In this document: positions 1-64,000 of the stretch, piece after piece
How the letters are laid out: each line of letters begins with the position of its first letter
Position numbering within the stretch: position 1 is the stretch's first letter
NCBI GenBank assembly: GCA_003223935.1
Contig: QHXQ01000042.1
Coordinates: 1 to 64,000, forward strand
Origin: Acidobacteriota bacterium
Lineage (GTDB): Bacteria; Acidobacteriota; Blastocatellia; Pyrinomonadales; Pyrinomonadaceae
DNA: 64,000 nucleotides
Reading direction: 5' to 3'
The notes under the pieces: model-generated
The model's database searches: none
Seen by the model: the letters and a program-made list of their open reading frames with translations, nothing else
Told to the model about the DNA's origin: nothing
Position numbers and translations under genes: made by a program

Positions 1-1
1 T

Positions 2-613
2 TATTTTCCGCACGGGCGGATCGTCGGACTGGACATTGAGCCAGTCCAACTTGATGATCCAACGGGCCGCATACACACCTATCAAGGCGCGCAGCAGGAC
101 ACAGAACTGCTCGACCGGATCGCGCGCGAGACAGCGCCCGATGGCTTCGACGTGATCATAGACGACTGTTCGCACATCGGCGTGCTCACGCGCGTCAGCT
201 TCTGGCATCTGTTTGAGCGCCACTTAAAGCCCGGCGGCTTTTACGTGATCGAAGACTGGGGCACAGGCTACTGGGATGATTGGGTTGACGGCGCGCGCTA
301 TCAGCCGCATCCGCCGGCCGCGTACAATCACGCTCTCTATCGTCTAATTCGCGCATGCGCGCGATTGCAAACGCACAATGTCATTCGCCATCTGTCACCG
401 GCGCATTGGCTCGTAACTAAATTCAAGACCATGATGCTCAAGCGGCAGTATCACAGCCACGACATCGGCATGGTTGGCTTCGTCAAAGAGTTGATTGACG
501 AATGTGGCGCGGCCGACATCACGCATAATCAGTTCGGACGCGGGCCGCAACGCGCATCGAAATTTCAGCATCTTTACATCGCGCCCAGTCACCTGTTCAT
601 CGTGAAAGCTTAG
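2..613 (+). CDS. Class I SAM-dependent methyltransferase, 5' end outside window
   Basis: The frame is open from the left edge, so the gene starts upstream; about 203 codons are visible and the first in-frame ATG (152) is internal. A GLDIEP stretch near codons 9-14 fits the acidic loop that binds the SAM ribose. IIDDCSHIG follows near codons 50-58, then LKPGGFYVIEDW, the arrangement seen in CmcI/macrocin-type small-molecule O-methyltransferases. It should transfer a methyl group from SAM, probably to a sugar or natural product, but the substrate cannot be read from the sequence. It ends 27 bp before the next gene. Confidence 0.75.
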   Translation, partial: YFPHGRIVGLDIEPVQLDDPTGRIHTYQGAQQDTELLDRIARETAPDGFDVIIDDCSHIGVLTRVSFWHLFERHLKPGGFYVIEDWGTGYWDDWVDGARYQPHPPAAYNHALYRLIRACARLQTHNVIRHLSPAHWLVTKFKTMMLKRQYHSHDIGMVGFVKELIDECGAADITHNQFGRGPQRASKFQHLYIAPSHLFIVKA

Positions 614-640
614 CGCGCAGTCTGTTCGGGGAGAGGACTA

Positions 641-1519
641 ATGAGAAAAATCGCAAGAGTTCTATTCTTGAGTCTGGCGTTATTTACGCTGCCTTCAGCC
701 GCGTTCGCTTGGGCTGAGACGGGGCACATGCTCATTTCGTTGATTGCTTATCAGCGTCTGAACCCGACGGCGAAGGCGCGCGTTGATACGTTGACGAAAA
801 CGATCCGCTTCGCCGGGAAAACTTACGACGGCACAACACTCGGCGTCTGGATGGATGACATCAAAGCGGACTCGATGCACGACGACATGCGTGTGTGGCA
901 CTACATAGACATTCCGATCTTCGACGGCGTGCCGGTTGATCCTGCATTCAAGTATGACGACGAGAACGTTGTCGCACGCATCAAGTGGGCGACTGAGACT
1001 TTGCGCAAAGGCACAGGCTCGGATAAGCACGACGCCGAACTGCTCGGCTATCTGTTCCATCTCGTCGGCGATGTGCATCAACCGCTCCACTCTGCCACGC
1101 GCGTCACGGCGAAGAACCCGAAGGGCGATGCGGGCGGCAACGGTTTCAAACTCGCAGGCGTGCCCGACAACCTGCATTGGTATTGGGACGACGCGGCGGG
1201 CGCGTTTAACTTCTGGTCGCCGCAACGCCCCTTAAATGATCGTGATCGCCGCTTGCTTGAAGACTTCGCGCGCGCGCTCACCGCCGAATTTCCGGCCGAC
1301 AAAAATCCTGAGTGGCAAGAGACCGATCCGGGCAAGTGGGCGCAAGAGAGTCACGTGCTTGCGGCCACTGTCGCCTACACTCTGCCGGAGAACTCGACGC
1401 CAACCGATGAATACAACGCACGGGCGCGCGCCATCGCCCGCAAGCGCATCACACTCGCGGGCTACAGGCTCGCGCAAATTATCAACAGCATCTATCCAGA
1501 GATAAAACCGGGAGAGTGA
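641..1519 (+). CDS. S1/P1-type zinc-dependent nuclease, secreted
   Basis: Length is 292 aa. Residues 1-23 form a signal peptide ending AAFA, so the mature protein begins WAETGH; in the S1/P1 family the N-terminal Trp and the His at mature position 6 are zinc ligands. The other expected ligands are present: the WMDD and WHYIDIP segments, FHLVGDVHQPLH (His/Asp/His) and NLHWYWDD (His/Asp). Family members cut single-stranded DNA and RNA and act as 3'-nucleotidases, here probably in the periplasm or outside the cell for phosphate or nucleotide scavenging. The start has a GGAGAGG ribosome binding site. A strong hairpin follows the stop. Confidence 0.93.
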   Translation: MRKIARVLFLSLALFTLPSAAFAWAETGHMLISLIAYQRLNPTAKARVDTLTKTIRFAGKTYDGTTLGVWMDDIKADSMHDDMRVWHYIDIPIFDGVPVDPAFKYDDENVVARIKWATETLRKGTGSDKHDAELLGYLFHLVGDVHQPLHSATRVTAKNPKGDAGGNGFKLAGVPDNLHWYWDDAAGAFNFWSPQRPLNDRDRRLLEDFARALTAEFPADKNPEWQETDPGKWAQESHVLAATVAYTLPENSTPTDEYNARARAIARKRITLAGYRLAQIINSIYPEIKPGE

Positions 1520-1546
1520 GTCGGCGGCCAAATGAGCCAGCAAATG

Positions 1547-1576
1547 AAAGAGGCGTCTCAAGCGAGACGCCTCTTT
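1547..1576. terminator. Bidirectional hairpin terminator
   Basis: A perfect 13-bp stem (1547-1559 with 1564-1576) encloses the 4-nt loop AAGC. The outer pairs are A:T, so either strand shows a short T run. It lies between convergent genes, the nuclease ending at 1519 and the receptor ending at 1603. Confidence 0.85.
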
Positions 1577-1602
1577 GTTGTTGGCCCTGACGCTTCAGCA
1601 CA

Positions 1603-4600
1603 TCAGAACTGCAACTTTAAGCCGAACTGGATGACGCGCGCTGTTTCGCCCGTCTGAATGACGTTGGTCGTAGTGTTGGTGGCCACAGTGGCGCAACAGG
1701 TCTGACCGAAGAGCGACGAAGTGAAGGTCGGTGAACCGACCGAAGCATCGCGCGGGTTATCGAAGTTCGGATGGTTGAAGGCGTTGAACAACTCCGTGCG
1801 GAATTGCAGCCGCAGGCGCTCGGTGATGTGGAACGTCTTGACGATCCCGAAGTCCACATTCCAGTAGTTCGGTGCGGTGAAGATATTGCGTCCCGCGCCG
1901 TTCGACCCCGGTGCCGGGAGCGCAAAGGCGTTGCTGTTAGCGAAGACCACCGGCCCGACGATGCCGGAGATGTTCTGCAAGTGCGCTTCGACCGGTGCAA
2001 TCACCGCCGCACGCGAGACGTGCGAAGCGTTCGAGGTCAGCACGCCGCTGCGGACGCTGAACGGCTCGCCCGTCATGAACGTGTAGATCGTATTGATCTC
2101 CCAACCGCCCACGAGTTGATTGAGCACGCCGTGCGAATCGCGCAGGAAACGTTGCCCGTGCCCGACCGGCAAGTCCCAGACGGAAGCGGCGGTCAGGACC
2201 TGTGTGCGGTCGAAGTCCGAGCGCGCACGCTCCTCGCGCCAGTTGCGTATGTCGGCGGGCGCGCGCGAGGTGGTCGTCGAAGTGCCGATGCCGCCATTTG
2301 ATGACGTGCCGACGGGATCGACCGACTGATCATCAATGGACTTGCCGTAGGTGTAAGCGAGATTCAGGCCAAGGCCGCTACTGAAGCGTCGGCGCAGAGT
2401 GAATTGCGCGGCGTGATAGTAGGAGTCGCCGCCCGAATCAATGTAGGTGATGCGCGAGAACTGTTGATTGGGTCGCAGACGCGCCGCGAGCGTCGTGTTC
2501 TCGATGCGCGCAGCAAACGCGCCGGCCGCGTTCGTGGCCAGTTGACCGGCGACCGTGCTGGAGTTGACGAAGCTGGCCGAGACGATACCTGAAGAGACAA
2601 TCGGCGGCGACGTGCCGGTCACGCCCGTCGGACAGCCTGTGCCGGCGGCCGTGCAGCCGTTGGCCACGTTCTGCTGCATGATCAGGAACGAGGGCAAGAT
2701 CGGATCGGCGCTGATCTGATTGATGTCGTAAGCGCGGAACAGACGAAGCCCGCGCCGGCCGATGTATGCGGCTTGAAAGACGAAGCCGTGCGGCAATTCG
2801 CGTTGGAAACTTGCGCTCCACTCATGCACCGTCGGGAGTTTCAAGTTGGGATCGAACGTGACGAGACTCGGCGCGACGTTGTTGAGTTGCAATGTCGGCG
2901 TAAGGAACTGCGATGGTTTGGTGGTTGGCGGCGATAGGGCTTGCGGGAAGTTCTGCGCGATGCGTAGGTCTGGCACGGATGAGCAGCCGCTTGTGAAAGC
3001 ACCGCCGGGAATTGCAGAGCAGGTTGTCACCTCGCCCGGCACTTTGCCTGCGACCGAAGTCACCTGAAACGACGAGAGCGGATCGAACGCGATGCCATAG
3101 CCGAGCCGGATGACGCTGCGCTCGTTGCCGCCGAAGAGCGTATGCAAGAAGCCCGACTTGTAGTTCGGACTCCAAGCGAGACCGAGGCGCGGGCCGATAG
3201 CGCCGATGTTATCCCGCTTGAACCAACTGTTCGCGCGGACGAAGGTAACGGGGCCGGGCTGGCCGATTACCGGGTTGGTGGGGCCAGGCGTGCCGACAAT
3301 CGGCGTCGAAGGCACATAGACGATGCCGCCCGTGCCTGTCGTCGTCGGCGCAGGATTGATCTCCCAACGCGCGCCGTAGTTCACGGTCAGATTGGGCCGC
3401 AGCTTCCACTCGTCCTGCACGTAGATGTTGTATTGATTGAGCGAGGTCTTGATGCCTTGCAGCGTGACGATGCCGTTGACTTGGAAGGGCAGGAACACAT
3501 CCTGATTGGTGTTGCCAAGGAACGTCTGCGAAAGCTGCGCGGGGCTGCCCGTGAGCGCGTTGATGGTGTTCAAGAGGCGCGTCAAGTCGGTCGAGTTGAT
3601 GCCGGCGCGCGTGCCGCTTGCGACGGTCGGCGAGACGAAGCCGAACGTGTTCGGCGAGCGCGTGCCCGAGTCGAACGAGATGGTCGGCGTGACGCTGACG
3701 CCGCCCGGCAGTCCGCGTTGATCCACGTGGCGATAGAAACGGAGGTTGAAGCCCGTGCGAATCAAGTGCGCGCCCTTCGTGATGCTCAAATTGTCGAGCA
3801 CCTGCGGCACTGTGACCGTGCGGACGGTGCGCGGCGTGTTGTTGAAAGGCACGCTCACGTCCACGAAGGTCAGCGGCGTGATGTTCGGAAAGTCAGGGTT
3901 TGCCTCGCCTTGGGAGAACTTAAAGAAGAAGCGGCCGTAGCCCATCGTCAACTCGTTGACCATGCGCGCCGAGAGCACGCGGCGATAGCTGAACGCGACA
4001 TTTGACGTGCGCCGGAAGACTTCGCCGAGCGGCGCGAAACCCGGAAAGACGACGGGCCGAGCGTTAAGCGGATCGCCCTTCAGCGTGTTGTAGTCCGCGA
4101 AAAGGTAGCGCCCGAACACACTGTTGTTCTGATTGAAGGTGTGATCAATGCGCGCCATGATCGCCGGCCCCTTGTGCTGCGTCGGCGGATTCCAAAGGAA
4201 GGCGGCTGTGTTTAGTCCGTCGCCCGACACAGCGAAGTTGTTCGGCGCAGGGAAGGAGTTAAAGAGCTTCGTGATGACCGAATCGGCCCCGATGTTCTGT
4301 GTGTTGTTGGCTGCCGCGAAGATGTTGTAGGTCTGCACGCAGCCTTTGTCGGTCGCGCTCGTGCAGAGGCGCACGCCAGAGATGAGTTGACCCGTGCGCG
4401 AATCAACCAAGAGCGGACTGTTGCGCGTGATGGTCTGGCCGTTGATGACGAGCGGGTTCGCGGGGTCGGCGATGAAGTAGCGGAAGTTGCCGGCACGGGC
4501 CGTCGGCGTATAGACGAGTGGAACGCCGAAGGTCTGATCAATCGGCGTCGCGAAATTCACCTTCGTGAATTGGAAGCTGCCGAAGAAGAAGGTCTTGTTC

Positions 4601-5478
4601 TTCTTGATGGGGCCGCCTACTTCGATGCCCGGCTGGTTCAACTTGATCGCAGGCTTCGGCGTGTTGTTCGCGTTGGCGAAGAACTCGCTGGCGTTGAGCG
4701 CATCGTTGCGCAAGAAATAATAGCCCGTGCCGTGAAACTCGTTCGTGCCGCTGCGCGTTGCGACTGAGACGGATGCGCCGCTGTTACGCCCCTCTTCCGG
4801 TGTGGCGTTGTTGGTCGTCACACGGTACTCCTGCACATTGTCAGGCGTCAGGCGATAGATATTCGAGATCGGATTGGGCGCAGACGACTCGTTGGCGTCA
4901 ATGCCGTCAATGGTGACGTTGAAGGCGCGGTCGCGCGAGCCGTTGACGTGCACGCCTGAACCGACGCCGCCCTGCGAGCGTTGCACGACGCCGGGTTCAA
5001 ACGCGATCAGATTGAGCGGGTTGCGCCCGTTGAGCGGTAGTTGCACGATAGCCTTTTGCTCGACCACATTGCCGATTGTCGCGTTGGTCGTCTGCAATTG
5101 CTCTGCGCCGCCTTGCACAGTCACAGTCTCGGTTACTTGTCCCGGTTCAAGCACGACGTCCACAGCCAGCGGCGTGTTGACTTCAAGTATATTGCCGGTC
5201 TTCTGTGCTGTCTTGAATCCTTGGCGCTCGACCGAGATGGTATATGCGCCGACAGGCAAAGAGGAAAAGGCGTAGAGACCGGCGTCGGTCGTGGTCTGCG
5301 TCTGCGAGCCGCCGGTGGCTTCGTTGCGAGCAGTGACTGTTGCGCCGGGCACAACCGCGCCGGTCGTATCAGTCACAATGCCGGTGATGCGCGATGTGCT
5401 CGTTTGCGCACAGACTACACTTGTCAAGAGCGCGCAGAGCAGCATTGCATAAAGTGTGCAGATGAGAGATCGGATCAT
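1603..5478 (-). CDS. TonB-dependent receptor, Oar-like, with carboxypeptidase regulatory-like domain
   Basis: Length is 1291 aa. A signal peptide covers residues 1-24 (ends VVCAQ). A CarboxypepD_reg-like beta-sandwich follows at about 27-110 (GIVTDTTGAVVPGATV), then a plug-like region (about 120-240, with NGRNPLN and NVTIDGID), then a long beta-barrel ending in ELFNAFNHPNFDNPRD and a terminal LKLQF with C-terminal Phe typical of outer-membrane proteins. Such receptors import bulky substrates across the outer membrane with energy from TonB-ExbBD. Acidobacteria carry many paralogs, often linked to polysaccharide use. An AGGAG lies 7 bp before the ATG. The ligand is unknown; no SusD-like partner is adjacent. 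Confidence 0.92.
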   Translation of the reverse strand: MIRSLICTLYAMLLCALLTSVVCAQTSTSRITGIVTDTTGAVVPGATVTARNEATGGSQTQTTTDAGLYAFSSLPVGAYTISVERQGFKTAQKTGNILEVNTPLAVDVVLEPGQVTETVTVQGGAEQLQTTNATIGNVVEQKAIVQLPLNGRNPLNLIAFEPGVVQRSQGGVGSGVHVNGSRDRAFNVTIDGIDANESSAPNPISNIYRLTPDNVQEYRVTTNNATPEEGRNSGASVSVATRSGTNEFHGTGYYFLRNDALNASEFFANANNTPKPAIKLNQPGIEVGGPIKKNKTFFFGSFQFTKVNFATPIDQTFGVPLVYTPTARAGNFRYFIADPANPLVINGQTITRNSPLLVDSRTGQLISGVRLCTSATDKGCVQTYNIFAAANNTQNIGADSVITKLFNSFPAPNNFAVSGDGLNTAAFLWNPPTQHKGPAIMARIDHTFNQNNSVFGRYLFADYNTLKGDPLNARPVVFPGFAPLGEVFRRTSNVAFSYRRVLSARMVNELTMGYGRFFFKFSQGEANPDFPNITPLTFVDVSVPFNNTPRTVRTVTVPQVLDNLSITKGAHLIRTGFNLRFYRHVDQRGLPGGVSVTPTISFDSGTRSPNTFGFVSPTVASGTRAGINSTDLTRLLNTINALTGSPAQLSQTFLGNTNQDVFLPFQVNGIVTLQGIKTSLNQYNIYVQDEWKLRPNLTVNYGARWEINPAPTTTGTGGIVYVPSTPIVGTPGPTNPVIGQPGPVTFVRANSWFKRDNIGAIGPRLGLAWSPNYKSGFLHTLFGGNERSVIRLGYGIAFDPLSSFQVTSVAGKVPGEVTTCSAIPGGAFTSGCSSVPDLRIAQNFPQALSPPTTKPSQFLTPTLQLNNVAPSLVTFDPNLKLPTVHEWSASFQRELPHGFVFQAAYIGRRGLRLFRAYDINQISADPILPSFLIMQQNVANGCTAAGTGCPTGVTGTSPPIVSSGIVSASFVNSSTVAGQLATNAAGAFAARIENTTLAARLRPNQQFSRITYIDSGGDSYYHAAQFTLRRRFSSGLGLNLAYTYGKSIDDQSVDPVGTSSNGGIGTSTTTSRAPADIRNWREERARSDFDRTQVLTAASVWDLPVGHGQRFLRDSHGVLNQLVGGWEINTIYTFMTGEPFSVRSGVLTSNASHVSRAAVIAPVEAHLQNISGIVGPVVFANSNAFALPAPGSNGAGRNIFTAPNYWNVDFGIVKTFHITERLRLQFRTELFNAFNHPNFDNPRDASVGSPTFTSSLFGQTCCATVATNTTTNVIQTGETARVIQFGLKLQF

Positions 5479-6301
5479 AGTGGAACTCCTCTCTGGCCTG
5501 TTGTTATAGTTTTAGAAAGATGTGGCGTTCGAGCGAAAGTTACGGCGCAGATGGTCAGGTGAATTGAACGACGGAAACGATGCCGTCCATTACGAACCGA
5601 GGTGGTTAGCCGGGAACAACTTTGCGAGTTGGCCGCTGCATACAACCTGCTCACTAACCGCAGCACCGATATGGGCGCAAGTATACAGCTATGCGGCGAT
5701 GCGTCAAGATAAAAGTTCGGCCCCGTGCATACGACATCCGAAAAACGCAAGGGCGCGATCCAAATTCTTGGAAAAACGGCCAGCTTCGATCTGCGTATTT
5801 CAACGAATAGCCAGTTTGTCTGCTAAGGGAACGGGCCTTGCTAGGTATGAACTATCTTATAGCTTTCATAAAAACTTTTAGTTTTGATTATTGCTGGTAG
5901 CTTAACTAGAATGTGCGAGCTATAACAGTGACCCAACGGGTTATTCGATCCTGCATCGCTTTCATTAGGTCAACATTCGAGTTCGTCATGCCGAAAGGCA
6001 TAGCCCAACGTCAAGGGAGTACGTCCGCGATGTGTTCACAGGCGCGCCCATGAACTTGATGCGCCTAGACGATAAAGTTTAGGGCCCAGAATTGGCGCGA
6101 TAAAATTCTTGTCGCCAGCCGGTGTCAGTTATATAAGGTTGAGCCTGATTACGGTAATGAACCTGAGTCGGTCCACCGTCAATAAAAGCCATTTTGCACT
6201 GGTTCAAATCGCCGGAGACGTTAACTGAGCCTTGCGCAAGAGCGTCTGGGATTCTTCAGTTCAAGTCAGCAGTTCCTTAAATGATGAAAAGGGAGCACTC
6301 C
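5479..6301. other. Long divergent intergenic region between two TonB receptor genes
   Basis: About 820 bp without a convincing gene. Composition is less GC-rich than the flanks and short frames here lack coding character. It must hold the promoters of both receptors. I see one small perfect hairpin with a GAAA tetraloop at 5988-6001, but no recognisable riboswitch, tRNA or operator. Confidence 0.5.
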
Positions 6302-9300
6302 ATGAGACACCACCTTGAGATCGCATGTCGTTTAACTGTTCTCGCGCTCTTTCTGTGCGCGGGCCTGAGCATGGCGCGGGCGCAGGAGACTACCGGCAGC
6401 ATCGTGGGCACTATTAAGGACACTAATGGTGCGGCGGTGCCTGGGGCCACCATCACCGTGACCGACAGCGCGAAGCAGGTTGTCGTGCGCACGGTGACGA
6501 GTAATGACGATGGCGGGTTTACAGCGCGCGATCTGCCCGTGGCTAAGTACGACATCGGCGTTGAGGCGACCGGTTTTAAGAAGCACGTCGAGAGCGGAGT
6601 GCAGGTGGACGTCGGTCAGCGCCGCGCGCTGGACGTGACGTTGACGGCAGGCAACATCGCGGAGGTCGTCACTGTCGAAGCCTCACCGGTTGCGGTGGAG
6701 TTAACTACGCCTACCGCATCTACGGTTATCAACGGGGATCAGGTGCGTGAACTGCAAATCAACAATCGTAACTTCGAGTCGCTGGTGACGTTGGCTCCCG
6801 GCGTGACTAATGACCTTGATGATCTGGTTTTCACCGGAACGAATAACCCCGAAACACAAGTCATCAACCGCGCGCTGATCTCGGTTAACGGCGCGAGGAG
6901 TACACAGAATAGCTTTACCGTGGATGGTGCGGACGTCACAGACCGAGGTTCTAATCTAACCATCCAAGCATATCCGAATGTGGATTCGATTGGTGAATTC
7001 AAGGTGCTCCGCAGCCTCTACCCGGCGGAATCCGGTCGCAGCGGCGGCGGGCAGATAAATGTCGTCACGCGCTCGGGCGGTGAACATTTCCATGGCAGCG
7101 CGTTTGAATTCCTTCGGAACGAGAGGCTTAATGCCAATGACTTCAATACGAACAGAACCCCGGCTTTGATTCCTGTGCTCGGCCTAGATTCAAGTGGAAA
7201 GATCAAGCGCCGGCCGTTCCGTTACAACGACTACGGTTTCACCGTGGGCGGGCCCGTCTATTTCTTCAACTTCGGGGAAGGAGACGGCCCGGTGGCGAAA
7301 AAACTCAGTAAAACTTTCTTCTTCTTCTCCGAAGAACAGCGCCGCGACATTCGATACCCGACGATTTCGACCACCAATAACAGCACGTCCGCCCCAACGT
7401 CGCAGATGAAGCAGGGCGTTTTCCCGATCCCTATCTGCTTGAGTGCTTCATCGTCCACCAACTGTACGTCCATATTGCCGGCTGGGACTCCAATCAGTAG
7501 CCGAGCTAATCTGAGCAATGTGGCGCAGCAGTATGTCAACTTTATCTGGAACAAAATACCAGACCCAACCAACCCCGCGACGCTCGCCCTCGACTTCCCC
7601 ACGAGGAATGAAGCAAAGTTTCGGCAGGAGATAATCAGAATTGATCACACCTTCACGAACAAGCTGAGCTTCTTCTACCGGTTTGAGCACGACAAGATTC
7701 CGACGGTTGATGCGGATGGCTCCATCGGCACTCGCTCCAACCTGCCCTTTGTCAACCAGATGGTCTCAGATTCTCCGGGGCGCACCCATACTTTCCAGAT
7801 GACGTATGCGCTGACGCCGACGGTTCTCATCGAGGGCCGATTCACCTACGGCTATGGCGCGATTTTCACTCACACCACGGGATTGCTCGCGAAGGCGGTT
7901 TCACCCATTTCAGTTAATCTTCCGTTTACAAGCGTTCGCGATGTTGTGCCCGTCGTGAGCGTCTCTGGATTCGCTTCCCTGACTGGGTTCAGTAACTATG
8001 TAGACCCATCTTCCAAAGGCGACTTCAGTGGTGACTTAACGTGGATACGTGGCAATCACACAATGAAGTTTGGCGGTATGTTCTCGCGCAACACGAAGAC
8101 GGAGAACGCCCTGTCGGGCACAAATCAAGGATCGTTCAGTACCTTCAGCAATACGGTCACCTCCGTTAGCTCGCCCGCTTGTGTGCGAGCAACCGGGATC
8201 GCCAGTTCCGCCCTCAACAACCTGTACCAGAATTGGGCCTGTTTCCTGTTGGGCAACAACGTCACTTTCACGCAATCGGCGCTCGATCAGACGATTGACT
8301 TTCGTCAGAAATCTCTCCAAGGGTATGGCCAAGACGAATGGCGTTTTCGGAAGAATCTGACTTTGTATTACGGCGTGCGTTATTCGTACTTCGGGCCGCC
8401 TTGGGATAAGAACGGGCAACTGTCGAACTTCCTGCCTAGCTTGTGGAATCCCGCAGCCGCTCCGCAAGTAACGGGTGCGGGCAACCGCGTGGCCGGTACG
8501 GGGAACTTCTGCAACGGCTTAATCGTCAACGCGCAGAACTTTCAGACCGGCCCGGCAGTCTTCAACTGCACTCCGACTGCGTCGCCCTTTGGTAAATATG
8601 TTTACCAAGCTTCCAAGCATGACTTCGCGCCGCGCGTCGGCCTCGCGTGGGATCCGTTCGGCAAGGGAACAACATCCGTTCGCACCGGCTACGGCATCTA
8701 CTATGATCAAATCCCCCTGAGTTCAATCGAGCTTCAGGCGCTGAATCCGCCGTACCAACAGACCACCACAATTAACCTGACGACGATGGATCAGCCGCTA
8801 CCCGCAGGACAGGCTATCTCCATTGTGGCGGCTGCGGGTGCTTCAACAGTACGTGGCATTCAACCGCACTTCCTGACGCCTTACATGCAGCATTGGTCAC
8901 TGGACGTGCAGCATCAGATCGGCAGTAAGACTATCGTCACGGTAGGTTACTTCGGATCGAAGGGCACGCACCTCATCGGTTACGCGGAGTACAACGATCT
9001 GCCCCCGGGCTTGGCTCTCAGGACTCAATGCGCGACTGGTGCAAATACTCTCCAGACGCCGGGAGTTGCGACAGTTCTTTGCCAGACTCCCGGCACGGCG
9101 TTCACGTCCTCTGCGTCCGAGACGATTCTCGACCAGATTCGTCCCTTCCGCGGCTATCGTTCCATAGACATACTCGAACCGAAGTACAACTCGAATTACA
9201 ACAGCTTGCAGGTCTATGCCCAGCGTCGCTTCACCGGATCGTCGCAGCTAAATGTGGCGTACACGTGGTCAAAGAACCTGACTGACAACCAAACATCCTC

Positions 9301-9925
9301 AGTCAGCACTGCACCACAGGACGCCAACAATATTCGGGCAGAATATAGCCGTGCGGTTCTTGATCGCCGCCACGTCTTCACTGCGAATTACATCTACGAG
9401 TTGCCGTTCTTCCGTAGGCAACAAAATCTCGTCGGCAAACTGTTAGGCGGGTGGCAGGCTTCGGGGATAACCACTTTCCAGTCGGGATTGCCGTTCACCG
9501 TCTCGTACTCCAGTTATGATCCGGCGGGGATCGGTTACATTCCGTCGTTGCACGCAGGCGGTCGCCCGCTCCTAACCTGCGATCCCAATTCAGCGCCACA
9601 CACGGTCACGCAATGGTTCAATACTGCGTGTCTCACTCCGCAAACGCTCGCCGGCGCTACCGGCGTGGTAAACGTGCCGGGAAATGAACCGAGAGGAGCC
9701 ATCAACGGCCCGCCGACAAAGCGATTCGACTTCACCATGTCTAAGATTCTGAGGTTCCATGAGACCACATCGGTTGAACTCCGCGCCGAGGCTTTCAATG
9801 TGTTCAATCATACGAACTTCAGAGCGCTCAGTACGAGCGACGCCCTAACGAACACGACGTTTGGTCAGGTTACAAGTTTCCGTGACCCGCGGATCGTGCA
9901 ACTCGGCGTGAAGTTGTACTGGTAG
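6302..9925 (+). CDS. TonB-dependent receptor, Oar-like (second copy)
   Basis: About 1207 aa. I choose ATG 6302 (MRHHLEI) because GGGAG stands 6 bp upstream; an in-frame ATG at 6281 has no such site. A signal peptide ends SMARAQ. A carboxypeptidase-regulatory-like domain (GTIKDTNGAAVPGATITV) follows, then a plug with NNRNFESLVTLAPGV and FTVDGADVTDRG, then the barrel, ending AEAFNVFNHTNFRAL and LGVKLYW with an aromatic C-terminus. It has the same architecture as the 1603-5478 gene but is diverged and divergently oriented. Predicted TonB-driven outer-membrane importer of unknown ligand. Confidence 0.92.
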   Translation: MRHHLEIACRLTVLALFLCAGLSMARAQETTGSIVGTIKDTNGAAVPGATITVTDSAKQVVVRTVTSNDDGGFTARDLPVAKYDIGVEATGFKKHVESGVQVDVGQRRALDVTLTAGNIAEVVTVEASPVAVELTTPTASTVINGDQVRELQINNRNFESLVTLAPGVTNDLDDLVFTGTNNPETQVINRALISVNGARSTQNSFTVDGADVTDRGSNLTIQAYPNVDSIGEFKVLRSLYPAESGRSGGGQINVVTRSGGEHFHGSAFEFLRNERLNANDFNTNRTPALIPVLGLDSSGKIKRRPFRYNDYGFTVGGPVYFFNFGEGDGPVAKKLSKTFFFFSEEQRRDIRYPTISTTNNSTSAPTSQMKQGVFPIPICLSASSSTNCTSILPAGTPISSRANLSNVAQQYVNFIWNKIPDPTNPATLALDFPTRNEAKFRQEIIRIDHTFTNKLSFFYRFEHDKIPTVDADGSIGTRSNLPFVNQMVSDSPGRTHTFQMTYALTPTVLIEGRFTYGYGAIFTHTTGLLAKAVSPISVNLPFTSVRDVVPVVSVSGFASLTGFSNYVDPSSKGDFSGDLTWIRGNHTMKFGGMFSRNTKTENALSGTNQGSFSTFSNTVTSVSSPACVRATGIASSALNNLYQNWACFLLGNNVTFTQSALDQTIDFRQKSLQGYGQDEWRFRKNLTLYYGVRYSYFGPPWDKNGQLSNFLPSLWNPAAAPQVTGAGNRVAGTGNFCNGLIVNAQNFQTGPAVFNCTPTASPFGKYVYQASKHDFAPRVGLAWDPFGKGTTSVRTGYGIYYDQIPLSSIELQALNPPYQQTTTINLTTMDQPLPAGQAISIVAAAGASTVRGIQPHFLTPYMQHWSLDVQHQIGSKTIVTVGYFGSKGTHLIGYAEYNDLPPGLALRTQCATGANTLQTPGVATVLCQTPGTAFTSSASETILDQIRPFRGYRSIDILEPKYNSNYNSLQVYAQRRFTGSSQLNVAYTWSKNLTDNQTSSVSTAPQDANNIRAEYSRAVLDRRHVFTANYIYELPFFRRQQNLVGKLLGGWQASGITTFQSGLPFTVSYSSYDPAGIGYIPSLHAGGRPLLTCDPNSAPHTVTQWFNTACLTPQTLAGATGVVNVPGNEPRGAINGPPTKRFDFTMSKILRFHETTSVELRAEAFNVFNHTNFRALSTSDALTNTTFGQVTSFRDPRIVQLGVKLYW

Positions 9926-9997
9926 CGAGGAATCTGATTCCGCAGCCAAAGCGAGATGCCTTTTAGTAACTAAGCAGCTTGCGTTCGGCTTACAAGA

Positions 9998-10039
9998 GCT
10001 TGTGCCCGCAATGTTTCTCCAAGCATTGCGGGCACAAGC
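9998..10039. terminator. Long hairpin after the receptor gene
   Basis: A 16-bp perfect stem (9998-10013 with 10024-10039) with a 10-nt loop, 72 bp after the receptor stop and 34 bp before nagA. There is no T run on the + strand, so it may stabilise the transcript end rather than be a classical terminator. Confidence 0.6.
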
Positions 10040-10073
10040 GCCTTCAGCCTTCATTATGTGATTTAATTATGAC

Positions 10074-11267
10074 ATGAAAAATAGTCCGACGGCTCAAGGA
10101 GAGTTGTTGCTGCGAAATGCCCGTCTGGTTCTACCGCACAAGGTTGTCGAAGATGCGGCCCTGCTTGTGACAGAGGGCCGCATCGCGCGCATCTGGGAGC
10201 GAGCAGGCGGTGAAGATGCGCAGGCAGACGAACTGCTGGAACTTGACAGCGCAACAATCTTTCCCGGTTTCATTGACGTGCACATACACGGCGCGGTCGG
10301 CGTGGATACGTTGACGGCGACGGCAGACGATCTGCACAAGGTCGCGCACTTCCTCGCCAAGCAAGGTGTGACCGGATGGCTGCCGACGCTCGTGCCCGCG
10401 CCCGATGAAGACTACGCGCGCGCGGTCGAAGCAATCGCACAACTCATGCGCGAGCAAGCAGCGCGTCCGCCCGCCGCCCGCGCCGTCGGTGTGCACTACG
10501 AAGGCCCGTTCGTCAATCGCGCGCAGTGCGGCGCGCTGCGCCTGCCCTACTTTCGCAGCTATCACACGCCAGCAGATGTCGCACAATTACCCGTCGTCGC
10601 CGATGCGCCGCGCATGATCACAGTCGCGCCGGAGATCGAAGGCGGGATCGAACTCGTGCGGGAACTCACGGCGCGCGGCTGGATAGTCTCCATCGGCCAC
10701 ACGCGCGCCGATGTCGCCACTCTCGACGCGGCACTCGCGCTCGGCGCGCGCCACATGACGCACTTCTTCAACGCGATGTCGCCCTTGCATCATCGCGCGC
10801 CCGGCCCCATCGGCTGGGGTCTCACGAGCGACGACGTGACCTGCGACCTGATCGCCGACGGCGTCCACACAGACCCGCTCATGCTCCGCCTCGCCCTGCG
10901 CTGCAAGACGCACGAACGCCTGCTGCTCATTAGCGACGCGGTCGCGCCGACGGGCCTCGGCGATGGCACATACAAAATCTGGGACGAACAGATTTCGGTC
11001 GTCAACGGCCGCACGCAGAACGAACGCGGCAGCATTGCCGGCTCGGTCAGCGCGATGCGCGACGGCGTGCGCTTGCTGCACACGCTCGGCGTTGCGCCGC
11101 ACAAACTCGCGCGTATGACTGCGCTCAATCCAGCGCGCTTGCTCGGCGTGAATGATGTGTGTGGTTCAATCGAACTCGGCAAACGCGCCGACCTCACCGC
11201 GCTTGACGACGAAGGCCGTGTACGCCTCACGCTCATCGGCGGGCGCGTGGCTCATGCTGAGCTTTAG
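10074..11267 (+). CDS. nagA: N-acetylglucosamine-6-phosphate deacetylase
   Basis: Length is 397 aa, usual for the family. It removes acetate from GlcNAc-6-P in cytoplasmic amino-sugar use and cell-wall recycling. Amidohydrolase landmarks are in order: FPGFIDVHIHG (His70, His72), GVHYEGPF with metal-binding Glu143, SIGHTRA, THFFNAMSPLHH, IADGVHTD, and LLISDAVAPTG with the catalytic Asp; GSIELGKRADL near the end is typical. A TTG at 10104 with AAGGAG just upstream is a possible alternative start that would trim ten residues. No nagB or sugar transporter is adjacent. Confidence 0.93.
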   Translation: MKNSPTAQGELLLRNARLVLPHKVVEDAALLVTEGRIARIWERAGGEDAQADELLELDSATIFPGFIDVHIHGAVGVDTLTATADDLHKVAHFLAKQGVTGWLPTLVPAPDEDYARAVEAIAQLMREQAARPPAARAVGVHYEGPFVNRAQCGALRLPYFRSYHTPADVAQLPVVADAPRMITVAPEIEGGIELVRELTARGWIVSIGHTRADVATLDAALALGARHMTHFFNAMSPLHHRAPGPIGWGLTSDDVTCDLIADGVHTDPLMLRLALRCKTHERLLLISDAVAPTGLGDGTYKIWDEQISVVNGRTQNERGSIAGSVSAMRDGVRLLHTLGVAPHKLARMTALNPARLLGVNDVCGSIELGKRADLTALDDEGRVRLTLIGGRVAHAEL

Positions 11268-11316
11268 CGCGGCTTATGGTTGAGATTAACTAACGATCAA
11301 TTCAACACAGAGAGGA

Positions 11317-11359
11317 AACGATGAATGATGAACAGTTCTCTCATTCATCATTCATCGTT
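11317..11359. repeat. Hairpin built from short ATGAATG-type repeats between convergent genes
   Basis: A 16-bp perfect stem (11317-11332 with 11344-11359) is made of repeats of the theme GATGAATGATGAA. A third copy (11363-11375) can replace the right arm. It sits between nagA and the gene ending at 11366, so it probably acts as a bidirectional terminator. Confidence 0.6.
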
Positions 11360-11365
11360 CCGCAT

Positions 11366-11797
11366 TCATCGTTTCTCTTTGAAGCCCCAAACCCAGAAGC
11401 CGCAGACAACGAGTGTGGGCAAGACGACGAGCGTCTGCAATAGGAAGGCGATGATGTCGTTGGCGCGATGGCCCGTGTAGTCGAGACCATTGACGCCGAG
11501 AAAAGAAGCGATAAGGGTGATGAGCCAGTTGGCCCAAGCGGGCGCAGCCAGCGCAGCCGAGAGACGGCGCAAGCCGCGCACACTGTAATGGAGGAATTGA
11601 AAACTCCATGCCGCGACGATCAGCCACAGTCCGCCGAGCAGCGCGTTCAAGTGGGCCGCGAGCGCAAGCTTAGGTTCGCCGATGCCGAACTTCTGTGTGA
11701 TGGCAACGGCTGACCAGATGCCTGTCGCCATCCCGATCAAGAACAACAACGCGCCCATGAAGCTCAGACGTTTTCGGATTTTGTCTTCTTCAGTCAT
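11366..11797 (-). CDS. Small integral membrane protein, unknown function
   Basis: About 143 aa from ATG 11797 (MTEEDKIRKR); a longer frame to 11920 would run into the end of glcF and is not favoured. Four hydrophobic segments are visible: LSFMGALLFLIGMATGIW, LNALLGGLWLIVAAW, WANWLITLIASFLGV and the one before FWVWGF. A conserved-looking AHLNALLGG motif and a GLDYTGHRAND loop faintly recall the heme-binding styrene-oxide-isomerase-like four-helix family, but this is a weak guess. It follows glcF in the same direction and may be cotranscribed. Confidence 0.6.
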   Translation of the reverse strand: MTEEDKIRKRLSFMGALLFLIGMATGIWSAVAITQKFGIGEPKLALAAHLNALLGGLWLIVAAWSFQFLHYSVRGLRRLSAALAAPAWANWLITLIASFLGVNGLDYTGHRANDIIAFLLQTLVVLPTLVVCGFWVWGFKEKR

Positions 11798-11894
11798 AAG
11801 CAAACATTGACGAGTGACGAGCAAGGAAGAGCTAATACTTGATGATGAAAGCAGTGCGACCAGCTTGATCTGAACCGCGCCGAGCGCGAGCATT

Positions 11895-13244
11895 TTAACT
11901 TGTCTCTTGTCCGGCGTCACTGCTTTTTTCTGCCAACTTGCGGTACGACGCCTCGAGCAATTCGATGGGATGACAGACGCGCAAACGTAGTCCTTTGAGG
12001 CGCGCGCCCGCGCTGAGTTGCATGTGGCAACCGGGATTGCTGGTCATGACAAGCGTCGCGCCGGTCTCGGCAATGTGTTTGAGTTTTTCATCGAGCACGC
12101 GCATGGAGAGTTCCGTCTCGATCAAGTTATAGACGCCTGCGCCGCCGCAGCACACGTCGCTGCCCGTGAGCGGCACAAATTCCAGATCGGGGATCGCGCG
12201 CAGCATGTCGAGCGGTTCACTCGCGGCGCGTTGCCCGTGCAGCAGATGACAAGATGCGTCGTAGGTCGTCACGGGCGCATTGATGGGCGCGCCCGTGCGC
12301 AAAGACACGACGCTTAGCTGTTGACTGATGTCGCGCACGCGCGCGCTGAAACTGTGCGCGCGTTCGGCATACTGCGGATCAGCTGCGAGCAGGTGCGCGT
12401 AGGCTGCGAGCATCGCGCCGCAGCCGCCCGCGTTCGTGACGATGGGCGCAGCGTTGTCGTCGGCGAAGGCTTCAATGTTCTGCCTTGCAAGCCTGCGCGC
12501 GCCTTCAATGTCGCCGCCGTGCGCGTGCAACGCCCCGCAGCAGACCTGCCCACGCGGGCGCTCAGTCGCACAACCGTTCAAGGCGAGCACACGCGCCGTC
12601 GCCCGGTTGACGCGCGCGAACAGACCTTCAGTCACGCAGCCATCAAAGAGCAGCGCACGCGATGTGGTTATGTTTGCGCTTGCAGGCTGTGTCGTCGGCT
12701 CACGCTCTTGTTCAGTCAGACGTACAGCGCGCGAACCGTCGAGCAGCGCGAGCGCGAGATCAAAACGCGGCGCAAGCAGGTGCGGCAAATGGGTGGCGCG
12801 GAGCAGTCGCACAAGCCCTGTGTCGCGCAAGGTGCGCGCGACTGCGAAAGCGAGACGCAGACGTGCAGGGTGCGGCCAGATGTGGCGCAGCGCGAAGTGC
12901 AACAGCCGATCAGCCGCGCCATGTTCGCGTCTGCTGTTCGTCAAATCAGCGCGCGCCGCTTCGAGCAGTTGCCCATACTCAACACCCGCAGGGCACGCGC
13001 TCTCGCAAGCGCGACAGCCGAGGCAGCGATTGATGTGACGCGCAAACGTCGGCGCGTCTGCGCCGAGCCGGCCCTCTTCGACCGCGCGCATCAGATAAAT
13101 ACGCCCGCGCGGGCCGTCGTTCTCGTCGCCCGTCTGCACGTAGGTCGGGCATGCTTCAAGACACAAGCCACAGTGCACGCAAGCCAGCAACTTTGCCTCT
13201 TCGTGCGCCAGCACGCTGCCGAGTTGTAAAGGTTGAGCGCTCAT
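11895..13244 (-). CDS. glcF: Glycolate oxidase iron-sulfur subunit
   Basis: Start at ATG 13244 (MSAQPLQLG), about 449 aa; the frame upstream lacks family features. Two 4Fe-4S motifs lie near the N-terminus, CVHCGLCLEACP and CLGCRACESACP. Two cysteine-rich CCG modules follow (VCCGALHAHGG to DASCHLLHGQ, and DVCCGGAGVYN to NPGCHMQL), the layout of GlcF and related heterodisulfide-reductase-like proteins. It passes electrons from the flavin subunit during oxidation of glycolate to glyoxylate. The gene begins 37 bp after the GlcD-GlcE fusion stop, which supports an operon. Confidence 0.92.
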   Translation of the reverse strand: MSAQPLQLGSVLAHEEAKLLACVHCGLCLEACPTYVQTGDENDGPRGRIYLMRAVEEGRLGADAPTFARHINRCLGCRACESACPAGVEYGQLLEAARADLTNSRREHGAADRLLHFALRHIWPHPARLRLAFAVARTLRDTGLVRLLRATHLPHLLAPRFDLALALLDGSRAVRLTEQEREPTTQPASANITTSRALLFDGCVTEGLFARVNRATARVLALNGCATERPRGQVCCGALHAHGGDIEGARRLARQNIEAFADDNAAPIVTNAGGCGAMLAAYAHLLAADPQYAERAHSFSARVRDISQQLSVVSLRTGAPINAPVTTYDASCHLLHGQRAASEPLDMLRAIPDLEFVPLTGSDVCCGGAGVYNLIETELSMRVLDEKLKHIAETGATLVMTSNPGCHMQLSAGARLKGLRLRVCHPIELLEASYRKLAEKSSDAGQETS

Positions 13245-13281
13245 GCGTTGAATGAAAACAATGACTGAGTAGCAAATGAAT

Positions 13282-16101
13282 TCAACCGCGCACCTCTGAT
13301 GCAAAGAATCTGCCCGGCGCAAGCAACTCATGCGGATCAAGTTGCTGCTTGAGGCTGCGCATCAAGCGCGCGTTTGCGGCGGATAAGCCCCAAGCATCAG
13401 ACACCCGCCGCAAATCATCAGGCGCGCGTTCGACGATGAGCGCGCCGCCGAGCTTGTGCGCCGTATCGCGCAAGCTCGTGAACGTTGCAACAACGTGCGG
13501 CGCGTCTGTCTCGATGGTCTGCATAACGCGCAATCGCCCATCGCCGAGACCTGCATGCCATGAAAGCGATTCGACGTGGTCACGTTGCGCTTGGTGCAGA
13601 GCGACAAGGAGCGCTGATAAGTTCGACGGGCGGACGCTCGCACGCCAGATGAGTTGCCAGTCTGTGCGCAAAGGTTGGGCCGCGAGCGCGCGCCAGAGAT
13701 GTGCGTCCGGCTCGACGAGTTCGAGCGAGACCGTGCGCGCTGACTTAAAGAGCACGCGCGCGCGCGCCGCTTGATCCGCGACGCTTGCGTCATTGCCTGC
13801 GAAACGCACGAGCAACGCGAATTGATCTGTCGCGCCGGGCGCGCCGATTGTCGTGGCCAACGCGGGCGCGAGCAGTTCGAGGGCAACGGGCAGAAATTGG
13901 CCGGCGCGTAGTTGCCGCGCGCAGTTGATCAAAGTCTCGACATCTGGCGCGCGCACGATGATCGTTGCTTCATGCGCGGGGCGCGGGCGCAGCTTGAAGG
14001 TCAACTCTGTGATCAAGCCGAGCGTGCCGTAGCTGCCGTTGAACAGTTTACAGAGATCGTAGCCGGCGACGTTCTTGACAACGTTGCCGCCGGCTTTGAT
14101 CTGCCGGCCGTCGGCAAGAAGAGCGCGCAGGCCAAGCACGAAGCCGCGCGGCTGGCCGTAAGCAAAGCTTTGTGCGCCGCCCATGCCAGTGGCCACGACG
14201 CCGCCCACGCTCGCGCGCCCGTCGTCCGGCGGGTCGAGTGGCAACCATTGACCGGCGCGACTCGTTGTCTCATTGAACGCAGCGAAGTTCATGCCCGCTT
14301 CGACTGTGGCGACCAGATCGGCCGGTTCATGCCGGATGAGGCGCGTCATGCGGCGCGTCGTGATGAAGATGTCTGCGCGGGTGAGAGGATTGCCCGCGTC
14401 GAGCCAAGTGCACGCGCCCGCAGGCGCGACCGTCCAACCGTCGCGCGCGGCCAGACACATACATGCGCGCGCCTCTGCAACATTCGCGGGCGCAACCACG
14501 AGCGCGTGTTGCGTTGATTCGATCTGCTCATCGCACGCAAGCGCGATATTCTTGTCGCCGACCAACGCGGCGAGTTGACGTTGCGCCGCATCAGGCGCGA
14601 AGGCATTGTGCGCTGGCGTCTGAATTGTGACCGACGGACGCATGGCGTTGGCCGTCGGCATCGTCTGTTGTGCTGGTGTTTGCGCTTGGCTTGTGGCGAT
14701 GATGCGGGCTTCGCCGCAGCCGCGTGGCGTAGGGATGATCTTGCCGGGATTGCACAAGCCTGTCGGATCAAATGCGGCACGCACTTGCAGCATCGCGGCG
14801 AGATCGTCGTCCGAGAAGATGAGCGGCAGATAAGCCTTCTTGTCGAGACCGACGCCGTGCTCGCCCGTGATCGTGCCGCCCGCTTCGACGCACGTCTGCA
14901 CGATCTCTTTGCTCGCCGCTTCGACGCGCCGCACTTCGTCCTTGTCGCGCAGATCGAAACAGATCAGCGGGTGTAGGTTACCATCACCCGCGTGAAAGAC
15001 GTTGGCGAGGCGCAACTGATAGTGCGCACCGATACGATAGATGTCGGCGAGGACTTCGGGCAGACGCGAGCGCGGCACAACCGCATCCTGCAACATCAGA
15101 TCGGGCGCGAGCCGGCCCATCGCACCGAACGCACCTTTGCGCGCCGCCCAAAGTTGCTTGCGCTCTTGTTCGTCTTTCGCATGACGCACATGTCGTGCGC
15201 CATGTTTACGACAGATCGCTTCGGCGTGCGCGGCTTCCGTATCAAGTCCTGCTTCGAGTCCATCAAGTTCGATGAGCAGCGCGGCTTCTGCATCAGGCGG
15301 CAGACCGGCGGCGAAGACGCTCGCCTCGACGGCGCGGATCGTTGCGCCGTCAAGCATCTCCAAAGCGGCGGGCATCAGACCGGCGGCGATGAGCGCAGAG
15401 ACGGCGCGGCTCGCGTCGTTGACATCCGCGAAATCTGCGAGCAGCGTGCGCACCGCAAGCGGGAGCGGCACGAGGCGCACGGTCGCTTCCGTGGCGATGC
15501 CGAACGTGCCCTCAGAGCCGACGAAGACGCCGAGCAGATCATAGCCCGGCGCTTCCGCGCCTGTGCCGCCTAAGTCAACGACGCTGCCGTCGCTTAAAAC
15601 CACGCGCACGCCGAGGATGTGATCGGTCGTCGTGCCGTACTTCAAGCAATGTATGCCGCCTGCGTTCTCCGCGATGTTGCCGCCGATGGTGCAGCTTGCG
15701 CCGCTCGAAGGATCGGGGACGTAGTGCAAGCCGTGCGCGGCGACCGCGCGCGATAGTTGCGCGTTGACGAGTCCGGTCTGGACGATGGCGAGCCGATTCT
15801 CCACGTCAACTTTGAGCACGCGGCGCATGCGCGCGAGTTCAATGATGACGCCTTGATCGAGCGCAAGCGCGCCACCCGATAACCCCGTGCCCGCGCCGCG
15901 CGGCGCAAACGACACACGGGCGCGCGCGAGTTCTTTGACGACGGCCGCAGTCTCTTCTGTGCTCTGTGGAAACACGACGGCGCGCGGGCGATGTTTGTGC
16001 TGCGTCAGCCCGTCGCATTCATAGACGAGCAGTTCGTCGGCGTCGGCGATCACGCTGTCGCTGCCGACGATGGTACATAAATTATTGAGTAGTTTGTCCA
16101 C
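13282..16101 (-). CDS. glcD/glcE: Fused glycolate oxidase flavin subunits GlcD-GlcE
   Basis: Two FAD-binding halves are joined in one frame. The first (about residues 1-460) is GlcD-like: YECDGLTQHKHRP, PRGAGTGLSGGAL, DPSSGASCTIGGNIAENAGG, NVFHAGDGNLHP, ITGEHGVGLDKK and FDPTGLCNPGKIIPT. After a 30-40 residue linker the second half is GlcE-like: DIFITTRRM, WLPLDPPDDGRASVGGVVA and GGNVVKNVAGYDLCKLF. In E. coli these are separate subunits of the membrane-associated glycolate dehydrogenase. I place the start at GTG 16101, where GlcD homology begins; the frame stays open to an ATG at 16245, but that adds 48 non-conserved residues and overlaps the divergent gene. Confidence 0.88.
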   Translation of the reverse strand: MDKLLNNLCTIVGSDSVIADADELLVYECDGLTQHKHRPRAVVFPQSTEETAAVVKELARARVSFAPRGAGTGLSGGALALDQGVIIELARMRRVLKVDVENRLAIVQTGLVNAQLSRAVAAHGLHYVPDPSSGASCTIGGNIAENAGGIHCLKYGTTTDHILGVRVVLSDGSVVDLGGTGAEAPGYDLLGVFVGSEGTFGIATEATVRLVPLPLAVRTLLADFADVNDASRAVSALIAAGLMPAALEMLDGATIRAVEASVFAAGLPPDAEAALLIELDGLEAGLDTEAAHAEAICRKHGARHVRHAKDEQERKQLWAARKGAFGAMGRLAPDLMLQDAVVPRSRLPEVLADIYRIGAHYQLRLANVFHAGDGNLHPLICFDLRDKDEVRRVEAASKEIVQTCVEAGGTITGEHGVGLDKKAYLPLIFSDDDLAAMLQVRAAFDPTGLCNPGKIIPTPRGCGEARIIATSQAQTPAQQTMPTANAMRPSVTIQTPAHNAFAPDAAQRQLAALVGDKNIALACDEQIESTQHALVVAPANVAEARACMCLAARDGWTVAPAGACTWLDAGNPLTRADIFITTRRMTRLIRHEPADLVATVEAGMNFAAFNETTSRAGQWLPLDPPDDGRASVGGVVATGMGGAQSFAYGQPRGFVLGLRALLADGRQIKAGGNVVKNVAGYDLCKLFNGSYGTLGLITELTFKLRPRPAHEATIIVRAPDVETLINCARQLRAGQFLPVALELLAPALATTIGAPGATDQFALLVRFAGNDASVADQAARARVLFKSARTVSLELVEPDAHLWRALAAQPLRTDWQLIWRASVRPSNLSALLVALHQAQRDHVESLSWHAGLGDGRLRVMQTIETDAPHVVATFTSLRDTAHKLGGALIVERAPDDLRRVSDAWGLSAANARLMRSLKQQLDPHELLAPGRFFASEVRG

Positions 16102-16154
16102 CGGCAAGACGCGCGGGAAGAAAAAGCTTAACGACTCGGCGGACTGATGATACA

Positions 16155-16177
16155 CTACGCGCCCGCTCTGCGCGTAG
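16155..16177. promoter_or_regulatory. Inverted repeat in the divergent promoter region
   Basis: CTACGCGC (16155-16162) and GCGCGTAG (16170-16177) form an 8-bp inverted repeat with a 7-bp spacer. It lies between the glycolate oxidase genes and the membrane-protein gene at 16236, a good place for an operator. No regulator is identified. Confidence 0.3.
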
Positions 16178-16235
16178 CCGACTTTTCTCAAAGCAGAAAA
16201 GCCAGCGCTAACTAAACCTCGAAAGGAATGCAAAC

Positions 16236-16865
16236 ATGACCCCATTGACTGAGAAAGATATTGAATACCAGCGTGCCCTCGCTGCGATGCACAGTTTCGC
16301 CATTGAAGACATTCAAACCAATCGCGGCGGTTGGATGACCGAAGCGCAAATATCGAAACTCCGTTGGCGACCCGTCATCGGCTGCTTCGGGCTGTTGCTC
16401 CTCGTCGGTGGATTGTTGATCGTGGGCGCGATTGTGAGCGCAGCCTCAAGTCCAGACGCGGGCTTCTTCGTCCCGCTCATCTTCGGCCTTGTCTTCGCCG
16501 TCATCGGCCTGCTCATCGCGCTGCGTTGGCACAAAGAGATCAAAGAGAACCGCGTCGAGCGTTACGAAGGGTTGGTCTTGAAAGAGGAAGTGGACAAGAA
16601 GGTAAACACGGGGCCGGGTCTCATCCCCGCCCTGATCGGTGTGCTCATCGGCGCGATCCTGAGCGGCGCGGGCGTGAAGAACTACTTCTACAAACTCGAC
16701 AACGGGCGAAAGTTTAAGGTCTCGAAAGCGGCCTACAATGCGCTCGACTGTACCCGGCCGTACTGTGTCTATTACAGCCCTTTGTCGCATAGAATGTTGG
16801 CCGTCGAAGTGCTGCCGGACACAGGCACGGCGCAGCGCGTGCCGACTTTCACCCAGTTCTCTTAA
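16236..16865 (+). CDS. Membrane protein of unknown function
   Basis: Length is 209 aa, with AAAGGAA upstream of ATG 16236. The N-terminal 40 residues are soluble. Two clear membrane helices follow ([20 protein letters not shown] and the run [21 protein letters not shown]), then a charged segment and a third weaker hydrophobic stretch ([17 protein letters not shown]). The C-terminal 60 residues ([34 protein letters not shown]) look like a small beta domain. I do not recognise a family. It is tandem with the amidohydrolase gene (22 bp). Confidence 0.65.
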
Positions 16866-16887
16866 AAACAGAAAGACGAGCGCGCCG

Positions 16888-18573
16888 ATGAAATCTTGGC
16901 TCAAAGCAGCATTGATGCTGTGCTTCGTTATGACCACGCTCCCGACAATAACAGACGGACAGACACCCGCAGCCGATCTGGTTGTCATCAACGCCAACGT
17001 GCACACGTTGGACGCACAGCGACCGACGGCTGCGGCCATTGCCGTCTATGGCAGACGCATCAGGGCGGTCGGCGCAACTGAAGAGATGCGCCAGTTCATC
17101 GGCGCAGGCACGCGCGTCGTTGATGCGCAGGGCGCGCTCGTCGTGCCCGGCTTCAACGACGCGCACGTGCATTTCCTCGATGGCGGCTTTCATCTCGCCA
17201 GCGTTAGCTTGCGCGATGCGAACAGCCCGGCGGAGTTTGCCGAGCGCATCCGGCAATTCGCCGCGAAGCTACCAAAAGGGCGTTGGCTCACGGGCGGCGA
17301 TTGGGATCACGAACGCTGGCCGGGCGCGCCGCTGCCGACCAAAGAGTTGATTGACAAGTTCACGCCCGACAATCCCGTCTTCGTTAATCGCCTCGACGGG
17401 CATGAGGCGCTGGCGAACAGCCTCGCGCTCAAACTCGCAGGCGTGACGCGCGCGACAATAGACCCGCCGGGGGGCTTGATCGTGCGCGACGCGCAAGGTG
17501 AGCCGACGGGCATTTTGAAAGATGCCGCGATGAGTTTCGTCTATGCGAAGATTCCCGCTCCGTCGCTCGACGAACTACTCGAAGCGGCGCGCGCGGCGAC
17601 CAACTACGCGGCCAGCCTCGGCGTGACAAGCGTGCAGGACATGTCTGCGGGCGCTGACGTGGCGGTCTATCAACTGCTCGCACGACGCGGCGAGTTGAAG
17701 ACGCGCGTCTATGCTGTCCGCTCAATCGTGTCTTGGGAAGTATTGAAGCGTGCTGGTGTGCTGCGTGCGTTCGGTAACGATCTCGTCCGCATCGGCGGCT
17801 TGAAAGGTTTTGCTGACGGCAGTCTCGGCTCGACCACCGCGCTCTTCTTCGAGCCGTACAACGATGCGCCGAACAATCGCGGCCTACTCAACGAAGAGAT
17901 GCAACCCGAACCCGTAATGCTCGAACGGGTCAAGGGCGCGGACGCCGTCGGCTTGCAAGTGATGATCCACGCCATCGGCGATGCGGCGAATGATAAAATT
18001 CTCTCCATCTACGAACAGGTCGAACGCGAGGATGGCCCACGCGACCGTCGCTTCCGCATCGAGCACGCGCAACACCTGCGCCCGCAGGACATCCCGCGTT
18101 TTGCGCGCGCACACGTCATCGCCTCGATGCAGCCTTATCACGCGATTGACGACGGGCGTTGGGCCGAAAAACGGATCGGGTACGAACGCGCCAAGACGAC
18201 TTATGCCTTTCGCTCCCTACTCGACTCAGGCGCAACGCTCGCCTTCGGCACAGACTGGTACGTCGCGCCGCTCAATCCAATGTTCGGCATCTATGCCGCC
18301 GCGACGCGCCGCACGCTCGACGGGCGCAATCCCAACGGCTGGATTCCCGAACAGAAGATCACAGTTGAAGAAGCCGTGCGCGCCTACACCGTCGGCTCTG
18401 CTTACGCCGAGTTCACGGAGCAAGAGAAGGGTACGATCACGCCCGGCAAGCTCGCCGATCTCGTCATCCTCGACCGCGACATCTTTAAGATCGATCCGGT
18501 TGACATAGAACACGCGCGCGTGGCGTTGACGATCATGGACGGGCGCGTCGTCTATGAAGCGCAAAACAAGTAA
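16888..18573 (+). CDS. Exported amidohydrolase family 3 protein (YtcJ-like)
   Basis: Start at ATG 16888 (MKSWLKAA), about 561 aa. Residues 1-24 look like a signal peptide ending TDGQ, so the enzyme is probably periplasmic. Family 3 motifs are ordered: [16 protein letters not shown] near 105, [52 protein letters not shown] and KLADLVILD. Members hydrolyse C-N bonds in amides or cyclic compounds using bound metal. The substrate is not predictable. Confidence 0.88.
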
Positions 18574-18625
18574 GCCTGCTTGATTGAGCATGGCTCATAA
18601 CCTTTGAGTATGAAAGCAAAACTTT

Positions 18626-19018
18626 ATGACTGAACACCCGAATGCGGCCGTGCTGCGACGCATATACGAAGCTTTCGCGCGCGGCGACTTCGCCGCCCTG
18701 AGCGATCTATTGGCCGATGATATCGTCTGGCACGTGCCCGGTCGCAGCCTCGTCGCCGGTTCGTATCATGGCCGCGAAGAGTTGCTCGGCTACTTCGGCC
18801 AGTTAATCGAACTGTCCGGCGGGACGTTCAAAGCTGAGTCGCGCGACATCGTGGCGAACGACAAGCACGTCGTCAGCCTTGAGCATTTGACGGCTGAGCG
18901 CGCGGGCAAATCGCTCGACGTTGAGCTGGCGCTCGTCGTGCGCGTCAGCGACGGCCGGATCGTCGAGGCGCGCGATTATTTCTCCGAGCAGAATGTGTGG
19001 GATGAGTTCTGGTCGTGA
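18626..19018 (+). CDS. SnoaL-like / nuclear transport factor 2 family protein
   Basis: Length is 130 aa, a typical single cone-shaped NTF2-like domain. The pattern VLRRIYEAFARGDFAALSDL, DDIVWHVPGRS, YHGREELLGYFGQL and GRIVEARDYFSEQ is the usual SnoaL/ketosteroid-isomerase-like signature. Members range from isomerases and hydrolases to simple ligand binders, so the activity is open. It lies 52 bp after the amidohydrolase and 21 bp before the transporter, all on the same strand. Confidence 0.85.
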   Translation: MTEHPNAAVLRRIYEAFARGDFAALSDLLADDIVWHVPGRSLVAGSYHGREELLGYFGQLIELSGGTFKAESRDIVANDKHVVSLEHLTAERAGKSLDVELALVVRVSDGRIVEARDYFSEQNVWDEFWS

Positions 19019-19039
19019 TGGCCGTTTGAGGAGCGCGCC

Positions 19040-20320
19040 TTGGAGTTCACCATCGTTGACGGCCTGCGCACGTTGAAGTTTGATCTTGTCCTGACGTTGG
19101 CGCTGGCGGCCGTCTTTCTGTTTGTCGGCGGCGTGATGCAGCAGCGCATCAGTCTGCTCAGACGCGCGAGCATTCCGGCGGCGGCCGTGGGCGGCTTGCT
19201 GTTCGCGCTCATCGTGCTGGCGTTGCGCCATTGGGGCGCGCTCGGCGTCGGGCTTGATACCAGTTTGCGCGCGCCTTTGCAGACGGCTTTCTTTACGACC
19301 ATCGGCCTCAGCGCGACCTTAGCGTTGCTGCGCGCAGGCGGTTGGCGCATGGGCGTATTTTGGCTGATCGCGTCGGCGTTGGCGGTCGTGCAGAACGTCG
19401 CAGGTATCGGCATGGCACGGGCGGTCGGTGCGCCCGCACCGCTCGGCATCGTGTGCGGTTCGCTGACGTTGACGGGCGGGCCGGCGACGGGGCTTGCGTT
19501 CACGAGCGTGTTTGAAAATCTCGGCCTGTCAGGCGCGGGCGCGCTCATCATCGCCTCTGCGACCTTTGGCATCTTCGTCTCGAACCTCGTCGGCAACCCG
19601 GTTGCAACTGCGCTCATCCGCCGCTTGAAGTTGGCGCAGCCGCAGGCAGCAACGGGACGCAAGCAGAACGAAGACGAGTTCTGGGCCATTGGCGCGATGG
19701 GCGCGGCGGCCACAACTGAACGCGATGTGAGCGACGCAGAGCGCGCGGCAGATGAATTGACGAGCGGCGAGTTGTTGCGCCACTTGTTGCTCATGCTCGC
19801 CGTGATGGGCGCGGGCGCATTGCTCGGGCTGGGACTAGCGCGGCTGCGCCTGACGTTGCCCGGTTACATCGGCGCGATGATCGTTGCCGCGCTGGTGCGC
19901 AATCTTGCTGAACGCTTCGGGCTGTTCCGGCTGAACGTGCGCGCCATCGAAGCCTTAGGCGCAGTCGCGCTCGCGCTCTTTCTCGTGCTCGCGTTGATGG
20001 ATTTGAAGCTGTGGCAGTTGGCCGGCTTGGCGCTGCCGCTGCTCGCCATTCTAGGCGTGCAGATCGTTCTGACTTGCGCTTACGCTGTGCTGGTCACGTT
20101 CATGCTGATGGGGCGCGACTACGAAGCGGCGGTGACGACGAGCGGGCACATCGGCTTCGGTCTAGGGATCACGCCCAACGCGATCGCCAACATGGAAGCA
20201 CTGGTCGAGCGTTACGGCCCTGCGCCGCGCAGCTTTCTCGTCGTGCCGGTGGTCGGCGCGTTCTTCATAGACTTCTCAAATGCGCTCATCATCACGCTGT
20301 TCGTTAATTTCGTGCGTTAG
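19040..20320 (+). CDS. gltS: Sodium/glutamate symporter family protein (GltS-like)
   Basis: 426 aa from a TTG start at 19040; GAGGAG lies 6 bp upstream and no ATG fits. About ten hydrophobic helices are visible, including the two inverted-repeat halves with G-rich discontinuous regions (SLTLTGGPATGLAF and TSGHIGFGLGITPNAIANM) that characterise the ESS/GltS family. It should import glutamate with Na+ across the inner membrane. A charged cytoplasmic loop of about 50 residues (TGRKQNEDEFW to ADELTSGELL) separates the halves. Confidence 0.88.
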   Translation: MEFTIVDGLRTLKFDLVLTLALAAVFLFVGGVMQQRISLLRRASIPAAAVGGLLFALIVLALRHWGALGVGLDTSLRAPLQTAFFTTIGLSATLALLRAGGWRMGVFWLIASALAVVQNVAGIGMARAVGAPAPLGIVCGSLTLTGGPATGLAFTSVFENLGLSGAGALIIASATFGIFVSNLVGNPVATALIRRLKLAQPQAATGRKQNEDEFWAIGAMGAAATTERDVSDAERAADELTSGELLRHLLLMLAVMGAGALLGLGLARLRLTLPGYIGAMIVAALVRNLAERFGLFRLNVRAIEALGAVALALFLVLALMDLKLWQLAGLALPLLAILGVQIVLTCAYAVLVTFMLMGRDYEAAVTTSGHIGFGLGITPNAIANMEALVERYGPAPRSFLVVPVVGAFFIDFSNALIITLFVNFVR

Positions 20321-20351
20321 TGTGAGGTGAGCAAATGGAAGTGGAGCAACA

Positions 20352-21329
20352 ATGAGGCAAAGCATAATCGTTTCCGTGTTGACGGCAATCTTTCTGTCTG
20401 TCGCGCATAGCTTCGCGCAGCAGCCGACGAATAAATCTAAGGTGGTCGCGGCGAACAACCTTGCGCCAGTCGCTTCGCCCGCGCTGCAAGCTTTAGTTGA
20501 TGAAGCGGCGCAGACAGCTTTGAAACAGTTCGCCGACAAGGGCCTGAAGCAAGATCAGTTAGCCATCACGCTTGTCGATCTGCGCGACCCGCAACATCCC
20601 GTGCAGGGCAGTTATCGGGGCGAGGAGCGCATCTATCCGGCGAGCGTCGTGAAACTGTTCTACTTGGTCGCGGCGCATCGTTGGTTGGCGGATGGGCGGC
20701 TGAAAGAGACGGACGAACTCAAGCGCGCGCTCCACGACATGATCGTTGATTCGTCGAACGACGCGACCGGTTACGTGCTCGACATGTTGACGGACACGAC
20801 GAGCGGCAGGGAACTCGCGCCCGCAGAGCTGCAGGCGTGGCTGGAGAAGCGCAACGCCGTCAATCGCTACTTCCAAACGCTCGGCTACCGGAACATCAAC
20901 ACGAATCAAAAAACTTTTTGCGAGGATGCCTACGGGCGCGAGCACTTCGCGCGCGGCCCAAACGGCGAGAATCGTAATAAACTGACGACCAACGCGACCG
21001 CGCGCTTGCTCGCAGAGATCGCGACGGGGCGTGCCGTCACGCCTGCGCGCAGCCAACAGATGATGGAGTTGCTGCATCGCGATTTTTCTGGTCAGAGCAA
21101 CGACGCGGACGATCAAGCGCATGGCTTCACCGCCCTCGCGCTCAAAGAGATGCCGACCGCGCGCCTCTGGTCGAAGGCCGGTTGGACGAGCACCACGCGC
21201 CACGATGCCGCCTACATCGAACTACCCAACGGCGCGCGCTTCGTCCTCGTCACCTTCACCACTGACCACGCCAACGAGCACGACATCATCCCCGCGGTCG
21301 CCCGCGTCGTACTGAACAAAATGCGATGA
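20352..21329 (+). CDS. Exported serine hydrolase, class A beta-lactamase-like
   Basis: 325 aa with a signal peptide ending SFAQQ (residue 24). The three active-site signatures of the penicillin-recognising fold are present: SxxK at Ser98-Lys101 (PASVVK), an S-x-N element at 134-136 (DSSND), and K-x-G in WSKAGWT. The family includes beta-lactamases and D-Ala-D-Ala peptidases; a Glu166 equivalent is not obvious, so resistance activity should not be assumed. Located in the periplasm. It is followed by an imperfect repeat-rich hairpin. Confidence 0.85.
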   Translation: MRQSIIVSVLTAIFLSVAHSFAQQPTNKSKVVAANNLAPVASPALQALVDEAAQTALKQFADKGLKQDQLAITLVDLRDPQHPVQGSYRGEERIYPASVVKLFYLVAAHRWLADGRLKETDELKRALHDMIVDSSNDATGYVLDMLTDTTSGRELAPAELQAWLEKRNAVNRYFQTLGYRNINTNQKTFCEDAYGREHFARGPNGENRNKLTTNATARLLAEIATGRAVTPARSQQMMELLHRDFSGQSNDADDQAHGFTALALKEMPTARLWSKAGWTSTTRHDAAYIELPNGARFVLVTFTTDHANEHDIIPAVARVVLNKMR

Positions 21330-21396
21330 AGAGTCTGGAGTCTGGAGTCGAGAGGCTGGAGAAAAAGCTTCTGCCCACTGGCTCCTGACTTCAGAC
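21330..21396. repeat. GTCTGGA-type short tandem repeat with imperfect complementary arm
   Basis: Starting 1 bp after the serine hydrolase stop there are tandem copies of the theme GAGTCTGGA. An imperfect complement (CTCCTGACTTCAGACTT) runs into the end of the convergent methyltransferase. It is probably a terminator-like element. Confidence 0.45.
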
Positions 21397-22074
21397 TTAC
21401 GACTGTTTTTGCGCCAGAATCGCTATTTTCGTCCAACCGATGATGTCGAGCGGGGGGAAGCGGTGGCGCGAGATGATTTGGAAATGGCGCATCGTCGCGG
21501 CGGCAACCTCTGCGGGCGGATGGGTCTTGAAGCGAAAGAGAATTTCAAGAAAGGTGGAGGCGGGCGAAGGCCGCACAGGCAAGTGCAGGAGGTAGCCGCC
21601 GGGGCGGAGCACGCGCGCCAGTTCGCCTAAGCCTGCGTCGAGCGAAACGTATTCGAGCGCGCCGCTCGTGGCGATGAAATCGAACGTCTCAGCGGCGAAG
21701 GGCAAAGCCAATAGATTGCCCTGCACGAAGCGAACTTGGTGCGGGCGACGCGGCTGAGTGTCTTTGATCGCGCGGCGTGCTTTGTTGAGCGAAGGCGCGG
21801 AGAGATCGAGCGCGGTGATGCGTGCGGGCCGGGGCAGCGCGCGCAACATCGCGAGCGTCAAGAGTCCCGTACCGCATCCGGCGTCGAGAATCTGCGCGTT
21901 AGCTGACAGAGGCAGCGGATGTTCGCGGAAGTAACGCTCCAGCGAGCGGCCGTAGCCGTTGAACTTGAACGTAATGTCGTAGAGGTCTGCGAAGCGATCA
22001 TAGAGCGAGGCTGCGCCGGACGGGCGGCTCGTTATTGTCTCCGCGTGCTGCTTCATGTATGCTTCTCGCTCCAT
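21397..22074 (-). CDS. Class I SAM-dependent methyltransferase (UbiE/MenG-like)
   Basis: 225 aa (or 219 from the in-frame ATG at 22056). YDRFADLYDITFKFNGYG is followed by motif I DAGCGTGLLTLAML, ALDLS for the SAM ribose, VRFVQGNLLALPFAAETFDFI, SGALEYV, and LARVLRPGGYLLHLPV. This is a complete Methyltransf_11-type domain. The substrate is unknown; similar proteins act on lipids or quinones. It is convergent with the serine hydrolase. Confidence 0.85.
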   Translation of the reverse strand: MEREAYMKQHAETITSRPSGAASLYDRFADLYDITFKFNGYGRSLERYFREHPLPLSANAQILDAGCGTGLLTLAMLRALPRPARITALDLSAPSLNKARRAIKDTQPRRPHQVRFVQGNLLALPFAAETFDFIATSGALEYVSLDAGLGELARVLRPGGYLLHLPVRPSPASTFLEILFRFKTHPPAEVAAATMRHFQIISRHRFPPLDIIGWTKIAILAQKQS

Positions 22075-22266
22075 CGCGCCGGGGCTGGTCTTAAATCATC
22101 ACGCCGGCCTTTGCTACCAGCAAGACAGTCCGGCAACACGGTTGCGCCCGTCGATTCAGAGCGTTCCGCTTGCGAGGCGCGCGAATCCATTGACCCACAG
22201 CAGTTCGTAAATCAGCTAGTTCTATACTAACACTTTTTCCGTTAACGAGAAGGAGAACTCCTCAAA

Positions 22267-23079
22267 TTGTTTGAGACAGAAACGGACGTGCTGGCTTGGT
22301 ATGAAGAACAGCCACGCGCTCTGACCCCTGAGTTTGTCAACAACTTCCCTTGGCATGAAGTGCGTGCGCACGCGCTCGCCCCGGCGTTCGCGCCCGTGCT
22401 CATCTACATGCGCGACGTAGAAGCGTTCACCGATATTTACTACGAAGAGTTGCGGCGCACGCCGACCGGCAAGAGTCCGGTGATCAAGAAGTTCATGGAT
22501 CGCTGGAGCGTCGAAGAGTTCCAACACGCTGAGTTGCTCAATCGTTTCTTAAACGAAGCCGGTATCCCGACGAGCAAGCGTTGGCTCGAAGAAGCGCGCG
22601 CCAAGATTCCGTTCAACTACACGTTCGAGAATCGCCTCTACCCGATCATTACCAACTGCTTCGGCAAGCATTTCTCCGCCGTGCACATGGCTTGGGGCGC
22701 GGTCAACGAGATGACGACGCTGCAAGGCTATCGCCGTCTGTGGCAGTTGGCTAAGCATCCGGTGCTCGAAAAACTCTTGCGCGCCATCTCGCAGGAAGAG
22801 TCGGCGCACACAAAGTTTTACTGGAACATCGCGCGCCTCAAACTTGAGCGTTCGGGCTTTACGCGCAAGCTCGCGCGCACGGTCATCAGCAGATTCTGGA
22901 CGCCTGTGGGGCAGGGCACGAAGCCGAAACGCGAAGCGAACTACTTGATCGCCACGCTCTTCAAAGGCGCGGACGGCGTTGACTTCTTCGACCGCAACGT
23001 CAACCACAAACTCGAACAACTGCCCGGCTTCACGGGTCTCAAGTCGATCACACAACGCATCGCGCGCATCGCGCTCTGA
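22267..23079 (+). CDS. Acyl-ACP desaturase-like ferritin-fold protein
   Basis: 270 aa from a TTG start; no ATG fits. Di-iron ligands of the stearoyl-ACP desaturase type are visible: Glu84-x-x-His87 in EEFQHAE, Glu148, and Glu178-x-x-His181 in EESAHTKFYW. The family introduces double bonds into acyl chains on ACP using O2. The AGGAG ribosome binding site is half of a small hairpin (AGGAG AA CTCCT), which together with the TTG suggests weak or controlled initiation. A terminator hairpin follows the stop. Confidence 0.8.
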   Translation: MFETETDVLAWYEEQPRALTPEFVNNFPWHEVRAHALAPAFAPVLIYMRDVEAFTDIYYEELRRTPTGKSPVIKKFMDRWSVEEFQHAELLNRFLNEAGIPTSKRWLEEARAKIPFNYTFENRLYPIITNCFGKHFSAVHMAWGAVNEMTTLQGYRRLWQLAKHPVLEKLLRAISQEESAHTKFYWNIARLKLERSGFTRKLARTVISRFWTPVGQGTKPKREANYLIATLFKGADGVDFFDRNVNHKLEQLPGFTGLKSITQRIARIAL

Positions 23080-23104
23080 AGTAGCGCACAAGCCGCAGCC
23101 GACG

Positions 23105-23155
23105 AACGGGCAAAAGTCGCACACCTGCGCTTCGCGGGTTGCACTTTTGCCCGTT
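23105..23155 (+). terminator. Rho-independent terminator after the desaturase gene
   Basis: A 13-bp perfect stem (23105-23117 with 23143-23155) is followed by TGCTTTT. It lies 26 bp after the stop. Confidence 0.75.
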
Positions 23156-23214
23156 TGCTTTTAACTTTTGTTGTCTAAGTTCGTAATTCCGACTGCGCAA
23201 ACGTTCGTAACAAT

Positions 23215-23898
23215 ATGAAACGTCTTCTGCCAATCATCATCATCGCCATCGTATTGCTCATCACAGTTGGTGGCGGCTGGCTGCTCATGCGCGTGCCGAC
23301 GTCCACGCCGCCGCCACAGCCATCGCTCGCATCGGCCACGCCGACACTGCGCGCCGCACCGCCCGACACACAGCCAGCCCACTACAAAGGGCGCATTGAT
23401 GCGCCCGTGCAACTCGAAGAGTTTGGCGACTATCAGTGTCCGCCCTGCGGCAATTTCCATCCAATCGCCAAGCGCGTGATAGCTGCTTACGGCGACCGCA
23501 TACGCTTCTCGTTTCGCAATTTCCCTCTGCCCGCCATACACAAGTTCGCCTCGGTCGCAGCGCGCGCAGCCGAAGCCGCCGGCCAGCAAGGCAAGTTCTG
23601 GGAGATGCACGATCTGATCTACGAACGGCAGCAGGAGTGGAGCAAAGCTGAGGATGCGCGTCCGTTTCTCATCAAATATGCGCAGGAGCTTGGGCTTGAC
23701 GTGAATCGCTTCCAACAGGATTTAGACGGGGCGGTCACAGGCATGCGCGTGGCCCAGGATGCAGACCTTGGCAGCCTGCGCGGTGTGCATGGGACACCCA
23801 CGCTCTTTCTTAACGGCCGCGAAGTACCGTTCGAGCAGATGATGGATTACGACAAACTGCGCGCCGTGATTGACGCGGCGTTGGCGGGCAAAGCCTGA
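23215..23898 (+). CDS. DsbA family thiol:disulfide oxidoreductase, membrane-anchored
   Basis: 227 aa. An N-terminal anchor (residues 5-25) is followed by a Pro/Ala-rich linker and a thioredoxin-fold domain with CPPC at Cys75-Cys78 (GDYQCPPCGNFH) and the cis-Pro loop HGTPTLF. It catalyses disulfide formation in exported proteins on the periplasmic face. The next gene starts 3 bp later and encodes a VKOR-like protein, which would reoxidise it, so the two form a functional pair. Confidence 0.9.
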   Translation: MKRLLPIIIIAIVLLITVGGGWLLMRVPTSTPPPQPSLASATPTLRAAPPDTQPAHYKGRIDAPVQLEEFGDYQCPPCGNFHPIAKRVIAAYGDRIRFSFRNFPLPAIHKFASVAARAAEAAGQQGKFWEMHDLIYERQQEWSKAEDARPFLIKYAQELGLDVNRFQQDLDGAVTGMRVAQDADLGSLRGVHGTPTLFLNGREVPFEQMMDYDKLRAVIDAALAGKA

Positions 23899-23901
23899 GC
23901 G

Positions 23902-24378
23902 GTGGCGACGAACTCAACAGTTGATCATGAACTGGCGGGCGGGGCGCGGCGCAGCGTCGTGCTCGACGCGATCATAGCGCTCGTCGCGCTCGTCGGTTTG
24001 GCTGATGCGGTCTATCTAACTGTCGAGCACGTGACGGGGCAGAGCGTGCGTTGCACAGTCGTCACTGGTTGCTCTGAGGTACTCAGCAGTTCCTACGCCA
24101 CCATCGGTCGCTTCCCGCTCGCCGCGCTCGGCGCAATCGCCTACTTCACAGTCTTCAGTCTCGCCACGCTCTCGACCTTCGGTTATACATCAGCACGCAA
24201 ACTGCTCGCCCTGCTCGTCGCCTTGATGTGCGCGACGACGCTCTGGCTGCTCTACGTGCAAGCCTTCATCATCCAACACTTCTGTCAATACTGTCTGCTC
24301 TCGGCCGCCGTCACGCTGACGTTGACCATCCTCGTCGTCATCAATCAAGTGCGTCAACGCCACGCGCGGATCAAGTGA
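23902..24378 (+). CDS. Vitamin K epoxide reductase (VKOR) family protein
   Basis: 158 aa from a GTG start 3 bp after the DsbA-like gene. There are four or five membrane helices. The redox cysteines are in the family arrangement: loop pair Cys51 and Cys57 (CTVVTGC), a conserved Ser/Thr-rich segment, and the CxxC at 128-131 (FCQYC). Bacterial VKOR homologs take the role of DsbB: they reoxidise DsbA and pass electrons to quinone. The end overlaps a small gene on the opposite strand by 25 bp. Confidence 0.92.
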   Translation: MATNSTVDHELAGGARRSVVLDAIIALVALVGLADAVYLTVEHVTGQSVRCTVVTGCSEVLSSSYATIGRFPLAALGAIAYFTVFSLATLSTFGYTSARKLLALLVALMCATTLWLLYVQAFIIQHFCQYCLLSAAVTLTLTILVVINQVRQRHARIK

Positions 24379-24524
24379 ACGAGCAGAGCAACCGCACCGC
24401 CGAGCGCGAGCGCTAACAGGACGCCGCAGCCGATCACGGTCAGCTTAAACTTCCGCGCCCGATCAGGATCGGGCGGCATCAACGAGCCTTGCGGAAAATA
24501 TGGCGGCGGTGTTGACGTGGACAT
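24354..24524 (-). CDS. Small single-pass membrane protein, 56 aa
   Basis: ATG at 24524, TGA at 24354-24356, with CGAGGG just upstream as a possible ribosome binding site. The first 24 residues are Pro-rich (STSTPPPYFPQG, PPDPDRARKFK). One hydrophobic helix follows (LTVIGCGVLLALALGGAVAL) and a short basic tail (HLIRAWR). The positive residues flanking the helix and the lack of stops support a real gene. No family is recognised. It overlaps the VKOR gene end to end by 25 bp. Confidence 0.55.
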   Translation of the reverse strand: MSTSTPPPYFPQGSLMPPDPDRARKFKLTVIGCGVLLALALGGAVALLVHLIRAWR

Positions 24525-24699
24525 AAACCCTCGTTTTTTAGTCTAGTTACTCAATAACAAACGAAGACGCAAAGCAGACCCGTTACACTTCGAGTTGAAT
24601 CAATAGAGAACATCCGTAGCGGAAACTGTACGAAGCTTAATTTACCGGGCTTCTGGCAAAAAGCGAATTCAAGCCTAAGCAGCGATCTTGCGAATAATA

Positions 24700-24726
24700 G
24701 AAAGCCCTCCTATTTGGAGGGCTTTC
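24700..24726. terminator. Hairpin terminator
   Basis: An 11-bp perfect stem (24700-24710 with 24716-24726) with a 5-nt loop, 20 bp downstream of the minus-strand glycine-repeat gene. It can also serve the opposite strand. Confidence 0.75.
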
Positions 24727-24746
24727 GCTTTAAGTTGGCATTGACG

Positions 24747-26828
24747 TTACTGTCCCGAAACAAGAAATATATCCCACGCCCAACGGCCAACTTGTGCGCC
24801 ATGCACGTCCCATACCTTCGCCCGATAGCGGAACTGGTTGCCGTACTGGTCTGTGCGCTTCGACTCTTTATAATCAAGGTCAATGGCTTTCAACCCCATC
24901 TCGGACAATGTATGCAGTTCGCTTGATTCAGAGATGCCATTATGGTTCATGTCTTGCCACAAGCGTAGATGCGAAAAGATCGCATCATGCTCGTCAATCA
25001 CGTCGTCACCATTGCCACCGTTCTGTGGCTTGTCGAACCCGGCTAGTGCATTGAAGCCGTTCTTCTCTACGCCTGCGGGCGGCTGTGACTGAGGCGTGAA
25101 GTTGCCGAATAACTCTGTGCCGTTGTCAATTGTGCCGTTCCCGTTGCGATCTAAGGCGAGCCATGCGTCATCGCTGCCAGTAGCTGTCCAAGCGAGGCGT
25201 TCCGGTGTTCCGTAGTCCTTGAGATCGAAGTCTACCCCATCAACCGCACTGGTCAACTGGAAGCCATTACCGGCGACATCAATCAATATTGGACTGGTTG
25301 CTTCGTCGCAGCCGAAGTTGTCGTAATTGTGGATGGTGAAATCGTCACAGTTGCCGCCACTTGTTGGTGTGTATTGTAGGCTACCGGGCGTGCCGGGATT
25401 CCCGTTTGCCCCTCTATCACCGGGGTCTGCTCCGCCTCCTGGCCCGGCGTCACCACCGTTGCTCCCAATTAATGGAAAAGAAGTAGGGCAAAGCGTGGAC
25501 GCGCCTTGTAATCCGCCTATCCCTCCAAATCCACCATGCCCGCCATCACCGGGGAGTCCACTGCCCCCCCCCATTCCGGGACTGCCGCCGTCAGCGACGG
25601 CTGTAATTTGGCCGGTGTCAAACGTTGCTGGATATGTGATATTTATTGCCGCGCCATTGCCTCCATTACCGCCTCTGCCACCAGGGCCGCCTTTACCTCC
25701 ATGCCCGCCGACACCGCCGGGGCCGCCATTCCCACCATTCCCGCCCCCACCTTGCGCACATGTACACGTAGCGCCAGTCCCTCCATCGCCCCCATTACCG
25801 CCTGTACCACCTGAACTACCTTTGCCCCCTGGCCCTCCGTTACCGCCATCACCACCATATGTATAAAATGAATATGTATGCCCGGGGGAAGGGGAAGTTA
25901 TAGAGTATGTGATCGGAGACCCAGAGTCGCCTGACTGTCCATCGCCTCCTGGAAAACCCATAAATCCGGGGCCGCCAGACCCACCTCTTTCACCGGCCCC
26001 GCCGTTAACACTACTATTACTGCCACAAACTCCGGGCGATCCATGGTTGCCCGGTGTGCCGTTGTCACCTGTTATCGTGTTGGGTTGTCCCGGTGCGCCA
26101 TCAGCCCCACTGCTGCCGTGGTGATCCATCACCGTTTGCGCATGGGCGAATCGGGCTTTGGTATAAGGTGAGGTCGCATTCATAGTGGCCTGCAAACTTT
26201 CTAAATACTCCCGTCTGCCTTGCCCGTGAGTATCAATCGTGATGCGGCCACCTTGGATCAAAGGGGGCAGAATTTTAGTATTGCTGTTCAACTTGTAACC
26301 AGCGGGCAGGAATTCTACGCCCGATGTCCTCAAGGCTTGCAGAGTTGTACCAAGCAATCCGTCAGTCTCTATTGGGAAGGCATGGAAATCGTAGTTTCCT
26401 TTTATTTTAACGTCTGTACCTTCGTAAATAATGTTTCTCGCTAGGATAACTGTATCGCCCTTAATTTCCGCTTTCTCTGGGATGTATAGCGTATGTGCAA
26501 TATATACTCCCTTTAAGTTTCTACCGGTCTGGCGAATATCCAGTAATCTAGGTATCTGAGCTAGATACTTACCTATCCTACTCCTCCAGTCACGAGTTAA
26601 AAGTATGTTCGGATCAAAGGGTAAGTTCTCTTTGAGTAAGAGGTCATGGCCTTTTGTAAAAGCTAACCGCGCCTTTTCAAATCGTTCAGCTTCAAATTGT
26701 GCGAAAGTTCGAGAGTTCCCCTGTGGGAGTAGCATTAATTGTGGATGAGTTCCGATTGTGTTTCTAGCTGTGATAACACTTGAAAGAGAGAGAGAGAGCA
26801 TGAGCAGAACCGAAAGTAACGATCTCAT
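24747..26828 (-). CDS. Secreted glycine-repeat (collagen-like / PGRS-like) protein with EF-hand-like C-terminus
   Basis: 693 aa with an AGGAG site before ATG 26828 and a signal peptide (1-21). Residues 25-235 are a soluble region with a possible beta-rich part ([11 protein letters not shown] to [10 protein letters not shown]). Residues 238-500 are mostly Gly-x-x and Gly-Gly-x triplets ([32 protein letters not shown]) in at least four blocks, with Cys pairs (CTC). The C-terminal 190 residues contain [27 protein letters not shown] and [13 protein letters not shown], calcium-loop-like motifs often found at the ends of Rhs and other surface proteins of this phylum. Probably a surface or matrix protein. 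Its base composition is lower in GC than most neighbours. Confidence 0.75.
25564..25572. repeat. C9/G9 homopolymer inside the glycine-repeat gene
   Basis: Nine C on the + strand encode part of GMGGGSG (about residue 419) on the minus strand. The frame is currently open through it. A slip of one base would truncate the protein, so this is a candidate phase-variation site. Confidence 0.6.
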
Positions 26829-27141
26829 TGTTGTTTCTCCTTGAGGGGTGAGTTAGCGATCCTATATGCTTTGGACTGATCACCTTTAGCAAATCGTTTA
26901 AGCAATGCCTAACAAATGGCGATATACCAGTATCTTCAAGTGAAGTCAATAAAATGTTTTCTATATTTGCAAAAAACCTTGCCATGAAATCATCTTCAAC
27001 TTTTTGTGAAGGTAGTTGGGTTAATCCGAACGTGATATGAACAAAGCAATCTCTTTTACACGGACTGCCACATTAAGCACATGAGATTGTCCGAAACGGA
27101 TATTCTTAGACTGAGAACAAGTTCACAAATTTAGGTGCCGA
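26829..27141. other. AT-rich intergenic region
   Basis: About 310 bp, clearly richer in A and T than the surroundings. It must carry the promoter of the glycine-repeat gene. I see no other gene or structured element. Confidence 0.5.
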
Positions 27142-29109
27142 TCAGGTCAACTCTTCAAGCTCACAACGCAACAGTTCAGCGACGCTCCAAGCCTGTGCGA
27201 TGCAACCGCGCGGCGTGTGCGGCGGATCGGCGTCGAAGATTTCGGAGACTTGACCGAGACCGGCGGCGCTCAAGTGCGCGCGAAAGCCCTGCGTCCAACC
27301 GCGCGCCGTATCTAGGCTCGCCGCCGTCCGTTCGTTCGTCTTGAGATAAGCGGTGATGAACGGCCCCAACAGCCAAGGCCAAACCGTGCCTTGATGATAA
27401 GCCGTGTCGCGCGCGTAGGCGTCGCCTTCATAACGCGGGCGATAGTCTGCCGATTCAGGCGCAAGCGTGCGCAGACCATAAGGCGTAAGCAGCTTGCGTT
27501 CGACCGTCTCGACCACACGCCGCGCCCGCGCGCCGGTCACCAGCGCGTGCGGCAGACTGACGGCGAAAATCTGATTCGGCCGGATCGAAGCATCCGGCAC
27601 GCCCTCATCGCTCACGCAATCGTAGAGTCCGCCGTTCTGTTCATCCCAGAACAGCCCGTTGAAACTGGCGCGCGTGCCGTCGGCGATGGCGCAGACGTGC
27701 GCGCTCGTCTGCTCGTCGCCAAAGCGCCGCGCGATCTCTTCGATCGTGCGCAAGGCGTTATACCAGAGCGCCTGAATCTCGACGGGTTTGCCCGCGCGCG
27801 GCGTCACCACGTAATCACCGACCTTCGCGTCCATCCAAGTCAACTGCACACCCGGTTCGCCCGCGCGCAGCAGCCCGTCGTCGGTCATGCGAATCTGATA
27901 GTGCGTGCCGTGCTCGTGCCAAGTGATGATGTCGCGCAGCGCCTCGTAGAAATGTTGGCGAACGAACTGTGCGTCATCCGTGCGGCGCAAGAGTTCGCCG
28001 ACGGCGTGGACGAACCAGAGCGTGCCGTCCACAGTGTTGTATTCGGGCGGCGCGTCTGTGTCGGGGAAGCGATTGGGCAGAATACCTTGATTCAAGTAGG
28101 CGACGAAGGCGAGCAGGATTTCGCGCGCGACATCGGCGCGCCCAAGCGCGAGCGCGAGACCCGGCAAAGAGATCATCGTGTCGCGTCCCCAGTCGGTGAA
28201 CCAATGATAACCGGCGATGACCGTGTGCAGGTCGCGCCCGCGCCGGACGATAAACTGATCGGCGGCGACGACGAGTTGTTGCACATACTCATCGCGCTCT
28301 TTGAACGGCGCGACGACTTGCGCGCGGCTCGTTCGTTCCTGCGCTTCCAGCGCAGCAGCGTCATGTACGTCGCGCCGCTCGGTTGAAGCGACAAGGCTGC
28401 GTGTCTCGCCGCCCTGCAACTCGCAGACGAGCAGAACGGGATTGAACAGGTCTTCGTGATAATCGAAGCCGCGCGCGCGCTCCTCCAACAGCACGAACTG
28501 CCGGTACCAGATATTGTCCAAGTAGCTGTGCTCAGCATCGTGCGCGAGATAGAGCGCGGTCGCGTCGTTGCGCCGCATGATGCGCAGCAAGCCCGGCTCA
28601 ACCTCTGCGGGCGCGAACGCATCCGTCTCTTCATGGCTCAACCAATGATAGTTGCGCAGCGCCACGAGCGGGCGCAGTTCGAGCGTGGCCCGCACGTCCG
28701 GCGGCGCGTCAAAACGATAGCGTATGACGACGGTGTTTTCGTCCTGCACCATGAAGATCGTCTTTTCGAGCGTGTAATCGCCGACGCGATAAGTTATGAC
28801 GGGGAACGGATCGAGACGAAAGCCCGTGGCGAGCAGATAACCGTGCGGGTGGACGGTGCCGCCTTCATAGTTATTGGTCGAGAGGTCGAAAGGCTGGTCG
28901 TTGATGAGCAGCTTGTCTTCGAGTTTTGAGAGCAGCACAGAGCGTTCGGTCGGCGGGCGTGTGGCGGCGACGAGTAGGCCGTGATAGCGGCGCGTATTCG
29001 TGCCCGTGATCGTGGTCGAGGCGTAGCCGCCCAGCCCATTCGTCTCCAACCACTCACGGCGCGTGGCGCTCGTCAGATCGCGGCACGCAGCTTCGTCGAG
29101 ACTGATCAT
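27142..29109 (-). CDS. Amylo-alpha-1,6-glucosidase (glycogen debranching enzyme, GDE_N/GDE_C)
   Basis: About 655 aa from ATG 29109 (MISLDEAAC), with AGAGGAG upstream; the frame extends further but without family sequence. The N-terminal domain starts REWLETNGLGGYASTTITG and NTRRYHGLLVAA, the standard opening of bacterial GDE_N proteins. The C-terminal (alpha/alpha)6 domain has GYHWFTDWGRDTMISLPG, LTWMDAKVG, KPVEIQALWYNALR and YHQGTVWPWLLGPF with acidic active-site residues. It removes alpha-1,6 branches in cytoplasmic glycogen breakdown. Confidence 0.9.
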   Translation of the reverse strand: MISLDEAACRDLTSATRREWLETNGLGGYASTTITGTNTRRYHGLLVAATRPPTERSVLLSKLEDKLLINDQPFDLSTNNYEGGTVHPHGYLLATGFRLDPFPVITYRVGDYTLEKTIFMVQDENTVVIRYRFDAPPDVRATLELRPLVALRNYHWLSHEETDAFAPAEVEPGLLRIMRRNDATALYLAHDAEHSYLDNIWYRQFVLLEERARGFDYHEDLFNPVLLVCELQGGETRSLVASTERRDVHDAAALEAQERTSRAQVVAPFKERDEYVQQLVVAADQFIVRRGRDLHTVIAGYHWFTDWGRDTMISLPGLALALGRADVAREILLAFVAYLNQGILPNRFPDTDAPPEYNTVDGTLWFVHAVGELLRRTDDAQFVRQHFYEALRDIITWHEHGTHYQIRMTDDGLLRAGEPGVQLTWMDAKVGDYVVTPRAGKPVEIQALWYNALRTIEEIARRFGDEQTSAHVCAIADGTRASFNGLFWDEQNGGLYDCVSDEGVPDASIRPNQIFAVSLPHALVTGARARRVVETVERKLLTPYGLRTLAPESADYRPRYEGDAYARDTAYHQGTVWPWLLGPFITAYLKTNERTAASLDTARGWTQGFRAHLSAAGLGQVSEIFDADPPHTPRGCIAQAWSVAELLRCELEELT

Positions 29110-29280
29110 GCGTTGTCTGCTCCTCTCGGCAAACGTGGGTTCGTTGTTGCGGTCGGTAAGATTGAAAGCAAAAGGCGAGCAGTCTTGTACCACATAAGCG
29201 AGCGCGAGCGGCAGCGCTTTTCGATCATCTTCGGGCCGGAGGTGTGGCCAGCCTTTGAGCAGTTTGGGCGCGCAACAAGA

Positions 29281-30834
29281 TTACTGGGCTGTGTGCGTTG
29301 TCGCCGCCACCGTGCCCTTACGCTTGCGTGCGGCGCGATAATTGTGCAGCGCTTCTCCGGCCAGTTTGAAGATCGGCCGCCGGTTCTGTGCGAGCACTTT
29401 GAGCCAAGCCTGCCAGTCCATTTGCGGGAAGTAGATGCCGCGAAAGAACAGGCGCATGATCAGGTGGATCACGCGATAGTTGATCGGCTGGTCGCTAATC
29501 GAAGCGAGCGCGCGTTCATTATTCTGCGGGCTGTATGAGGTGGCCCAAGCCTGCTCAAGCTCGGCTTGCGTCTCTGGAATCGTCATCTTCAGAGGCGTAT
29601 GCGCCATCTGATAAGGCGCGAACTCCAGCCAGTGTTTCGGGCGTGTGAGCCGGTCGGCCGCAGCCAGACGTGCGTAGAGCGGCGTCGAGGGGAACGGCGT
29701 GAGTTGACCGAAGACGGGCAAGCCGGGCGGCCAACTCTCGATTTGCTGGAGCGTGCGTGCGGCCACGCCCGGCGTATCGTTGTCCATGCCCATGATGAAA
29801 GAGGTGACCGCATAGATGTTGCGCTTGGCCAAGCGATTGAGCACGGTCGCATACTCGGCCGGCTTGTTGAACGACTTGTTCATATCGGCGAGGTTGGCCG
29901 TGTCAATTGACTCCATGCCGATGAACACCCACTTGCCGTCGGCCTCGGCGATCAAGTCCACCAGTTCCTCATCGCGCAACAGATTAGCGCTGATCTGGGC
30001 CATCCAAGGCAGTTGTGCGCCGGCCGCGATGATGTCTCTGAGCAGCGACTTGGTGCGTTTGATATTGATGGCAAAGTTATCGTCAATAAAAAAGACGACC
30101 GCCTGCCCGCGCTGGCTGCGCGCCCAATGCTTGAGCCGCAACATCTCTTCGACCACGCTCTCATTAGAGCGAAAGCGGATCGAATCGCCGAAGAAGCCTG
30201 TGACGGTGCAGAACTCGCAACCGTAAGGGCAACCGCGCCCCGATTCAATCGGAATCAAATGGAGCGAGCGCCAGCCCGAGCCGTGGCGCTGCAACAGCGG
30301 GCGCAAAAACTTCGGCACCATATCAAACTGCTCAAGATCATATTTCTCCCAAGGGATCGTCGGATAAGGTTGCAAGCTCGGTTTGCGTTCTTTGCCCGTC
30401 GCATCCACAGGCGAATAAATCTCTTTGAGCTGGCCGCGCGCGGCGTCCTCGACGATCTGCGGCCAAGTCTCGTCGGCTTCGCCGAGCGCCACCGCGTCAG
30501 CATGGCGCGGGCCGCCATCACGACCGAGCGCTTCATCCGGCACTTCCGTGACGTGTGGGCCGCCCATCACGACAGGGACGCCTGCGGCGCGAATCGCATC
30601 GGCCATGCGGTAGGCCCTGGCGATCATTCTGGTCATCGCGCCGATGCCGACCAAGCCGATCTGTTGTTCGCGGACGAACGCGACGAGTTCGGCCTCGTTC
30701 ATGGCGCGCGCATTGCCGTCAATCAGGAGAACCTCATGACCGGGCGGCGTGAGCGCCTTCAGGAGAAACATCCAGAGGTGCGGCATAAAGTTGCGCGTCA
30801 CACCGTTGTCAGGGTTATAGAGTAAGATCTTCAT
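29281..30834 (-). CDS. B12-binding-domain radical SAM protein
   Basis: 517 aa. An N-terminal cobalamin-binding-like Rossmann domain (MKILLYNPDNG to VMGGPHVTEVPDEAL; no DxHxxG) is followed by a radical SAM core with CPYGCEFC (Cys202, Cys206, Cys209) for the 4Fe-4S cluster. Family members use SAM and often cobalamin for methylations, cyclisations or C-C bond formation, including hopanoid and membrane-lipid modification. The reaction here is not predictable. Residues 350-480 (PFPSTPLYARL, WLEFAPYQM) are the usual C-terminal extension. It stands alone, 171 bp upstream of the debranching gene. Confidence 0.85.
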   Translation of the reverse strand: MKILLYNPDNGVTRNFMPHLWMFLLKALTPPGHEVLLIDGNARAMNEAELVAFVREQQIGLVGIGAMTRMIARAYRMADAIRAAGVPVVMGGPHVTEVPDEALGRDGGPRHADAVALGEADETWPQIVEDAARGQLKEIYSPVDATGKERKPSLQPYPTIPWEKYDLEQFDMVPKFLRPLLQRHGSGWRSLHLIPIESGRGCPYGCEFCTVTGFFGDSIRFRSNESVVEEMLRLKHWARSQRGQAVVFFIDDNFAINIKRTKSLLRDIIAAGAQLPWMAQISANLLRDEELVDLIAEADGKWVFIGMESIDTANLADMNKSFNKPAEYATVLNRLAKRNIYAVTSFIMGMDNDTPGVAARTLQQIESWPPGLPVFGQLTPFPSTPLYARLAAADRLTRPKHWLEFAPYQMAHTPLKMTIPETQAELEQAWATSYSPQNNERALASISDQPINYRVIHLIMRLFFRGIYFPQMDWQAWLKVLAQNRRPIFKLAGEALHNYRAARKRKGTVAATTHTAQ

Positions 30835-31190
30835 GATGTCACCTACCTATCTGATTTCCACAAAAACCAGGAGCGCCCTTTGCGCGGTCGTTGCAAGCGT
30901 TAATAACAGATAACAAAAGGAAGAGCCAGAGCACTCGATCCCGATGTCGAGCGGTGAGCTGTGCGGACGTAGTATAGCAGGCGTGTACATTATCGTACAA
31001 CTTAATGCTTAGCATTGATATTAATTCAGACGTGCTCGATCAGTGGTTCTGCTCACAGCCACTATTAAGACCATCGGGCGGTTGGCTGTTTGAGCCTCAT
31101 TAGGTTTGGCCAGCGCGCTAACTGCAAGAAATAATTTAAGCGCGCGTTCAAGCATTGGCGGGCGGAAATTCTTCAACAGGAGTATGGCCG
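30835..31190. promoter_or_regulatory. Divergent intergenic region with two small palindromes
   Basis: About 355 bp between divergent genes. TGTAC-N6-GTACA lies at 30984-30999 and AATGC-TTA-GCATT at 31003-31015, close together as binding sites often are. They may be operators for either gene. No gene is seen here. Confidence 0.35.
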
Positions 31191-32072
31191 ATGCGCAAAA
31201 TTTCGACGTTCTTGTTAGCCAGCGCGTGCGCGCTGGTTTCGTTTGCCTTCGCACTGACAACGAGCGCGCGCGCGCAGCAACGCGCCGCACGCCCCATCTA
31301 TGATCGTCCGTTCACCGTCGAGGTATTAGTGAACGGCCTTCCGCTTGAGCAATATCCGGCGCGCGAGCGGCTCTATATCGAAGCGGTCGAGCGTGCGGAG
31401 TACGAGATCAGAATCTACAATCCGCTGCCCGACCGCGTCGCCGTCGCGCTCTCGGTTGACGGTCTCAACTCGATTGACGCGCGCCACACCACCGCACGCG
31501 CCGCGAGCAAGTGGGTGATCGAACCTTACAGCACGATCACCATCGGCGGCTGGCAGATGTCTTCGACGCGCGCGCGCCGTTTTTACTTCACCACCGAGCG
31601 CGATTCCTACGCCGCCAAACTCGGCCGCGCAGAAGACACAGGTTTGATCTCCGCCGTCTTCTTCCGTGAACGCCGACCCATCGTTTACGTCCCACCGCCG
31701 CGACCTTACCCGCGCCCACTCGAAGACAGACAGCAAAGCAGGACTGAGCAGGATAAACGTGAAGCGCCTGCGGCTGGCTCAACCCGCGCGGAGAGCGCGG
31801 GCCAAGCGCGCGACCGCGCCGCCACGCCCGTACCTTATAACGATGACGAGTATGCGGCCACAGGCATCGGTCGTTCAGTCGAGAACGATGTGCGCTGGAT
31901 CAACTTGAATTTGGAAGACCGGCCGGCGGCCGAAGTTTCGATCCGCTACGAGTACCGACCCGCGCTCGTCCGTCTCGGCATCTTGCCGCGCCCATACCCC
32001 GCGCCCGATGCTCTGCAACGACGCGAACGCGCGCGCGGCTTCCGCGACGGGCAGTTCTGCCCAGAGCCGTAG
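31191..32072 (+). CDS. Secreted protein of unknown function
   Basis: 293 aa from ATG 31191 (MRKISTFLL), with AGGAG 8 bp upstream. A signal peptide ends SARAQQ. The region YDRPFTVEVLVNGLPLEQY, YEIRIYNPLPDRVAVALSVDG, YSTITIGGWQMS and DTGLISAVFFRERRP looks like a beta-rich domain. A Pro/Arg/Ala-rich low-complexity stretch and a second short beta segment (VSIRYEYRPALVRLGILPRP) follow. I do not recognise a family, though the order of motifs suggests a conserved one. Probably periplasmic or surface-attached. Confidence 0.6.
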   Translation: MRKISTFLLASACALVSFAFALTTSARAQQRAARPIYDRPFTVEVLVNGLPLEQYPARERLYIEAVERAEYEIRIYNPLPDRVAVALSVDGLNSIDARHTTARAASKWVIEPYSTITIGGWQMSSTRARRFYFTTERDSYAAKLGRAEDTGLISAVFFRERRPIVYVPPPRPYPRPLEDRQQSRTEQDKREAPAAGSTRAESAGQARDRAATPVPYNDDEYAATGIGRSVENDVRWINLNLEDRPAAEVSIRYEYRPALVRLGILPRPYPAPDALQRRERARGFRDGQFCPEP

Positions 32073-32158
32073 TGAAACTTAACTTGGGCGAATTTGGAAC
32101 GAAAGAGTTCGTAGAGCGTCTAAAATTTTCGTTCATGCTTTGCGATTGGAGGTGACCC

Positions 32159-32701
32159 TTGGCTCGATTTAGGAATCCGCTCGATCATGTCCGCGTCGCT
32201 GCGCCTTGCACCGCCGATTGGGCATGCATGCACGGCGACGACCGTACACGCTTCTGCGATCAGTGCAACTTGAACGTCTATAACCTGTCGGCGTTGACGC
32301 GACGTGAAGCCGAACGACTCATCATGAGCACCGAAGGCCGCCTATGCGTCCGCTTCTATCGCCGCGCAGACGGCACAATCCTGACGCAGAACTGCCCCGT
32401 CGGTCTGCGCGCCCTCAAGCGTCGCGTCTCGCGCCTCGTAAGCGGAGTGATGACGGCCGTGTTGAGTTTCTTCGCCAGCGTCGGCATCTATTCGCTCGTC
32501 GAACAAGAGACGCGGCCGCACGTCATGGGTGATTTAGCAGCGCCCATAGCTAAGACCGAAATTCCGCCCTTCAACGGGCCTGTCGCTGGGCAGGGTGATG
32601 CGCCGCTTGATGCGCCGGGCCATCTCGTGCAGGGCGAGCCGGTAATGGGCGTGAAGAATATGGTAGTGCCGCCAAAGCAGCAACGGGTTCGTACGCGGTG
32701 A
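32159..32701 (+). CDS. Cysteine-motif protein with single membrane helix, unknown function
   Basis: 180 aa from TTG 32159, supported by a near-perfect GGAGGTGA ribosome binding site 4 bp upstream. The N-terminal 85 residues carry four spaced cysteines in CTADWACMHGDDRTRFCDQC and a VYNLSALTRREAERLI motif, then GRLCVRFYRRADGTI and NCPVG. One membrane helix (VMTAVLSFFASVGIYSLV) and a Pro-rich tail follow. The Cys pattern suggests a metal site. Similar unnamed proteins occur in several phyla. Confidence 0.65.
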   Translation: MARFRNPLDHVRVAAPCTADWACMHGDDRTRFCDQCNLNVYNLSALTRREAERLIMSTEGRLCVRFYRRADGTILTQNCPVGLRALKRRVSRLVSGVMTAVLSFFASVGIYSLVEQETRPHVMGDLAAPIAKTEIPPFNGPVAGQGDAPLDAPGHLVQGEPVMGVKNMVVPPKQQRVRTR

Positions 32702-32732
32702 TTACAGCCGCGATTTAGGCCGTTGCGAAAAG

Positions 32733-34220
32733 CTAACGCTGCCGTCTGAGGTCTGCGGTGTAGAGTTGTTTGTAGGCGCGATAGTTGGCCATGACTTTGA
32801 AGACGTAGTCCTTGCTCTCTGTGTAACCGACCTCGGCGGCAAAGACGCCGGGGTCTTTCTGCGTGGCGCGTTTGACCCAGCGCGCGACGTTGTCTTCGCC
32901 GCCGTTGTAGGAAGCCGCCACCGCTTCGGGCAGATTCGGGAACATGCGCGTGAGGTCGGCCAAGTATTCGACGCCGACCGGAATGTTCACTTCGGGCCGG
33001 TAGAGATCATCTTCAGTCGCGCTCGCTTGCCCTGCGCCAGCGCCGTACTTCGCCACGATGTCCATCGTCAACTGCAACAGTCCACGCGCCGCCGCCGGCG
33101 AACGCGCCCGCGCATTGAAGCTGCTCTCCTGTCGCATAATCGCGAGCACAAGACGCGGGTCAACGCCGCGCCCTTTAACAGCTTTCAGCAGCACATCGCG
33201 GAATGGTGCAGGATAAGAATTGGCCGCGGCCACGATCTCATTGCGCGCACCGGCAGCGCGTGTGGCGGCGATGCGTTTGTTTGCGCTGCCGAGATCGCGC
33301 AGACGTTCAGTGGCGAGCGCGCCATAGTAAGAATTTGCGCGGTCGTTAATGGCTTGATAAGCATTGGCGGCTTGCGCGGTCTGTTGCGCGTGGTCGAGGC
33401 TATAGGCGCGCAGGTATGCGACCTCATCTTTGGTCGTTTGGACGCCGGGTTGAAAGTTGAGCGCGCGCAACTCGTCGGCGGCGCGAATGGCTGACGACCA
33501 ATCGCTGCCGGCCACGTCGAGGCGTAGGCGCGCGAAGAGCGCATTCGTGTCTGTGGCTGTGCCTTTGTATTTGTCGCGCGTGAAATTGATCCAGCGAATC
33601 GCTTCGGCCGGTTGCCCGGCTTCGCGGTAACTGTCAATCGCGTTCAAGTAAGCGTTCTCGATGCGCTCGCCTTGCGGAAAACGGTTCGTGTATTCGATGT
33701 ACTGCGCCGCCGCATCGCCGGGGCGACTCAAGCGCAAGAGCGTCGCCGCGACGTAATAGAAACCTTCGCGCCCTTCTTTCTGTCCCGCGAACTCACGCCC
33801 CAGACGCTCGAAGAAGGGCAGAGCTTCGGCGTAGCGGCGCTCCTGATAGAAAGCGCGCCCCATGCCAAAGAGCGCGAGCGGTACATAAGCATCTGTGGGA
33901 TAACGACCGACGAGCGCTTGATAATGTGCGCGCGCTTCAGCGAAGGCGCGATTGGCGAGATAGACGTTGGCGCGACGCATGTGCTCCGCAGGCGGGAGTT
34001 GCGGCAGTTCGCCGTCAACGCCGCGCCCTTGACTGTCGAGCCGACGCGCGAGCGCGAGCGCGTCGTCGCTCTGATCATCAGTCGTGAGCGGCTCGAAGGA
34101 AGGTTCGCCGGCCGGCGCGTTCGTGTTCGACAAAGCGGGCGGCGCGGGCGCGCGCGTGCAGCCATTAGGCAGCAGTGCGATGAGACTGATGAGCAGAGTT
34201 TGCGCGATTAGTGCCAGCAT
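32733..34220 (-). CDS. Lytic transglycosylase lipoprotein (Slt-like, TPR plus SLT domain)
   Basis: About 495 aa from ATG 34220 (MLALIAQTLL). The lipobox LPNGC places the lipid anchor at Cys21. Residues 60-330 are TPR-like helical repeats (FAEARAHYQALVGRYPTDAY, YAEALPFFERLGREF). The C-terminal SLT domain has LAIMRQESSFNARARS with the catalytic Glu, AARGLLQLT and AVAASYNGGEDNV. It cleaves murein glycan strands to 1,6-anhydro products, probably anchored in the outer membrane. The start lacks an obvious ribosome binding site. Confidence 0.88.
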   Translation of the reverse strand: MLALIAQTLLISLIALLPNGCTRAPAPPALSNTNAPAGEPSFEPLTTDDQSDDALALARRLDSQGRGVDGELPQLPPAEHMRRANVYLANRAFAEARAHYQALVGRYPTDAYVPLALFGMGRAFYQERRYAEALPFFERLGREFAGQKEGREGFYYVAATLLRLSRPGDAAAQYIEYTNRFPQGERIENAYLNAIDSYREAGQPAEAIRWINFTRDKYKGTATDTNALFARLRLDVAGSDWSSAIRAADELRALNFQPGVQTTKDEVAYLRAYSLDHAQQTAQAANAYQAINDRANSYYGALATERLRDLGSANKRIAATRAAGARNEIVAAANSYPAPFRDVLLKAVKGRGVDPRLVLAIMRQESSFNARARSPAAARGLLQLTMDIVAKYGAGAGQASATEDDLYRPEVNIPVGVEYLADLTRMFPNLPEAVAASYNGGEDNVARWVKRATQKDPGVFAAEVGYTESKDYVFKVMANYRAYKQLYTADLRRQR

Positions 34221-34348
34221 GTGTTGTGGACGATGCAAGAGTCTGTGACGTAAAAGCGTCCGTTCGCTGTGATGCTTGCGGGCCGAGTTTGGGTTCGTGC
34301 TCAAAAGGGGAGCGGACGCGAAACGCGCGACGGGGCAGAGCGAACGAC

Positions 34349-34398
34349 CGGCTGAATGCGGCGCGGCGCAGCAGCGCAGACGCGACCGCATTCAGCCG
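34349..34398. terminator. Hairpin downstream of the metallothionein-like gene
   Basis: A 13-bp perfect stem (34349-34361 with 34386-34398) with a 24-nt GC-rich loop, 12 bp after the minus-strand stop at 34411. No T run. Confidence 0.5.
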
Positions 34399-34410
34399 AT
34401 CAGATCAAGG

Positions 34411-34566
34411 TCAGATGTTGCTGCCGCAGGTCGGGCAGCCGCAATCGCAATCAATGGTCACGGTGCTGCCCTTGCCTTCGCAGTAGGCGCTGCAATACTT
34501 GCTGTCTTCGTCTGCGGGACAGGTGCAGCTTGCTTGTGCACATTTGGGTCGTTCATCATCAGCCAT
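34411..34566 (-). CDS. Metallothionein-like small cysteine-rich protein
   Basis: 51 aa from ATG 34566 with AAGGAG 8 bp upstream. Nine cysteines are arranged KC-x4-CTC, YCSAYCEGKGS and DCDCGCPTCG. This spacing resembles bacterial SmtA/BmtA metallothioneins, which bind Zn or Cd in a cytoplasmic four-metal cluster; the His residues that SmtA also uses are absent. It probably buffers or detoxifies metal ions. A longer in-frame start at 34656 is not supported. It precedes the Slt gene on the same strand with a hairpin in between. Confidence 0.7.
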   Translation of the reverse strand: MADDERPKCAQASCTCPADEDSKYCSAYCEGKGSTVTIDCDCGCPTCGSNI

Positions 34567-34668
34567 CGGTTGTTCTCCTTGAAAGTTTGATGCACGGCTC
34601 GGCGGCCATTTTACGGCCAAAGGTGCGGTGCGTGCACGCCTAACGCTTCCGAGCAAGCGGCCGTCAGT

Positions 34669-35157
34669 CTATGCTTCGCCGGCCGTCATCTCTTCTCCGA
34701 CGATCTCGTAGCTCGACACGATCTCTGCCGCCGGGCGGAGCGTCGCGGCGACGCTACAATACTTCCCATCGGAAAGTTTGATCGCCTGCGCGACAGCTTT
34801 CTCGGATAGGTTGCGCCCGCGTACGACGTGGCGCACTTCGATGCGCGTGTAAGCGCGCGGGTGTTCGGCGCGGCGCTCACCGCGCACTTCGATGCGATAG
34901 TCCGTCACCTGCTCGCGCTTCTTGCGCAGGATCGAGACCACGTCAACGCCCGTGCAACTGCCGAGCGCGAGCAGCAACAGTTCCATCGGCGTCGGTGCGC
35001 TTGAGCGCGTCGAATCAGTTTCAATGGCCAGCGCGTGGCCGCTCGGACTGATGCCGACGAACAACTCTGCGCCCGCGTAATGTATGACCGCCTCTGCGTT
35101 CTTTGCGTCCACCTGTGTTTGCGTCCTTTCCGTCTCGTTGCAGCATAGCATGAACAA
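34669..35157 (-). CDS. OsmC family peroxiredoxin-like protein
   Basis: 162 aa as drawn; a GTG at 35112 is an alternative start. The two OsmC cysteines are present: Cys68 in LGSCTGVDVVSIL and Cys134 in KYCSVAATL; the core also has the typical PTPMELLLLALGSC. OsmC/Ohr-type proteins reduce organic hydroperoxides through this Cys pair. The first 15 residues do not resemble the family, favouring the shorter form. It stands 102 bp upstream of the metallothionein-like gene. Confidence 0.85.
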   Translation of the reverse strand: MFMLCCNETERTQTQVDAKNAEAVIHYAGAELFVGISPSGHALAIETDSTRSSAPTPMELLLLALGSCTGVDVVSILRKKREQVTDYRIEVRGERRAEHPRAYTRIEVRHVVRGRNLSEKAVAQAIKLSDGKYCSVAATLRPAAEIVSSYEIVGEEMTAGEA

Positions 35158-35529
35158 GTTTGTGCCCGGGCCTGCCGTGAGTGCACACCATTTGCCTTAG
35201 AGTTTATCGTACGGTGCAGTTGCCCAGAGCGGGCCGCGCAAATACGGTCTCGCGCCTGTTGAGCAGTGAATCTGCATGATACGTTGAACCGTGCGCAGTG
35301 CATGAACTCTGTACAATCGTTGACTGAGGTTCGATAGTCGTTTTGACCGACTCGCGGTAAATTAACGGCAAACTTGCGAGTCGCGTGTATGAATCACAAA
35401 AGTGACGCTCTCCCATTTGTCGGCGGACAACTCCCCTTCGCACAAAGAACAGAAGCACTGCGGTAGAGACGAGCGGCGTGCCGTACGATGTTTCGCGTTA
35501 ACAAGATGCTAAAGATGGAGGGCAGAGTG
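35158..35529. other. Divergent intergenic region
   Basis: About 370 bp between divergent genes. A 7-bp inverted repeat, GACTCGC (35349-35355) with GCGAGTC (35376-35382), surrounds an AT-rich stretch and may be an operator. I see no gene. Confidence 0.4.
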
Positions 35530-37116
35530 ATGAATCGCTTCAAGCAGACAGTTTCACTTGTGTTGATGCTCGCAATGTTGAGCATCGGCCTGACGGCGCA
35601 GGCACAACGCCCGCGCCTCAACAACTACCAACTCGATCAATTGATCCGCAACGTCGAAGACGGCGCGGTTCGCTTCCGCACAAGTCTTAACACGGCGCTC
35701 GGCAACTATAGTTATAGCAGCCCGCGCCGTGCGGAGAACGCCAACACTTACATGAGCGACTTCAATCAGGCGCTCAGTCAACTGCGCACACGCTTCAACC
35801 GGCGCGTCGCACGCACTGCCGATGTGCAACTTGTGCTCGACCGCGCGACGCTCATAGACAACTTCATGAATCGCAATCAACTCGACGCCAACGCCGAGAA
35901 TGATTGGGCGAACGAGCGGACGCAGTTGAATGAACTCGCGCGCGCTTATGGCATTTACTGGCGTTCGGGTAGCGAGACAAGTCAGACCGCGCCGTATCCA
36001 ATAGACAACCCGCCGTACCAGACGAACAATCCGACCTACAATCGGCCTTACGGCAACAGCGCGATCTTGACGGGTACATTCCGGCTCGACTCGACGCAGA
36101 GCGATGACGCGCGCCGGCAGGCGGAGATTGCGGCGCGCACAGTGCCGTACAGCCGTCGTCAGCAGGTGATTGACAATCTGATGCGCCGGCTTGAAGCGCC
36201 CGATCAGATCGCCATTGAGCGACGCGGGCGCACTGTGACCATCGCGTCAACGCGCGCGCCGCAGATCACGTTTGAAGCCGATGGCGTGCAGCGCACGGAG
36301 ACGATGCCAAGCGGGCGCACCGTCCGCACCATCGCTTCGCTTAACGGCAATCAGTTGACTGTCAGCACGACGGGGGATCGCGGCAACGATTTCAACGTCA
36401 CGTTTGATCCGGCCGACTACGGTCGTCGCCTCTACGTGACGCGCCGCATCTCGGATGTGAACATGACTCAACCTGTCACCGTCCGCAGCGTCTATACGCG
36501 CACGGCGGACGTGGCGCAGTTCGACATCTATAACGGTTCGCAGTATCCGACGACGGCCGGTTATGGCACGTCGAACGGTTCGTTCATCATCCCAGACAAC
36601 ACTGTGCTCGTCGCCACGCTCGATAACGACTTGACGACGCGGAGCGCGCGCGAAGGTGATCGCTTTACGATGACCGTGCGCGACCCTAGTCAGTACGCGG
36701 GCGCGATCATCGAAGGCACGGTCGGGCGCATCGATCGTTCGGGCCGCATCTCCGGGCGCTCGGAGATGTCGCTGAACCTCGACACCATACGCTTGCGCGA
36801 CGGTAGTTCATATCGCTTCGGCGGCGTCATCGAGAGCGTGCGCACGACGAACGGCGAGCAAGCGCGCGTGGATAACGAAGGCACGGTGCAGGAGGGCGGC
36901 AGCAGTCGTGGGCAGACGACCGCCGAGCGCGCGGCCATCGGCACGGCGGTCGGCGCGATCATCGGCGCGATTGCCGGCGGCGGTAAGGGCGCAGCCATCG
37001 GCGCGATCTTAGGCGCAGGCGGCGGCGCAGGTTCGGTTTACGTGCAAGGCTCGGACGATCTCGATCTGACGAGCGGCACGGAACTGACCGTGCGCGCGAG
37101 CGCGCCTGTGAGGTAA
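35530..37116 (+). CDS. Exported protein with C-terminal glycine zipper, unknown function
   Basis: 528 aa from ATG 35530 with GGAGGG upstream, and a signal peptide ending TAQAQ. Residues 25-150 are alpha-helical (LDQLIRNVEDGAVRFRTSL, VQLVLDRATLIDNFM). A middle beta-rich region follows (SDDARRQAEIAARTVP, VTIASTRAPQITFEADGVQ, RLYVTRRISD). Residues 470-510 form a Gly-zipper helix (AAIGTAVGAIIGAIAGGGKG), as in YMGG-type outer-membrane proteins. The likely location is the periplasm or outer membrane. Family unknown. Confidence 0.65.
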   Translation: MNRFKQTVSLVLMLAMLSIGLTAQAQRPRLNNYQLDQLIRNVEDGAVRFRTSLNTALGNYSYSSPRRAENANTYMSDFNQALSQLRTRFNRRVARTADVQLVLDRATLIDNFMNRNQLDANAENDWANERTQLNELARAYGIYWRSGSETSQTAPYPIDNPPYQTNNPTYNRPYGNSAILTGTFRLDSTQSDDARRQAEIAARTVPYSRRQQVIDNLMRRLEAPDQIAIERRGRTVTIASTRAPQITFEADGVQRTETMPSGRTVRTIASLNGNQLTVSTTGDRGNDFNVTFDPADYGRRLYVTRRISDVNMTQPVTVRSVYTRTADVAQFDIYNGSQYPTTAGYGTSNGSFIIPDNTVLVATLDNDLTTRSAREGDRFTMTVRDPSQYAGAIIEGTVGRIDRSGRISGRSEMSLNLDTIRLRDGSSYRFGGVIESVRTTNGEQARVDNEGTVQEGGSSRGQTTAERAAIGTAVGAIIGAIAGGGKGAAIGAILGAGGGAGSVYVQGSDDLDLTSGTELTVRASAPVR

Positions 37117-37225
37117 GCGCGCATTGATAATTAAGCTGAGCGTGCGCGTTGAAAATTAAACGCCGCACCTGTGTTGGCGCAAGCAAACAACGTCAACGCT
37201 AAAGGCGCGGCATTCACACAAGCAG

Positions 37226-37296
37226 GGCGCGGCGGCAAGTTGATTTCAAATCTGAGATTTGAAAGTTGAGATTTGAGACCAACTTGCCGCCGCGCC
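37226..37296 (+). terminator. Hairpin with nested TTTGAGAT repeats, terminator-like
   Basis: A 17-bp perfect stem (37226-37242 with 37280-37296) is followed by TTTT. The loop holds AAATCTGAGATTTGAAAG and GAGATTTGAGA repeats that can pair with each other. It follows the 35530-37116 gene and precedes the next gene by 85 bp. Confidence 0.65.
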
Positions 37297-37381
37297 TTTT
37301 CCCGCGCCTCTTTTTCCGCCGCACCCTTTTTACTACGCGACTTTTTGCGCTTGGCCTGCGTCTATGCGGTAGAATCCGCCC

Positions 37382-38245
37382 ATGCCCAAAGCGCAACTGG
37401 CGAAGGCACAGGCCGTCCTGCCTGAAGAGATCGAAGAGTACCGCGACCACATGTGGCAGCGCGAACCGGAGGCGCGCGTCGAAACGGCGGTGGCGGCTGA
37501 GCGTCTGATCGAGCGCGCAGGCTTCTGCGCGGCGATGACCGACGCGCGTCGCCCCGGCCCCTCGCTCTACGTCGCCGTCTGCGGCCGGCGCGACGCACAT
37601 ATGCCGCGCAACGTCCAGAAAGACCCGGAGAGCAATCTCACTTGGCATCTCAAAGATGGAGTGATGCAACGCGGGCGCGTCTATTACGCGAAGGTGGCCA
37701 AAGGGCGCGCGCTTTTTATCGCGCCGCGTCTTGTGCCGCACTTCAACGCGCTCTGGGGCGTGCCGCGTCGGGCCGAGAAGACGCAGCTATCGAGCACAGC
37801 GCAAGCGGTCTTGAAAGTGCTCCGCCGCGAATGGGAGATGGCCACAAGCGACTTGCGCAAAGCTGCGCGCATCAGCGAACGCGCACAACTGACGCGCGCG
37901 CTTGACGAGCTACAACGGACGATGAAAGTCGTCCCGTGCGACGTGCTCTATGAACCTTGGTTCACGTACATCTGGATGCCGGCCGAAGCGCGTTTCGCTG
38001 CGGAGTTGAACGCGAAGGTGACGCGCGCAAATGCCTTGCGCGAAGTCGCGCGCGCGTATCTGCTCGGCGCAGGGCAGACTGAGCGCGGTGAGTTGGCGCG
38101 CGTCACAGGTCTCTCGCGCCCGGACGCAGGACGCGGCAATCACGCGCTGGTCGCCGAAGGCTGCGCCACACGCCTCAGCATCGGCGTCTATCGTCTGACC
38201 GACTTGGAGCGCCGACTCGTTGAGTTAGCGTCAGACGCTATATAA
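37382..38245 (+). CDS. Winged-helix protein, AlkZ-related
   Basis: 287 aa. The middle (STAQAVLKVLRREWEMATSDLRKAA, LTRALDELQRTMKVVPCDV, WFTYIWMPAEARF) and the end (VARAYLLGAGQTERGELARVTGL) look like tandem winged helices of the kind found in AlkZ/HTH_42 DNA glycosylase-like proteins. The N-terminal 110 residues (AGFCAAMTDARRPGPSLYVAV) are typical of the AlkZ-related group that lacks a confirmed catalytic QxQ motif; I do not see one. The role is probably DNA binding or repair. The stop is followed directly by the VWA gene. Confidence 0.55.
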   Translation: MPKAQLAKAQAVLPEEIEEYRDHMWQREPEARVETAVAAERLIERAGFCAAMTDARRPGPSLYVAVCGRRDAHMPRNVQKDPESNLTWHLKDGVMQRGRVYYAKVAKGRALFIAPRLVPHFNALWGVPRRAEKTQLSSTAQAVLKVLRREWEMATSDLRKAARISERAQLTRALDELQRTMKVVPCDVLYEPWFTYIWMPAEARFAAELNAKVTRANALREVARAYLLGAGQTERGELARVTGLSRPDAGRGNHALVAEGCATRLSIGVYRLTDLERRLVELASDAI

Positions 38246-38289
38246 TGAATTTGCTCGCGCATGAACGGACGACAAGAGCAGGAGCGATG

Positions 38290-39297
38290 ATGAGAAAACT
38301 AAGGCGGAGCATTAAGAGCTTAGCCGCGTGCGTCTGCGCAATCTTCTTGCTCGTGGCTGTGCAAGCCCGCACACCTCGGCAAAAAGAGGGAAACAAAAAC
38401 GGCGGCACGGCGGCCGGCGGGCGCGGGCGCAAGAGCGAAGCGCGCGGCAGCGTGCACTCGGTCACGATCCCTGTGACGTTGAACCGGCGCGGGGGCAATG
38501 CGCCGCGCGAAGAGATGCAGTTGCTGGAACTGGTGGTGCAGGAGGACGGCGAAGCGCAAGAGATTCTCTCGGCGCGCGGCGCCGATCGCGCGCCGCTCGC
38601 CTTCGCGGTGCTGATACAAGATGACGTGCAATCGCCCGTCAGTAACGAGATCAAGGGGCTGGCAACGTTCATCCGCGCGTTGCCCGCAGGCTCGCGCGTG
38701 CTAGTCGGTTACTTGCGCGCCGGCTCGCCGCAGCTTACGCAACGCTTCACTAACGATCTCGAACACGCGGCCAAAACCCTGCGCATCCCCATCGGCGCCG
38801 CCGCCGCCGCACCCTTCAATCCTTACACCGAACTGGCCGACGTGCTCAAACGCTTCGAGTCGTTGCCGACCGGTCGGCGCGCAGTGCTGCTCATCTCCGA
38901 TGGCGTGGACGTTTCGCGCGGGCTTGATAATTCGACGCCGGGGCAGAGCGTCGATCTGCAACGCGCGATCAACGAGGCGCAGCGCCGCAGTGTCGCTGTC
39001 TATTCGATCTACGCGCCCACGAATCTGACCGCAGGCGGCAACTTCATCCTCGCCGGCAACGGGCAAGGCTCGCTTAAACGTCTGAGCGACGAGACGGGCG
39101 GGCGCTCTTTCTTTCAAGGAGCAAACGCGCCGGTCAGCTTCGATCCGTTCCTGCGCGAACTAAGTGGGTTGCTCAACCGCCAGTTTGCGCTCACCTATCT
39201 CTCCACACACCCCAGCAAAGAGTTTCACCGCATCAAACTACAAACCGCACAGACTGAAGTAGAACTCGCTTACCCGTCCGGCTACGCGCGCAAGTGA
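38290..39297 (+). CDS. Exported VWA-domain protein of the acidobacterial type
   Basis: About 335 aa from the second of two adjacent ATGs (38290), with AGGAG 5 bp upstream. A signal peptide ends AVQARTP. The VWA-like domain spans roughly residues 65-300: LAFAVLIQDDVQSPVS in the MIDAS position (Asp present, DxSxS degenerate), GYLRAGSPQLTQRFT, TGRRAVLLISDGVD and SVAVYSIYAPT. Proteins like this are numerous in Acidobacteriota and are thought to bind partners or metal outside the cytoplasm. The end overlaps the next (decayed) reading frame by 4 bp. Confidence 0.8.
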   Translation: MRKLRRSIKSLAACVCAIFLLVAVQARTPRQKEGNKNGGTAAGGRGRKSEARGSVHSVTIPVTLNRRGGNAPREEMQLLELVVQEDGEAQEILSARGADRAPLAFAVLIQDDVQSPVSNEIKGLATFIRALPAGSRVLVGYLRAGSPQLTQRFTNDLEHAAKTLRIPIGAAAAAPFNPYTELADVLKRFESLPTGRRAVLLISDGVDVSRGLDNSTPGQSVDLQRAINEAQRRSVAVYSIYAPTNLTAGGNFILAGNGQGSLKRLSDETGGRSFFQGANAPVSFDPFLRELSGLLNRQFALTYLSTHPSKEFHRIKLQTAQTEVELAYPSGYARK

Positions 39298-40169
39298 AGC
39301 TTAGCGAACGCGCGTCGGCACATGGCCTGTCTGCCCGCATCTCTCGCCTCATCTGGAATTCAAACGCCGAGCGCGGCATCTTCAAGACGAGTGATGGCGG
39401 CAAGTCTTGGCAAGCGCTCGCGACAACCGATCTGAGCGACTACGCGCACGCCATCAGAGAGGACATGGTCAATCGCGATCTGTTGTCCCTCGGTACGGAG
39501 TTCGGTCTATTCATCTCGCTCGATGGCGGCAAGCAGTGGGCGGTATTCAAGGGCGGCGATTTCCCGCAGGTCGCCGTGCGCGACATCACCGTCCAGCCGC
39601 GCAAAAACGATCTGCTACTCGCCACGCACGGGCGCGGCATCTGGATCATTGACGACAGCACGCCCTTGCGCGTGCTCACGCCCGAAGTGCTGGCGAAGGA
39701 CGCGACATTCCTGCCATCACGTCCATCGGAGATGACAATACCGGCCAATGAATTCGGCTTCAACGGCGACGCGGAGTACGTCGGTCGCTCCGCGTCGGAA
39801 GAAGCGGCCATCACCTATTATCAAAAGAAGCGACACATCTTTGGCGATCTCAAGTTTGAGATAACGGACGCGCAAGGCAATCTCGTCTCGACCATTCCGG
39901 GCAGCAAGCGACATGGGTTGAACCGCATCACTTGGTCAATGCGTCTGAAAGCGCCAAAGATGCCGCCCGCCGCCGGTCTCGTGCCGAACTTCTCCTCGTT
40001 TGTCGGCCCGCACGTCCCGCCCGGCCCGCACACGGTCAAGATGATCAAGAACAAGGACGTGATCGCTGCGCAGTTGCAACTCGTGCCCGACGCGCATTCA
40101 GAAGCTAGAGTCGATCAAGGTGCTGACAAAACCGGACTGGGAAAAATCTCAGGCAGGGAATTGAGGTGA
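39294..40169 (+). pseudogene. Remnant of a VPS10/BNR-repeat (sortilin-like) exported protein
   Basis: The frame encodes only the last third of a protein type that is usually about 1000 aa: IFKTSDGGKSWQAL, YAHAIREDMVNRDLL, LGTEFGLFISLDGGKQW, LLLATHGRGIWIIDD and PFG-like C-terminal beta modules. The N-terminal beta-propeller and signal peptide are missing. Near 40100 the frame shifts: another frame reads QKLESIKVLTKPDWEKSQ and stops at 40164, and this matches the normal C-terminus of the family. So the gene lost its 5' two thirds and an internal piece near the end. Confidence 0.75.
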
Positions 40170-40182
40170 GAGAAAAAGCAAC

Positions 40183-40218
40183 AACGAAGGGCGACCGTTG
40201 CAGCGGTCGCCCTTCGTT
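40183..40218. terminator. Strong hairpin terminator for the tRNA transcript
   Basis: A 15-bp perfect stem (40183-40197 with 40204-40218) with a 6-nt loop. On the minus strand it is followed by GTTGCTTTTT and lies 10 bp after tRNA-His. Confidence 0.8.
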
Positions 40219-40227
40219 TCTGGCATG

Positions 40228-40301
40228 GGCGGCTAGAGGGATTTGAACCCTCGATCTCCTGATCCACAGTCAGGCGCTTTAACCACTAAGCTATAGCCGC
40301 C
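40228..40301 (-). tRNA. tRNA-His (GTG)
   Basis: Cloverleaf on the minus strand: acceptor GCGGCTA/TAGCCGC, anticodon GTG in ACTGTGG, T-loop GGTTCAAATCC. The extra G-1 opposite C73, the hallmark of tRNA-His, is encoded (40301 and 40228). CCA is not encoded. Confidence 0.95.
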
Positions 40302-40371
40302 ATAAGTTGTCGTAACCGTCACATCATATCGAAGCCGGTCACGCGCTGACAAGCGCATCCAACACACGAAA

Positions 40372-40444
40372 TGCCCCCGGCAAGACTCGAACTTGCGACC
40401 CTCTGCTTAGAAGGCAGATGCTCTATCCACTGAGCTACGGGAGC
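40372..40444 (-). tRNA. tRNA-Arg (TCT)
   Basis: Minus strand cloverleaf of 73 nt: acceptor GCTCCCG/CGGGGGC with one G:T pair, anticodon loop CTTCTAA (TCT, reads AGA), T-loop GTTCGAGTC. CCA is not encoded. It probably shares a transcript with tRNA-His 70 bp downstream. Confidence 0.95.
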
Positions 40445-40520
40445 ATGTCACCGAACCGCGAGGGATGTTAGCATGCGTTTAGTTATTAGCGTCAACCAGA
40501 GGCGGAGCGGTGAGCTGGCT

Positions 40521-41096
40521 ATGATGAATGAAGAGACGGAGAACCCTTGGCGCACATTGAGTTCGAGCGCGGTTTACGATAATCCTTGGATCGATGTGCG
40601 CGAAGATCAGGTCATCCGACCGGATGGTGCGCCGGGCATCTATGGCGTCGTCCATTTCAAGCACGTCGCTATCGGCGTGTTGCCGGTTGAACGTGATGAT
40701 GTCTATCTGGTTGGGCAGTATCGCTATACGCTCGGACGTTACTCGTGGGAGATTCCCGAAGGTGGTTGTGCGGAGGGCGAAGACCATTTGAGCGCGGCTC
40801 AACGAGAGCTAGCCGAAGAGACCGGCCTGCGTGCCGCACATTGGCAGAGGATGGGCGAAGCGCATCTCTCAAACTCCGTCTCGGACGAACTGGCGATCTG
40901 GTTTCTCGCCACCGGCCTCACGCAAGGCGCGCATCAGCCGGAGGGCACAGAACGCTTGCGCGTGCGGCGTGTACCGGTGGTTGAGGCTTTGCATATGGCG
41001 CTAAATGGCGAGATAACCGATGCGATCAGTCTGTTGGCGTTGATGCAGTATCAACTTCAGCGTGAGCGTTTCGCCAATGAGTCGAGGTTGGCTTGA
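40521..41096 (+). CDS. Nudix hydrolase (ADP-ribose pyrophosphatase-like)
   Basis: About 191 aa from the ATG pair at 40521/40524. The complete Nudix box is GGCAEGE, 7 residues, then RELAEETGL. YDNPWIDVREDQVIRPDG upstream, together with VYLVGQYRYTLGRYSWEIPEGG, is typical of ADP-ribose/nucleoside-diphosphate-sugar pyrophosphatases. It hydrolyses NDP-X substrates with Mg2+ in the cytoplasm. The frame runs back to an ATG at 40473 that lies close to tRNA-Arg and is less likely. Confidence 0.88.
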   Translation: MMNEETENPWRTLSSSAVYDNPWIDVREDQVIRPDGAPGIYGVVHFKHVAIGVLPVERDDVYLVGQYRYTLGRYSWEIPEGGCAEGEDHLSAAQRELAEETGLRAAHWQRMGEAHLSNSVSDELAIWFLATGLTQGAHQPEGTERLRVRRVPVVEALHMALNGEITDAISLLALMQYQLQRERFANESRLA

Positions 41097-41121
41097 AGAG
41101 AACGATTGTCTATGCGCGTGA

Positions 41122-41169
41122 GCGGAAGGAAAAGGCTCAAGTCCTTCCGCAGAAGGTCTTGAGCCTTTT
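41122..41169. terminator. Terminator with a competing upstream hairpin
   Basis: A 12-bp stem (41130-41141 with 41158-41169) ending in TTTTG forms a terminator between convergent genes. A second 9-bp stem, GCGGAAGGA (41122-41130) with TCCTTCCGC (41142-41150), would enclose the left arm of the first, so the two cannot form fully together. Confidence 0.7.
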
Positions 41170-41204
41170 GTTTCTCGTCAGTCCCTGCGCCGAGACGCGG
41201 CAGC

Positions 41205-41459
41205 TTAAGCGGCAGCGTAACGGCCGCCCTCGACCGGTTCGGCATAGACGCGACGACCGTTCAGTGCGTCGTCAATTATCTCGCGCACGGCGGCCACGTC
41301 TGGGTTCACGTCCATGCGTTCGCAGGCGCGCAGATGACGCAGGATGCCCTCGGTGGCGATGTCCAGCGAGGGGCCGGTCAGTTTCGAGTAGCGGCGCGCT
41401 TGAATATGGTCAATTGCTTTCAACCGCTCTTCGAGCGGCAATGTCAGGTTGAAGTTCAC
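41205..41459 (-). CDS. Small hypothetical protein
   Basis: 84 aa from GTG 41459 with AAGGAG about 12 bp upstream. It is mostly helical with a balanced charge (PLEERLKAIDHIQARRYSKL, TEGILRHLRACERM, AAVREIIDDALNGRRVY). No family is recognised. The good ribosome binding site and the terminator just after it support a real gene. It may be a small regulatory or adaptor protein; this is not shown by the sequence. Confidence 0.5.
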   Translation of the reverse strand: MNFNLTLPLEERLKAIDHIQARRYSKLTGPSLDIATEGILRHLRACERMDVNPDVAAVREIIDDALNGRRVYAEPVEGGRYAAA

Positions 41460-41859
41460 TTTCTACAGTCGCTCCTTTTATGTTGGCGGCCCGCCCGAAT
41501 TAGTTGGCGGCGCTCAAATCATTTAATTGCTTACTTTAGATGCTCGCGGCGCGCGTTTGGATGCGTTTCGATTGCATTCTCCAACACTTTCGCGCATACG
41601 AACACACGCTAGAGGCCCTCTCTGGCTACCCCGGATAAGAATTGGCGGGCTAACAGAAAAAGGCATTCTAGTTGAATCCGCCAAAAATTGCCAGAAATAT
41701 TTTTTCGTTGTCAGGTGGGATGAGATCGCAACTCAGAAAGAAGCGGCGGGCGCTAAAAATGCAACACCGCATGCGAGTCAGGCGCGGAAAGTATATGCGC
41801 CAACTCGCAGGCGGCGCGCGCGGTCGGTTGCAATCGGATGGTGGCGAACTTAAGGGCGA
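41460..41859. other. Intergenic region without visible gene
   Basis: About 400 bp between two minus-strand genes. The short frames here lack coding character. An AT-rich stretch (41680-41710) may hold part of the promoter for the 41205 gene. Nothing else is recognised. Confidence 0.45.
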
Positions 41860-42168
41860 TTACTTCTTCGGTACGACAGTATCTTTCATCGCTTTACTAA
41901 CACGGAACTTCAACGTGGTCTTGGCCGGAATCTGGATGGTCTCGCCGGTCTGCGGGTTGCGCCCTTCACGCGCTTTGCGCTCCGACAGTACGAGTTTGCC
42001 GAATCCGGGCAGCACGAATTCGCCGTTGCCCTTGACTTCATTGCTGGCCAGATTGGCCAACTCATCGAACAGTTCTCTCACTTGAGAGCGTTTCATGCCG
42101 AACTTGTCGGCGAAATGGTTGAGCACTTCGGACTGCGTCATGCGTTTCTTGCCTGCTTTGGTCGCCAT
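41860..42168 (-). CDS. HU family DNA-binding protein
   Basis: 102 aa. The HU/IHF fold is complete: TQSEVLNHFADKFGMKRSQV helices, GEFVLPGFGKLVLSERKAREGRNP across the DNA-binding beta arm with its conserved RNPQTGE, and the last helix TLKFRVSKAMKDTV. A short basic N-terminal extension (MATKAGKKR) precedes it. It binds and bends DNA as a dimer in the nucleoid. AGGAGG lies 15 bp upstream of the ATG, farther than usual. Confidence 0.92.
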   Translation of the reverse strand: MATKAGKKRMTQSEVLNHFADKFGMKRSQVRELFDELANLASNEVKGNGEFVLPGFGKLVLSERKAREGRNPQTGETIQIPAKTTLKFRVSKAMKDTVVPKK

Positions 42169-42345
42169 TTCGAAGTGTGACTACCTCCTGCGCACTGGGA
42201 AGATTGGGAAAAACTTGCGTCAGCACATATATCACACCCAAGCCCTTCGCGTCTGCAAAAAAAGCCGATTTTCAACCCTTTTGCGCGAAAAATTTGGGCT
42301 TTCGGTTGTCTATGATTGCCCTCAAAAACTCATGTGCACGAGCAA

Positions 42346-42419
<74 letters not shown>

Positions 42420-42497
42420 TTGATAACTGGACTGGCTGCGAAAACTGCCGGACTCAGTTGGCTTGCGGCGCATTCTAACTATGGGCGTGTAGCAGGG

Positions 42498-43139
42498 TCA
42501 AGCCGAGAGACCTAGCTGCTCTTGCAGATAAGCCTTCAGGGCCGACGCAGCGCGGGCGCGATGACTGATGCGCTGCTTGATCGCTTCGGGCAACTCGCCG
42601 AACGTCTGCTCATAACCCGCAGGTACAAAAATAGGATCATAGCCAAAGCCGCCTTGCCCTCGCGCTGCATGCGCGATGCGTCCTTCACAAATGCCCGTGA
42701 AAATCTTTGGCGGCGGCGTTGCTGCCTCCATCAATGCGATGGCGCAGACGAAACGCGCTTGTCGCACCGCTTCGCCGATGTCGGCTAACTCTGAGAGCAA
42801 GAGCAAACGCCGCGCTTCGTCGGTCGCACCCGCGCCTGCGTAACGAGCGGAAAGGACGCCGGGCGCGCCGTCGAGCGCAGTCACTTCAAGCCCCGAATCA
42901 TCCGCCAGCGTCCAGAGTCCTGTCTGCTCGCAGTAGCCGCGCGCTTTGAGGACGGCATTCTCGGCAAACGTCGCACCCGTCTCTGCGACTTCGACGACGT
43001 GGGGAAACTCTATAAGGCTGTGCAGGCGGAGTGGCAGATCTGACAAAAGCTGCTCGAACTCGCGCAGCTTGCCGACGTTGCCAGTCGCAATTAATAGATC
43101 AATCGGTGCCGTCTCAGCAATGTTGTTGCTGTGCATCAT
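42498..43139 (-). CDS. rdgB: Non-canonical purine NTP pyrophosphatase (XTP/dITP diphosphatase)
   Basis: About 213 aa from ATG 43139 (MMHSNNIAE). Motifs of the HAM1/RdgB family are present: LLIATGNVGKLREF, ATFAENAVLKARGY, LADDSGLEVTALDGAPGVLSARYAG, GQGGFGYDPIFVP and KQRISHRARA. It hydrolyses dITP, XTP and ITP to monophosphates and keeps deaminated purines out of DNA. The frame upstream to 43244 overlaps the divergent gene region and is unlikely to be used. Confidence 0.93.
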   Translation of the reverse strand: MMHSNNIAETAPIDLLIATGNVGKLREFEQLLSDLPLRLHSLIEFPHVVEVAETGATFAENAVLKARGYCEQTGLWTLADDSGLEVTALDGAPGVLSARYAGAGATDEARRLLLLSELADIGEAVRQARFVCAIALMEAATPPPKIFTGICEGRIAHAARGQGGFGYDPIFVPAGYEQTFGELPEAIKQRISHRARAASALKAYLQEQLGLSA

Positions 43140-43280
43140 GCTCAGTTTAACTGTTACTAAGGTCAACTTGTCAGCACAAACAGCAGAAAGTTTTTGCTCG
43201 CCGGAGCGGTTCGCGCTTACAATCTGAACGCTCTGAAACGCCACCCGCAGGCACGGCCAAAATTTAGGGGAACGCGAAAC

Positions 43281-44627
43281 TTGGACGGCAGCAGCGACCG
43301 TAGCGCATCCGAAGACCTAGCAACGCCAGAAGCCGCGTCCACACGCACTGCTGAAGAGACGTCAACGGCGCAGCTCGCGCAGACGAACAGCACGCGCGAG
43401 TTGGGCTTGTGGCTGCTCGCGCTGCACAGCTTCCTGAACCTGCGCAATCATCCGCTCGGCGAGAGTGAACGCGCCGAACTCTTGCAACGCGACTTCGCGC
43501 CGGAAACGCGGGTCGCGCAACAGACCTTGCGTCGTTGTCTGCGCCTCCTGCTCACGCTCCGGCCTGATGAGATCGTGCCGGCCAGCAACACGCCGCCGAC
43601 ACTCGCGTCCGATGATGGCGCAGCGAAGAGCGAAAGGCTCGCGCCGCTCGTCGAAGTGCTCGGCGACGCGCACGGCTTGTGCGAGGCGCTGCTGGCCGCG
43701 CCGCGCGTTAGTTTTCATGCTTGGGGTAGTTATAGCCGCTTGCTAGCGCGCGAGTTGGCACAGGTGGACGCACACACCAGTTTGATGCTCAATGCGCGGG
43801 CACAGTCGCTACTCGATCAACAACCTGAGTTGTTCACGCTGACCGAGCGACTCACGCCCGATGCGCTCGGCGCAGACATGCACACCATCTTCGCGCGCCT
43901 CGCACTCATGCTCGACGAGTTGCACTTCGTCGGCGAGACCCTGCGCCGCGACGCGCCGCTCAAACAGACGCTGCCGCTCTTTACGCTCGTGCATGAAGAG
44001 GCGCGCACGTTGATCGATCTGATCGAACGGCGGGCGCTGTCGGCGGATGAGTTGAGCATATCGGCGCGCACGGAACTTGATGGTGTGAGCTATGCCGTCG
44101 GCATGGAATTGTGCAAGGTCTTTGCCCATGAACTCGTCGGACTGGCGTCCCTGCGTGACCCGACCATCATTTATGCGCGGATCGAAAACGCGCACGGACT
44201 GCTGCGCGACTGCTTCCAACAGATCACGGTCGCGCTCGCGCAGGTCTTCGATCCGGCCTTCGACGGCGCGCGTCTGTTCCAGACCTTCCACACACGGCTC
44301 GAACAATCTCTCGTCCTGCGCAGCGATCTGTGGATGCTGTTGGAACATGTGCGCCGGATGGAGCAGGAAGCAGATCAGCCGCGCCCGCTCACACCACTGC
44401 TCGCACGCCTCGACGCATTTCAGGCGAGCAGCATGGCGCATCTGATGTTCAAAGATTGGGAAGCGTTCGAGCGTTTCGTCCATGAACTGAAAGAAGGGAA
44501 AGACCCAACCGAACTCAAGAGCGCGCTCCATCGCTTCGGCACTTTTCTCGAAGCCCTCTTCAGTCAGATCAACATGCGCGCCGTACTCGCCGATCATCCG
44601 TTCGATTACGCCACCAGCATCGAATAA
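43281..44627 (+). CDS. Conserved-looking hypothetical protein, all-helical
   Basis: About 448 aa from TTG 43281, with AGGGGAA 8 bp upstream; the frame extends back to 43194 but over the rdgB promoter. It is Leu/Ala/Arg/Glu-rich and predicted helical throughout, with no signal peptide or membrane segment. Segments such as VSFHAWGSYSRLLARELAQ, ALMLDELHFVGETLRR and MAHLMFKDWEAFERFVHEL look like conserved helices. No catalytic motif or family is recognised. It stands divergently from rdgB. Confidence 0.6.
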   Translation: MDGSSDRSASEDLATPEAASTRTAEETSTAQLAQTNSTRELGLWLLALHSFLNLRNHPLGESERAELLQRDFAPETRVAQQTLRRCLRLLLTLRPDEIVPASNTPPTLASDDGAAKSERLAPLVEVLGDAHGLCEALLAAPRVSFHAWGSYSRLLARELAQVDAHTSLMLNARAQSLLDQQPELFTLTERLTPDALGADMHTIFARLALMLDELHFVGETLRRDAPLKQTLPLFTLVHEEARTLIDLIERRALSADELSISARTELDGVSYAVGMELCKVFAHELVGLASLRDPTIIYARIENAHGLLRDCFQQITVALAQVFDPAFDGARLFQTFHTRLEQSLVLRSDLWMLLEHVRRMEQEADQPRPLTPLLARLDAFQASSMAHLMFKDWEAFERFVHELKEGKDPTELKSALHRFGTFLEALFSQINMRAVLADHPFDYATSIE

Positions 44628-44632
44628 TAAAG

Positions 44633-44654
44633 TCAGTACCGCCTGCGGTACTGA
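44633..44654. repeat. REP-like palindrome between convergent genes
   Basis: TCAGTACCGC CT GCGGTACTGA is a 10-bp perfect inverted repeat with a 2-nt centre, 6 bp after one stop and 14 bp before the other. It could be a terminator or a dispersed REP-like element. Confidence 0.5.
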
Positions 44655-44667
44655 TCCATCCATTGAG

Positions 44668-46389
44668 CTATCCACCGGCTAACTGTCTGGCCAGCGTGCC
44701 GAACTGCCCGAAGGCTGAGTGTGTGCGTTTCTCGAAGCCGCCTTCGACCGGGCGCGTCTCGCTGACCGAATAAGCCCGCTCATCGAGCGCGCGCCTGAAC
44801 GCTGCGTCGTTCGGCACGTTGTTGGCGCGCAAGGCTCTCTGCCGCGCGAGCAGCGTGATAAAAGAGCGCATCGCTTCGCGCTCATCTGTGAAGCTGACGA
44901 TGCCGGCCGGATCGTTAGTCGTGATGCTGGTCGCAGCGCGTGTGAAACCACTGCTGGCAGTGAGTGTGTGTGTGGACGCGCGCGCGGCCAGACAGCGCCG
45001 CACATCGTCCGCACTGCCGAGGATTAGATAGTTGCCGACGAAACAGGCCGCGCCGCGCTCCTCGTCCGTGCTCAGCCACAACTCTGCATCGGCGTTGTGC
45101 TCGACCCGCGCACTGCCCAACTGCTTTTTCACTTGTGCGCGCAACGCCTCGCGGTCGCGCACCGCTGCGACGAGCAACAGGCCCGACTCGTCGAGGCGCA
45201 CGGTCGAAAGTTCTGGGCCGGCGGAGCGCAAAAACTCGTGTGGGTCAGCGATGCCGAACGGCTTCAGCGCCTCGTCGAGGAAGCGTGTGACTAATGGCGC
45301 GATGGTGATGTCGAGTTGTGATGAGAGCGCCGCTTGGAGTTCGCGCCAAGCCATCTCCGGCTCATGGAAGTTGTAGCGCGTTAGTTGCGAGACGTCTGCG
45401 GGCAACAGCGCGGCTGCGCCGTTCGGCGGCGGCTCCGCAGCCGTCAAAGCATCACGCAAGCGCGGCGACACGCCGTTCGGGACGGTGATGAAGTACGTGT
45501 CGGTCATTGCGCCGTCTTGCACGCGCGTGCTCCACGCCGCACCGCCGAGTAGGCGATTCGCCAACTGCGGCAGCAGCGTCGCGGCGGCGCTCTGCGCTCT
45601 CTGATCATCGGCTAAGCGACCGGCGTAAGCGAGCGCCACGACTGCGAGCAGACGACGCGCGCCCGCAGCCGGCACGTAGCCGAAGACGAGCGCATCGTCC
45701 GAGCGCATACGCGCGCGCATCTCTGCCAATTGCGGATCGCTCGTGAGTGCGGGCCGCTCACCGCGCCGCACTGCGAGACAAGCCTGCACCGTCGCCTCGT
45801 CGTTGCCGATGACGGCAACGCTGCCTGAAATGGCCACGACAATCGGCAAGCCGCCGCGCGGGTTCGGCCAAGTGGCGAGCGAGGCATCGCCAGACTGTTT
45901 GCGTTCAACCTGCACGTCGCCGTATGTGCGGCGCGCATAGTCACCGATCAGTTTTTCAACTGCTGCTTGCGCCCAGCGCTGGCTCGTGTGCGTCTCGACG
46001 ACGAGCGCCGCGCGCGGCTTGATGTGTAGAGCCTGCTCCGGTTCTTCCGCCGCATCGAAGCCCATCACCACAACTGCGACCTGCGCGCGCGATAGCACGA
46101 CTACGTCGGCCGGCCCTGCACCCGTCCATGCAGCCACGCGGCTGAACCAACCGAATTGAGTAGCGTCGGTTTTGAGTCCGGCGGGCGGCGCGAGCGCGCG
46201 CCATGCTTCAGTTGAGGTAAGACCATTGAAGATGTCGGGCAGACTATTAGCTTCAAAATAGATGAGCGCGTCGGCCGGTGCATAGGCGGCCATGTCAACC
46301 GGCTGCGGCCGATTCCACCAAAGCCATGCCGCCAGTAACAGCATGAGTGAGCCAGCAATGAGCAGCAGTGTGCGCAGCCAACGCTTCAT
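44668..46389 (-). CDS. Membrane-anchored DUF3352-like protein, unknown function
   Basis: 573 aa. An N-terminal signal/anchor (LLLIAGSLMLLLAAWLWW) is followed by YAPADALIYFEANSLPDI, the opening usually seen in DUF3352-type exported proteins. Repeated alpha/beta units carry GSVAVIGNDEATVQACLAV and GNYLILGSADDVRRCLAARAS, which look like duplicated halves of a domain. No catalytic residues are evident. It is probably periplasmic. The orientation is opposite to its neighbours on both sides. Confidence 0.65.
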   Translation of the reverse strand: MKRWLRTLLLIAGSLMLLLAAWLWWNRPQPVDMAAYAPADALIYFEANSLPDIFNGLTSTEAWRALAPPAGLKTDATQFGWFSRVAAWTGAGPADVVVLSRAQVAVVVMGFDAAEEPEQALHIKPRAALVVETHTSQRWAQAAVEKLIGDYARRTYGDVQVERKQSGDASLATWPNPRGGLPIVVAISGSVAVIGNDEATVQACLAVRRGERPALTSDPQLAEMRARMRSDDALVFGYVPAAGARRLLAVVALAYAGRLADDQRAQSAAATLLPQLANRLLGGAAWSTRVQDGAMTDTYFITVPNGVSPRLRDALTAAEPPPNGAAALLPADVSQLTRYNFHEPEMAWRELQAALSSQLDITIAPLVTRFLDEALKPFGIADPHEFLRSAGPELSTVRLDESGLLLVAAVRDREALRAQVKKQLGSARVEHNADAELWLSTDEERGAACFVGNYLILGSADDVRRCLAARASTHTLTASSGFTRAATSITTNDPAGIVSFTDEREAMRSFITLLARQRALRANNVPNDAAFRRALDERAYSVSETRPVEGGFEKRTHSAFGQFGTLARQLAGG

Positions 46390-47222
46390 GCGTGCATCCT
46401 AACCGTCAGGTGGAGCGGCACGCAAGAAGAGCGCTGGGGAAAACCTGAGCGCGCAGACGGCGAAGAGACACGCGAAAGACGCGAGCAATGTCCTGTGCGC
46501 TCATGGTGCAAAATTCTGGAACTCGCGCGGGGTCGTTCCAGAATAATATCCAGCCTGCTCATCAGTCGAGAAACAAAATCCGTTTCTTCTATAAGTTAAA
46601 CCAGTAAAATTATGATTGACACTGACAAACGCGGTGGGTTATAGTTTTAATTGTCGGCGGGCAGTGGCACCGCCTCCTACTGAGTGCAAGCAGACCGACA
46701 CACTCCAGCCCCCGAACATGGTCATGCTTGATGAGCGATAAACCGCAGACACGTTCCGAAGGCCACATTCTTTGACACTCAACCGAGAAAGGCACACTCC
46801 GCGTGAGCGGAGGTCGCAAAGCCGACGGGAGTCAAAAAGCGCGCTGCAAGGACGCGACCGACTCGGCCGGGTTGCCGAAGGGGAGTCCCATGGCGCGCCG
46901 AACGCCGCAAGCCGGTTCGACTCAAACGCCATGACCCGCCTTCCATTCTCGTTCACCGAACTGATCGGCGCGCACAGCAACTTCGATTGCTAACCAGTTC
47001 GCACGCTCTCCCTCAATCAACGCCAAACGGTTCGTCCGTGTGTCAGCCAAAGCAAGCGTGAGACTACCAGATTGAGCGCCGTGACAAGATGATGAACCAC
47101 CTTCCAGTTTGCCACCCACACAACGCACGCAGCCCGCGCTTACGCGCACGCCGCATACGAGCGCGCCTGCGCCGCACCAGCCGCCGCACGCAGCCAACAG
47201 AGCGCAAGGAACAGATAAACGC
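46390..47222 (+). promoter_or_regulatory. Long untranslated leader region of the pil operon
   Basis: About 830 bp without a convincing gene before pilM. An AT-rich stretch at 46560-46640 is a good place for the promoter. A riboswitch-like element occupies about 46782-46882. The remaining 340 bp up to pilM (AAGGAA site, ATG 47223) would hold the expression platform; I could not identify an unambiguous terminator in it. Confidence 0.6.
46782..46882 (+). promoter_or_regulatory. Candidate cyclic-di-GMP-I (GEMM-I) riboswitch
   Basis: The GEMM-I core is recognisable in order: AAGGCACAC, a hairpin CTCCGC-GTGA-GCGGAG with a GNRA tetraloop, GTCGCAAAGCC (the strongly conserved CGCAAAGCC), CGGGAGTC with a matching GACTC farther on (second stem), and the 3' GGCCGGGTTGCCGAAG block. 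The GNRA loop is where the aptamer expects it. The base equivalent to G20 of the V. cholerae Vc2 aptamer appears to be G, favouring c-di-GMP over cAMP-GMP. It precedes pilMNOPQ, a known GEMM-I regulon type in Geobacter. Confidence 0.85.
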
Positions 47223-48284
47223 ATGTTCAGCAAAAAATCTGCCAAGAAAAATCTGGTCGGTTTAGACATCGGTTCAAGTTCGATCAAAGCGGTCGAGTTG
47301 TCGGGCAAGCCCGGCAATCTCGTCCTGCTGCACCTCGGCCATGAAGCTTTGCAACCCGACTCGGTCGTTGACGGCCAGATCATGGAGTTGAACTCCGTCT
47401 CCGGCACCATTGCCAGCGTCTTCAGCACGCATCAGATCAAAACTGAGCGCGTCGCCGCCGGCGTGAGCGGTAGTTCGGTCATCGTCAAGAACATTCTCGT
47501 GCCGCCGATGAGCGACGAGGAGCTTGAAGAGTCAATTGACTGGCACGCCGAAGAGCATATCCCGTTCGAGATCGCGGACGTAAGTCTCGACTATCAAGTT
47601 GTCGGGCGTAGCGCCGAATCGCTCCAAGTGCTGCTCGCCGCCTGCAAGCGCGATTTCGTCGCCAACATCAAGCAAGCGATCCAGCTCGCGGGCCGGCAAC
47701 CGGCCGTGATTGACGTTGATGCGTTCGCCCTCCAGAACTGCTACGAGATCAACTACGAGCCGCAGGCCGACGACGTGGTGGCGCTCCTCAACATCGGCGC
47801 GGCCACGATGAACATCAACATCCTGCAAGGTGTGCGCAGCGTCTTCACGCGCGATATGTCGCTCGGCGGCAACCAATACACCGCGCTCTTGCAGAAAGAG
47901 TTGGGTTTGACGTTCGAGCAGGCCGAAGCGGTCAAGCGCGGCGCGCCGCTCCCCGAAGGCGCAGCGCAGAAAGAGATCGGGCCGGTGCTCGAAACAGTCT
48001 CCGACATCCTCGCGCTCGAAATTCAAAAGACCTTCGACTTCTATCGCGCGACCTCAGACGACGGCCAAGCGGTGGTGCGGAAGATTCTGTTGTCGGGTGG
48101 TTGCTCGAAGTTGCCGGGGTTGGCCGCCTATCTGGCGAGCCGGTTCGAAATGAGCGTCGAGCTATTCGACCCGTTCCGCAAGATTAAGGTTGATCCGCGC
48201 CGGTTCGATATTGATTACCTGCGCGAAGTGACGCCGGAGATGGCCGTGGCTGTCGGCCTCGCCTTGAGAGGAGTGGATGCGTAA
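47223..48284 (+). CDS. pilM: Type IV pilus assembly protein PilM
   Basis: 353 aa from ATG 47223 (MFSKKSAKKN); the frame upstream is Pro/His/Arg-rich non-family sequence. Actin-like fold: LVGLDIGSSSIKAVELSG (phosphate 1), INIGAATMNINILQ (phosphate 2 region) and KILLSGGCSKLPGLAAYL (adenosine motif). The PilM-specific MSDEELEESIDWHAEEHIPFEI is present. It forms a cytoplasmic ring that binds the N-terminus of PilN and couples the motors to the inner-membrane alignment complex. It is the first gene of the operon and its stop abuts the pilN ATG. Confidence 0.96.
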   Translation: MFSKKSAKKNLVGLDIGSSSIKAVELSGKPGNLVLLHLGHEALQPDSVVDGQIMELNSVSGTIASVFSTHQIKTERVAAGVSGSSVIVKNILVPPMSDEELEESIDWHAEEHIPFEIADVSLDYQVVGRSAESLQVLLAACKRDFVANIKQAIQLAGRQPAVIDVDAFALQNCYEINYEPQADDVVALLNIGAATMNINILQGVRSVFTRDMSLGGNQYTALLQKELGLTFEQAEAVKRGAPLPEGAAQKEIGPVLETVSDILALEIQKTFDFYRATSDDGQAVVRKILLSGGCSKLPGLAAYLASRFEMSVELFDPFRKIKVDPRRFDIDYLREVTPEMAVAVGLALRGVDA

Positions 48285-48983
48285 ATGATCAAAGTCAACC
48301 TCTTGGATTCAGCGACCGAAGGGCCGAGCAGTTTCGCTGCGGTCGAGGCGCGCGTCGCCACGCCGCGTGCGCAAGGCCGCTTGATGTTGCTCGCCGTCGT
48401 CGCGCTCGCCTTGTTGGCGATGGGCTTCGACTGGCAGACCGCGCGTTCGGCGCGCGCAGAAGCGCAGGCGCAGCTTGAGCAGCAACAGCGCATCGCTGCG
48501 CAGATGGAAGTGGTCAAACGCGAGCAGGCCGATCTAGAGAAGAAGACGCAGGAGGTGCAAGCGCGCATCGAGGCGATCAAACACCTGCGCGACTCGCAGC
48601 AGGGGCCGGTCGCAGTGCTCACGGCGATCAACGACCGCCTGCCGAAGCTCGAAAACTTCCGGCTCTCCACCATCGAACAAAAGGGTAGCGACCTGACCAT
48701 CAGCGGCGACTCGCCAAACGAAGACGCCGTGACGCAGTTCGGACGCAGTCTTGAATTCTCTTCGGGCCTGTTCACGAACCTCAGCATCGAGATCAAGCGC
48801 GACATCCTCAAAGCGCCCGAAGGCGTACCCGTCCCCGTCGAAGATAAGGATGCGCCGAAGCCGCAGACCGTGACCTTCACGATCAAGTGCAAGTACGCGC
48901 CGGCCGCACCGCCGTCGCAGCCCGCGCCCGCCAATAACAAGCCGGCCGCGCCGCCCGCCAATCAGGTCGCGCAGAACAATTAG
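48285..48983 (+). CDS. pilN: Type IV pilus assembly protein PilN
   Basis: 232 aa, starting directly after the pilM stop. The N-terminal MIKVNLLDS is the PilM-binding motif. A membrane helix follows at about 34-50 (LMLLAVVALALLAMGFDW), then a coiled coil (QAQLEQQQRIAAQMEVVKRE) and a ferredoxin-like periplasmic domain (FRLSTIEQKGSDLTISGDS). The tail is Pro/Ala-rich. It pairs with PilO in the inner-membrane alignment complex of the pilus machine. Confidence 0.93.
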   Translation: MIKVNLLDSATEGPSSFAAVEARVATPRAQGRLMLLAVVALALLAMGFDWQTARSARAEAQAQLEQQQRIAAQMEVVKREQADLEKKTQEVQARIEAIKHLRDSQQGPVAVLTAINDRLPKLENFRLSTIEQKGSDLTISGDSPNEDAVTQFGRSLEFSSGLFTNLSIEIKRDILKAPEGVPVPVEDKDAPKPQTVTFTIKCKYAPAAPPSQPAPANNKPAAPPANQVAQNN

Positions 48984-49027
48984 CCAAGGCGCGCACATCC
49001 GTTGCGCCGGAGGAAGTGGAAACCGTC

Positions 49028-49696
49028 ATGTCCAGACTCGAACAATTGCAGCAGCAACCTTGGTACGTCCGCCTCGCGCTGATGTGCGCCGTCGCCGCGC
49101 TCGTCTATGGCGGCTTCTGGTATTTCGTCACCAGCAGCACTCGCGCCGAGACGAAAGAGGTGCAGGTGCAGGTTGATCAACTGCTCGCCACGAACGCCAA
49201 AGCGCAGATCGCCTCGCAGCGTCTGAGCGAATTCAAGGCGGCTTACGCGCGCGCGCAGGCCGACTACGAAGACCTCAAGGCGCTCTTGCCTGAGCAGCGC
49301 GAACTGACCAACGTCTTGCAAGGGATCGAAGAGCGCGCAAAGGATCGCCTGTCCGTGACGCGGTTCACGCCGAAGGAAGACTTCCAGCAAGACTTCTATT
49401 CCGGCAAGCCCGTCGAGATTGAAGTCAACAGCTCTTACAACAACCTCGGCGCGTTCTTCGCGCAGATGGCCGCTTACCAACGCATCGTCTCGATCACAGA
49501 CTTCAAACTCACGCGCATTGACGATAAGAAAGATGATCTAAAAGCCAAGGGGCAGACGGTCGGCGCGCAGTTCTTGCTCACCGCTTATTATTCTTCGAAC
49601 GACAAGGTACAGAACGCGCCGAAGCCCGCCGCGCCCGCAGGCACGCAAGCAGCGTCGACGGTTGCAAATCAGGTCGCTGCGCCCGCTACGAAATAA
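49028..49696 (+). CDS. pilO: Type IV pilus assembly protein PilO
   Basis: About 222 aa from ATG 49028, with GGAGGA upstream; a GTG at 49016 sits too close to that site. One membrane helix (residues 15-34), a coiled-coil segment (VQVQVDQLLATNAKAQIASQ) and a ferredoxin-like periplasmic domain with VEIEVNSSYNNLGAFFAQMA, the typical PilO signature. It binds PilN and PilP. A 44-bp gap separates it from pilN. Confidence 0.93.
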   Translation: MSRLEQLQQQPWYVRLALMCAVAALVYGGFWYFVTSSTRAETKEVQVQVDQLLATNAKAQIASQRLSEFKAAYARAQADYEDLKALLPEQRELTNVLQGIEERAKDRLSVTRFTPKEDFQQDFYSGKPVEIEVNSSYNNLGAFFAQMAAYQRIVSITDFKLTRIDDKKDDLKAKGQTVGAQFLLTAYYSSNDKVQNAPKPAAPAGTQAASTVANQVAAPATK

Positions 49697-49759
49697 CTTT
49701 GAGTGCTGTCTGCCAGCGCGCACCTCTGCGGCGCGCGGGATGTTTTAGGGAAGCAAACC

Positions 49760-50413
49760 ATGAAGAAAAACGCCAACATGATTCGCTCAGCAAGCTTGAT
49801 CGTGCTCGCGCTCGTCTGCGCCACAGCCGCGAACGCGCAAAAGGCCAGCACGTCTTACAAAGGCACACAGCGCGATCCATTCGTCGCTTGGCGACCTGTG
49901 CCGAAGAAGCGGTCGAAGAACGTGCCCATGCCGGTTGACCCGCCGCCGATCCAAGCGCGGATTAACGCTTACAAGACGCAGAAGGCTGCGGCGATGAACA
50001 TGCAGTTGCCCGCGCCGAAGCCGACGACCGCGCTGCTTTTGAGTGAAGTGCAATTGACCGGTATCTTTCGCACGCCGCGCGGTTACGCAGCGATGGTCGA
50101 AGCTACGCCGATTAAACTTTCGTTCGTCATCTATCCGGGCGAGCGTTTCTTTGACGGCATGCTGGTCGCCATCGAAGAGAACCGGCTCGTCTGTCGCAAA
50201 GAGACGCGCTGGTCGGACGGTCGCCGCGAGTTGAGCGTTGACTTCAAACCGTTGGGCCAACCGAACGCGGTCAAAGACGCGATGACTGCGACCGCGCCCG
50301 CGCCAGAGAAGAACGAGCAGAAGGCCGAGCCGGCGAAAACGGAGCCGGCCAAGACAGAACCGGCTAAGTCTGAGCCGACGAAGCCCGCAGACCCTGCTTC
50401 GGGCAATCAATAA
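49760..50413 (+). CDS. pilP: Type IV pilus assembly protein PilP
   Basis: About 217 aa from ATG 49760 with AGGGAA upstream. A signal peptide ends AANAQ; I see no lipobox Cys, unlike many PilP lipoproteins. RDPFVAWRPV is the PilP/TsaP-type motif, and the beta domain has LLLSEVQLTGIFRTPRGYAA and YPGERFFDGMLVAIEENRLV. The C-terminus is a low-complexity tail of about five EPAKT-like units. It links the PilNO complex to the PilQ secretin. Confidence 0.9.
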   Translation: MKKNANMIRSASLIVLALVCATAANAQKASTSYKGTQRDPFVAWRPVPKKRSKNVPMPVDPPPIQARINAYKTQKAAAMNMQLPAPKPTTALLLSEVQLTGIFRTPRGYAAMVEATPIKLSFVIYPGERFFDGMLVAIEENRLVCRKETRWSDGRRELSVDFKPLGQPNAVKDAMTATAPAPEKNEQKAEPAKTEPAKTEPAKSEPTKPADPASGNQ

Positions 50414-50736
50414 AAGTTCTTCGGCGCGTCCTTAGCAGCGCACCCGCGTGGAAGCCTGAGCCACGCACGCGCCTGCTGATGATGCGCCGAATCTCGACCC
50501 CCTCGTGGACGCACCCGGCAAGCTTCAAAGACAACCAAGCGCGTCCGATTAAATGCGCGACTTCGTGAGCGCGCACCCGCTTTTTGGCAAACCGTAAACT
50601 GACCCCGGTCTGTGGGGCCGCGTTGTGCGGCGCGCGCTTGAGTAGTCTTGGCACCCGACGCTGGACTCATACGAGCGTTAGCGCGTGGCGGCCCTTACAG
50701 TTCCCGGTGTCATTCCATTTGCAAAAGGAAAGAAAC
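50414..50736 (+). other. 323-bp gap inside the pil operon
   Basis: The pilP-pilQ gap is unusually long for an operon whose other gaps are 0-63 bp. A frame runs back from pilQ to 50584, but its residues do not look like a signal peptide and the AAAGGAA site favours ATG 50737. I see no clear gene or terminator; a second promoter for pilQ is possible. Confidence 0.4.
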
Positions 50737-52905
50737 ATGCTGAACCCGTTCCGAACGCTCACCGTCACGCTACGTCGAGGCACGCTCGTCCTCGCGCTCG
50801 CGTGTCTATTCGCTACCTTTGCAGAGGCGCGCGCCGCCTCGCTCGTGACGGGCGTGCGCGCGACGACTGAAGGCGGTGTCACACGCATTGCCGTCGCCGG
50901 CTCTGTGCCGCTCGCTTACGGCGTGCGCCACGCGGACGCGCATACGCTCATGGTCGAGTTGCCCGGCGCGGACGCGACGCACCTCGCCGCTTCTTATCAA
51001 CTTGCTTCGCCGCTCGCCTCTGTCGTCCACGTCGAGTGCGCCAACGGCGCAGACGGGCAACCGCTCGCGCGGCTCAACGTTGCGCTGCTTGCGCCCGTGC
51101 GCGAACGCGCATACTTGAGCGGCAACGAACTGGTGCTCGAACTCGCGCCTGAAGCTGGCGCGAGCGCGCCGCCCGTAGCTGTGTTGAGCGAGATGAATGC
51201 TGGTGTCGCGCAGCAACAGCCGACGCCGATGACCGCGTCGCCCGCGCAGCCGCGCAATCCAAACGCCGCGCAGGGGGATCAGGGCCGGCATTACGGCGAG
51301 TATGGTTTTATCGGCGAGCCGATCAATCTGAACGTCGTCAACGCCGACATACGCGACATCCTCAACTACATCACAGAGCAGTACGGCGTGAACTTCATCA
51401 TAGACAAATCAGTCGGCCCCGTGCCCGTCACCGTCAACGTCACAGACGTGCCGTGGAACTACGCGCTCGATGCGATCCTGCGCGCGAACCGGCTCGGCAT
51501 CGCGGTCGAAGGCAATATCCTGCGCGTGGCCACCGTCGAGACGTTGGCGCTGGAAGCGGAAGCGCAGGCGAAGATTCAAGAAGGGAAGTTGAACGCCGCG
51601 CAGCTTGTGACCGAGTTCATCCGGCTCAACTACGCGCGGGCGGTGGGCACGCTGGCGCAAGCAGCGGGCGCGACCGGCGAGTTTGCCGGTGGCGTCACCT
51701 CCCAGAGCGCTTCGAGCGCGGGCGGCGACTCAACCGGCAAGAGCGGCGATCAAGGCATCATGCCGATCATCCGGCGGCGTCTGTCACGCCGTGGCTCAGT
51801 TGAAGTTGACGGCCGCAGCAACACGCTGATCGTCACAGACGTGCGCGAGAACATTGACTCGATCCGCCAACTCGTCGCGTTGCTCGATCAGCCCGAACCG
51901 CAAGTCGAGATCGAGACGCGCATCGTCATCGCCAATCGCAACTTCAGCCGCGATATCGGCGTGCAGATCGCGGGTCTCTCGCTCAACAGTCGCGGCGGCG
52001 GCGGTTCGCTCGCCACCGTGCCGGGTTCGCCCACGCCGCCCTCCTCTACCAATTTGGGGCAACTGGCTGGCACGCGCCCCGGCGGCTTGCCGCTTGGCAT
52101 CGGCGGCCCCAACTCGGAGCCTGGTGATTCCCTCCGAGCTGCCGCCGCCAGCACCATCATTGGGCTAACCACCGGCATGATCGGCACGACTCAGATCAGC
52201 GCGCTGCTCTCGCTCGCCGAGACCAAAGGGCAAGCGAAGATCGTGGCCACGCCGCGCGTGACTGCGCTCAACAATCGCCCGGCACAGATCGAATCCGGCT
52301 CACAAATTCCGGTCGTCACGCCGCAGACCGGTGCGAACGGTGGCGGCACTGTCTTTACGACGACCTTCATCTCCGTCCCCTTGCGGCTTTCGATCACGCC
52401 GCAGATTACGGACGCGGGCACAGTCGTCTTGCGCGTCGTCGCCGAGAACAACTCGGTCAACCTCGGTCTGACCAACTCGCTCGGCACGCCCGGCATTGAT
52501 ACGCAGCGCATGCAAACCGAAGTGCTCGTGCCCGATGGCGGCACGACGGTCGTCGGCGGCGTGCTCGCAGACAACGAAGGCGAGACGCAGAACCGGACGC
52601 CCGGTCTCTCCGGCATTCCCGTGCTCGGCAACCTCTTCAAGCGCAAAGCCACGAGTCGCACGACGAACGAACTACTGTTCTTCATCACGCCGCGCATCTA
52701 CCGGCCCGACTACAACGGCCGGCCCACGTCCGGCACAGTCTCCGACCGCACGCGCTCGGTCACACTGCCGCAACCCGTGCCGCTCGGCAACCCACAGACG
52801 AACACAGGCGTGCCGACGGGAACGCAAACCTTCCCGACGACGACGACCGTGCCCGCTGCCGGCCCGACGACAACGACGCCGCCCCCGACCGGCGAGCATC
52901 CATAA
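50737..52905 (+). CDS. pilQ: Type IV pilus secretin PilQ
   Basis: 722 aa from ATG 50737 with a signal peptide (residues 1-32). An AMIN domain (about 35-140; TEGGVTRIAVAGSVPLAY) binds peptidoglycan. A secretin N0/N1 region (INLNVVNADIRDILNYITEQ, PVPVTVNVTDVPWNYALDAI) and further N domain (RGSVEVDGRSNTLIVTD) follow, then the secretin pore (GQAKIVATPRVTALNNRPAQ, VLVPDGGTTVVGGVL, PGLSGIPVLGNLFKRK) and a Pro/Thr-rich tail. It forms the outer-membrane gate through which the pilus passes. Confidence 0.96.
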   Translation: MLNPFRTLTVTLRRGTLVLALACLFATFAEARAASLVTGVRATTEGGVTRIAVAGSVPLAYGVRHADAHTLMVELPGADATHLAASYQLASPLASVVHVECANGADGQPLARLNVALLAPVRERAYLSGNELVLELAPEAGASAPPVAVLSEMNAGVAQQQPTPMTASPAQPRNPNAAQGDQGRHYGEYGFIGEPINLNVVNADIRDILNYITEQYGVNFIIDKSVGPVPVTVNVTDVPWNYALDAILRANRLGIAVEGNILRVATVETLALEAEAQAKIQEGKLNAAQLVTEFIRLNYARAVGTLAQAAGATGEFAGGVTSQSASSAGGDSTGKSGDQGIMPIIRRRLSRRGSVEVDGRSNTLIVTDVRENIDSIRQLVALLDQPEPQVEIETRIVIANRNFSRDIGVQIAGLSLNSRGGGGSLATVPGSPTPPSSTNLGQLAGTRPGGLPLGIGGPNSEPGDSLRAAAASTIIGLTTGMIGTTQISALLSLAETKGQAKIVATPRVTALNNRPAQIESGSQIPVVTPQTGANGGGTVFTTTFISVPLRLSITPQITDAGTVVLRVVAENNSVNLGLTNSLGTPGIDTQRMQTEVLVPDGGTTVVGGVLADNEGETQNRTPGLSGIPVLGNLFKRKATSRTTNELLFFITPRIYRPDYNGRPTSGTVSDRTRSVTLPQPVPLGNPQTNTGVPTGTQTFPTTTTVPAAGPTTTTPPPTGEHP

Positions 52906-52919
52906 CGAGGAGACGCCCC

Positions 52920-53285
52920 ATGTTCAAAGCGACGCTGCAACGTTTGATTGACCGCACAGAAGGCGCGACCGGCGCGCTCATCATGGGCACGGACGGCATC
53001 GCCGTCGAAAAGGTGCTCTTGAAGGAAGCGCGCGATGCGAACCTCGATGTCGCGGCCGCCGAGTTCACCTCGCTGCTCCGCAGTGCCCGGCGCGTCGGCG
53101 AAGACACAGGCATCGGCCACGTGCAGGAACTGATCGTCGGTTTCGATGACATGAAGGTACTCATCCGCTCCTTCACCCGCGACTACTTCGCCGTGCTCGC
53201 GCTCAAAGAGGACGGTAACATCGGGCGCGGTCGCTTCGAGCTACGCAAGGTCGAACTCGATCTCGCACGCGAGTTTGCACTCTAA
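52920..53285 (+). CDS. Roadblock/LC7-domain protein (MglB-like)
   Basis: 121 aa, 14 bp after pilQ with GAGGAG upstream. The single Roadblock/LC7 fold is clear: LIDRTEGATGALIMGTDGIA, EFTSLLRSARRVGEDTG, LIVGFDDMKVLIRSFTRDYF and LALKEDGNIGRGRFELRK. In Myxococcus and Thermus such proteins (MglB) are GTPase-activating partners of the Ras-like MglA that sets cell polarity and pilus placement. No MglA is visible in the window. The position suggests a role in pilus polarity. Confidence 0.88.
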   Translation: MFKATLQRLIDRTEGATGALIMGTDGIAVEKVLLKEARDANLDVAAAEFTSLLRSARRVGEDTGIGHVQELIVGFDDMKVLIRSFTRDYFAVLALKEDGNIGRGRFELRKVELDLAREFAL

Positions 53286-53306
53286 ACAATAGAGAAAAAG
53301 AGTAGG

Positions 53307-53336
53307 GCGCGGACAAGGAATCTTCCCTGTCCGCGC
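53307..53336. terminator. Bidirectional terminator after the pil operon
   Basis: A GC-rich stem (53307-53315 with 53328-53336) is flanked by an A-rich stretch on the left and TCTCTTTCTTTTC on the right. It lies between convergent genes. Confidence 0.8.
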
Positions 53337-53364
53337 TCTCTTTCTTTTCCTAATTTTTCTACTC

Positions 53365-54045
53365 TTACTTCTGCGACTCGGCCGTAGGTTTGGGTTGCGC
53401 TTTCTTAGCCTTTGCCTTGCTCTCGACGTGTGTGGCGCTCGTCCATGCGGCGAGTGTGGCCGAATCTGCACGGTATTTGTTGCGCACGACGGCGTCTAGT
53501 TGGCGCTTGAGGTTGAGACCATGTTCAAGCGTAGTGTCAATGCTCTGTGTGGCGGCGATGTGTGCGTCGCCGCTGCGATTTTGATCGGCAATGGCCTGCT
53601 CGAGGTCTGCGATGTCGGCGGCGAGATCATCAAGGAAAGCTGCGGGCATTTCGTGCCGAATGAATTCGGCTTTGAACGGCACGGCGTCGCTGGCAAAGGC
53701 GCGGGCTGTGCTGAGCAATGTCTGATCGTTATTGCCGCGCGGCAGACGGAAACGGTCTGCGAGACCGGGATTGTTGATCGCCATCGCACGGGCGGTGCGG
53801 TTGATAGCCTCTAGGTCTTCGCGCAGGGCGGCGCGCGCTACAGCCCGGCCGGTTGTGCCCTGCACGGCGGCACTGCGGTTGGACGTTTGGGCTTCGGCGT
53901 GGCCGTCCAGTTCCTGCACTATGGTGTCTAACGCAGCGAACAGTCCACCGCCCGTTGTGGCGGCGGGAAAGTCTGCGGCGCGCGCCTGTCCGAAGTCGCG
54001 CACGCGCACGAGCATCTCGTAGGCGTGTCTTTCTGTGTCTTTCAT
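53365..54045 (-). CDS. Helical hypothetical protein
   Basis: 226 aa, no signal peptide. It is rich in Ala, Asp, Arg and Thr, with long helices: MKDTERHAYEMLVRVRDFG, ALREDLEAINRTARAMAI, and DIADLEQAIADQNRSG. GLADRFRLPRGNNDQTLL is a conserved-looking central motif. The C-terminal 20 residues are Lys/Ala/Pro-rich. Paralogs of this sort are frequent in acidobacterial genomes but have no assigned role. It runs convergently with the pil operon, sharing the terminator. Confidence 0.6.
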   Translation of the reverse strand: MKDTERHAYEMLVRVRDFGQARAADFPAATTGGGLFAALDTIVQELDGHAEAQTSNRSAAVQGTTGRAVARAALREDLEAINRTARAMAINNPGLADRFRLPRGNNDQTLLSTARAFASDAVPFKAEFIRHEMPAAFLDDLAADIADLEQAIADQNRSGDAHIAATQSIDTTLEHGLNLKRQLDAVVRNKYRADSATLAAWTSATHVESKAKAKKAQPKPTAESQK

Positions 54046-54179
54046 GGTGTTGATCCTTTCGGTGAAGCTAAAGGAGACTGGTGCTCCCTTAGAGGATTAT
54101 AAAGCCGGGAAGCCTGCGACACCCTTTTGAGCGGCGGGATTATACACCTTTTCACCCGCCTGTCAGCACTTTTCTTTGC

Positions 54180-54640
54180 GCAGCATAATCGTCGTTCTGT
54201 ACGCCGTTCCTTCAACCTGCACGCCACGCCTCCACTCCTGCACACCACATCTCCGCCCATGCACGCCACCCCTCTCACCTTGTACGGCACACTTGTCATC
54301 TTGCACAATACATCTCCCGCGCTGCACAGCCTTGTTATGATACTGTACATTATACCTTTGCCCTTGTACGGCACATCTCTGACGCTGTACGCCACCCCTG
54401 CGCGCCTGTACGCCACGCCTTTCACCCTGCACAGTCCGCCTCACATCTTGCACGCCAAACCTTTTCGGCTGCACACCGAATCTTGCACCGCGCAGGTCGC
54501 ATCTTTCACCTCACATGGCACATCTGCCACATTCCGCGCCTCATCTTTATGCCCCTGCGCTGCATCTTTCACCACGCACGCCACATCTACGCAGATGCAC
54601 GCGGCAGCTTTCAGCCCATACGCCAAACATTTAACATGCA
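54180..54640. repeat. Tandem array of about 21 degenerate 21-bp repeats
   Basis: From about 54201 to 54639 the sequence falls into units of 21 bp (a few 20) beginning ACGCC or ACACC and ending CTGC or TTGT. Because 21 is a multiple of 3, most frames are open and read as heptads: LHATPxx on the + strand, and GVAYxxx or xxVQxxR on the minus strand. The minus frame has one stop (54441). Units are diverged, so the array is old or under coding selection. No spacers alternate with the units, unlike a CRISPR. Confidence 0.85.
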
Positions 54641-54832
54641 GGCCACGATTTCACTGACGCGCGGCCGGACATCACCACCACCAGCATAGACGTACTCGTC
54701 CTGGCGCACACCTTGCCCGTCGTACTCGGCAATCACCTGTCCACCGAGCACACTGCTGCGCAAGTAGCAGGGGGCTGTGATTGGTTGCTTGCTGTTGACT
54801 TGCGGCTCTCCGTGCGAGTAGTCATCTAACAT
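54611..54832 (-). pseudogene. Orphan fragment of an Rhs protein tip
   Basis: A 73-codon frame contains a 30-residue stretch (YLRSSVLGGQVIAEYDGQG and then EYVYAGG) matching the main Rhs gene at about 56630-56720 in 27 of 30 positions. The remainder (start MLDDYSHG, end GDVRPRVSEIVACML) is unrelated. The fragment lies downstream of the Rhs and immunity-like genes and abuts the 21-bp repeats, as displaced Rhs tips do in other bacteria. Confidence 0.75.
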
Positions 54833-54854
54833 CTTCGGCGCTAGACTACAGGGG

Positions 54855-55457
54855 TCAACTCAATTCTCTGTATAATATATCTCCCGTCTTTTTATCTATT
54901 ACATATTTAGGAAAGCTACTATGTGGAAGGTCTTGAATATCTTGACCCGGCTCTAACTTGTAATCAAATATGATACGCCATACCTTTGCTTGTTCACATG
55001 CAAGAATGACAAATTGATCTATATCTACCTTGTCGCCAAATGTTCTAACGGCATCTTCCCGCGCGATTCTGATGGCCTCTTGTTTATTGATTATTCCATG
55101 TTTTAGCTCTGCATCTCCTATGCTTTCATACCCAGCGGAGTCTTGAGGTATTTTTTGTTTTCTTATAATTAAGCCCGAATGCTTATCAATCACATACTCA
55201 GGGCCGCCACCATCATAGATAATGCGCCAAAATATAACTTGTTCACACGGAATAACATTGAACTCTGCTAGTGATTTGTAATCTTTTTGGGCATCTTTGT
55301 TGGCAATAGCGACAGCCTCTTCTTTATTGATTCCCTTTATTTTCAAAATACGATCTTCGTTATTTTGAGCCTCGGGTTGATTTGTTGTAGGCTCTGTCAC
55401 ACTACAGCCTTGAGCCAAGATCAAAACACAAAGCCCCAAAGAGATATAGCTAATCAT
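54855..55457 (-). CDS. Two-domain lipoprotein, candidate immunity protein for the Rhs toxin
   Basis: 200 aa from ATG 55457, with AAGGAG 8 bp upstream that overlaps the end of the Rhs gene (10-bp gap). The signal peptide ends in lipobox LAQGC. Two similar modules follow: INKEEAVAIANKDAQKDY to YVIDKHSGLIIRKQ, and INKQEAIRIAREDAVRTFG to YVIDKKTGDILYREL, each with CEQ...WRIIxD in the middle. They resemble the NTF2-fold immunity/PepSY-like domains of polymorphic toxin systems. The lower GC and codon use differ from neighbours, suggesting transfer. Function as immunity is inference. Confidence 0.65.
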   Translation of the reverse strand: MISYISLGLCVLILAQGCSVTEPTTNQPEAQNNEDRILKIKGINKEEAVAIANKDAQKDYKSLAEFNVIPCEQVIFWRIIYDGGGPEYVIDKHSGLIIRKQKIPQDSAGYESIGDAELKHGIINKQEAIRIAREDAVRTFGDKVDIDQFVILACEQAKVWRIIFDYKLEPGQDIQDLPHSSFPKYVIDKKTGDILYRELS

Positions 55458-55467
55458 TATGCACTCC

Positions 55468-57882
55468 TTATCTGCAACGCTTAGGTAAGTCCCGATTCCA
55501 AATGCCACGGTCATGGTGACCATATGGATGTATTTTTCCGTCTGTCGTCCTTACCATTCCGGGTACTTTGCGCCCGTCATCTATTGCTATATCAGCATCA
55601 TCTTCCCCTATATTCCCAAGGTGCATATGGAAAGTTCCTACAATGAACCAACCTTTAGGTGTGGAAGGTGGATTATTTAGATATACTTGTAAGAAATTGT
55701 CAGAAGTTTTAGGATTTAAAGGATCGATTTTAGGTTCTTTGATAATAGCATTGATCTGACCTGTAGCGGCATTCCAGAGTATCCATCCACCATGTTCTAC
55801 TCGCAGGTCTTGTGCTCTTTTCATTGCTTCATCGAGAGTTCTTTTTACCACTTGATTTGCAGCTAACTGTTCTTTTGTAGGCGGGCATGGCCCCATATAT
55901 GGTGGCGGTTCGGGTTCCCGTTTTTTTGTCGCTCCAGATGCCCCTCCCCTTATACCCGGCAGAGGACTCTGCGCCGCCCCAACGCCTTGGTCAGCAAAGC
56001 CATAAAGCTCTCTGAACGAACCAATGTCCATGAATGTCTCGCCCACTCTGCCGCGCGCCCAAGTACCTTCAACGAACCATTGCTCAAGATTTGTGCCGGT
56101 GAAGCCTTCGCCTTCTACATAGTTCACGCCAAATGGAATGTAACCAGTGCTGTTCTTACCTAAGAAGGCGATACCGTCCGCCGCCGCATTCCGATCCAAG
56201 TAGGCATATCCGACGTACTTACCTAAACTCTTATCATAGATATTGACGACATTTGGACGAGCGAATTCAGCAGCGCCCATTCCTAACAGCCCGAAAGCAA
56301 AGTACGCGCTCGTTTCCATGCCATTAACTTTCACGAGCAACCCTCTTCCACCAAAGACATGGGGCAGCAATTGCGCATACCTCTGATCCATCTCTGCCTG
56401 ACTCAACCCATGATCACCATTGCCGCCCCCACCATCATCACCGCCGCCCGGCGGCACAATGAACGGGTCGCTATCGCCGACGTTGACACCTATCGGGTCT
56501 AAGGTCTCTTTACCCGTCACTGCACCTTGCGCGTCCGTTTCCATCGTGTCACTTGTAATTGGATTCCGGTGCTGCCAAAACAAGCTGCTCGTCTGCCCGC
56601 CTGACTGTCTGACTACCTGCACGCCACCAGCATAGACATACTCATTCTGTCTCACGCCTTGTGGGTCATACTCTGCGATGACTTGCCCACCGAGCGCACT
56701 ACTACGCAAGTAGTAAGTGGTTGCATCAATCGTCCCTTCCATGATGCCGACACCATCGCCGTCGTAGGTCTCTGTCCGTGTGTTCTGCCCAGTGTGAATG
56801 ATGTTCTGATTGATAGGATCGCGCGTGCTCGTCGTCTGCGTCGTCAAAGTGAGCCGTCCCGCCGCATCGTAACTCTGTCTGAGTGGCACGTAAGGCAGCG
56901 TGTCCGGTGCTGGCTCATTGCGGGAGATCAATCTGCCATCTCCGTCATACTCCCATGCAAGATTACGTCCTCGCGTGTCGTAACTCTCAGCGTCATTATC
57001 CACCACAGACCAGAAGCCGCCTGTCCGCCCCGTCATGTTGCTCCACACGTCGTAGCTGTAGCTCTGGCGGTATGCCCCGTCCACGCCAGCCTGATTCGAG
57101 TCCACGCCGGTCATGAATTGGTTCGCCGCATGCCCAGAGTAGGCTTCTTTGAGTCTGCCCATTTGGTCGTAACTGTAGGCGCGGTCGTGCATCCGGTAGT
57201 TGCCATAGATGAGCACGTCGGTGAATAGATCACTGGCATACTGCACACGCCCGTCTGCATAGTATTGATAGTCCGACCCATGCGCGAATGGCGGGCCGTA
57301 CTGCCCGTCGCGCGTCACGCCATTAACGCCATAGTGTGTCACTTGCCCGCGCCCGTCATACGTGAGCGCCAGACTTGTCCCGTTGCCATAGCTCAACCCT
57401 TTGACCGCGCCCCACGCCCGATACTGCATCCCCGAAGCGAAGGTCTGTTGCGCCGTCGTGTAGCCTGTGCCCGTCACTTGCGTCAATTGCCCCGCCGCAT
57501 CAAACGTGTTGGCGAAGCTGCGCCCCGCCGCCACGTCCGTCACCTGCTTTAACTGCCCATCAATTGTGTAGTCGTAATTGAGCGTGTAGGTGCCCGCGAG
57601 ACCGAGAAACTGGCGCGCTTCAGACGTGAGGCGCGAGAGCGCATCGTAAGAGTAGGTGCAGCTACCGCCCGCACCGCCTGCCGTCGTCATCGAGGTGCGA
57701 TTGCCCACCGCATCGTACTGATAGGTCACAGCCGGCGTGTCCGCCACATCGGTCGTGCCCGTCGCCCCGCCAGCCTTCTCTGTTGGCACAGAGGCCAAGC
57801 TGTGCCGGTCGTAGCTGACATTCGTGACCAGATGCCGATTGTTGTAGCTGAAGTTGGTTGTGATGCCGCGCGCATCCGTCAC
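55468..57882 (-). CDS. Rhs segment 3: C-terminal YD repeats and JAB-like toxin domain
   Basis: 804 codons; homology continues upstream in this frame without a start to 58013. YD repeats (YQYDAVGNRTSM, YSYDALSRLTSEAR, YDGRGQVTHYGVNG) run to LGGQVIAEYDPQGVRQNEYV and the closing core DPIGVNVGDSDPF. After about 290 residues including a Gly/Ser-rich stretch, the last 150 residues contain EHGGWILWNAATGQINAI, GTFHMHLGNIGEDDADIA and a GMVRTTDGKIHPYG motif. This resembles the JAB/DUF4329 toxin fold, with His-x-His as the putative metal site, but the usual Ser is Glu/Asp here. The lipoprotein gene follows 10 bp later. Confidence 0.75.
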   Translation of the reverse strand: MTDARGITTNFSYNNRHLVTNVSYDRHSLASVPTEKAGGATGTTDVADTPAVTYQYDAVGNRTSMTTAGGAGGSCTYSYDALSRLTSEARQFLGLAGTYTLNYDYTIDGQLKQVTDVAAGRSFANTFDAAGQLTQVTGTGYTTAQQTFASGMQYRAWGAVKGLSYGNGTSLALTYDGRGQVTHYGVNGVTRDGQYGPPFAHGSDYQYYADGRVQYASDLFTDVLIYGNYRMHDRAYSYDQMGRLKEAYSGHAANQFMTGVDSNQAGVDGAYRQSYSYDVWSNMTGRTGGFWSVVDNDAESYDTRGRNLAWEYDGDGRLISRNEPAPDTLPYVPLRQSYDAAGRLTLTTQTTSTRDPINQNIIHTGQNTRTETYDGDGVGIMEGTIDATTYYLRSSALGGQVIAEYDPQGVRQNEYVYAGGVQVVRQSGGQTSSLFWQHRNPITSDTMETDAQGAVTGKETLDPIGVNVGDSDPFIVPPGGGDDGGGGNGDHGLSQAEMDQRYAQLLPHVFGGRGLLVKVNGMETSAYFAFGLLGMGAAEFARPNVVNIYDKSLGKYVGYAYLDRNAAADGIAFLGKNSTGYIPFGVNYVEGEGFTGTNLEQWFVEGTWARGRVGETFMDIGSFRELYGFADQGVGAAQSPLPGIRGGASGATKKREPEPPPYMGPCPPTKEQLAANQVVKRTLDEAMKRAQDLRVEHGGWILWNAATGQINAIIKEPKIDPLNPKTSDNFLQVYLNNPPSTPKGWFIVGTFHMHLGNIGEDDADIAIDDGRKVPGMVRTTDGKIHPYGHHDRGIWNRDLPKRCR

Positions 57883-57976
57883 GCTCTGGGTTGTGCCGTC
57901 CGCGTTGTAAGCAACGACGGTCTGGCTCGTCTGGTCTGGGGCTTTGCGATGCCACAGCCGCCCGTAGCCATCGAAC

Positions 57977-60292
57977 TCAAACGTCGCCAGTTGATAGACG
58001 CCGCTCGTCTCCGCCCCCTTGATAAACGCGCGTCTGTGTTACTTGGTCGAGAGCATTGTAAGTGCTTGTCGTGGTCTGATAGACGCTGTGCTGCGCATCC
58101 ATGTTCAGCACTTGCGCCGACACTACGCGCCCCATCGGATCGTGCGAGACGATCTGTTGCCGCCCCACTTCATCCGTCAGCGTCATCACTTCGCCGCCCG
58201 CGCAGCCGCAGCCGCCATAGCTCGCCGTCTTCGTCGGTCGCCCCTTCCAGTCGTAAGTCTGCTGTGTGTAGTACCAGCCCGCCGCATCGTCACCCGTCGC
58301 GCTCCAAGTGCTTGTCATCTCGGTCGGACGATACTGCCTGATCGTCTGGCCTAAGTTGTCATAGAGCGTGTACTGCCCGCGATAGTGACCGGTGCTGCCG
58401 GGGAAATCGCTCGCCGCCGCACGCACTTGCCCCGTGCCATCAAAGACCGTCGCTGAATAGGCTTCGCCCGCGTTGTCTTGAATCGTGGCGAATGTGTTGA
58501 TGATGATCTGGCTGGCGGGATAGACCATGCGCGTATAGCGATAAGCGTTGTTTCCTGCTTCGGCGCTGCTCGTAAGGAAGGTGTTCGTCTGTTTGACGCG
58601 CCCCGCCGAGTCGTAAACGGTTGCTTGGATCGCGCCTTCGCTTGCCCCTTGCGGCGGCGGCCCTTGCATGCGCACCTTCAGCCCCGTGTAGAAGTCATAC
58701 TTGATGAACGAAGTATTGCTGTCCGCATCGGTTACGCTCGTCGGGTAGGCGACGGTCTGCGTCGTCCCACCCTTTATGGCAGCGGCATCATCACTTGGCG
58801 CGGCTGATGCCACATCTGGAGACTGGAAACTGCTGCCAAGCACGAAAGCGTCTCCGTACTGGATTGATGTCTGATGGCCAGCCGCATCGGTCGCAGAAAC
58901 GAGCGAGCCAGCGATGTCGTAGCCGGCATGCGAGACTAACGCCTTCGCCGTCGTCTGCTCGTCCGAAGCATCGAAGTGCCACGCGCTCGTCTGGTTGCCG
59001 CGTTGCAGGAAACTGGCGTCATAACTCGCATCGTGCTGCGTTGGTGTCACCGAGACAACTTTCCCGCCCGGTAAGGCCAACGTGCCTTCATCATATTGAT
59101 AAATAGCTTTGCTGTAGAGTTGCTGGCTATTATTCTCCGGGCCAAAGACATACTGCCCCTGCACCAGCCCGATAATATGCTGGCTCAGATATGCCGGATT
59201 TAAGTTGTAATCGATGTGCGTGCGCCGGTAGAACACAAGCGGGTTACCGCCCAGTTCGTAGATGTCGCTGACTAAGCCAAACGAAGTGTAGTTGAAGGCA
59301 GTTAATCGGGTGTTACCGGCTGAGTCGGTGATCGTCGTCTGTGTTGGCCGTGGGTTCATCAAATAAGCAGCCCCCGGATCATCCTGCGTCCAGTCTATCG
59401 TCGTCACCTTCTGAATGATTGATGTGTTGTTCGGGTCGTACTCCTCTGCGCGCACAAGCAAGCCACGCTTCCAATCGGACGCATCAATGGAGTCATACTC
59501 TTTATGCGCGACCACATCTGGCGCGTCCGGGCGCGACATGCCGACCCACGAGCCATTGGTATCCGTGCCGGAGAAGTATTTGGTGACGGCCTGCGCGCCA
59601 TTGTTCCAGTTCTCCGCGTAGTCGCGCCGCTCTGTAAAGCGCGGGCAGTCCGACTGTGCGATGCTCGTGGTCGGCAAGTTATAGGTTGAATAAGCGAGCA
59701 CGTGCGTGTCTGCCGCATGATGAGTGATGGTGGCAACCTGTCCCCACAGCGTGTAGTCGAAGGTGAAGTACGAGCCATCGTCCAAACCAACTTGTGTGAG
59801 CACTGTAATCGCCGTGTTGTTTGGCCCTTGCACGGTGATGGGCGTGCCGTCCGTTTCTTGGAAGTTCGGCTGCACGGTCAACATGCCATAGCCGAACGTC
59901 GCCCACAGATGCTGCGTGTTGCCGCGCATCTGGCTGATCGATTGCAGCCGGTTATTCGTGTCGTAGTTGTAGGTGATGACGCGCCCGAGCGTGTCGGTCA
60001 AGCTGGTCAACCGCCCGATGCTGTTATAAGCCGCCGTGATGTAGTTGCCGTTACGATCCTTGATGCTCGTGCAGCGCAGCGCCCCGTTCACCGTCACGTA
60101 AGTGAATTGCGTGCCGTCAGGTGTACGCACCAGCGCCTGCCCGTAACCGCCCGTGAGCAGTTGTATGTTCGATGAGTCAACCGAGACATACGAACCATCA
60201 GTCGTCTGCCGCAACTCGACCCGCCCGCCCGAAGGGAGGATGAGCAGATAGGCATTTGCGCCGGTCGCATCGTCAGAGAACGGCCCTTGCAA
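57977..60292 (-). CDS. Rhs segment 2: YD-repeat core
   Basis: 771 codons. It opens GRVELRQTTDGSYVSV and LVRTPDGTQFTYVTVN, then KDRNGNYITAAYNSIGRLTS and repeated YD units (YDSAGRVKQT, YDNLGQTIRQY). In the same frame homology runs upstream to 60361 (NEITFDADQGFPASGF). At 58014-58018 one G too many (minus strand) sends it to a stop at 57977; without it the protein would read on into segment 3. The core would form the Rhs shell that encloses the C-terminal domain. Confidence 0.75.
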   Translation of the reverse strand: MQGPFSDDATGANAYLLILPSGGRVELRQTTDGSYVSVDSSNIQLLTGGYGQALVRTPDGTQFTYVTVNGALRCTSIKDRNGNYITAAYNSIGRLTSLTDTLGRVITYNYDTNNRLQSISQMRGNTQHLWATFGYGMLTVQPNFQETDGTPITVQGPNNTAITVLTQVGLDDGSYFTFDYTLWGQVATITHHAADTHVLAYSTYNLPTTSIAQSDCPRFTERRDYAENWNNGAQAVTKYFSGTDTNGSWVGMSRPDAPDVVAHKEYDSIDASDWKRGLLVRAEEYDPNNTSIIQKVTTIDWTQDDPGAAYLMNPRPTQTTITDSAGNTRLTAFNYTSFGLVSDIYELGGNPLVFYRRTHIDYNLNPAYLSQHIIGLVQGQYVFGPENNSQQLYSKAIYQYDEGTLALPGGKVVSVTPTQHDASYDASFLQRGNQTSAWHFDASDEQTTAKALVSHAGYDIAGSLVSATDAAGHQTSIQYGDAFVLGSSFQSPDVASAAPSDDAAAIKGGTTQTVAYPTSVTDADSNTSFIKYDFYTGLKVRMQGPPPQGASEGAIQATVYDSAGRVKQTNTFLTSSAEAGNNAYRYTRMVYPASQIIINTFATIQDNAGEAYSATVFDGTGQVRAAASDFPGSTGHYRGQYTLYDNLGQTIRQYRPTEMTSTWSATGDDAAGWYYTQQTYDWKGRPTKTASYGGCGCAGGEVMTLTDEVGRQQIVSHDPMGRVVSAQVLNMDAQHSVYQTTTSTYNALDQVTQTRVYQGGGDERRLSTGDV

Positions 60293-60488
60293 GGTTGGTA
60301 AGCCTAAGTGGAAGCCGGACGCAGGAAAGCCTTGGTCGGCGTCGAAGGTGATCTCGTTTCGCCCCCGATGCAGTTCCCACCCTCATCGCATGCACTAATG
60401 CCACTTGCTTGCCCTACTTTCGTCCAGACTAGCGAGTTGTAAGAGAGCGACACATTCAAGTCCAGCCCCGCACGTCCCGGTAAGCCTA

Positions 60489-61583
60489 CTAGCGGTACGC
60501 CCAGTTGAAGTTACGCGAGAGCAGATCGTCGCCGCCCGTGCCGACGCGGTTCATTGGATCGAGGAGTGCGCCCCAGATAGTATGGGCTGGATTGGAATAA
60601 GTCCCTTGATAGATACCGGTGACATTAACGACGACGTTCTGCGTTAACTGCCCAAACCATTCGACACTGTCCTGAACCATCTGCCACTGGAAATTGTAAG
60701 GGTGGGCGATGTCCCATGACGGGGCATAGAAGCGCGGGGCAATGACCGCGAAGTTAAAGGTGACGGTCGCGCCCGGCGCAACATCATTAGGCACGGCGAC
60801 GCGCCCGATGCTCCAGTTGCTGTTGTCCTGCGGGTTCTGCACGCCGAGCCGGTAGAGGTGTGCGGCTGTCCAAGTGCTCGTGCCCGTGTTGCGCATCGTG
60901 ACTGAAACGCTATAGCTCTGCCCGCCATCCATGCTGGTCGGGACTGATTGCGAGACGAACTGCGCATCGTTCCAGTTGACATCAGGCGACGGTGTCGGCG
61001 TTGGGTCAGGCGCAGCAGTAACGATGGCCGTGGTTGTAGTTCCCCCGGTTAAGTTGTGACTATCGGTGACCGTCAATGTGACGGTATAGGTGCCAGGGTT
61101 GGCATAAGTGTGGACTGGTACTTGCCCTGTGCCGGTTGTGCCATCGCCGAAGTTCCATGTGTAGGTGAGGGCGTCGCCGTCCGGGTCGAACGAGCCGCCC
61201 GCGTTGAAGAAGATTTTCGCGCCATGAGCCGCAGACCAGCTACCCTTGTATGGGCCGCCAGCATAGGCGACCGGCGCGTGATTGGCTGAAGGGTCGCACG
61301 TTCCAGTGCAAGGCGTACAGGTGCTACATGCTAGAGTCGAGTTATCGGTGAATGTAGGTGCAATCGGATCAGAGAAAGCGATGTTGCGTGCGGCATCCAG
61401 ATCGGGCAGGTTCGTGCTGGGTGTGCCGGGCGTGAGTTGTGAACCGCCGCCACCTTGCAAGAGTGCTAAGAGTGAAGCGAGGAGTGCGCCGACGCCTGTA
61501 TGTTCCACAGAACTGCTCGATGAGTGAGCAGTCGCCAATGGTAACTTACTCATACCGCGTTCGGCAGGGAAGGCTGAGAGCAT
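60489..61583 (-). CDS. Rhs segment 1: secreted PKD and Ig-like N-terminal part
   Basis: 364 codons from the first in-frame ATG, though the SD-supported ATG is at 61656. Residues 105-195 are a PKD domain ([29 protein letters not shown]). Residues 205-330 resemble an NBR1-type Ig-like domain ([33 protein letters not shown]). Then [12 protein letters not shown] should continue as [19 protein letters not shown], the typical entry to the Rhs core, but a missing G gives a stop at 60489. The N-terminus is Ser-rich. Confidence 0.75.
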
Positions 61584-61636
61584 GATGAGTGCATAGCAGA
61601 GGCAGAGACTGATAACCCGAACTGACAGTGACCGAT

Positions 61637-61645
61637 GGGGGGGGG
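61637..61645. repeat. C9 tract just after the Rhs start codon
   Basis: Nine G on the + strand (C9 on the coding strand) lie four codons after ATG 61656. With eight C the frame reads [18 protein letters not shown] and continues as a good signal peptide into segment 1; with nine it ends after about 40 codons. This is the classic layout of a slipped-strand phase-variation switch. Confidence 0.65.
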
Positions 61646-61861
61646 CGAGCGCGCATGGGGAACGGCTCCTATCTTTGAGTTGATCTATTCAACGTTACAA
61701 GCAGAGACGGCGCAAACGATCTCGGGCTGCGGTGTAAAGTTATGTTTGGGCGGAGGGCGAGGCATGTCCTCCGAGTCATCGATAGGGAGCGCGGGCAGAT
61801 TACGCGCCTTGCATGGAAACTGTCAAGCGAAATGTTCGGCGCGGGTTATTCGCGGGCTGGA

Positions 61862-62632
61862 TTAAGGAATCCGCACGTAAGGCATGCCGCGCAGGATGAC
61901 GCGCTGACGGCGGATGACGCGCTTCGGGTTGACCTTCGGGTTGAAGACTGTGCGCGGGTTCGGGATCATGGCTGAGAGATAAGCGGCCTCTTGCGGCGTG
62001 AGATTGACGGCTGATTTGTTGAAGTAAGTGCGTGCCGCAGCCTCCGCGCCGTAGATGCCGTCGCCCCATTCGATCACGTTCAAGTAGAGTTCGAGGATGC
62101 GCCGCTTCGACAGTTTCTTTTCGAGATAGTATGTGATCGCGGCTTCACGCGCTTTGCGCAAGAACGATCTTTCGGTCGAGAGATAGAGATTCTTGGCGAG
62201 TTGCTGCGAGATGGTCGAAGCGCCGCGTTTGAAACTCGGCATTTGCGGAATCCAACTCGACTGATCTGTGTCGCCCTCTTTCTTCGCCTCTTCGGCCGCC
62301 TCGCGTTGCGCCTCGTCCCAAGCTTTCTGGATCGCGTCGTAGTCGAAGCCGTGATGCGTCATGAAGTTTGTATCTTCGCCCGCGATGACCGCGCGCTCTA
62401 GGTTGGGCGAGATGCGTTCGAGCGGCATCCAGATTTGCAGACGCTTCGGCTCTTGCCCATTGGCGCGCGCTTCTTCCGCGCGCTGCTCGATCAATGCAGT
62501 CGTCTGCGGATTGTTGTCGCGCAGCTTCGCCACGTTCGGGAACGTCGCCAACTCATAGACGAGCCAGAGCACTAGGAACGCGAAGACCGCGAGCGCGACA
62601 GCCTTGATGGTTTTCCAGACGAATCTCAGCAC
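61862..62632 (-). CDS. mtgA: Monofunctional peptidoglycan transglycosylase
   Basis: 256 aa. An N-terminal membrane anchor (AVALAVFAFLVLWLVYEL) is followed by a GT51 domain: LERAVIAGEDTNFMTHHGFD with catalytic Glu86, RGASTISQQLAKNLYLS, RKAREAAITYYLEKKLSKRR, ILELYLNVIEWGDGIYG and PQEAAYLSAMIPNP. It polymerises lipid II into glycan strands without a transpeptidase domain. There is an insertion of about 25 charged residues (near 108-132) between the catalytic motif and the RGAST motif that E. coli MtgA lacks. Confidence 0.93.
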   Translation of the reverse strand: MLRFVWKTIKAVALAVFAFLVLWLVYELATFPNVAKLRDNNPQTTALIEQRAEEARANGQEPKRLQIWMPLERISPNLERAVIAGEDTNFMTHHGFDYDAIQKAWDEAQREAAEEAKKEGDTDQSSWIPQMPSFKRGASTISQQLAKNLYLSTERSFLRKAREAAITYYLEKKLSKRRILELYLNVIEWGDGIYGAEAAARTYFNKSAVNLTPQEAAYLSAMIPNPRTVFNPKVNPKRVIRRQRVILRGMPYVRIP

Positions 62633-62648
62633 GACAATATACTTAACA

Positions 62649-62702
62649 CAGAGGAAAGCGATCTCAAATTTGAGATTTGAGATTTGAGATCACTTTCCTC
62701 TG
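62649..62702. repeat. Long hairpin with TTTGAGAT repeats
   Basis: A 21-bp stem with one mismatch (62649-62669 with 62682-62702) is built from CAGAGGAAAG outside and repeats of ATTTGAGAT inside. It lies between the deacetylase-like gene and mtgA, both on the minus strand. The adjoining 62703-62740 contains further CTTCTGTG/CTTCCTCTG repeats. Confidence 0.65.
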
Positions 62703-62759
62703 TAGCTTCTGCGCTTCCTCTGTGGCTTCTGTGTTGAATTGCTGTCACATCACTCTCAA

Positions 62760-63689
62760 TCAGTGAGCAACCTTTGCGCCGGTCAGTTTGCCGGTCACGA
62801 ATAGCTCGCGCACCGCGCGGATCGTGTTGCAATGAATCTCTACTGTGTCGCTGATCTCTGCGGCGTAACCGCCGGACATGACTGTGACTAGAGGCACGCG
62901 CCGCCCGCGACAAGCGGACAAAACAAACTCGTCGCGCGCGCGTAAGCCCGGAATAGTGAGGGCCAGCCGGCCTAACTTGTCGTGAACGTAAGGGTCTGCG
63001 CCGCCGAGGTAGAAGATGATCTCCGGGCGATGCGCGAAAACGCGCGGCAGATGCGTGGCGAGCGTGTGCAGATATTCTTCGTCGCTTGTGTCGTCGGGCA
63101 GTTCCACATCAAGCGTCGAGCGGACTTTGAAGAGCGGGTAGTTGCGCGCGCCGTGCATCGAGAAGGTGAAAACGGCCGCGTCGTCTGCAAAGATCGTGGC
63201 CGTGCCGTTACCTTGATGCACGTCGCAATCAACGACGGCGACGCGCTCGATCAGCCCATCGCGCTTGAGCACGCGAATCGCAATCGCCACGTCGTTGAGC
63301 ACGCAGAAACCTTCGCCGTGATCAGGAAAGGCGTGATGTGTGCCGCCCGCGAGGTTCGAGCCGATGCCCGCCGTCAGTGCCAGCCGCGCCGCGCCGATTG
63401 TCCCACCCGCCGCGAGAAACGAACGCCGCACCAGAGCCTTCGACCAAGGCAACCCCAGCCGGCGCAACTCGCGCGGCGTCAACGCGCCCGCACGCAGACG
63501 TGTCATGTAATCTTCCGTGTGCACGAGCAACACGTCCGCAAGCGGCGCAGGCTGCGGCTCAACTAAGTCTGTCGGTCGCAGCGTGCCCTCGCACAGCAGC
63601 CGGTCGCGCACCAACTCGAACTTGCGGATCGGAAATACGTGCCCCTCGCCGATGTCCGCGTAATAACGTGGGGTATAAAAAACTTTCAA
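62760..63689 (-). CDS. Histone-deacetylase family (AcuC/acetylpolyamine amidohydrolase-like) protein
   Basis: 309 aa, about the usual length of the bacterial family. Zinc-site and active-site motifs are present: NLAGGTHHAFPDHGEGFCVLND (two His of the charge relay), AVVDCDVHQGNGTATIF (Asp, His ligands) and YLGGADPY (Asp ligand). These enzymes remove acetyl groups from lysine residues or polyamines. The gene begins within the last 4 bp of the upstream permease, so the two are translationally coupled. Substrate unknown. Confidence 0.9.
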   Translation of the reverse strand: MKVFYTPRYYADIGEGHVFPIRKFELVRDRLLCEGTLRPTDLVEPQPAPLADVLLVHTEDYMTRLRAGALTPRELRRLGLPWSKALVRRSFLAAGGTIGAARLALTAGIGSNLAGGTHHAFPDHGEGFCVLNDVAIAIRVLKRDGLIERVAVVDCDVHQGNGTATIFADDAAVFTFSMHGARNYPLFKVRSTLDVELPDDTSDEEYLHTLATHLPRVFAHRPEIIFYLGGADPYVHDKLGRLALTIPGLRARDEFVLSACRGRRVPLVTVMSGGYAAEISDTVEIHCNTIRAVRELFVTGKLTGAKVAH

Positions 63690-64000
63690 TACTGAATCAA
63701 ACTCCCTTCGCGTTTCGCGCGGCGGACGGCGCGTTTGAAGACCCAGAGCGAGAAGGGCATGAGCACGCCGAGAAAAATAAGCAGCGCGATGAGCGGCTCG
63801 CGCACTTGGTTGAGCGTCTGCCCTTCGATGAGCACGCGCCGAATGCCGTCGAGGCCGTAGGTTGAAGGCAAGGCGCGCGAGATTAGCCCGATGCCGTTGC
63901 CTGCATACTTGGTGACGAGTTGTGTGGGGAAGAGCACGCCGGAGAAGAGCGTCGTAGTGATGCCAAGCAACACGCCAAACGGATCGCCGCGTTTGAAGAC
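63686..64000 (-). CDS. ABC-2 type transporter permease, C-terminal part
   Basis: The frame is open to the right edge; only the last 104 residues are seen. GDPFGVLLGITTTLFSGVLFP, then YGLDGIRRVLIEGQ and a final helix (LIALLIFLGVLMPFSLWVF) with a basic tail are typical of ABC-2 membrane proteins. Such permeases export drugs, polysaccharides or lipids with a separate ATPase. The gene overlaps the deacetylase-family gene by 4 bp. Confidence 0.75.
   Translation of the reverse strand, partial: VFKRGDPFGVLLGITTTLFSGVLFPTQLVTKYAGNGIGLISRALPSTYGLDGIRRVLIEGQTLNQVREPLIALLIFLGVLMPFSLWVFKRAVRRAKREGSLIQY

What the first reader, a model, noticed from the sequence alone, without database searches (positions are those of the whole stretch)
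46782..46882. Candidate c-di-GMP-I riboswitch in the leader of pilMNOPQ
The conserved GEMM-I pieces (GGCACAC, GNRA-capped hairpin, CGCAAAGCC, second stem, GGGTTGCCG) occur in the right order and spacing. Known GEMM-I aptamers control type IV pilus operons in Geobacter, so the context fits. The base aligned to Vc2 position 20 is G, predicting c-di-GMP rather than cAMP-GMP. A further 340 nt separate it from pilM, an unusually long expression region.
Basis: partly seen in the sequence, partly recalled or inferred. Interest (0 to 1): 0.85.

Follow-up and report, generated by a model that had tools for sequence, protein, structure and literature searches.

The report
Pilus-operon c-di-GMP switch with leader peptide
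In soil Acidobacteriota the genes that build type IV pili are often preceded by an RNA element of the c-di-GMP riboswitch family, followed by a conserved arginine-rich mini-gene without a known family, and binding of the bacterial signal c-di-GMP likely turns down translation of this leader and so, we infer, of the pilus genes.

Summary
Confirmed. Rfam's c-di-GMP-I model (RF01051) hits window 46781-46879 at 49.9 bits (cut-off 35), 343 nt before pilM. The aptamer recurs before pilM in 24 of 80 related loci; a 15-row alignment shows covariation in two of three helices. The base at the Vc2-G20 position is G in those 15 rows, so c-di-GMP is the likely ligand. That is a preference, not proof: the same genome has two GGDEF proteins with the cGAMP-enzyme (Hypr) signature.

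The "long expression region" is partly explained. (1) The leader's strongest Shine-Dalgarno-like site abuts the aptamer, as in stand-alone c-di-GMP-I copies of this bacterial family, and can pair with the aptamer's 5' flank. (2) The last ~135 nt encode an Arg-rich small ORF under protein-level selection in relatives, ending beside or overlapping the pilM start. (3) No intrinsic terminator was found in the window. The best mechanism is translational, relayed through the leader ORFs to pilM. This is inferred; OFF is only the likelier sign, and one computed fold speaks against it.

Four of four pilM-leader aptamers found in two other families have A (cGAMP-type) at that position, and one close relative (L070) appears to as well: natural ligand-switch candidates. 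New variant of a known kind.

The parts
46616..46645 (+). predicted sigma-70 promoter: TTGACA, 18 nt, TATAGT
   Evidence: 11 of 12 consensus matches, 0.3 expected per shuffle; TTGACA at the corresponding place in all 43 leaders examined of 81, most with a GTTAAAC/AAAAT-like block just upstream, with or without the aptamer
46656..46674 (+). possible hairpin near the predicted transcript 5' end
   Evidence: single-sequence fold; hairpins near the same place in many but not all relatives; not tested for covariation
46777..46784 (+). 5' strand of proposed P1 extension (ACTC..CC), candidate anti-Shine-Dalgarno
   Evidence: best duplex with 46880-46886; over 23 leaders 174 of 5000 permutations pair as well as the real partners (which corrects one row)
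46781..46879 (+). c-di-GMP-I (GEMM-I) riboswitch aptamer; G at 46791, A at 46818, C at 46875 at the positions matched to Vc2 G20, A47, C92
   Evidence: RF01051 49.9 bits; covariation in A1; model R1 93.9 bits, window being one of its 15 rows
46880..46885 (+). Shine-Dalgarno-like GGGGAG touching the aptamer
   Evidence: -6.7 kcal/mol with the anti-SD core, strongest site from 46876 to 47215; over 24 leaders the mean peaks exactly here
46890..46934 (+). uORF1, 14 codons (MARRTPQAGSTQTP), start 10 nt after the aptamer
   Evidence: placement as in stand-alone GEMM-I genes of the family; no such peptide seen in the other leaders listed
47089..47265 (+). Arg-rich small ORF (58 codons here), overlaps the pilM start out of frame by 43 nt
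   Evidence: profile hit E=5.9e-5, window not in the profile; codon test on relatives; translation
47206..47210 (+). pilM Shine-Dalgarno AAGGA, inside the small ORF
   Evidence: sequence, -4.0 kcal/mol
47223..48284 (+). pilM
   Evidence: PF11104 E=1.1e-74
48285..48983 (+). pilN
   Evidence: PF05137
49016..49696 (+). pilO
   Evidence: PF04350
49760..50413 (+). candidate pilP by position
   Evidence: no Pfam hit; position only
50734..52905 (+). pilQ secretin
   Evidence: PF00263, PF03958

Best explanation
The window holds an aptamer of the c-di-GMP-I riboswitch family in the leader of pilMNOPQ, and c-di-GMP binding likely closes helix P1 over the Shine-Dalgarno site that touches the aptamer, which would lower translation of the leader ORFs and, through them, of pilM. 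Shown by the calls: the aptamer, its covariation and its recurrence before pilM; the Shine-Dalgarno-like site at the aptamer edge; the protein-level selection on the Arg-rich small ORF in relatives; the overlap or near-contact of that ORF with the pilM start. Inferred: that c-di-GMP is the ligand (from G at the Vc2-20 position); that P1 closure hides the site (pairing seen in sequence; ligand-dependent P1 reported for the Geobacter pilM switch in PMC9262584); that leader translation feeds pilM by termination-reinitiation or by shielding the mRNA from Rho; and that the net sign is OFF.
For: RF01051 49.9 bits, cut-off 35. In 15 aligned rows 99.7% of pair cells are standard, 6 of 20 pairs change on both sides (26 cells; 0 of 500 shuffles reach that), and slid helices fall to 22-45%. 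Model R1 (15 rows: window + 14 loci) finds the aptamer before pilM at >=76 bits in the window and 24 of 80 pilM loci, 10 of them not used to build it; 2 more are weak (L047 31.6, L059 21.1 bits). Columns 11, 38, 95 (G, A, C) are invariant in A1. Own genome: 16 GGDEF and 6 EAL matches. Anti-SD affinity over 24 leaders is best at offsets -1/0 from the aptamer end (mean -3.1 against -0.7, sd 0.58 over offsets); the window's -6.7 is the strongest in its whole leader, pilM's own site is -4.0. Of 14 stand-alone or second-in-row GEMM-I copies that I picked from the 33 because a gene starts beside them, 13 read GTGAGG, GTGGGG or GTGAAG right after the aptamer, and all have ATG 9-15 nt after it. In most of 16 such copies the best duplex of the 5' flank covers that site. 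Small ORF: 318 synonymous of 504 single-change codons, 151.7 expected; the two other frames give 58 (128 expected) and 57 (133 expected) (21 of 40 rows fall in the identity range used).
Against: No ligand or expression data. A free fold of 46765-46900 prefers a non-aptamer structure (-53.7 against -43.9 kcal/mol with the aptamer core enforced). In the enforced fold 46880-46882 pair downstream, not with the 5' flank, and 46883-46886 are predicted unpaired (0.87-1.0), whereas 46885-46888 are paired in the free ensemble: taken alone this leans to ON. Only 10 of 24 leaders have an SD-like site at the aptamer edge that stands out from the rest of their own leader. uORF1 is not conserved as a peptide, and an N-terminal extension reaching the aptamer in three relatives gave no clear coding signal. 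P1 permutation support is modest (174 of 5000; related rows) and absent for the stand-alone set (own -7.83, mismatched -7.59, 1504 of 5000). The small ORF also exists before pilM where the aptamer is missing, so it is not specific to the switch. The genome's two Hypr-signature GGDEF proteins leave cGAMP possible.
Confidence: 0.4

Rival explanations
1. The aptamer is a c-di-GMP-I riboswitch that works by transcription: without leader translation, Rho loads on the C-rich leader and ends transcription before pilM, and ligand binding sets access.
For: C exceeds G in the stretch between aptamer and small ORF in 27 of 27 aptamer-bearing leaders; no intrinsic terminator after the aptamer in the window; riboswitch and Rho coupling is cited in PMC11218506 (passages).
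Against: The window leader is only in the top 9% of its own 64 kb for C over G; leaders are not consistently unstructured (z above 0 in 10 of 27). No test used here can show Rho action.
Confidence: 0.2
2. It is an ON switch like the Geobacter metallireducens pilM riboswitch: ligand binding promotes expression.
For: The pilM switch of Geobacter is ON (PMC9262584, passages) and deletion of gacA lowered pilMNOP there (PMC6456294, passages). With the aptamer core enforced, part of the SD-like site (46883-46886) is predicted unpaired.
Against: The Geobacter switch uses a terminator; none was found after the aptamer in the window. Here the SD-like site lies where P1 closure would hide it.
Confidence: 0.22
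3. The ligand is 3',3'-cGAMP or both dinucleotides, despite G at the Vc2-20 position.
For: Two GGDEF proteins with serine in the GHxxG-S place in the same genome; the base is a selectivity factor, not a hard filter (PMC9262584).
Against: G at that place in all 15 rows of A1, A in four of four pilM-leader aptamers of the other two families.
Confidence: 0.12
4. The aptamer is a decaying relic without function in this genome.
For: It is absent from several sister loci: 5 changes of state on the PilM tree with 27 bearing and 24 lacking rows; weak copies in L047 and L059.
Against: The window copy keeps the core positions and its standard pairs.
Confidence: 0.04

Closest known systems
c-di-GMP-I (GEMM-I) riboswitch, RF01051
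   Same: Full-length model match, core bases, three helices, upstream of a pilus operon.
   Different: Leader with SD-like site at the aptamer edge, then a conserved Arg-rich small ORF placed against pilM; no terminator found in the window.
Geobacter pilM cGAMP riboswitch (GEMM-Ib)
   Same: GEMM-I fold in the leader of the same operon.
   Different: The Geobacter copy senses cGAMP and is an ON switch by a terminator (PMC9262584, PMC6456294; passages read). Here the base matched to Vc2-20 is G.
M. tuberculosis ppe2 B12 riboswitch with uORF (PMC11260477; abstract, outline and passages read)
   Same: Riboswitch, then a leader ORF overlapping or touching the gene's start; termination-reinitiation was shown there.
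   Different: Other ligand, other aptamer, other organism; here coupling is only inferred.
Bacillus thuringiensis Bc1 c-di-GMP switch with long expression platform (PMC11218506; passages read)
   Same: GEMM-I with a long leader.
   Different: Bc1 has two intrinsic terminators; no small ORF is mentioned in the passages read (the term 'small ORF' has 0 occurrences).
Stand-alone or second-in-row GEMM-I copies of the same family (before CAP-domain and beta-helix proteins among others)
   Same: SD-like site touching the aptamer, 5' flank that can pair with it.
   Different: Their own gene starts 9-15 nt after the aptamer (14 copies) instead of 246-343 nt (27 pilM leaders).

Membership tests
c-di-GMP-I riboswitch (RF01051) | covariance-model score above the curated cut-off | tested here: met
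   49.9 bits, cut-off 35
c-di-GMP-I riboswitch (RF01051) | paired helices kept by compensatory change in homologs | tested here: met
   6 of 20 pairs change on both sides, in two of three helices; the 2-pair helix never varies
c-di-GMP-I riboswitch (RF01051) | ligand-contact bases (Vc2 G20, A47, C92; numbering partly recalled) | tested here: met
   G46791, A46818, C46875; invariant in A1
c-di-GMP-I riboswitch (RF01051) | binds c-di-GMP | not testable with these tools
   needs in-line probing
cGAMP-type GEMM-Ib | A at the Vc2-20 position (recalled as its mark) | tested here: not met
   G in the window; A in G040, G063, G085, G086 pilM leaders
c-di-GMP-I-GGC (RF03167) | score above its cut-off of 59 | tested here: not met
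   51.5 bits
riboswitch-controlled translated leader (as ppe2) | ORF between aptamer and gene under protein-level selection, touching the gene start | tested here: met
   (relatives)
riboswitch-controlled translated leader (as ppe2) | gene expression depends on leader translation | not testable with these tools
   needs reporters
terminator-type GEMM-I (as Geobacter pilM) | intrinsic terminator after the aptamer | tested here: not met
   none on the + strand after the aptamer in the window; 8 of 27 leaders show a hairpin with T-rich tail that passes a loose scan, some inside the aptamer

The most novel reading that the evidence does not exclude
The pilM leader of Blastocatellia carries one ancestral GEMM-I riboswitch that changed its signal during evolution: cGAMP (A20) in two families, c-di-GMP (G20) in Pyrinomonadaceae, with a possible fresh reversal in one close relative of the window (L070), and in Pyrinomonadaceae it works through a leader-encoded Arg-rich micropeptide whose translation relays the signal to pilus assembly.
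Probability: 0.25. Interest if true: 0.75.

Novelty: new variant of a known kind. Interest (0 to 1): 0.52.

Why it matters
It extends RNA-based second-messenger control of type IV pili from Geobacter to soil Acidobacteriota. It places c-di-GMP-type and cGAMP-type aptamers before the same operon in related families, so one-base ligand switching can be tested in natural homologs. It also adds a conserved small ORF with no Pfam or NCBIfam family. Pyrinomonas methylaliphatogenes K22 (locus L064; a cultured strain, as I recall) carries both the aptamer (93.7 bits) and the small ORF, so the model is testable.

Tried and rejected
Second aptamer inside the 343-nt leader: none. Intrinsic terminator: none after the aptamer on the + strand in the window; one search lists one site inside the promoter region and one on the other strand, against 1.5 per shuffle. 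Long-range pairing of the aptamer 3' strand with the leader: no better than shuffles in the window (z 0.6) and in most relatives (below -1.6 only in L071, z -3.5). Unusual leader structure: the window folds worse than shuffles, others mixed, so no argument from stability. A longer leader protein starting at the aptamer in L045/L050/L067: open frame real, coding test inconclusive. A single-sequence protein search with one small ORF found nothing; the 10-row profile found 36 at E <= 1, 33 at E <= 1e-3. In an open-licence library, one search lists no paper that holds all of 'c-di-GMP riboswitch', 'pilM' and 'Acidobacteria'; searches listed none whose title or abstract start describes this element. 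Most of those papers were seen as listings only.

Count notes. In one search I pasted coordinates by hand, left out the lowest-scoring GEMM hits, and included one placeholder (G006) that must be ignored; 27 of 147 genomes is therefore a minimum. In the first tree L042 and L068 were labelled as lacking the aptamer though their contigs end too close to pilM; one search treats them as unknown. The tree used 54 of the 82 PilM rows held then. In one search, 24 of 27 leaders were used (L047, L059, L036 dropped), 23 of 27 (L072 also dropped). In one search one row (L070) was cut at a wrong place because it lacks GGCACAC; one search repeats the test with that row mended (174 of 5000) and without it (112 of 5000), against 92 of 5000. 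Early GGDEF motif scans were too strict and were replaced.

Full report
Observation. Three tRNAs at 40228-42419 are the only other Rfam matches at the gathering cut-off in the window. The operon is pilM, pilN, pilO, a protein without a Pfam hit in the pilP place, the pilQ secretin and a Roadblock protein. The window's genome is a 5.27 Mb, 128-contig assembly; where the record titles of its PilM relatives name a family, it is mostly Pyrinomonadaceae (Acidobacteriota).

Homologs. I fetched the 80 best PilM loci in genome contigs (434 of 463 matched stretches were relatives). Of 20 scanned with Rfam, 14 had a c-di-GMP-I-clan aptamer above cut-off before pilM (13 RF01051, one RF03167). An alignment of these with the window (A1, 15 rows) has 99.7% of pair cells standard, 6 of 20 pairs with changes on both sides, and loses pairing when slid. 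A model from A1 searched over the window and all 80 loci gave 25 matches at 76 bits or more, all before pilM, 10 of them from loci outside A1; two weak ones (L047, L059) look degenerate. Over these 27 the aptamer ends 246-343 nt before pilM. On a PilM tree of 54 rows, presence or absence with 27 bearing and 24 lacking rows needs 5 changes (the outgroup and two rows with too little upstream sequence left out). In a class-wide sample, RF01051 matched in 79 of 147 genomes (72 above cut-off) and PilM in 139 of 147; at least 27 of 147 have the aptamer within 700 nt upstream of the PilM domain on the same strand, 23 in the window's family and 4 in two others (ignoring a placeholder I put in by mistake).

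Ligand. The base at the Vc2-20 position is G in the window and in all of A1. Of the ten further strong copies, nine keep G (and the alignment of L072); L070, a close relative of the window, reads AAAAGCACAC where its sister L034 reads AAAGGGCACAC. Read without a gap that is A at this position; the model places a one-base gap instead. Its contig's PilM is broken into two matches, so a sequence error is possible. Four genomes of two other families (G040, family f5; G063, G085, G086, family f8) also have the aptamer before pilM, and all four have A there, the base that I recall as marking cGAMP-type GEMM-Ib. PMC9262584 (passages) says this base steers selectivity without being a hard filter. The window's genome has 16 GGDEF and 6 EAL matches. 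Of the 16, 13 read GHxxG-D and two (L122, L128) GHxxG-S, one could not be read; serine in that place is the Hypr feature discussed in PMC6456294 (passages). G040 has one and G063 two such proteins among those that could be read (10 of 14 and 6 of 12). So in these three genomes Hypr-like enzymes do not track the base, and c-di-GMP is the likely, not the proven, ligand.

Leader. A TTGACA-18-TATAGT promoter lies at 46616-46645, and all 43 leaders examined (27 with the aptamer, 16 without, of 81) have a TTGACA at the corresponding place, most with GTTAAAC and AAAAT-like sequence just upstream. After the aptamer come two features. First, the strongest anti-SD match of the whole window leader touches the aptamer (GGGGAG, -6.7 kcal/mol; next best -4.0 at pilM), with ATG at 46890 opening a 14-codon uORF. 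Over 24 leaders the mean anti-SD affinity peaks at that spot, although only 10 of 24 leaders stand out one by one. I then looked at 14 of the 33 other aptamers, picked because a gene starts beside them; the genes tested encode CAP-domain or beta-helix proteins in five of seven cases. Of these 14, 13 carry GTGAGG, GTGGGG or GTGAAG at that spot, and all have ATG 9-15 nt after the aptamer. The 5' flank can pair with this site in most of 16 such copies, without a coevolution signal. In the pilM leaders the flanks pair in at least five different sequence versions and registers, with 174 of 5000 permutations as good. Ligand-dependent formation of P1 was reported for the Geobacter pilM switch (PMC9262584). 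From this I infer that ligand binding hides the site.

Second, the last part of the leader encodes a small Arg-rich ORF (consensus core SRARKARARLRR). In 40 rows its frame ends between 13 nt before and 40 nt after the reference PilM start. Among closely related pairs (21 of 40 rows) 318 of 504 single-change codons are synonymous (151.7 expected); the other two frames show fewer than expected (58 against 128; 57 against 133). Pairs are not independent and the alignment was made in the tested frame. A profile from 10 peptides finds it in 40 of 81 leaders (37 at E <= 1e-3; 10 by construction), none in L072 or the L074-L113 group; reverse-strand controls gave three hits, best 0.0021. A protein search found 36 relatives at E <= 1, seven of them named hypothetical protein of Pyrinomonadaceae; no Pfam or NCBIfam match for the 10 peptides. 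In the window the ORF runs 47089-47265 and overlaps the pilM start by 43 nt; in most relatives it stops within 10 nt before it. Its own SD is weak (-1.9). The pilM Shine-Dalgarno site lies inside it. Overlap or close contact of this kind is what termination-reinitiation needs; the M. tuberculosis ppe2 riboswitch is a worked example (PMC11260477, abstract, outline and passages).

Mechanism. No intrinsic terminator was found after the aptamer in the window, and no anti-aptamer partner. C exceeds G in all 27 leaders, but the window is only in the top 9% of its surroundings, so Rho is a rival, not a conclusion. I commit to translational control at the aptamer edge relayed through the leader ORFs, likely OFF. 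Against it: the computed free fold favours neither the aptamer nor the P1-SD pairing, and with the aptamer core enforced 46883-46886 come out unpaired, which taken alone leans to ON. Such folds ignore ligand and tertiary contacts.

Verdict. The riboswitch is real and a member of c-di-GMP-I by the features that could be tested. What is new is the leader design, and the G20 and A20 aptamers before the same operon in related families. I rate it a new variant of a known kind: about 0.95 for the aptamer, 0.40 for the full mechanism.

Noticed in passing
class sample; loci L006, L009, L011, L013, L017, L019, L020, L023: 17 contigs carry two (once three) c-di-GMP-I aptamers in a row, about 270-540 nt start to start; in the loci read, the second touches the start of a gene, for a beta-helix or CAP-domain protein where Pfam hit.
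   Followed up: partly
L001:1501-1600 (+), G000:C122:2097-2196: The window's genome has a second c-di-GMP-I aptamer (58.1 bits; RF03167 60.9 bits) 314 nt before a 250-aa open frame (206 aa from an inner Met) with no Pfam match.
   Followed up: partly
L139/L016, L136, L137, L138: pilM-leader aptamers of two other Blastocatellia families have A at the Vc2-20 position, the cGAMP-type base.
   Followed up: partly
L070:2621-2720: A close relative's pilM-leader aptamer reads A (or lacks one base) at the Vc2-20 position; its PilM frame is also broken, so an assembly error is possible.
   Followed up: partly
L122, L128 (window's genome): Two GGDEF domains with GHxxG-S, the Hypr (cGAMP cyclase) signature, in a genome whose two above-cut-off GEMM-I aptamers both have G at the Vc2-20 position.
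   Followed up: partly
46580-46616 and related pilM leaders: A GTTAAAC...AAAAT-like block sits just upstream of the pilM promoter in most leaders examined; it may be an UP element or a regulator site.
   Followed up: no
46931-46993: uORF1's TGA overlaps an ATG that opens a further 20-codon frame (ATGA stop-start overlap); probably chance, not checked in relatives.
   Followed up: no
L037 upstream of pilM: A close relative lacking the aptamer keeps a CTTTGACACT stretch, as found just before the aptamer in the window; a possible trace of loss.
   Followed up: no
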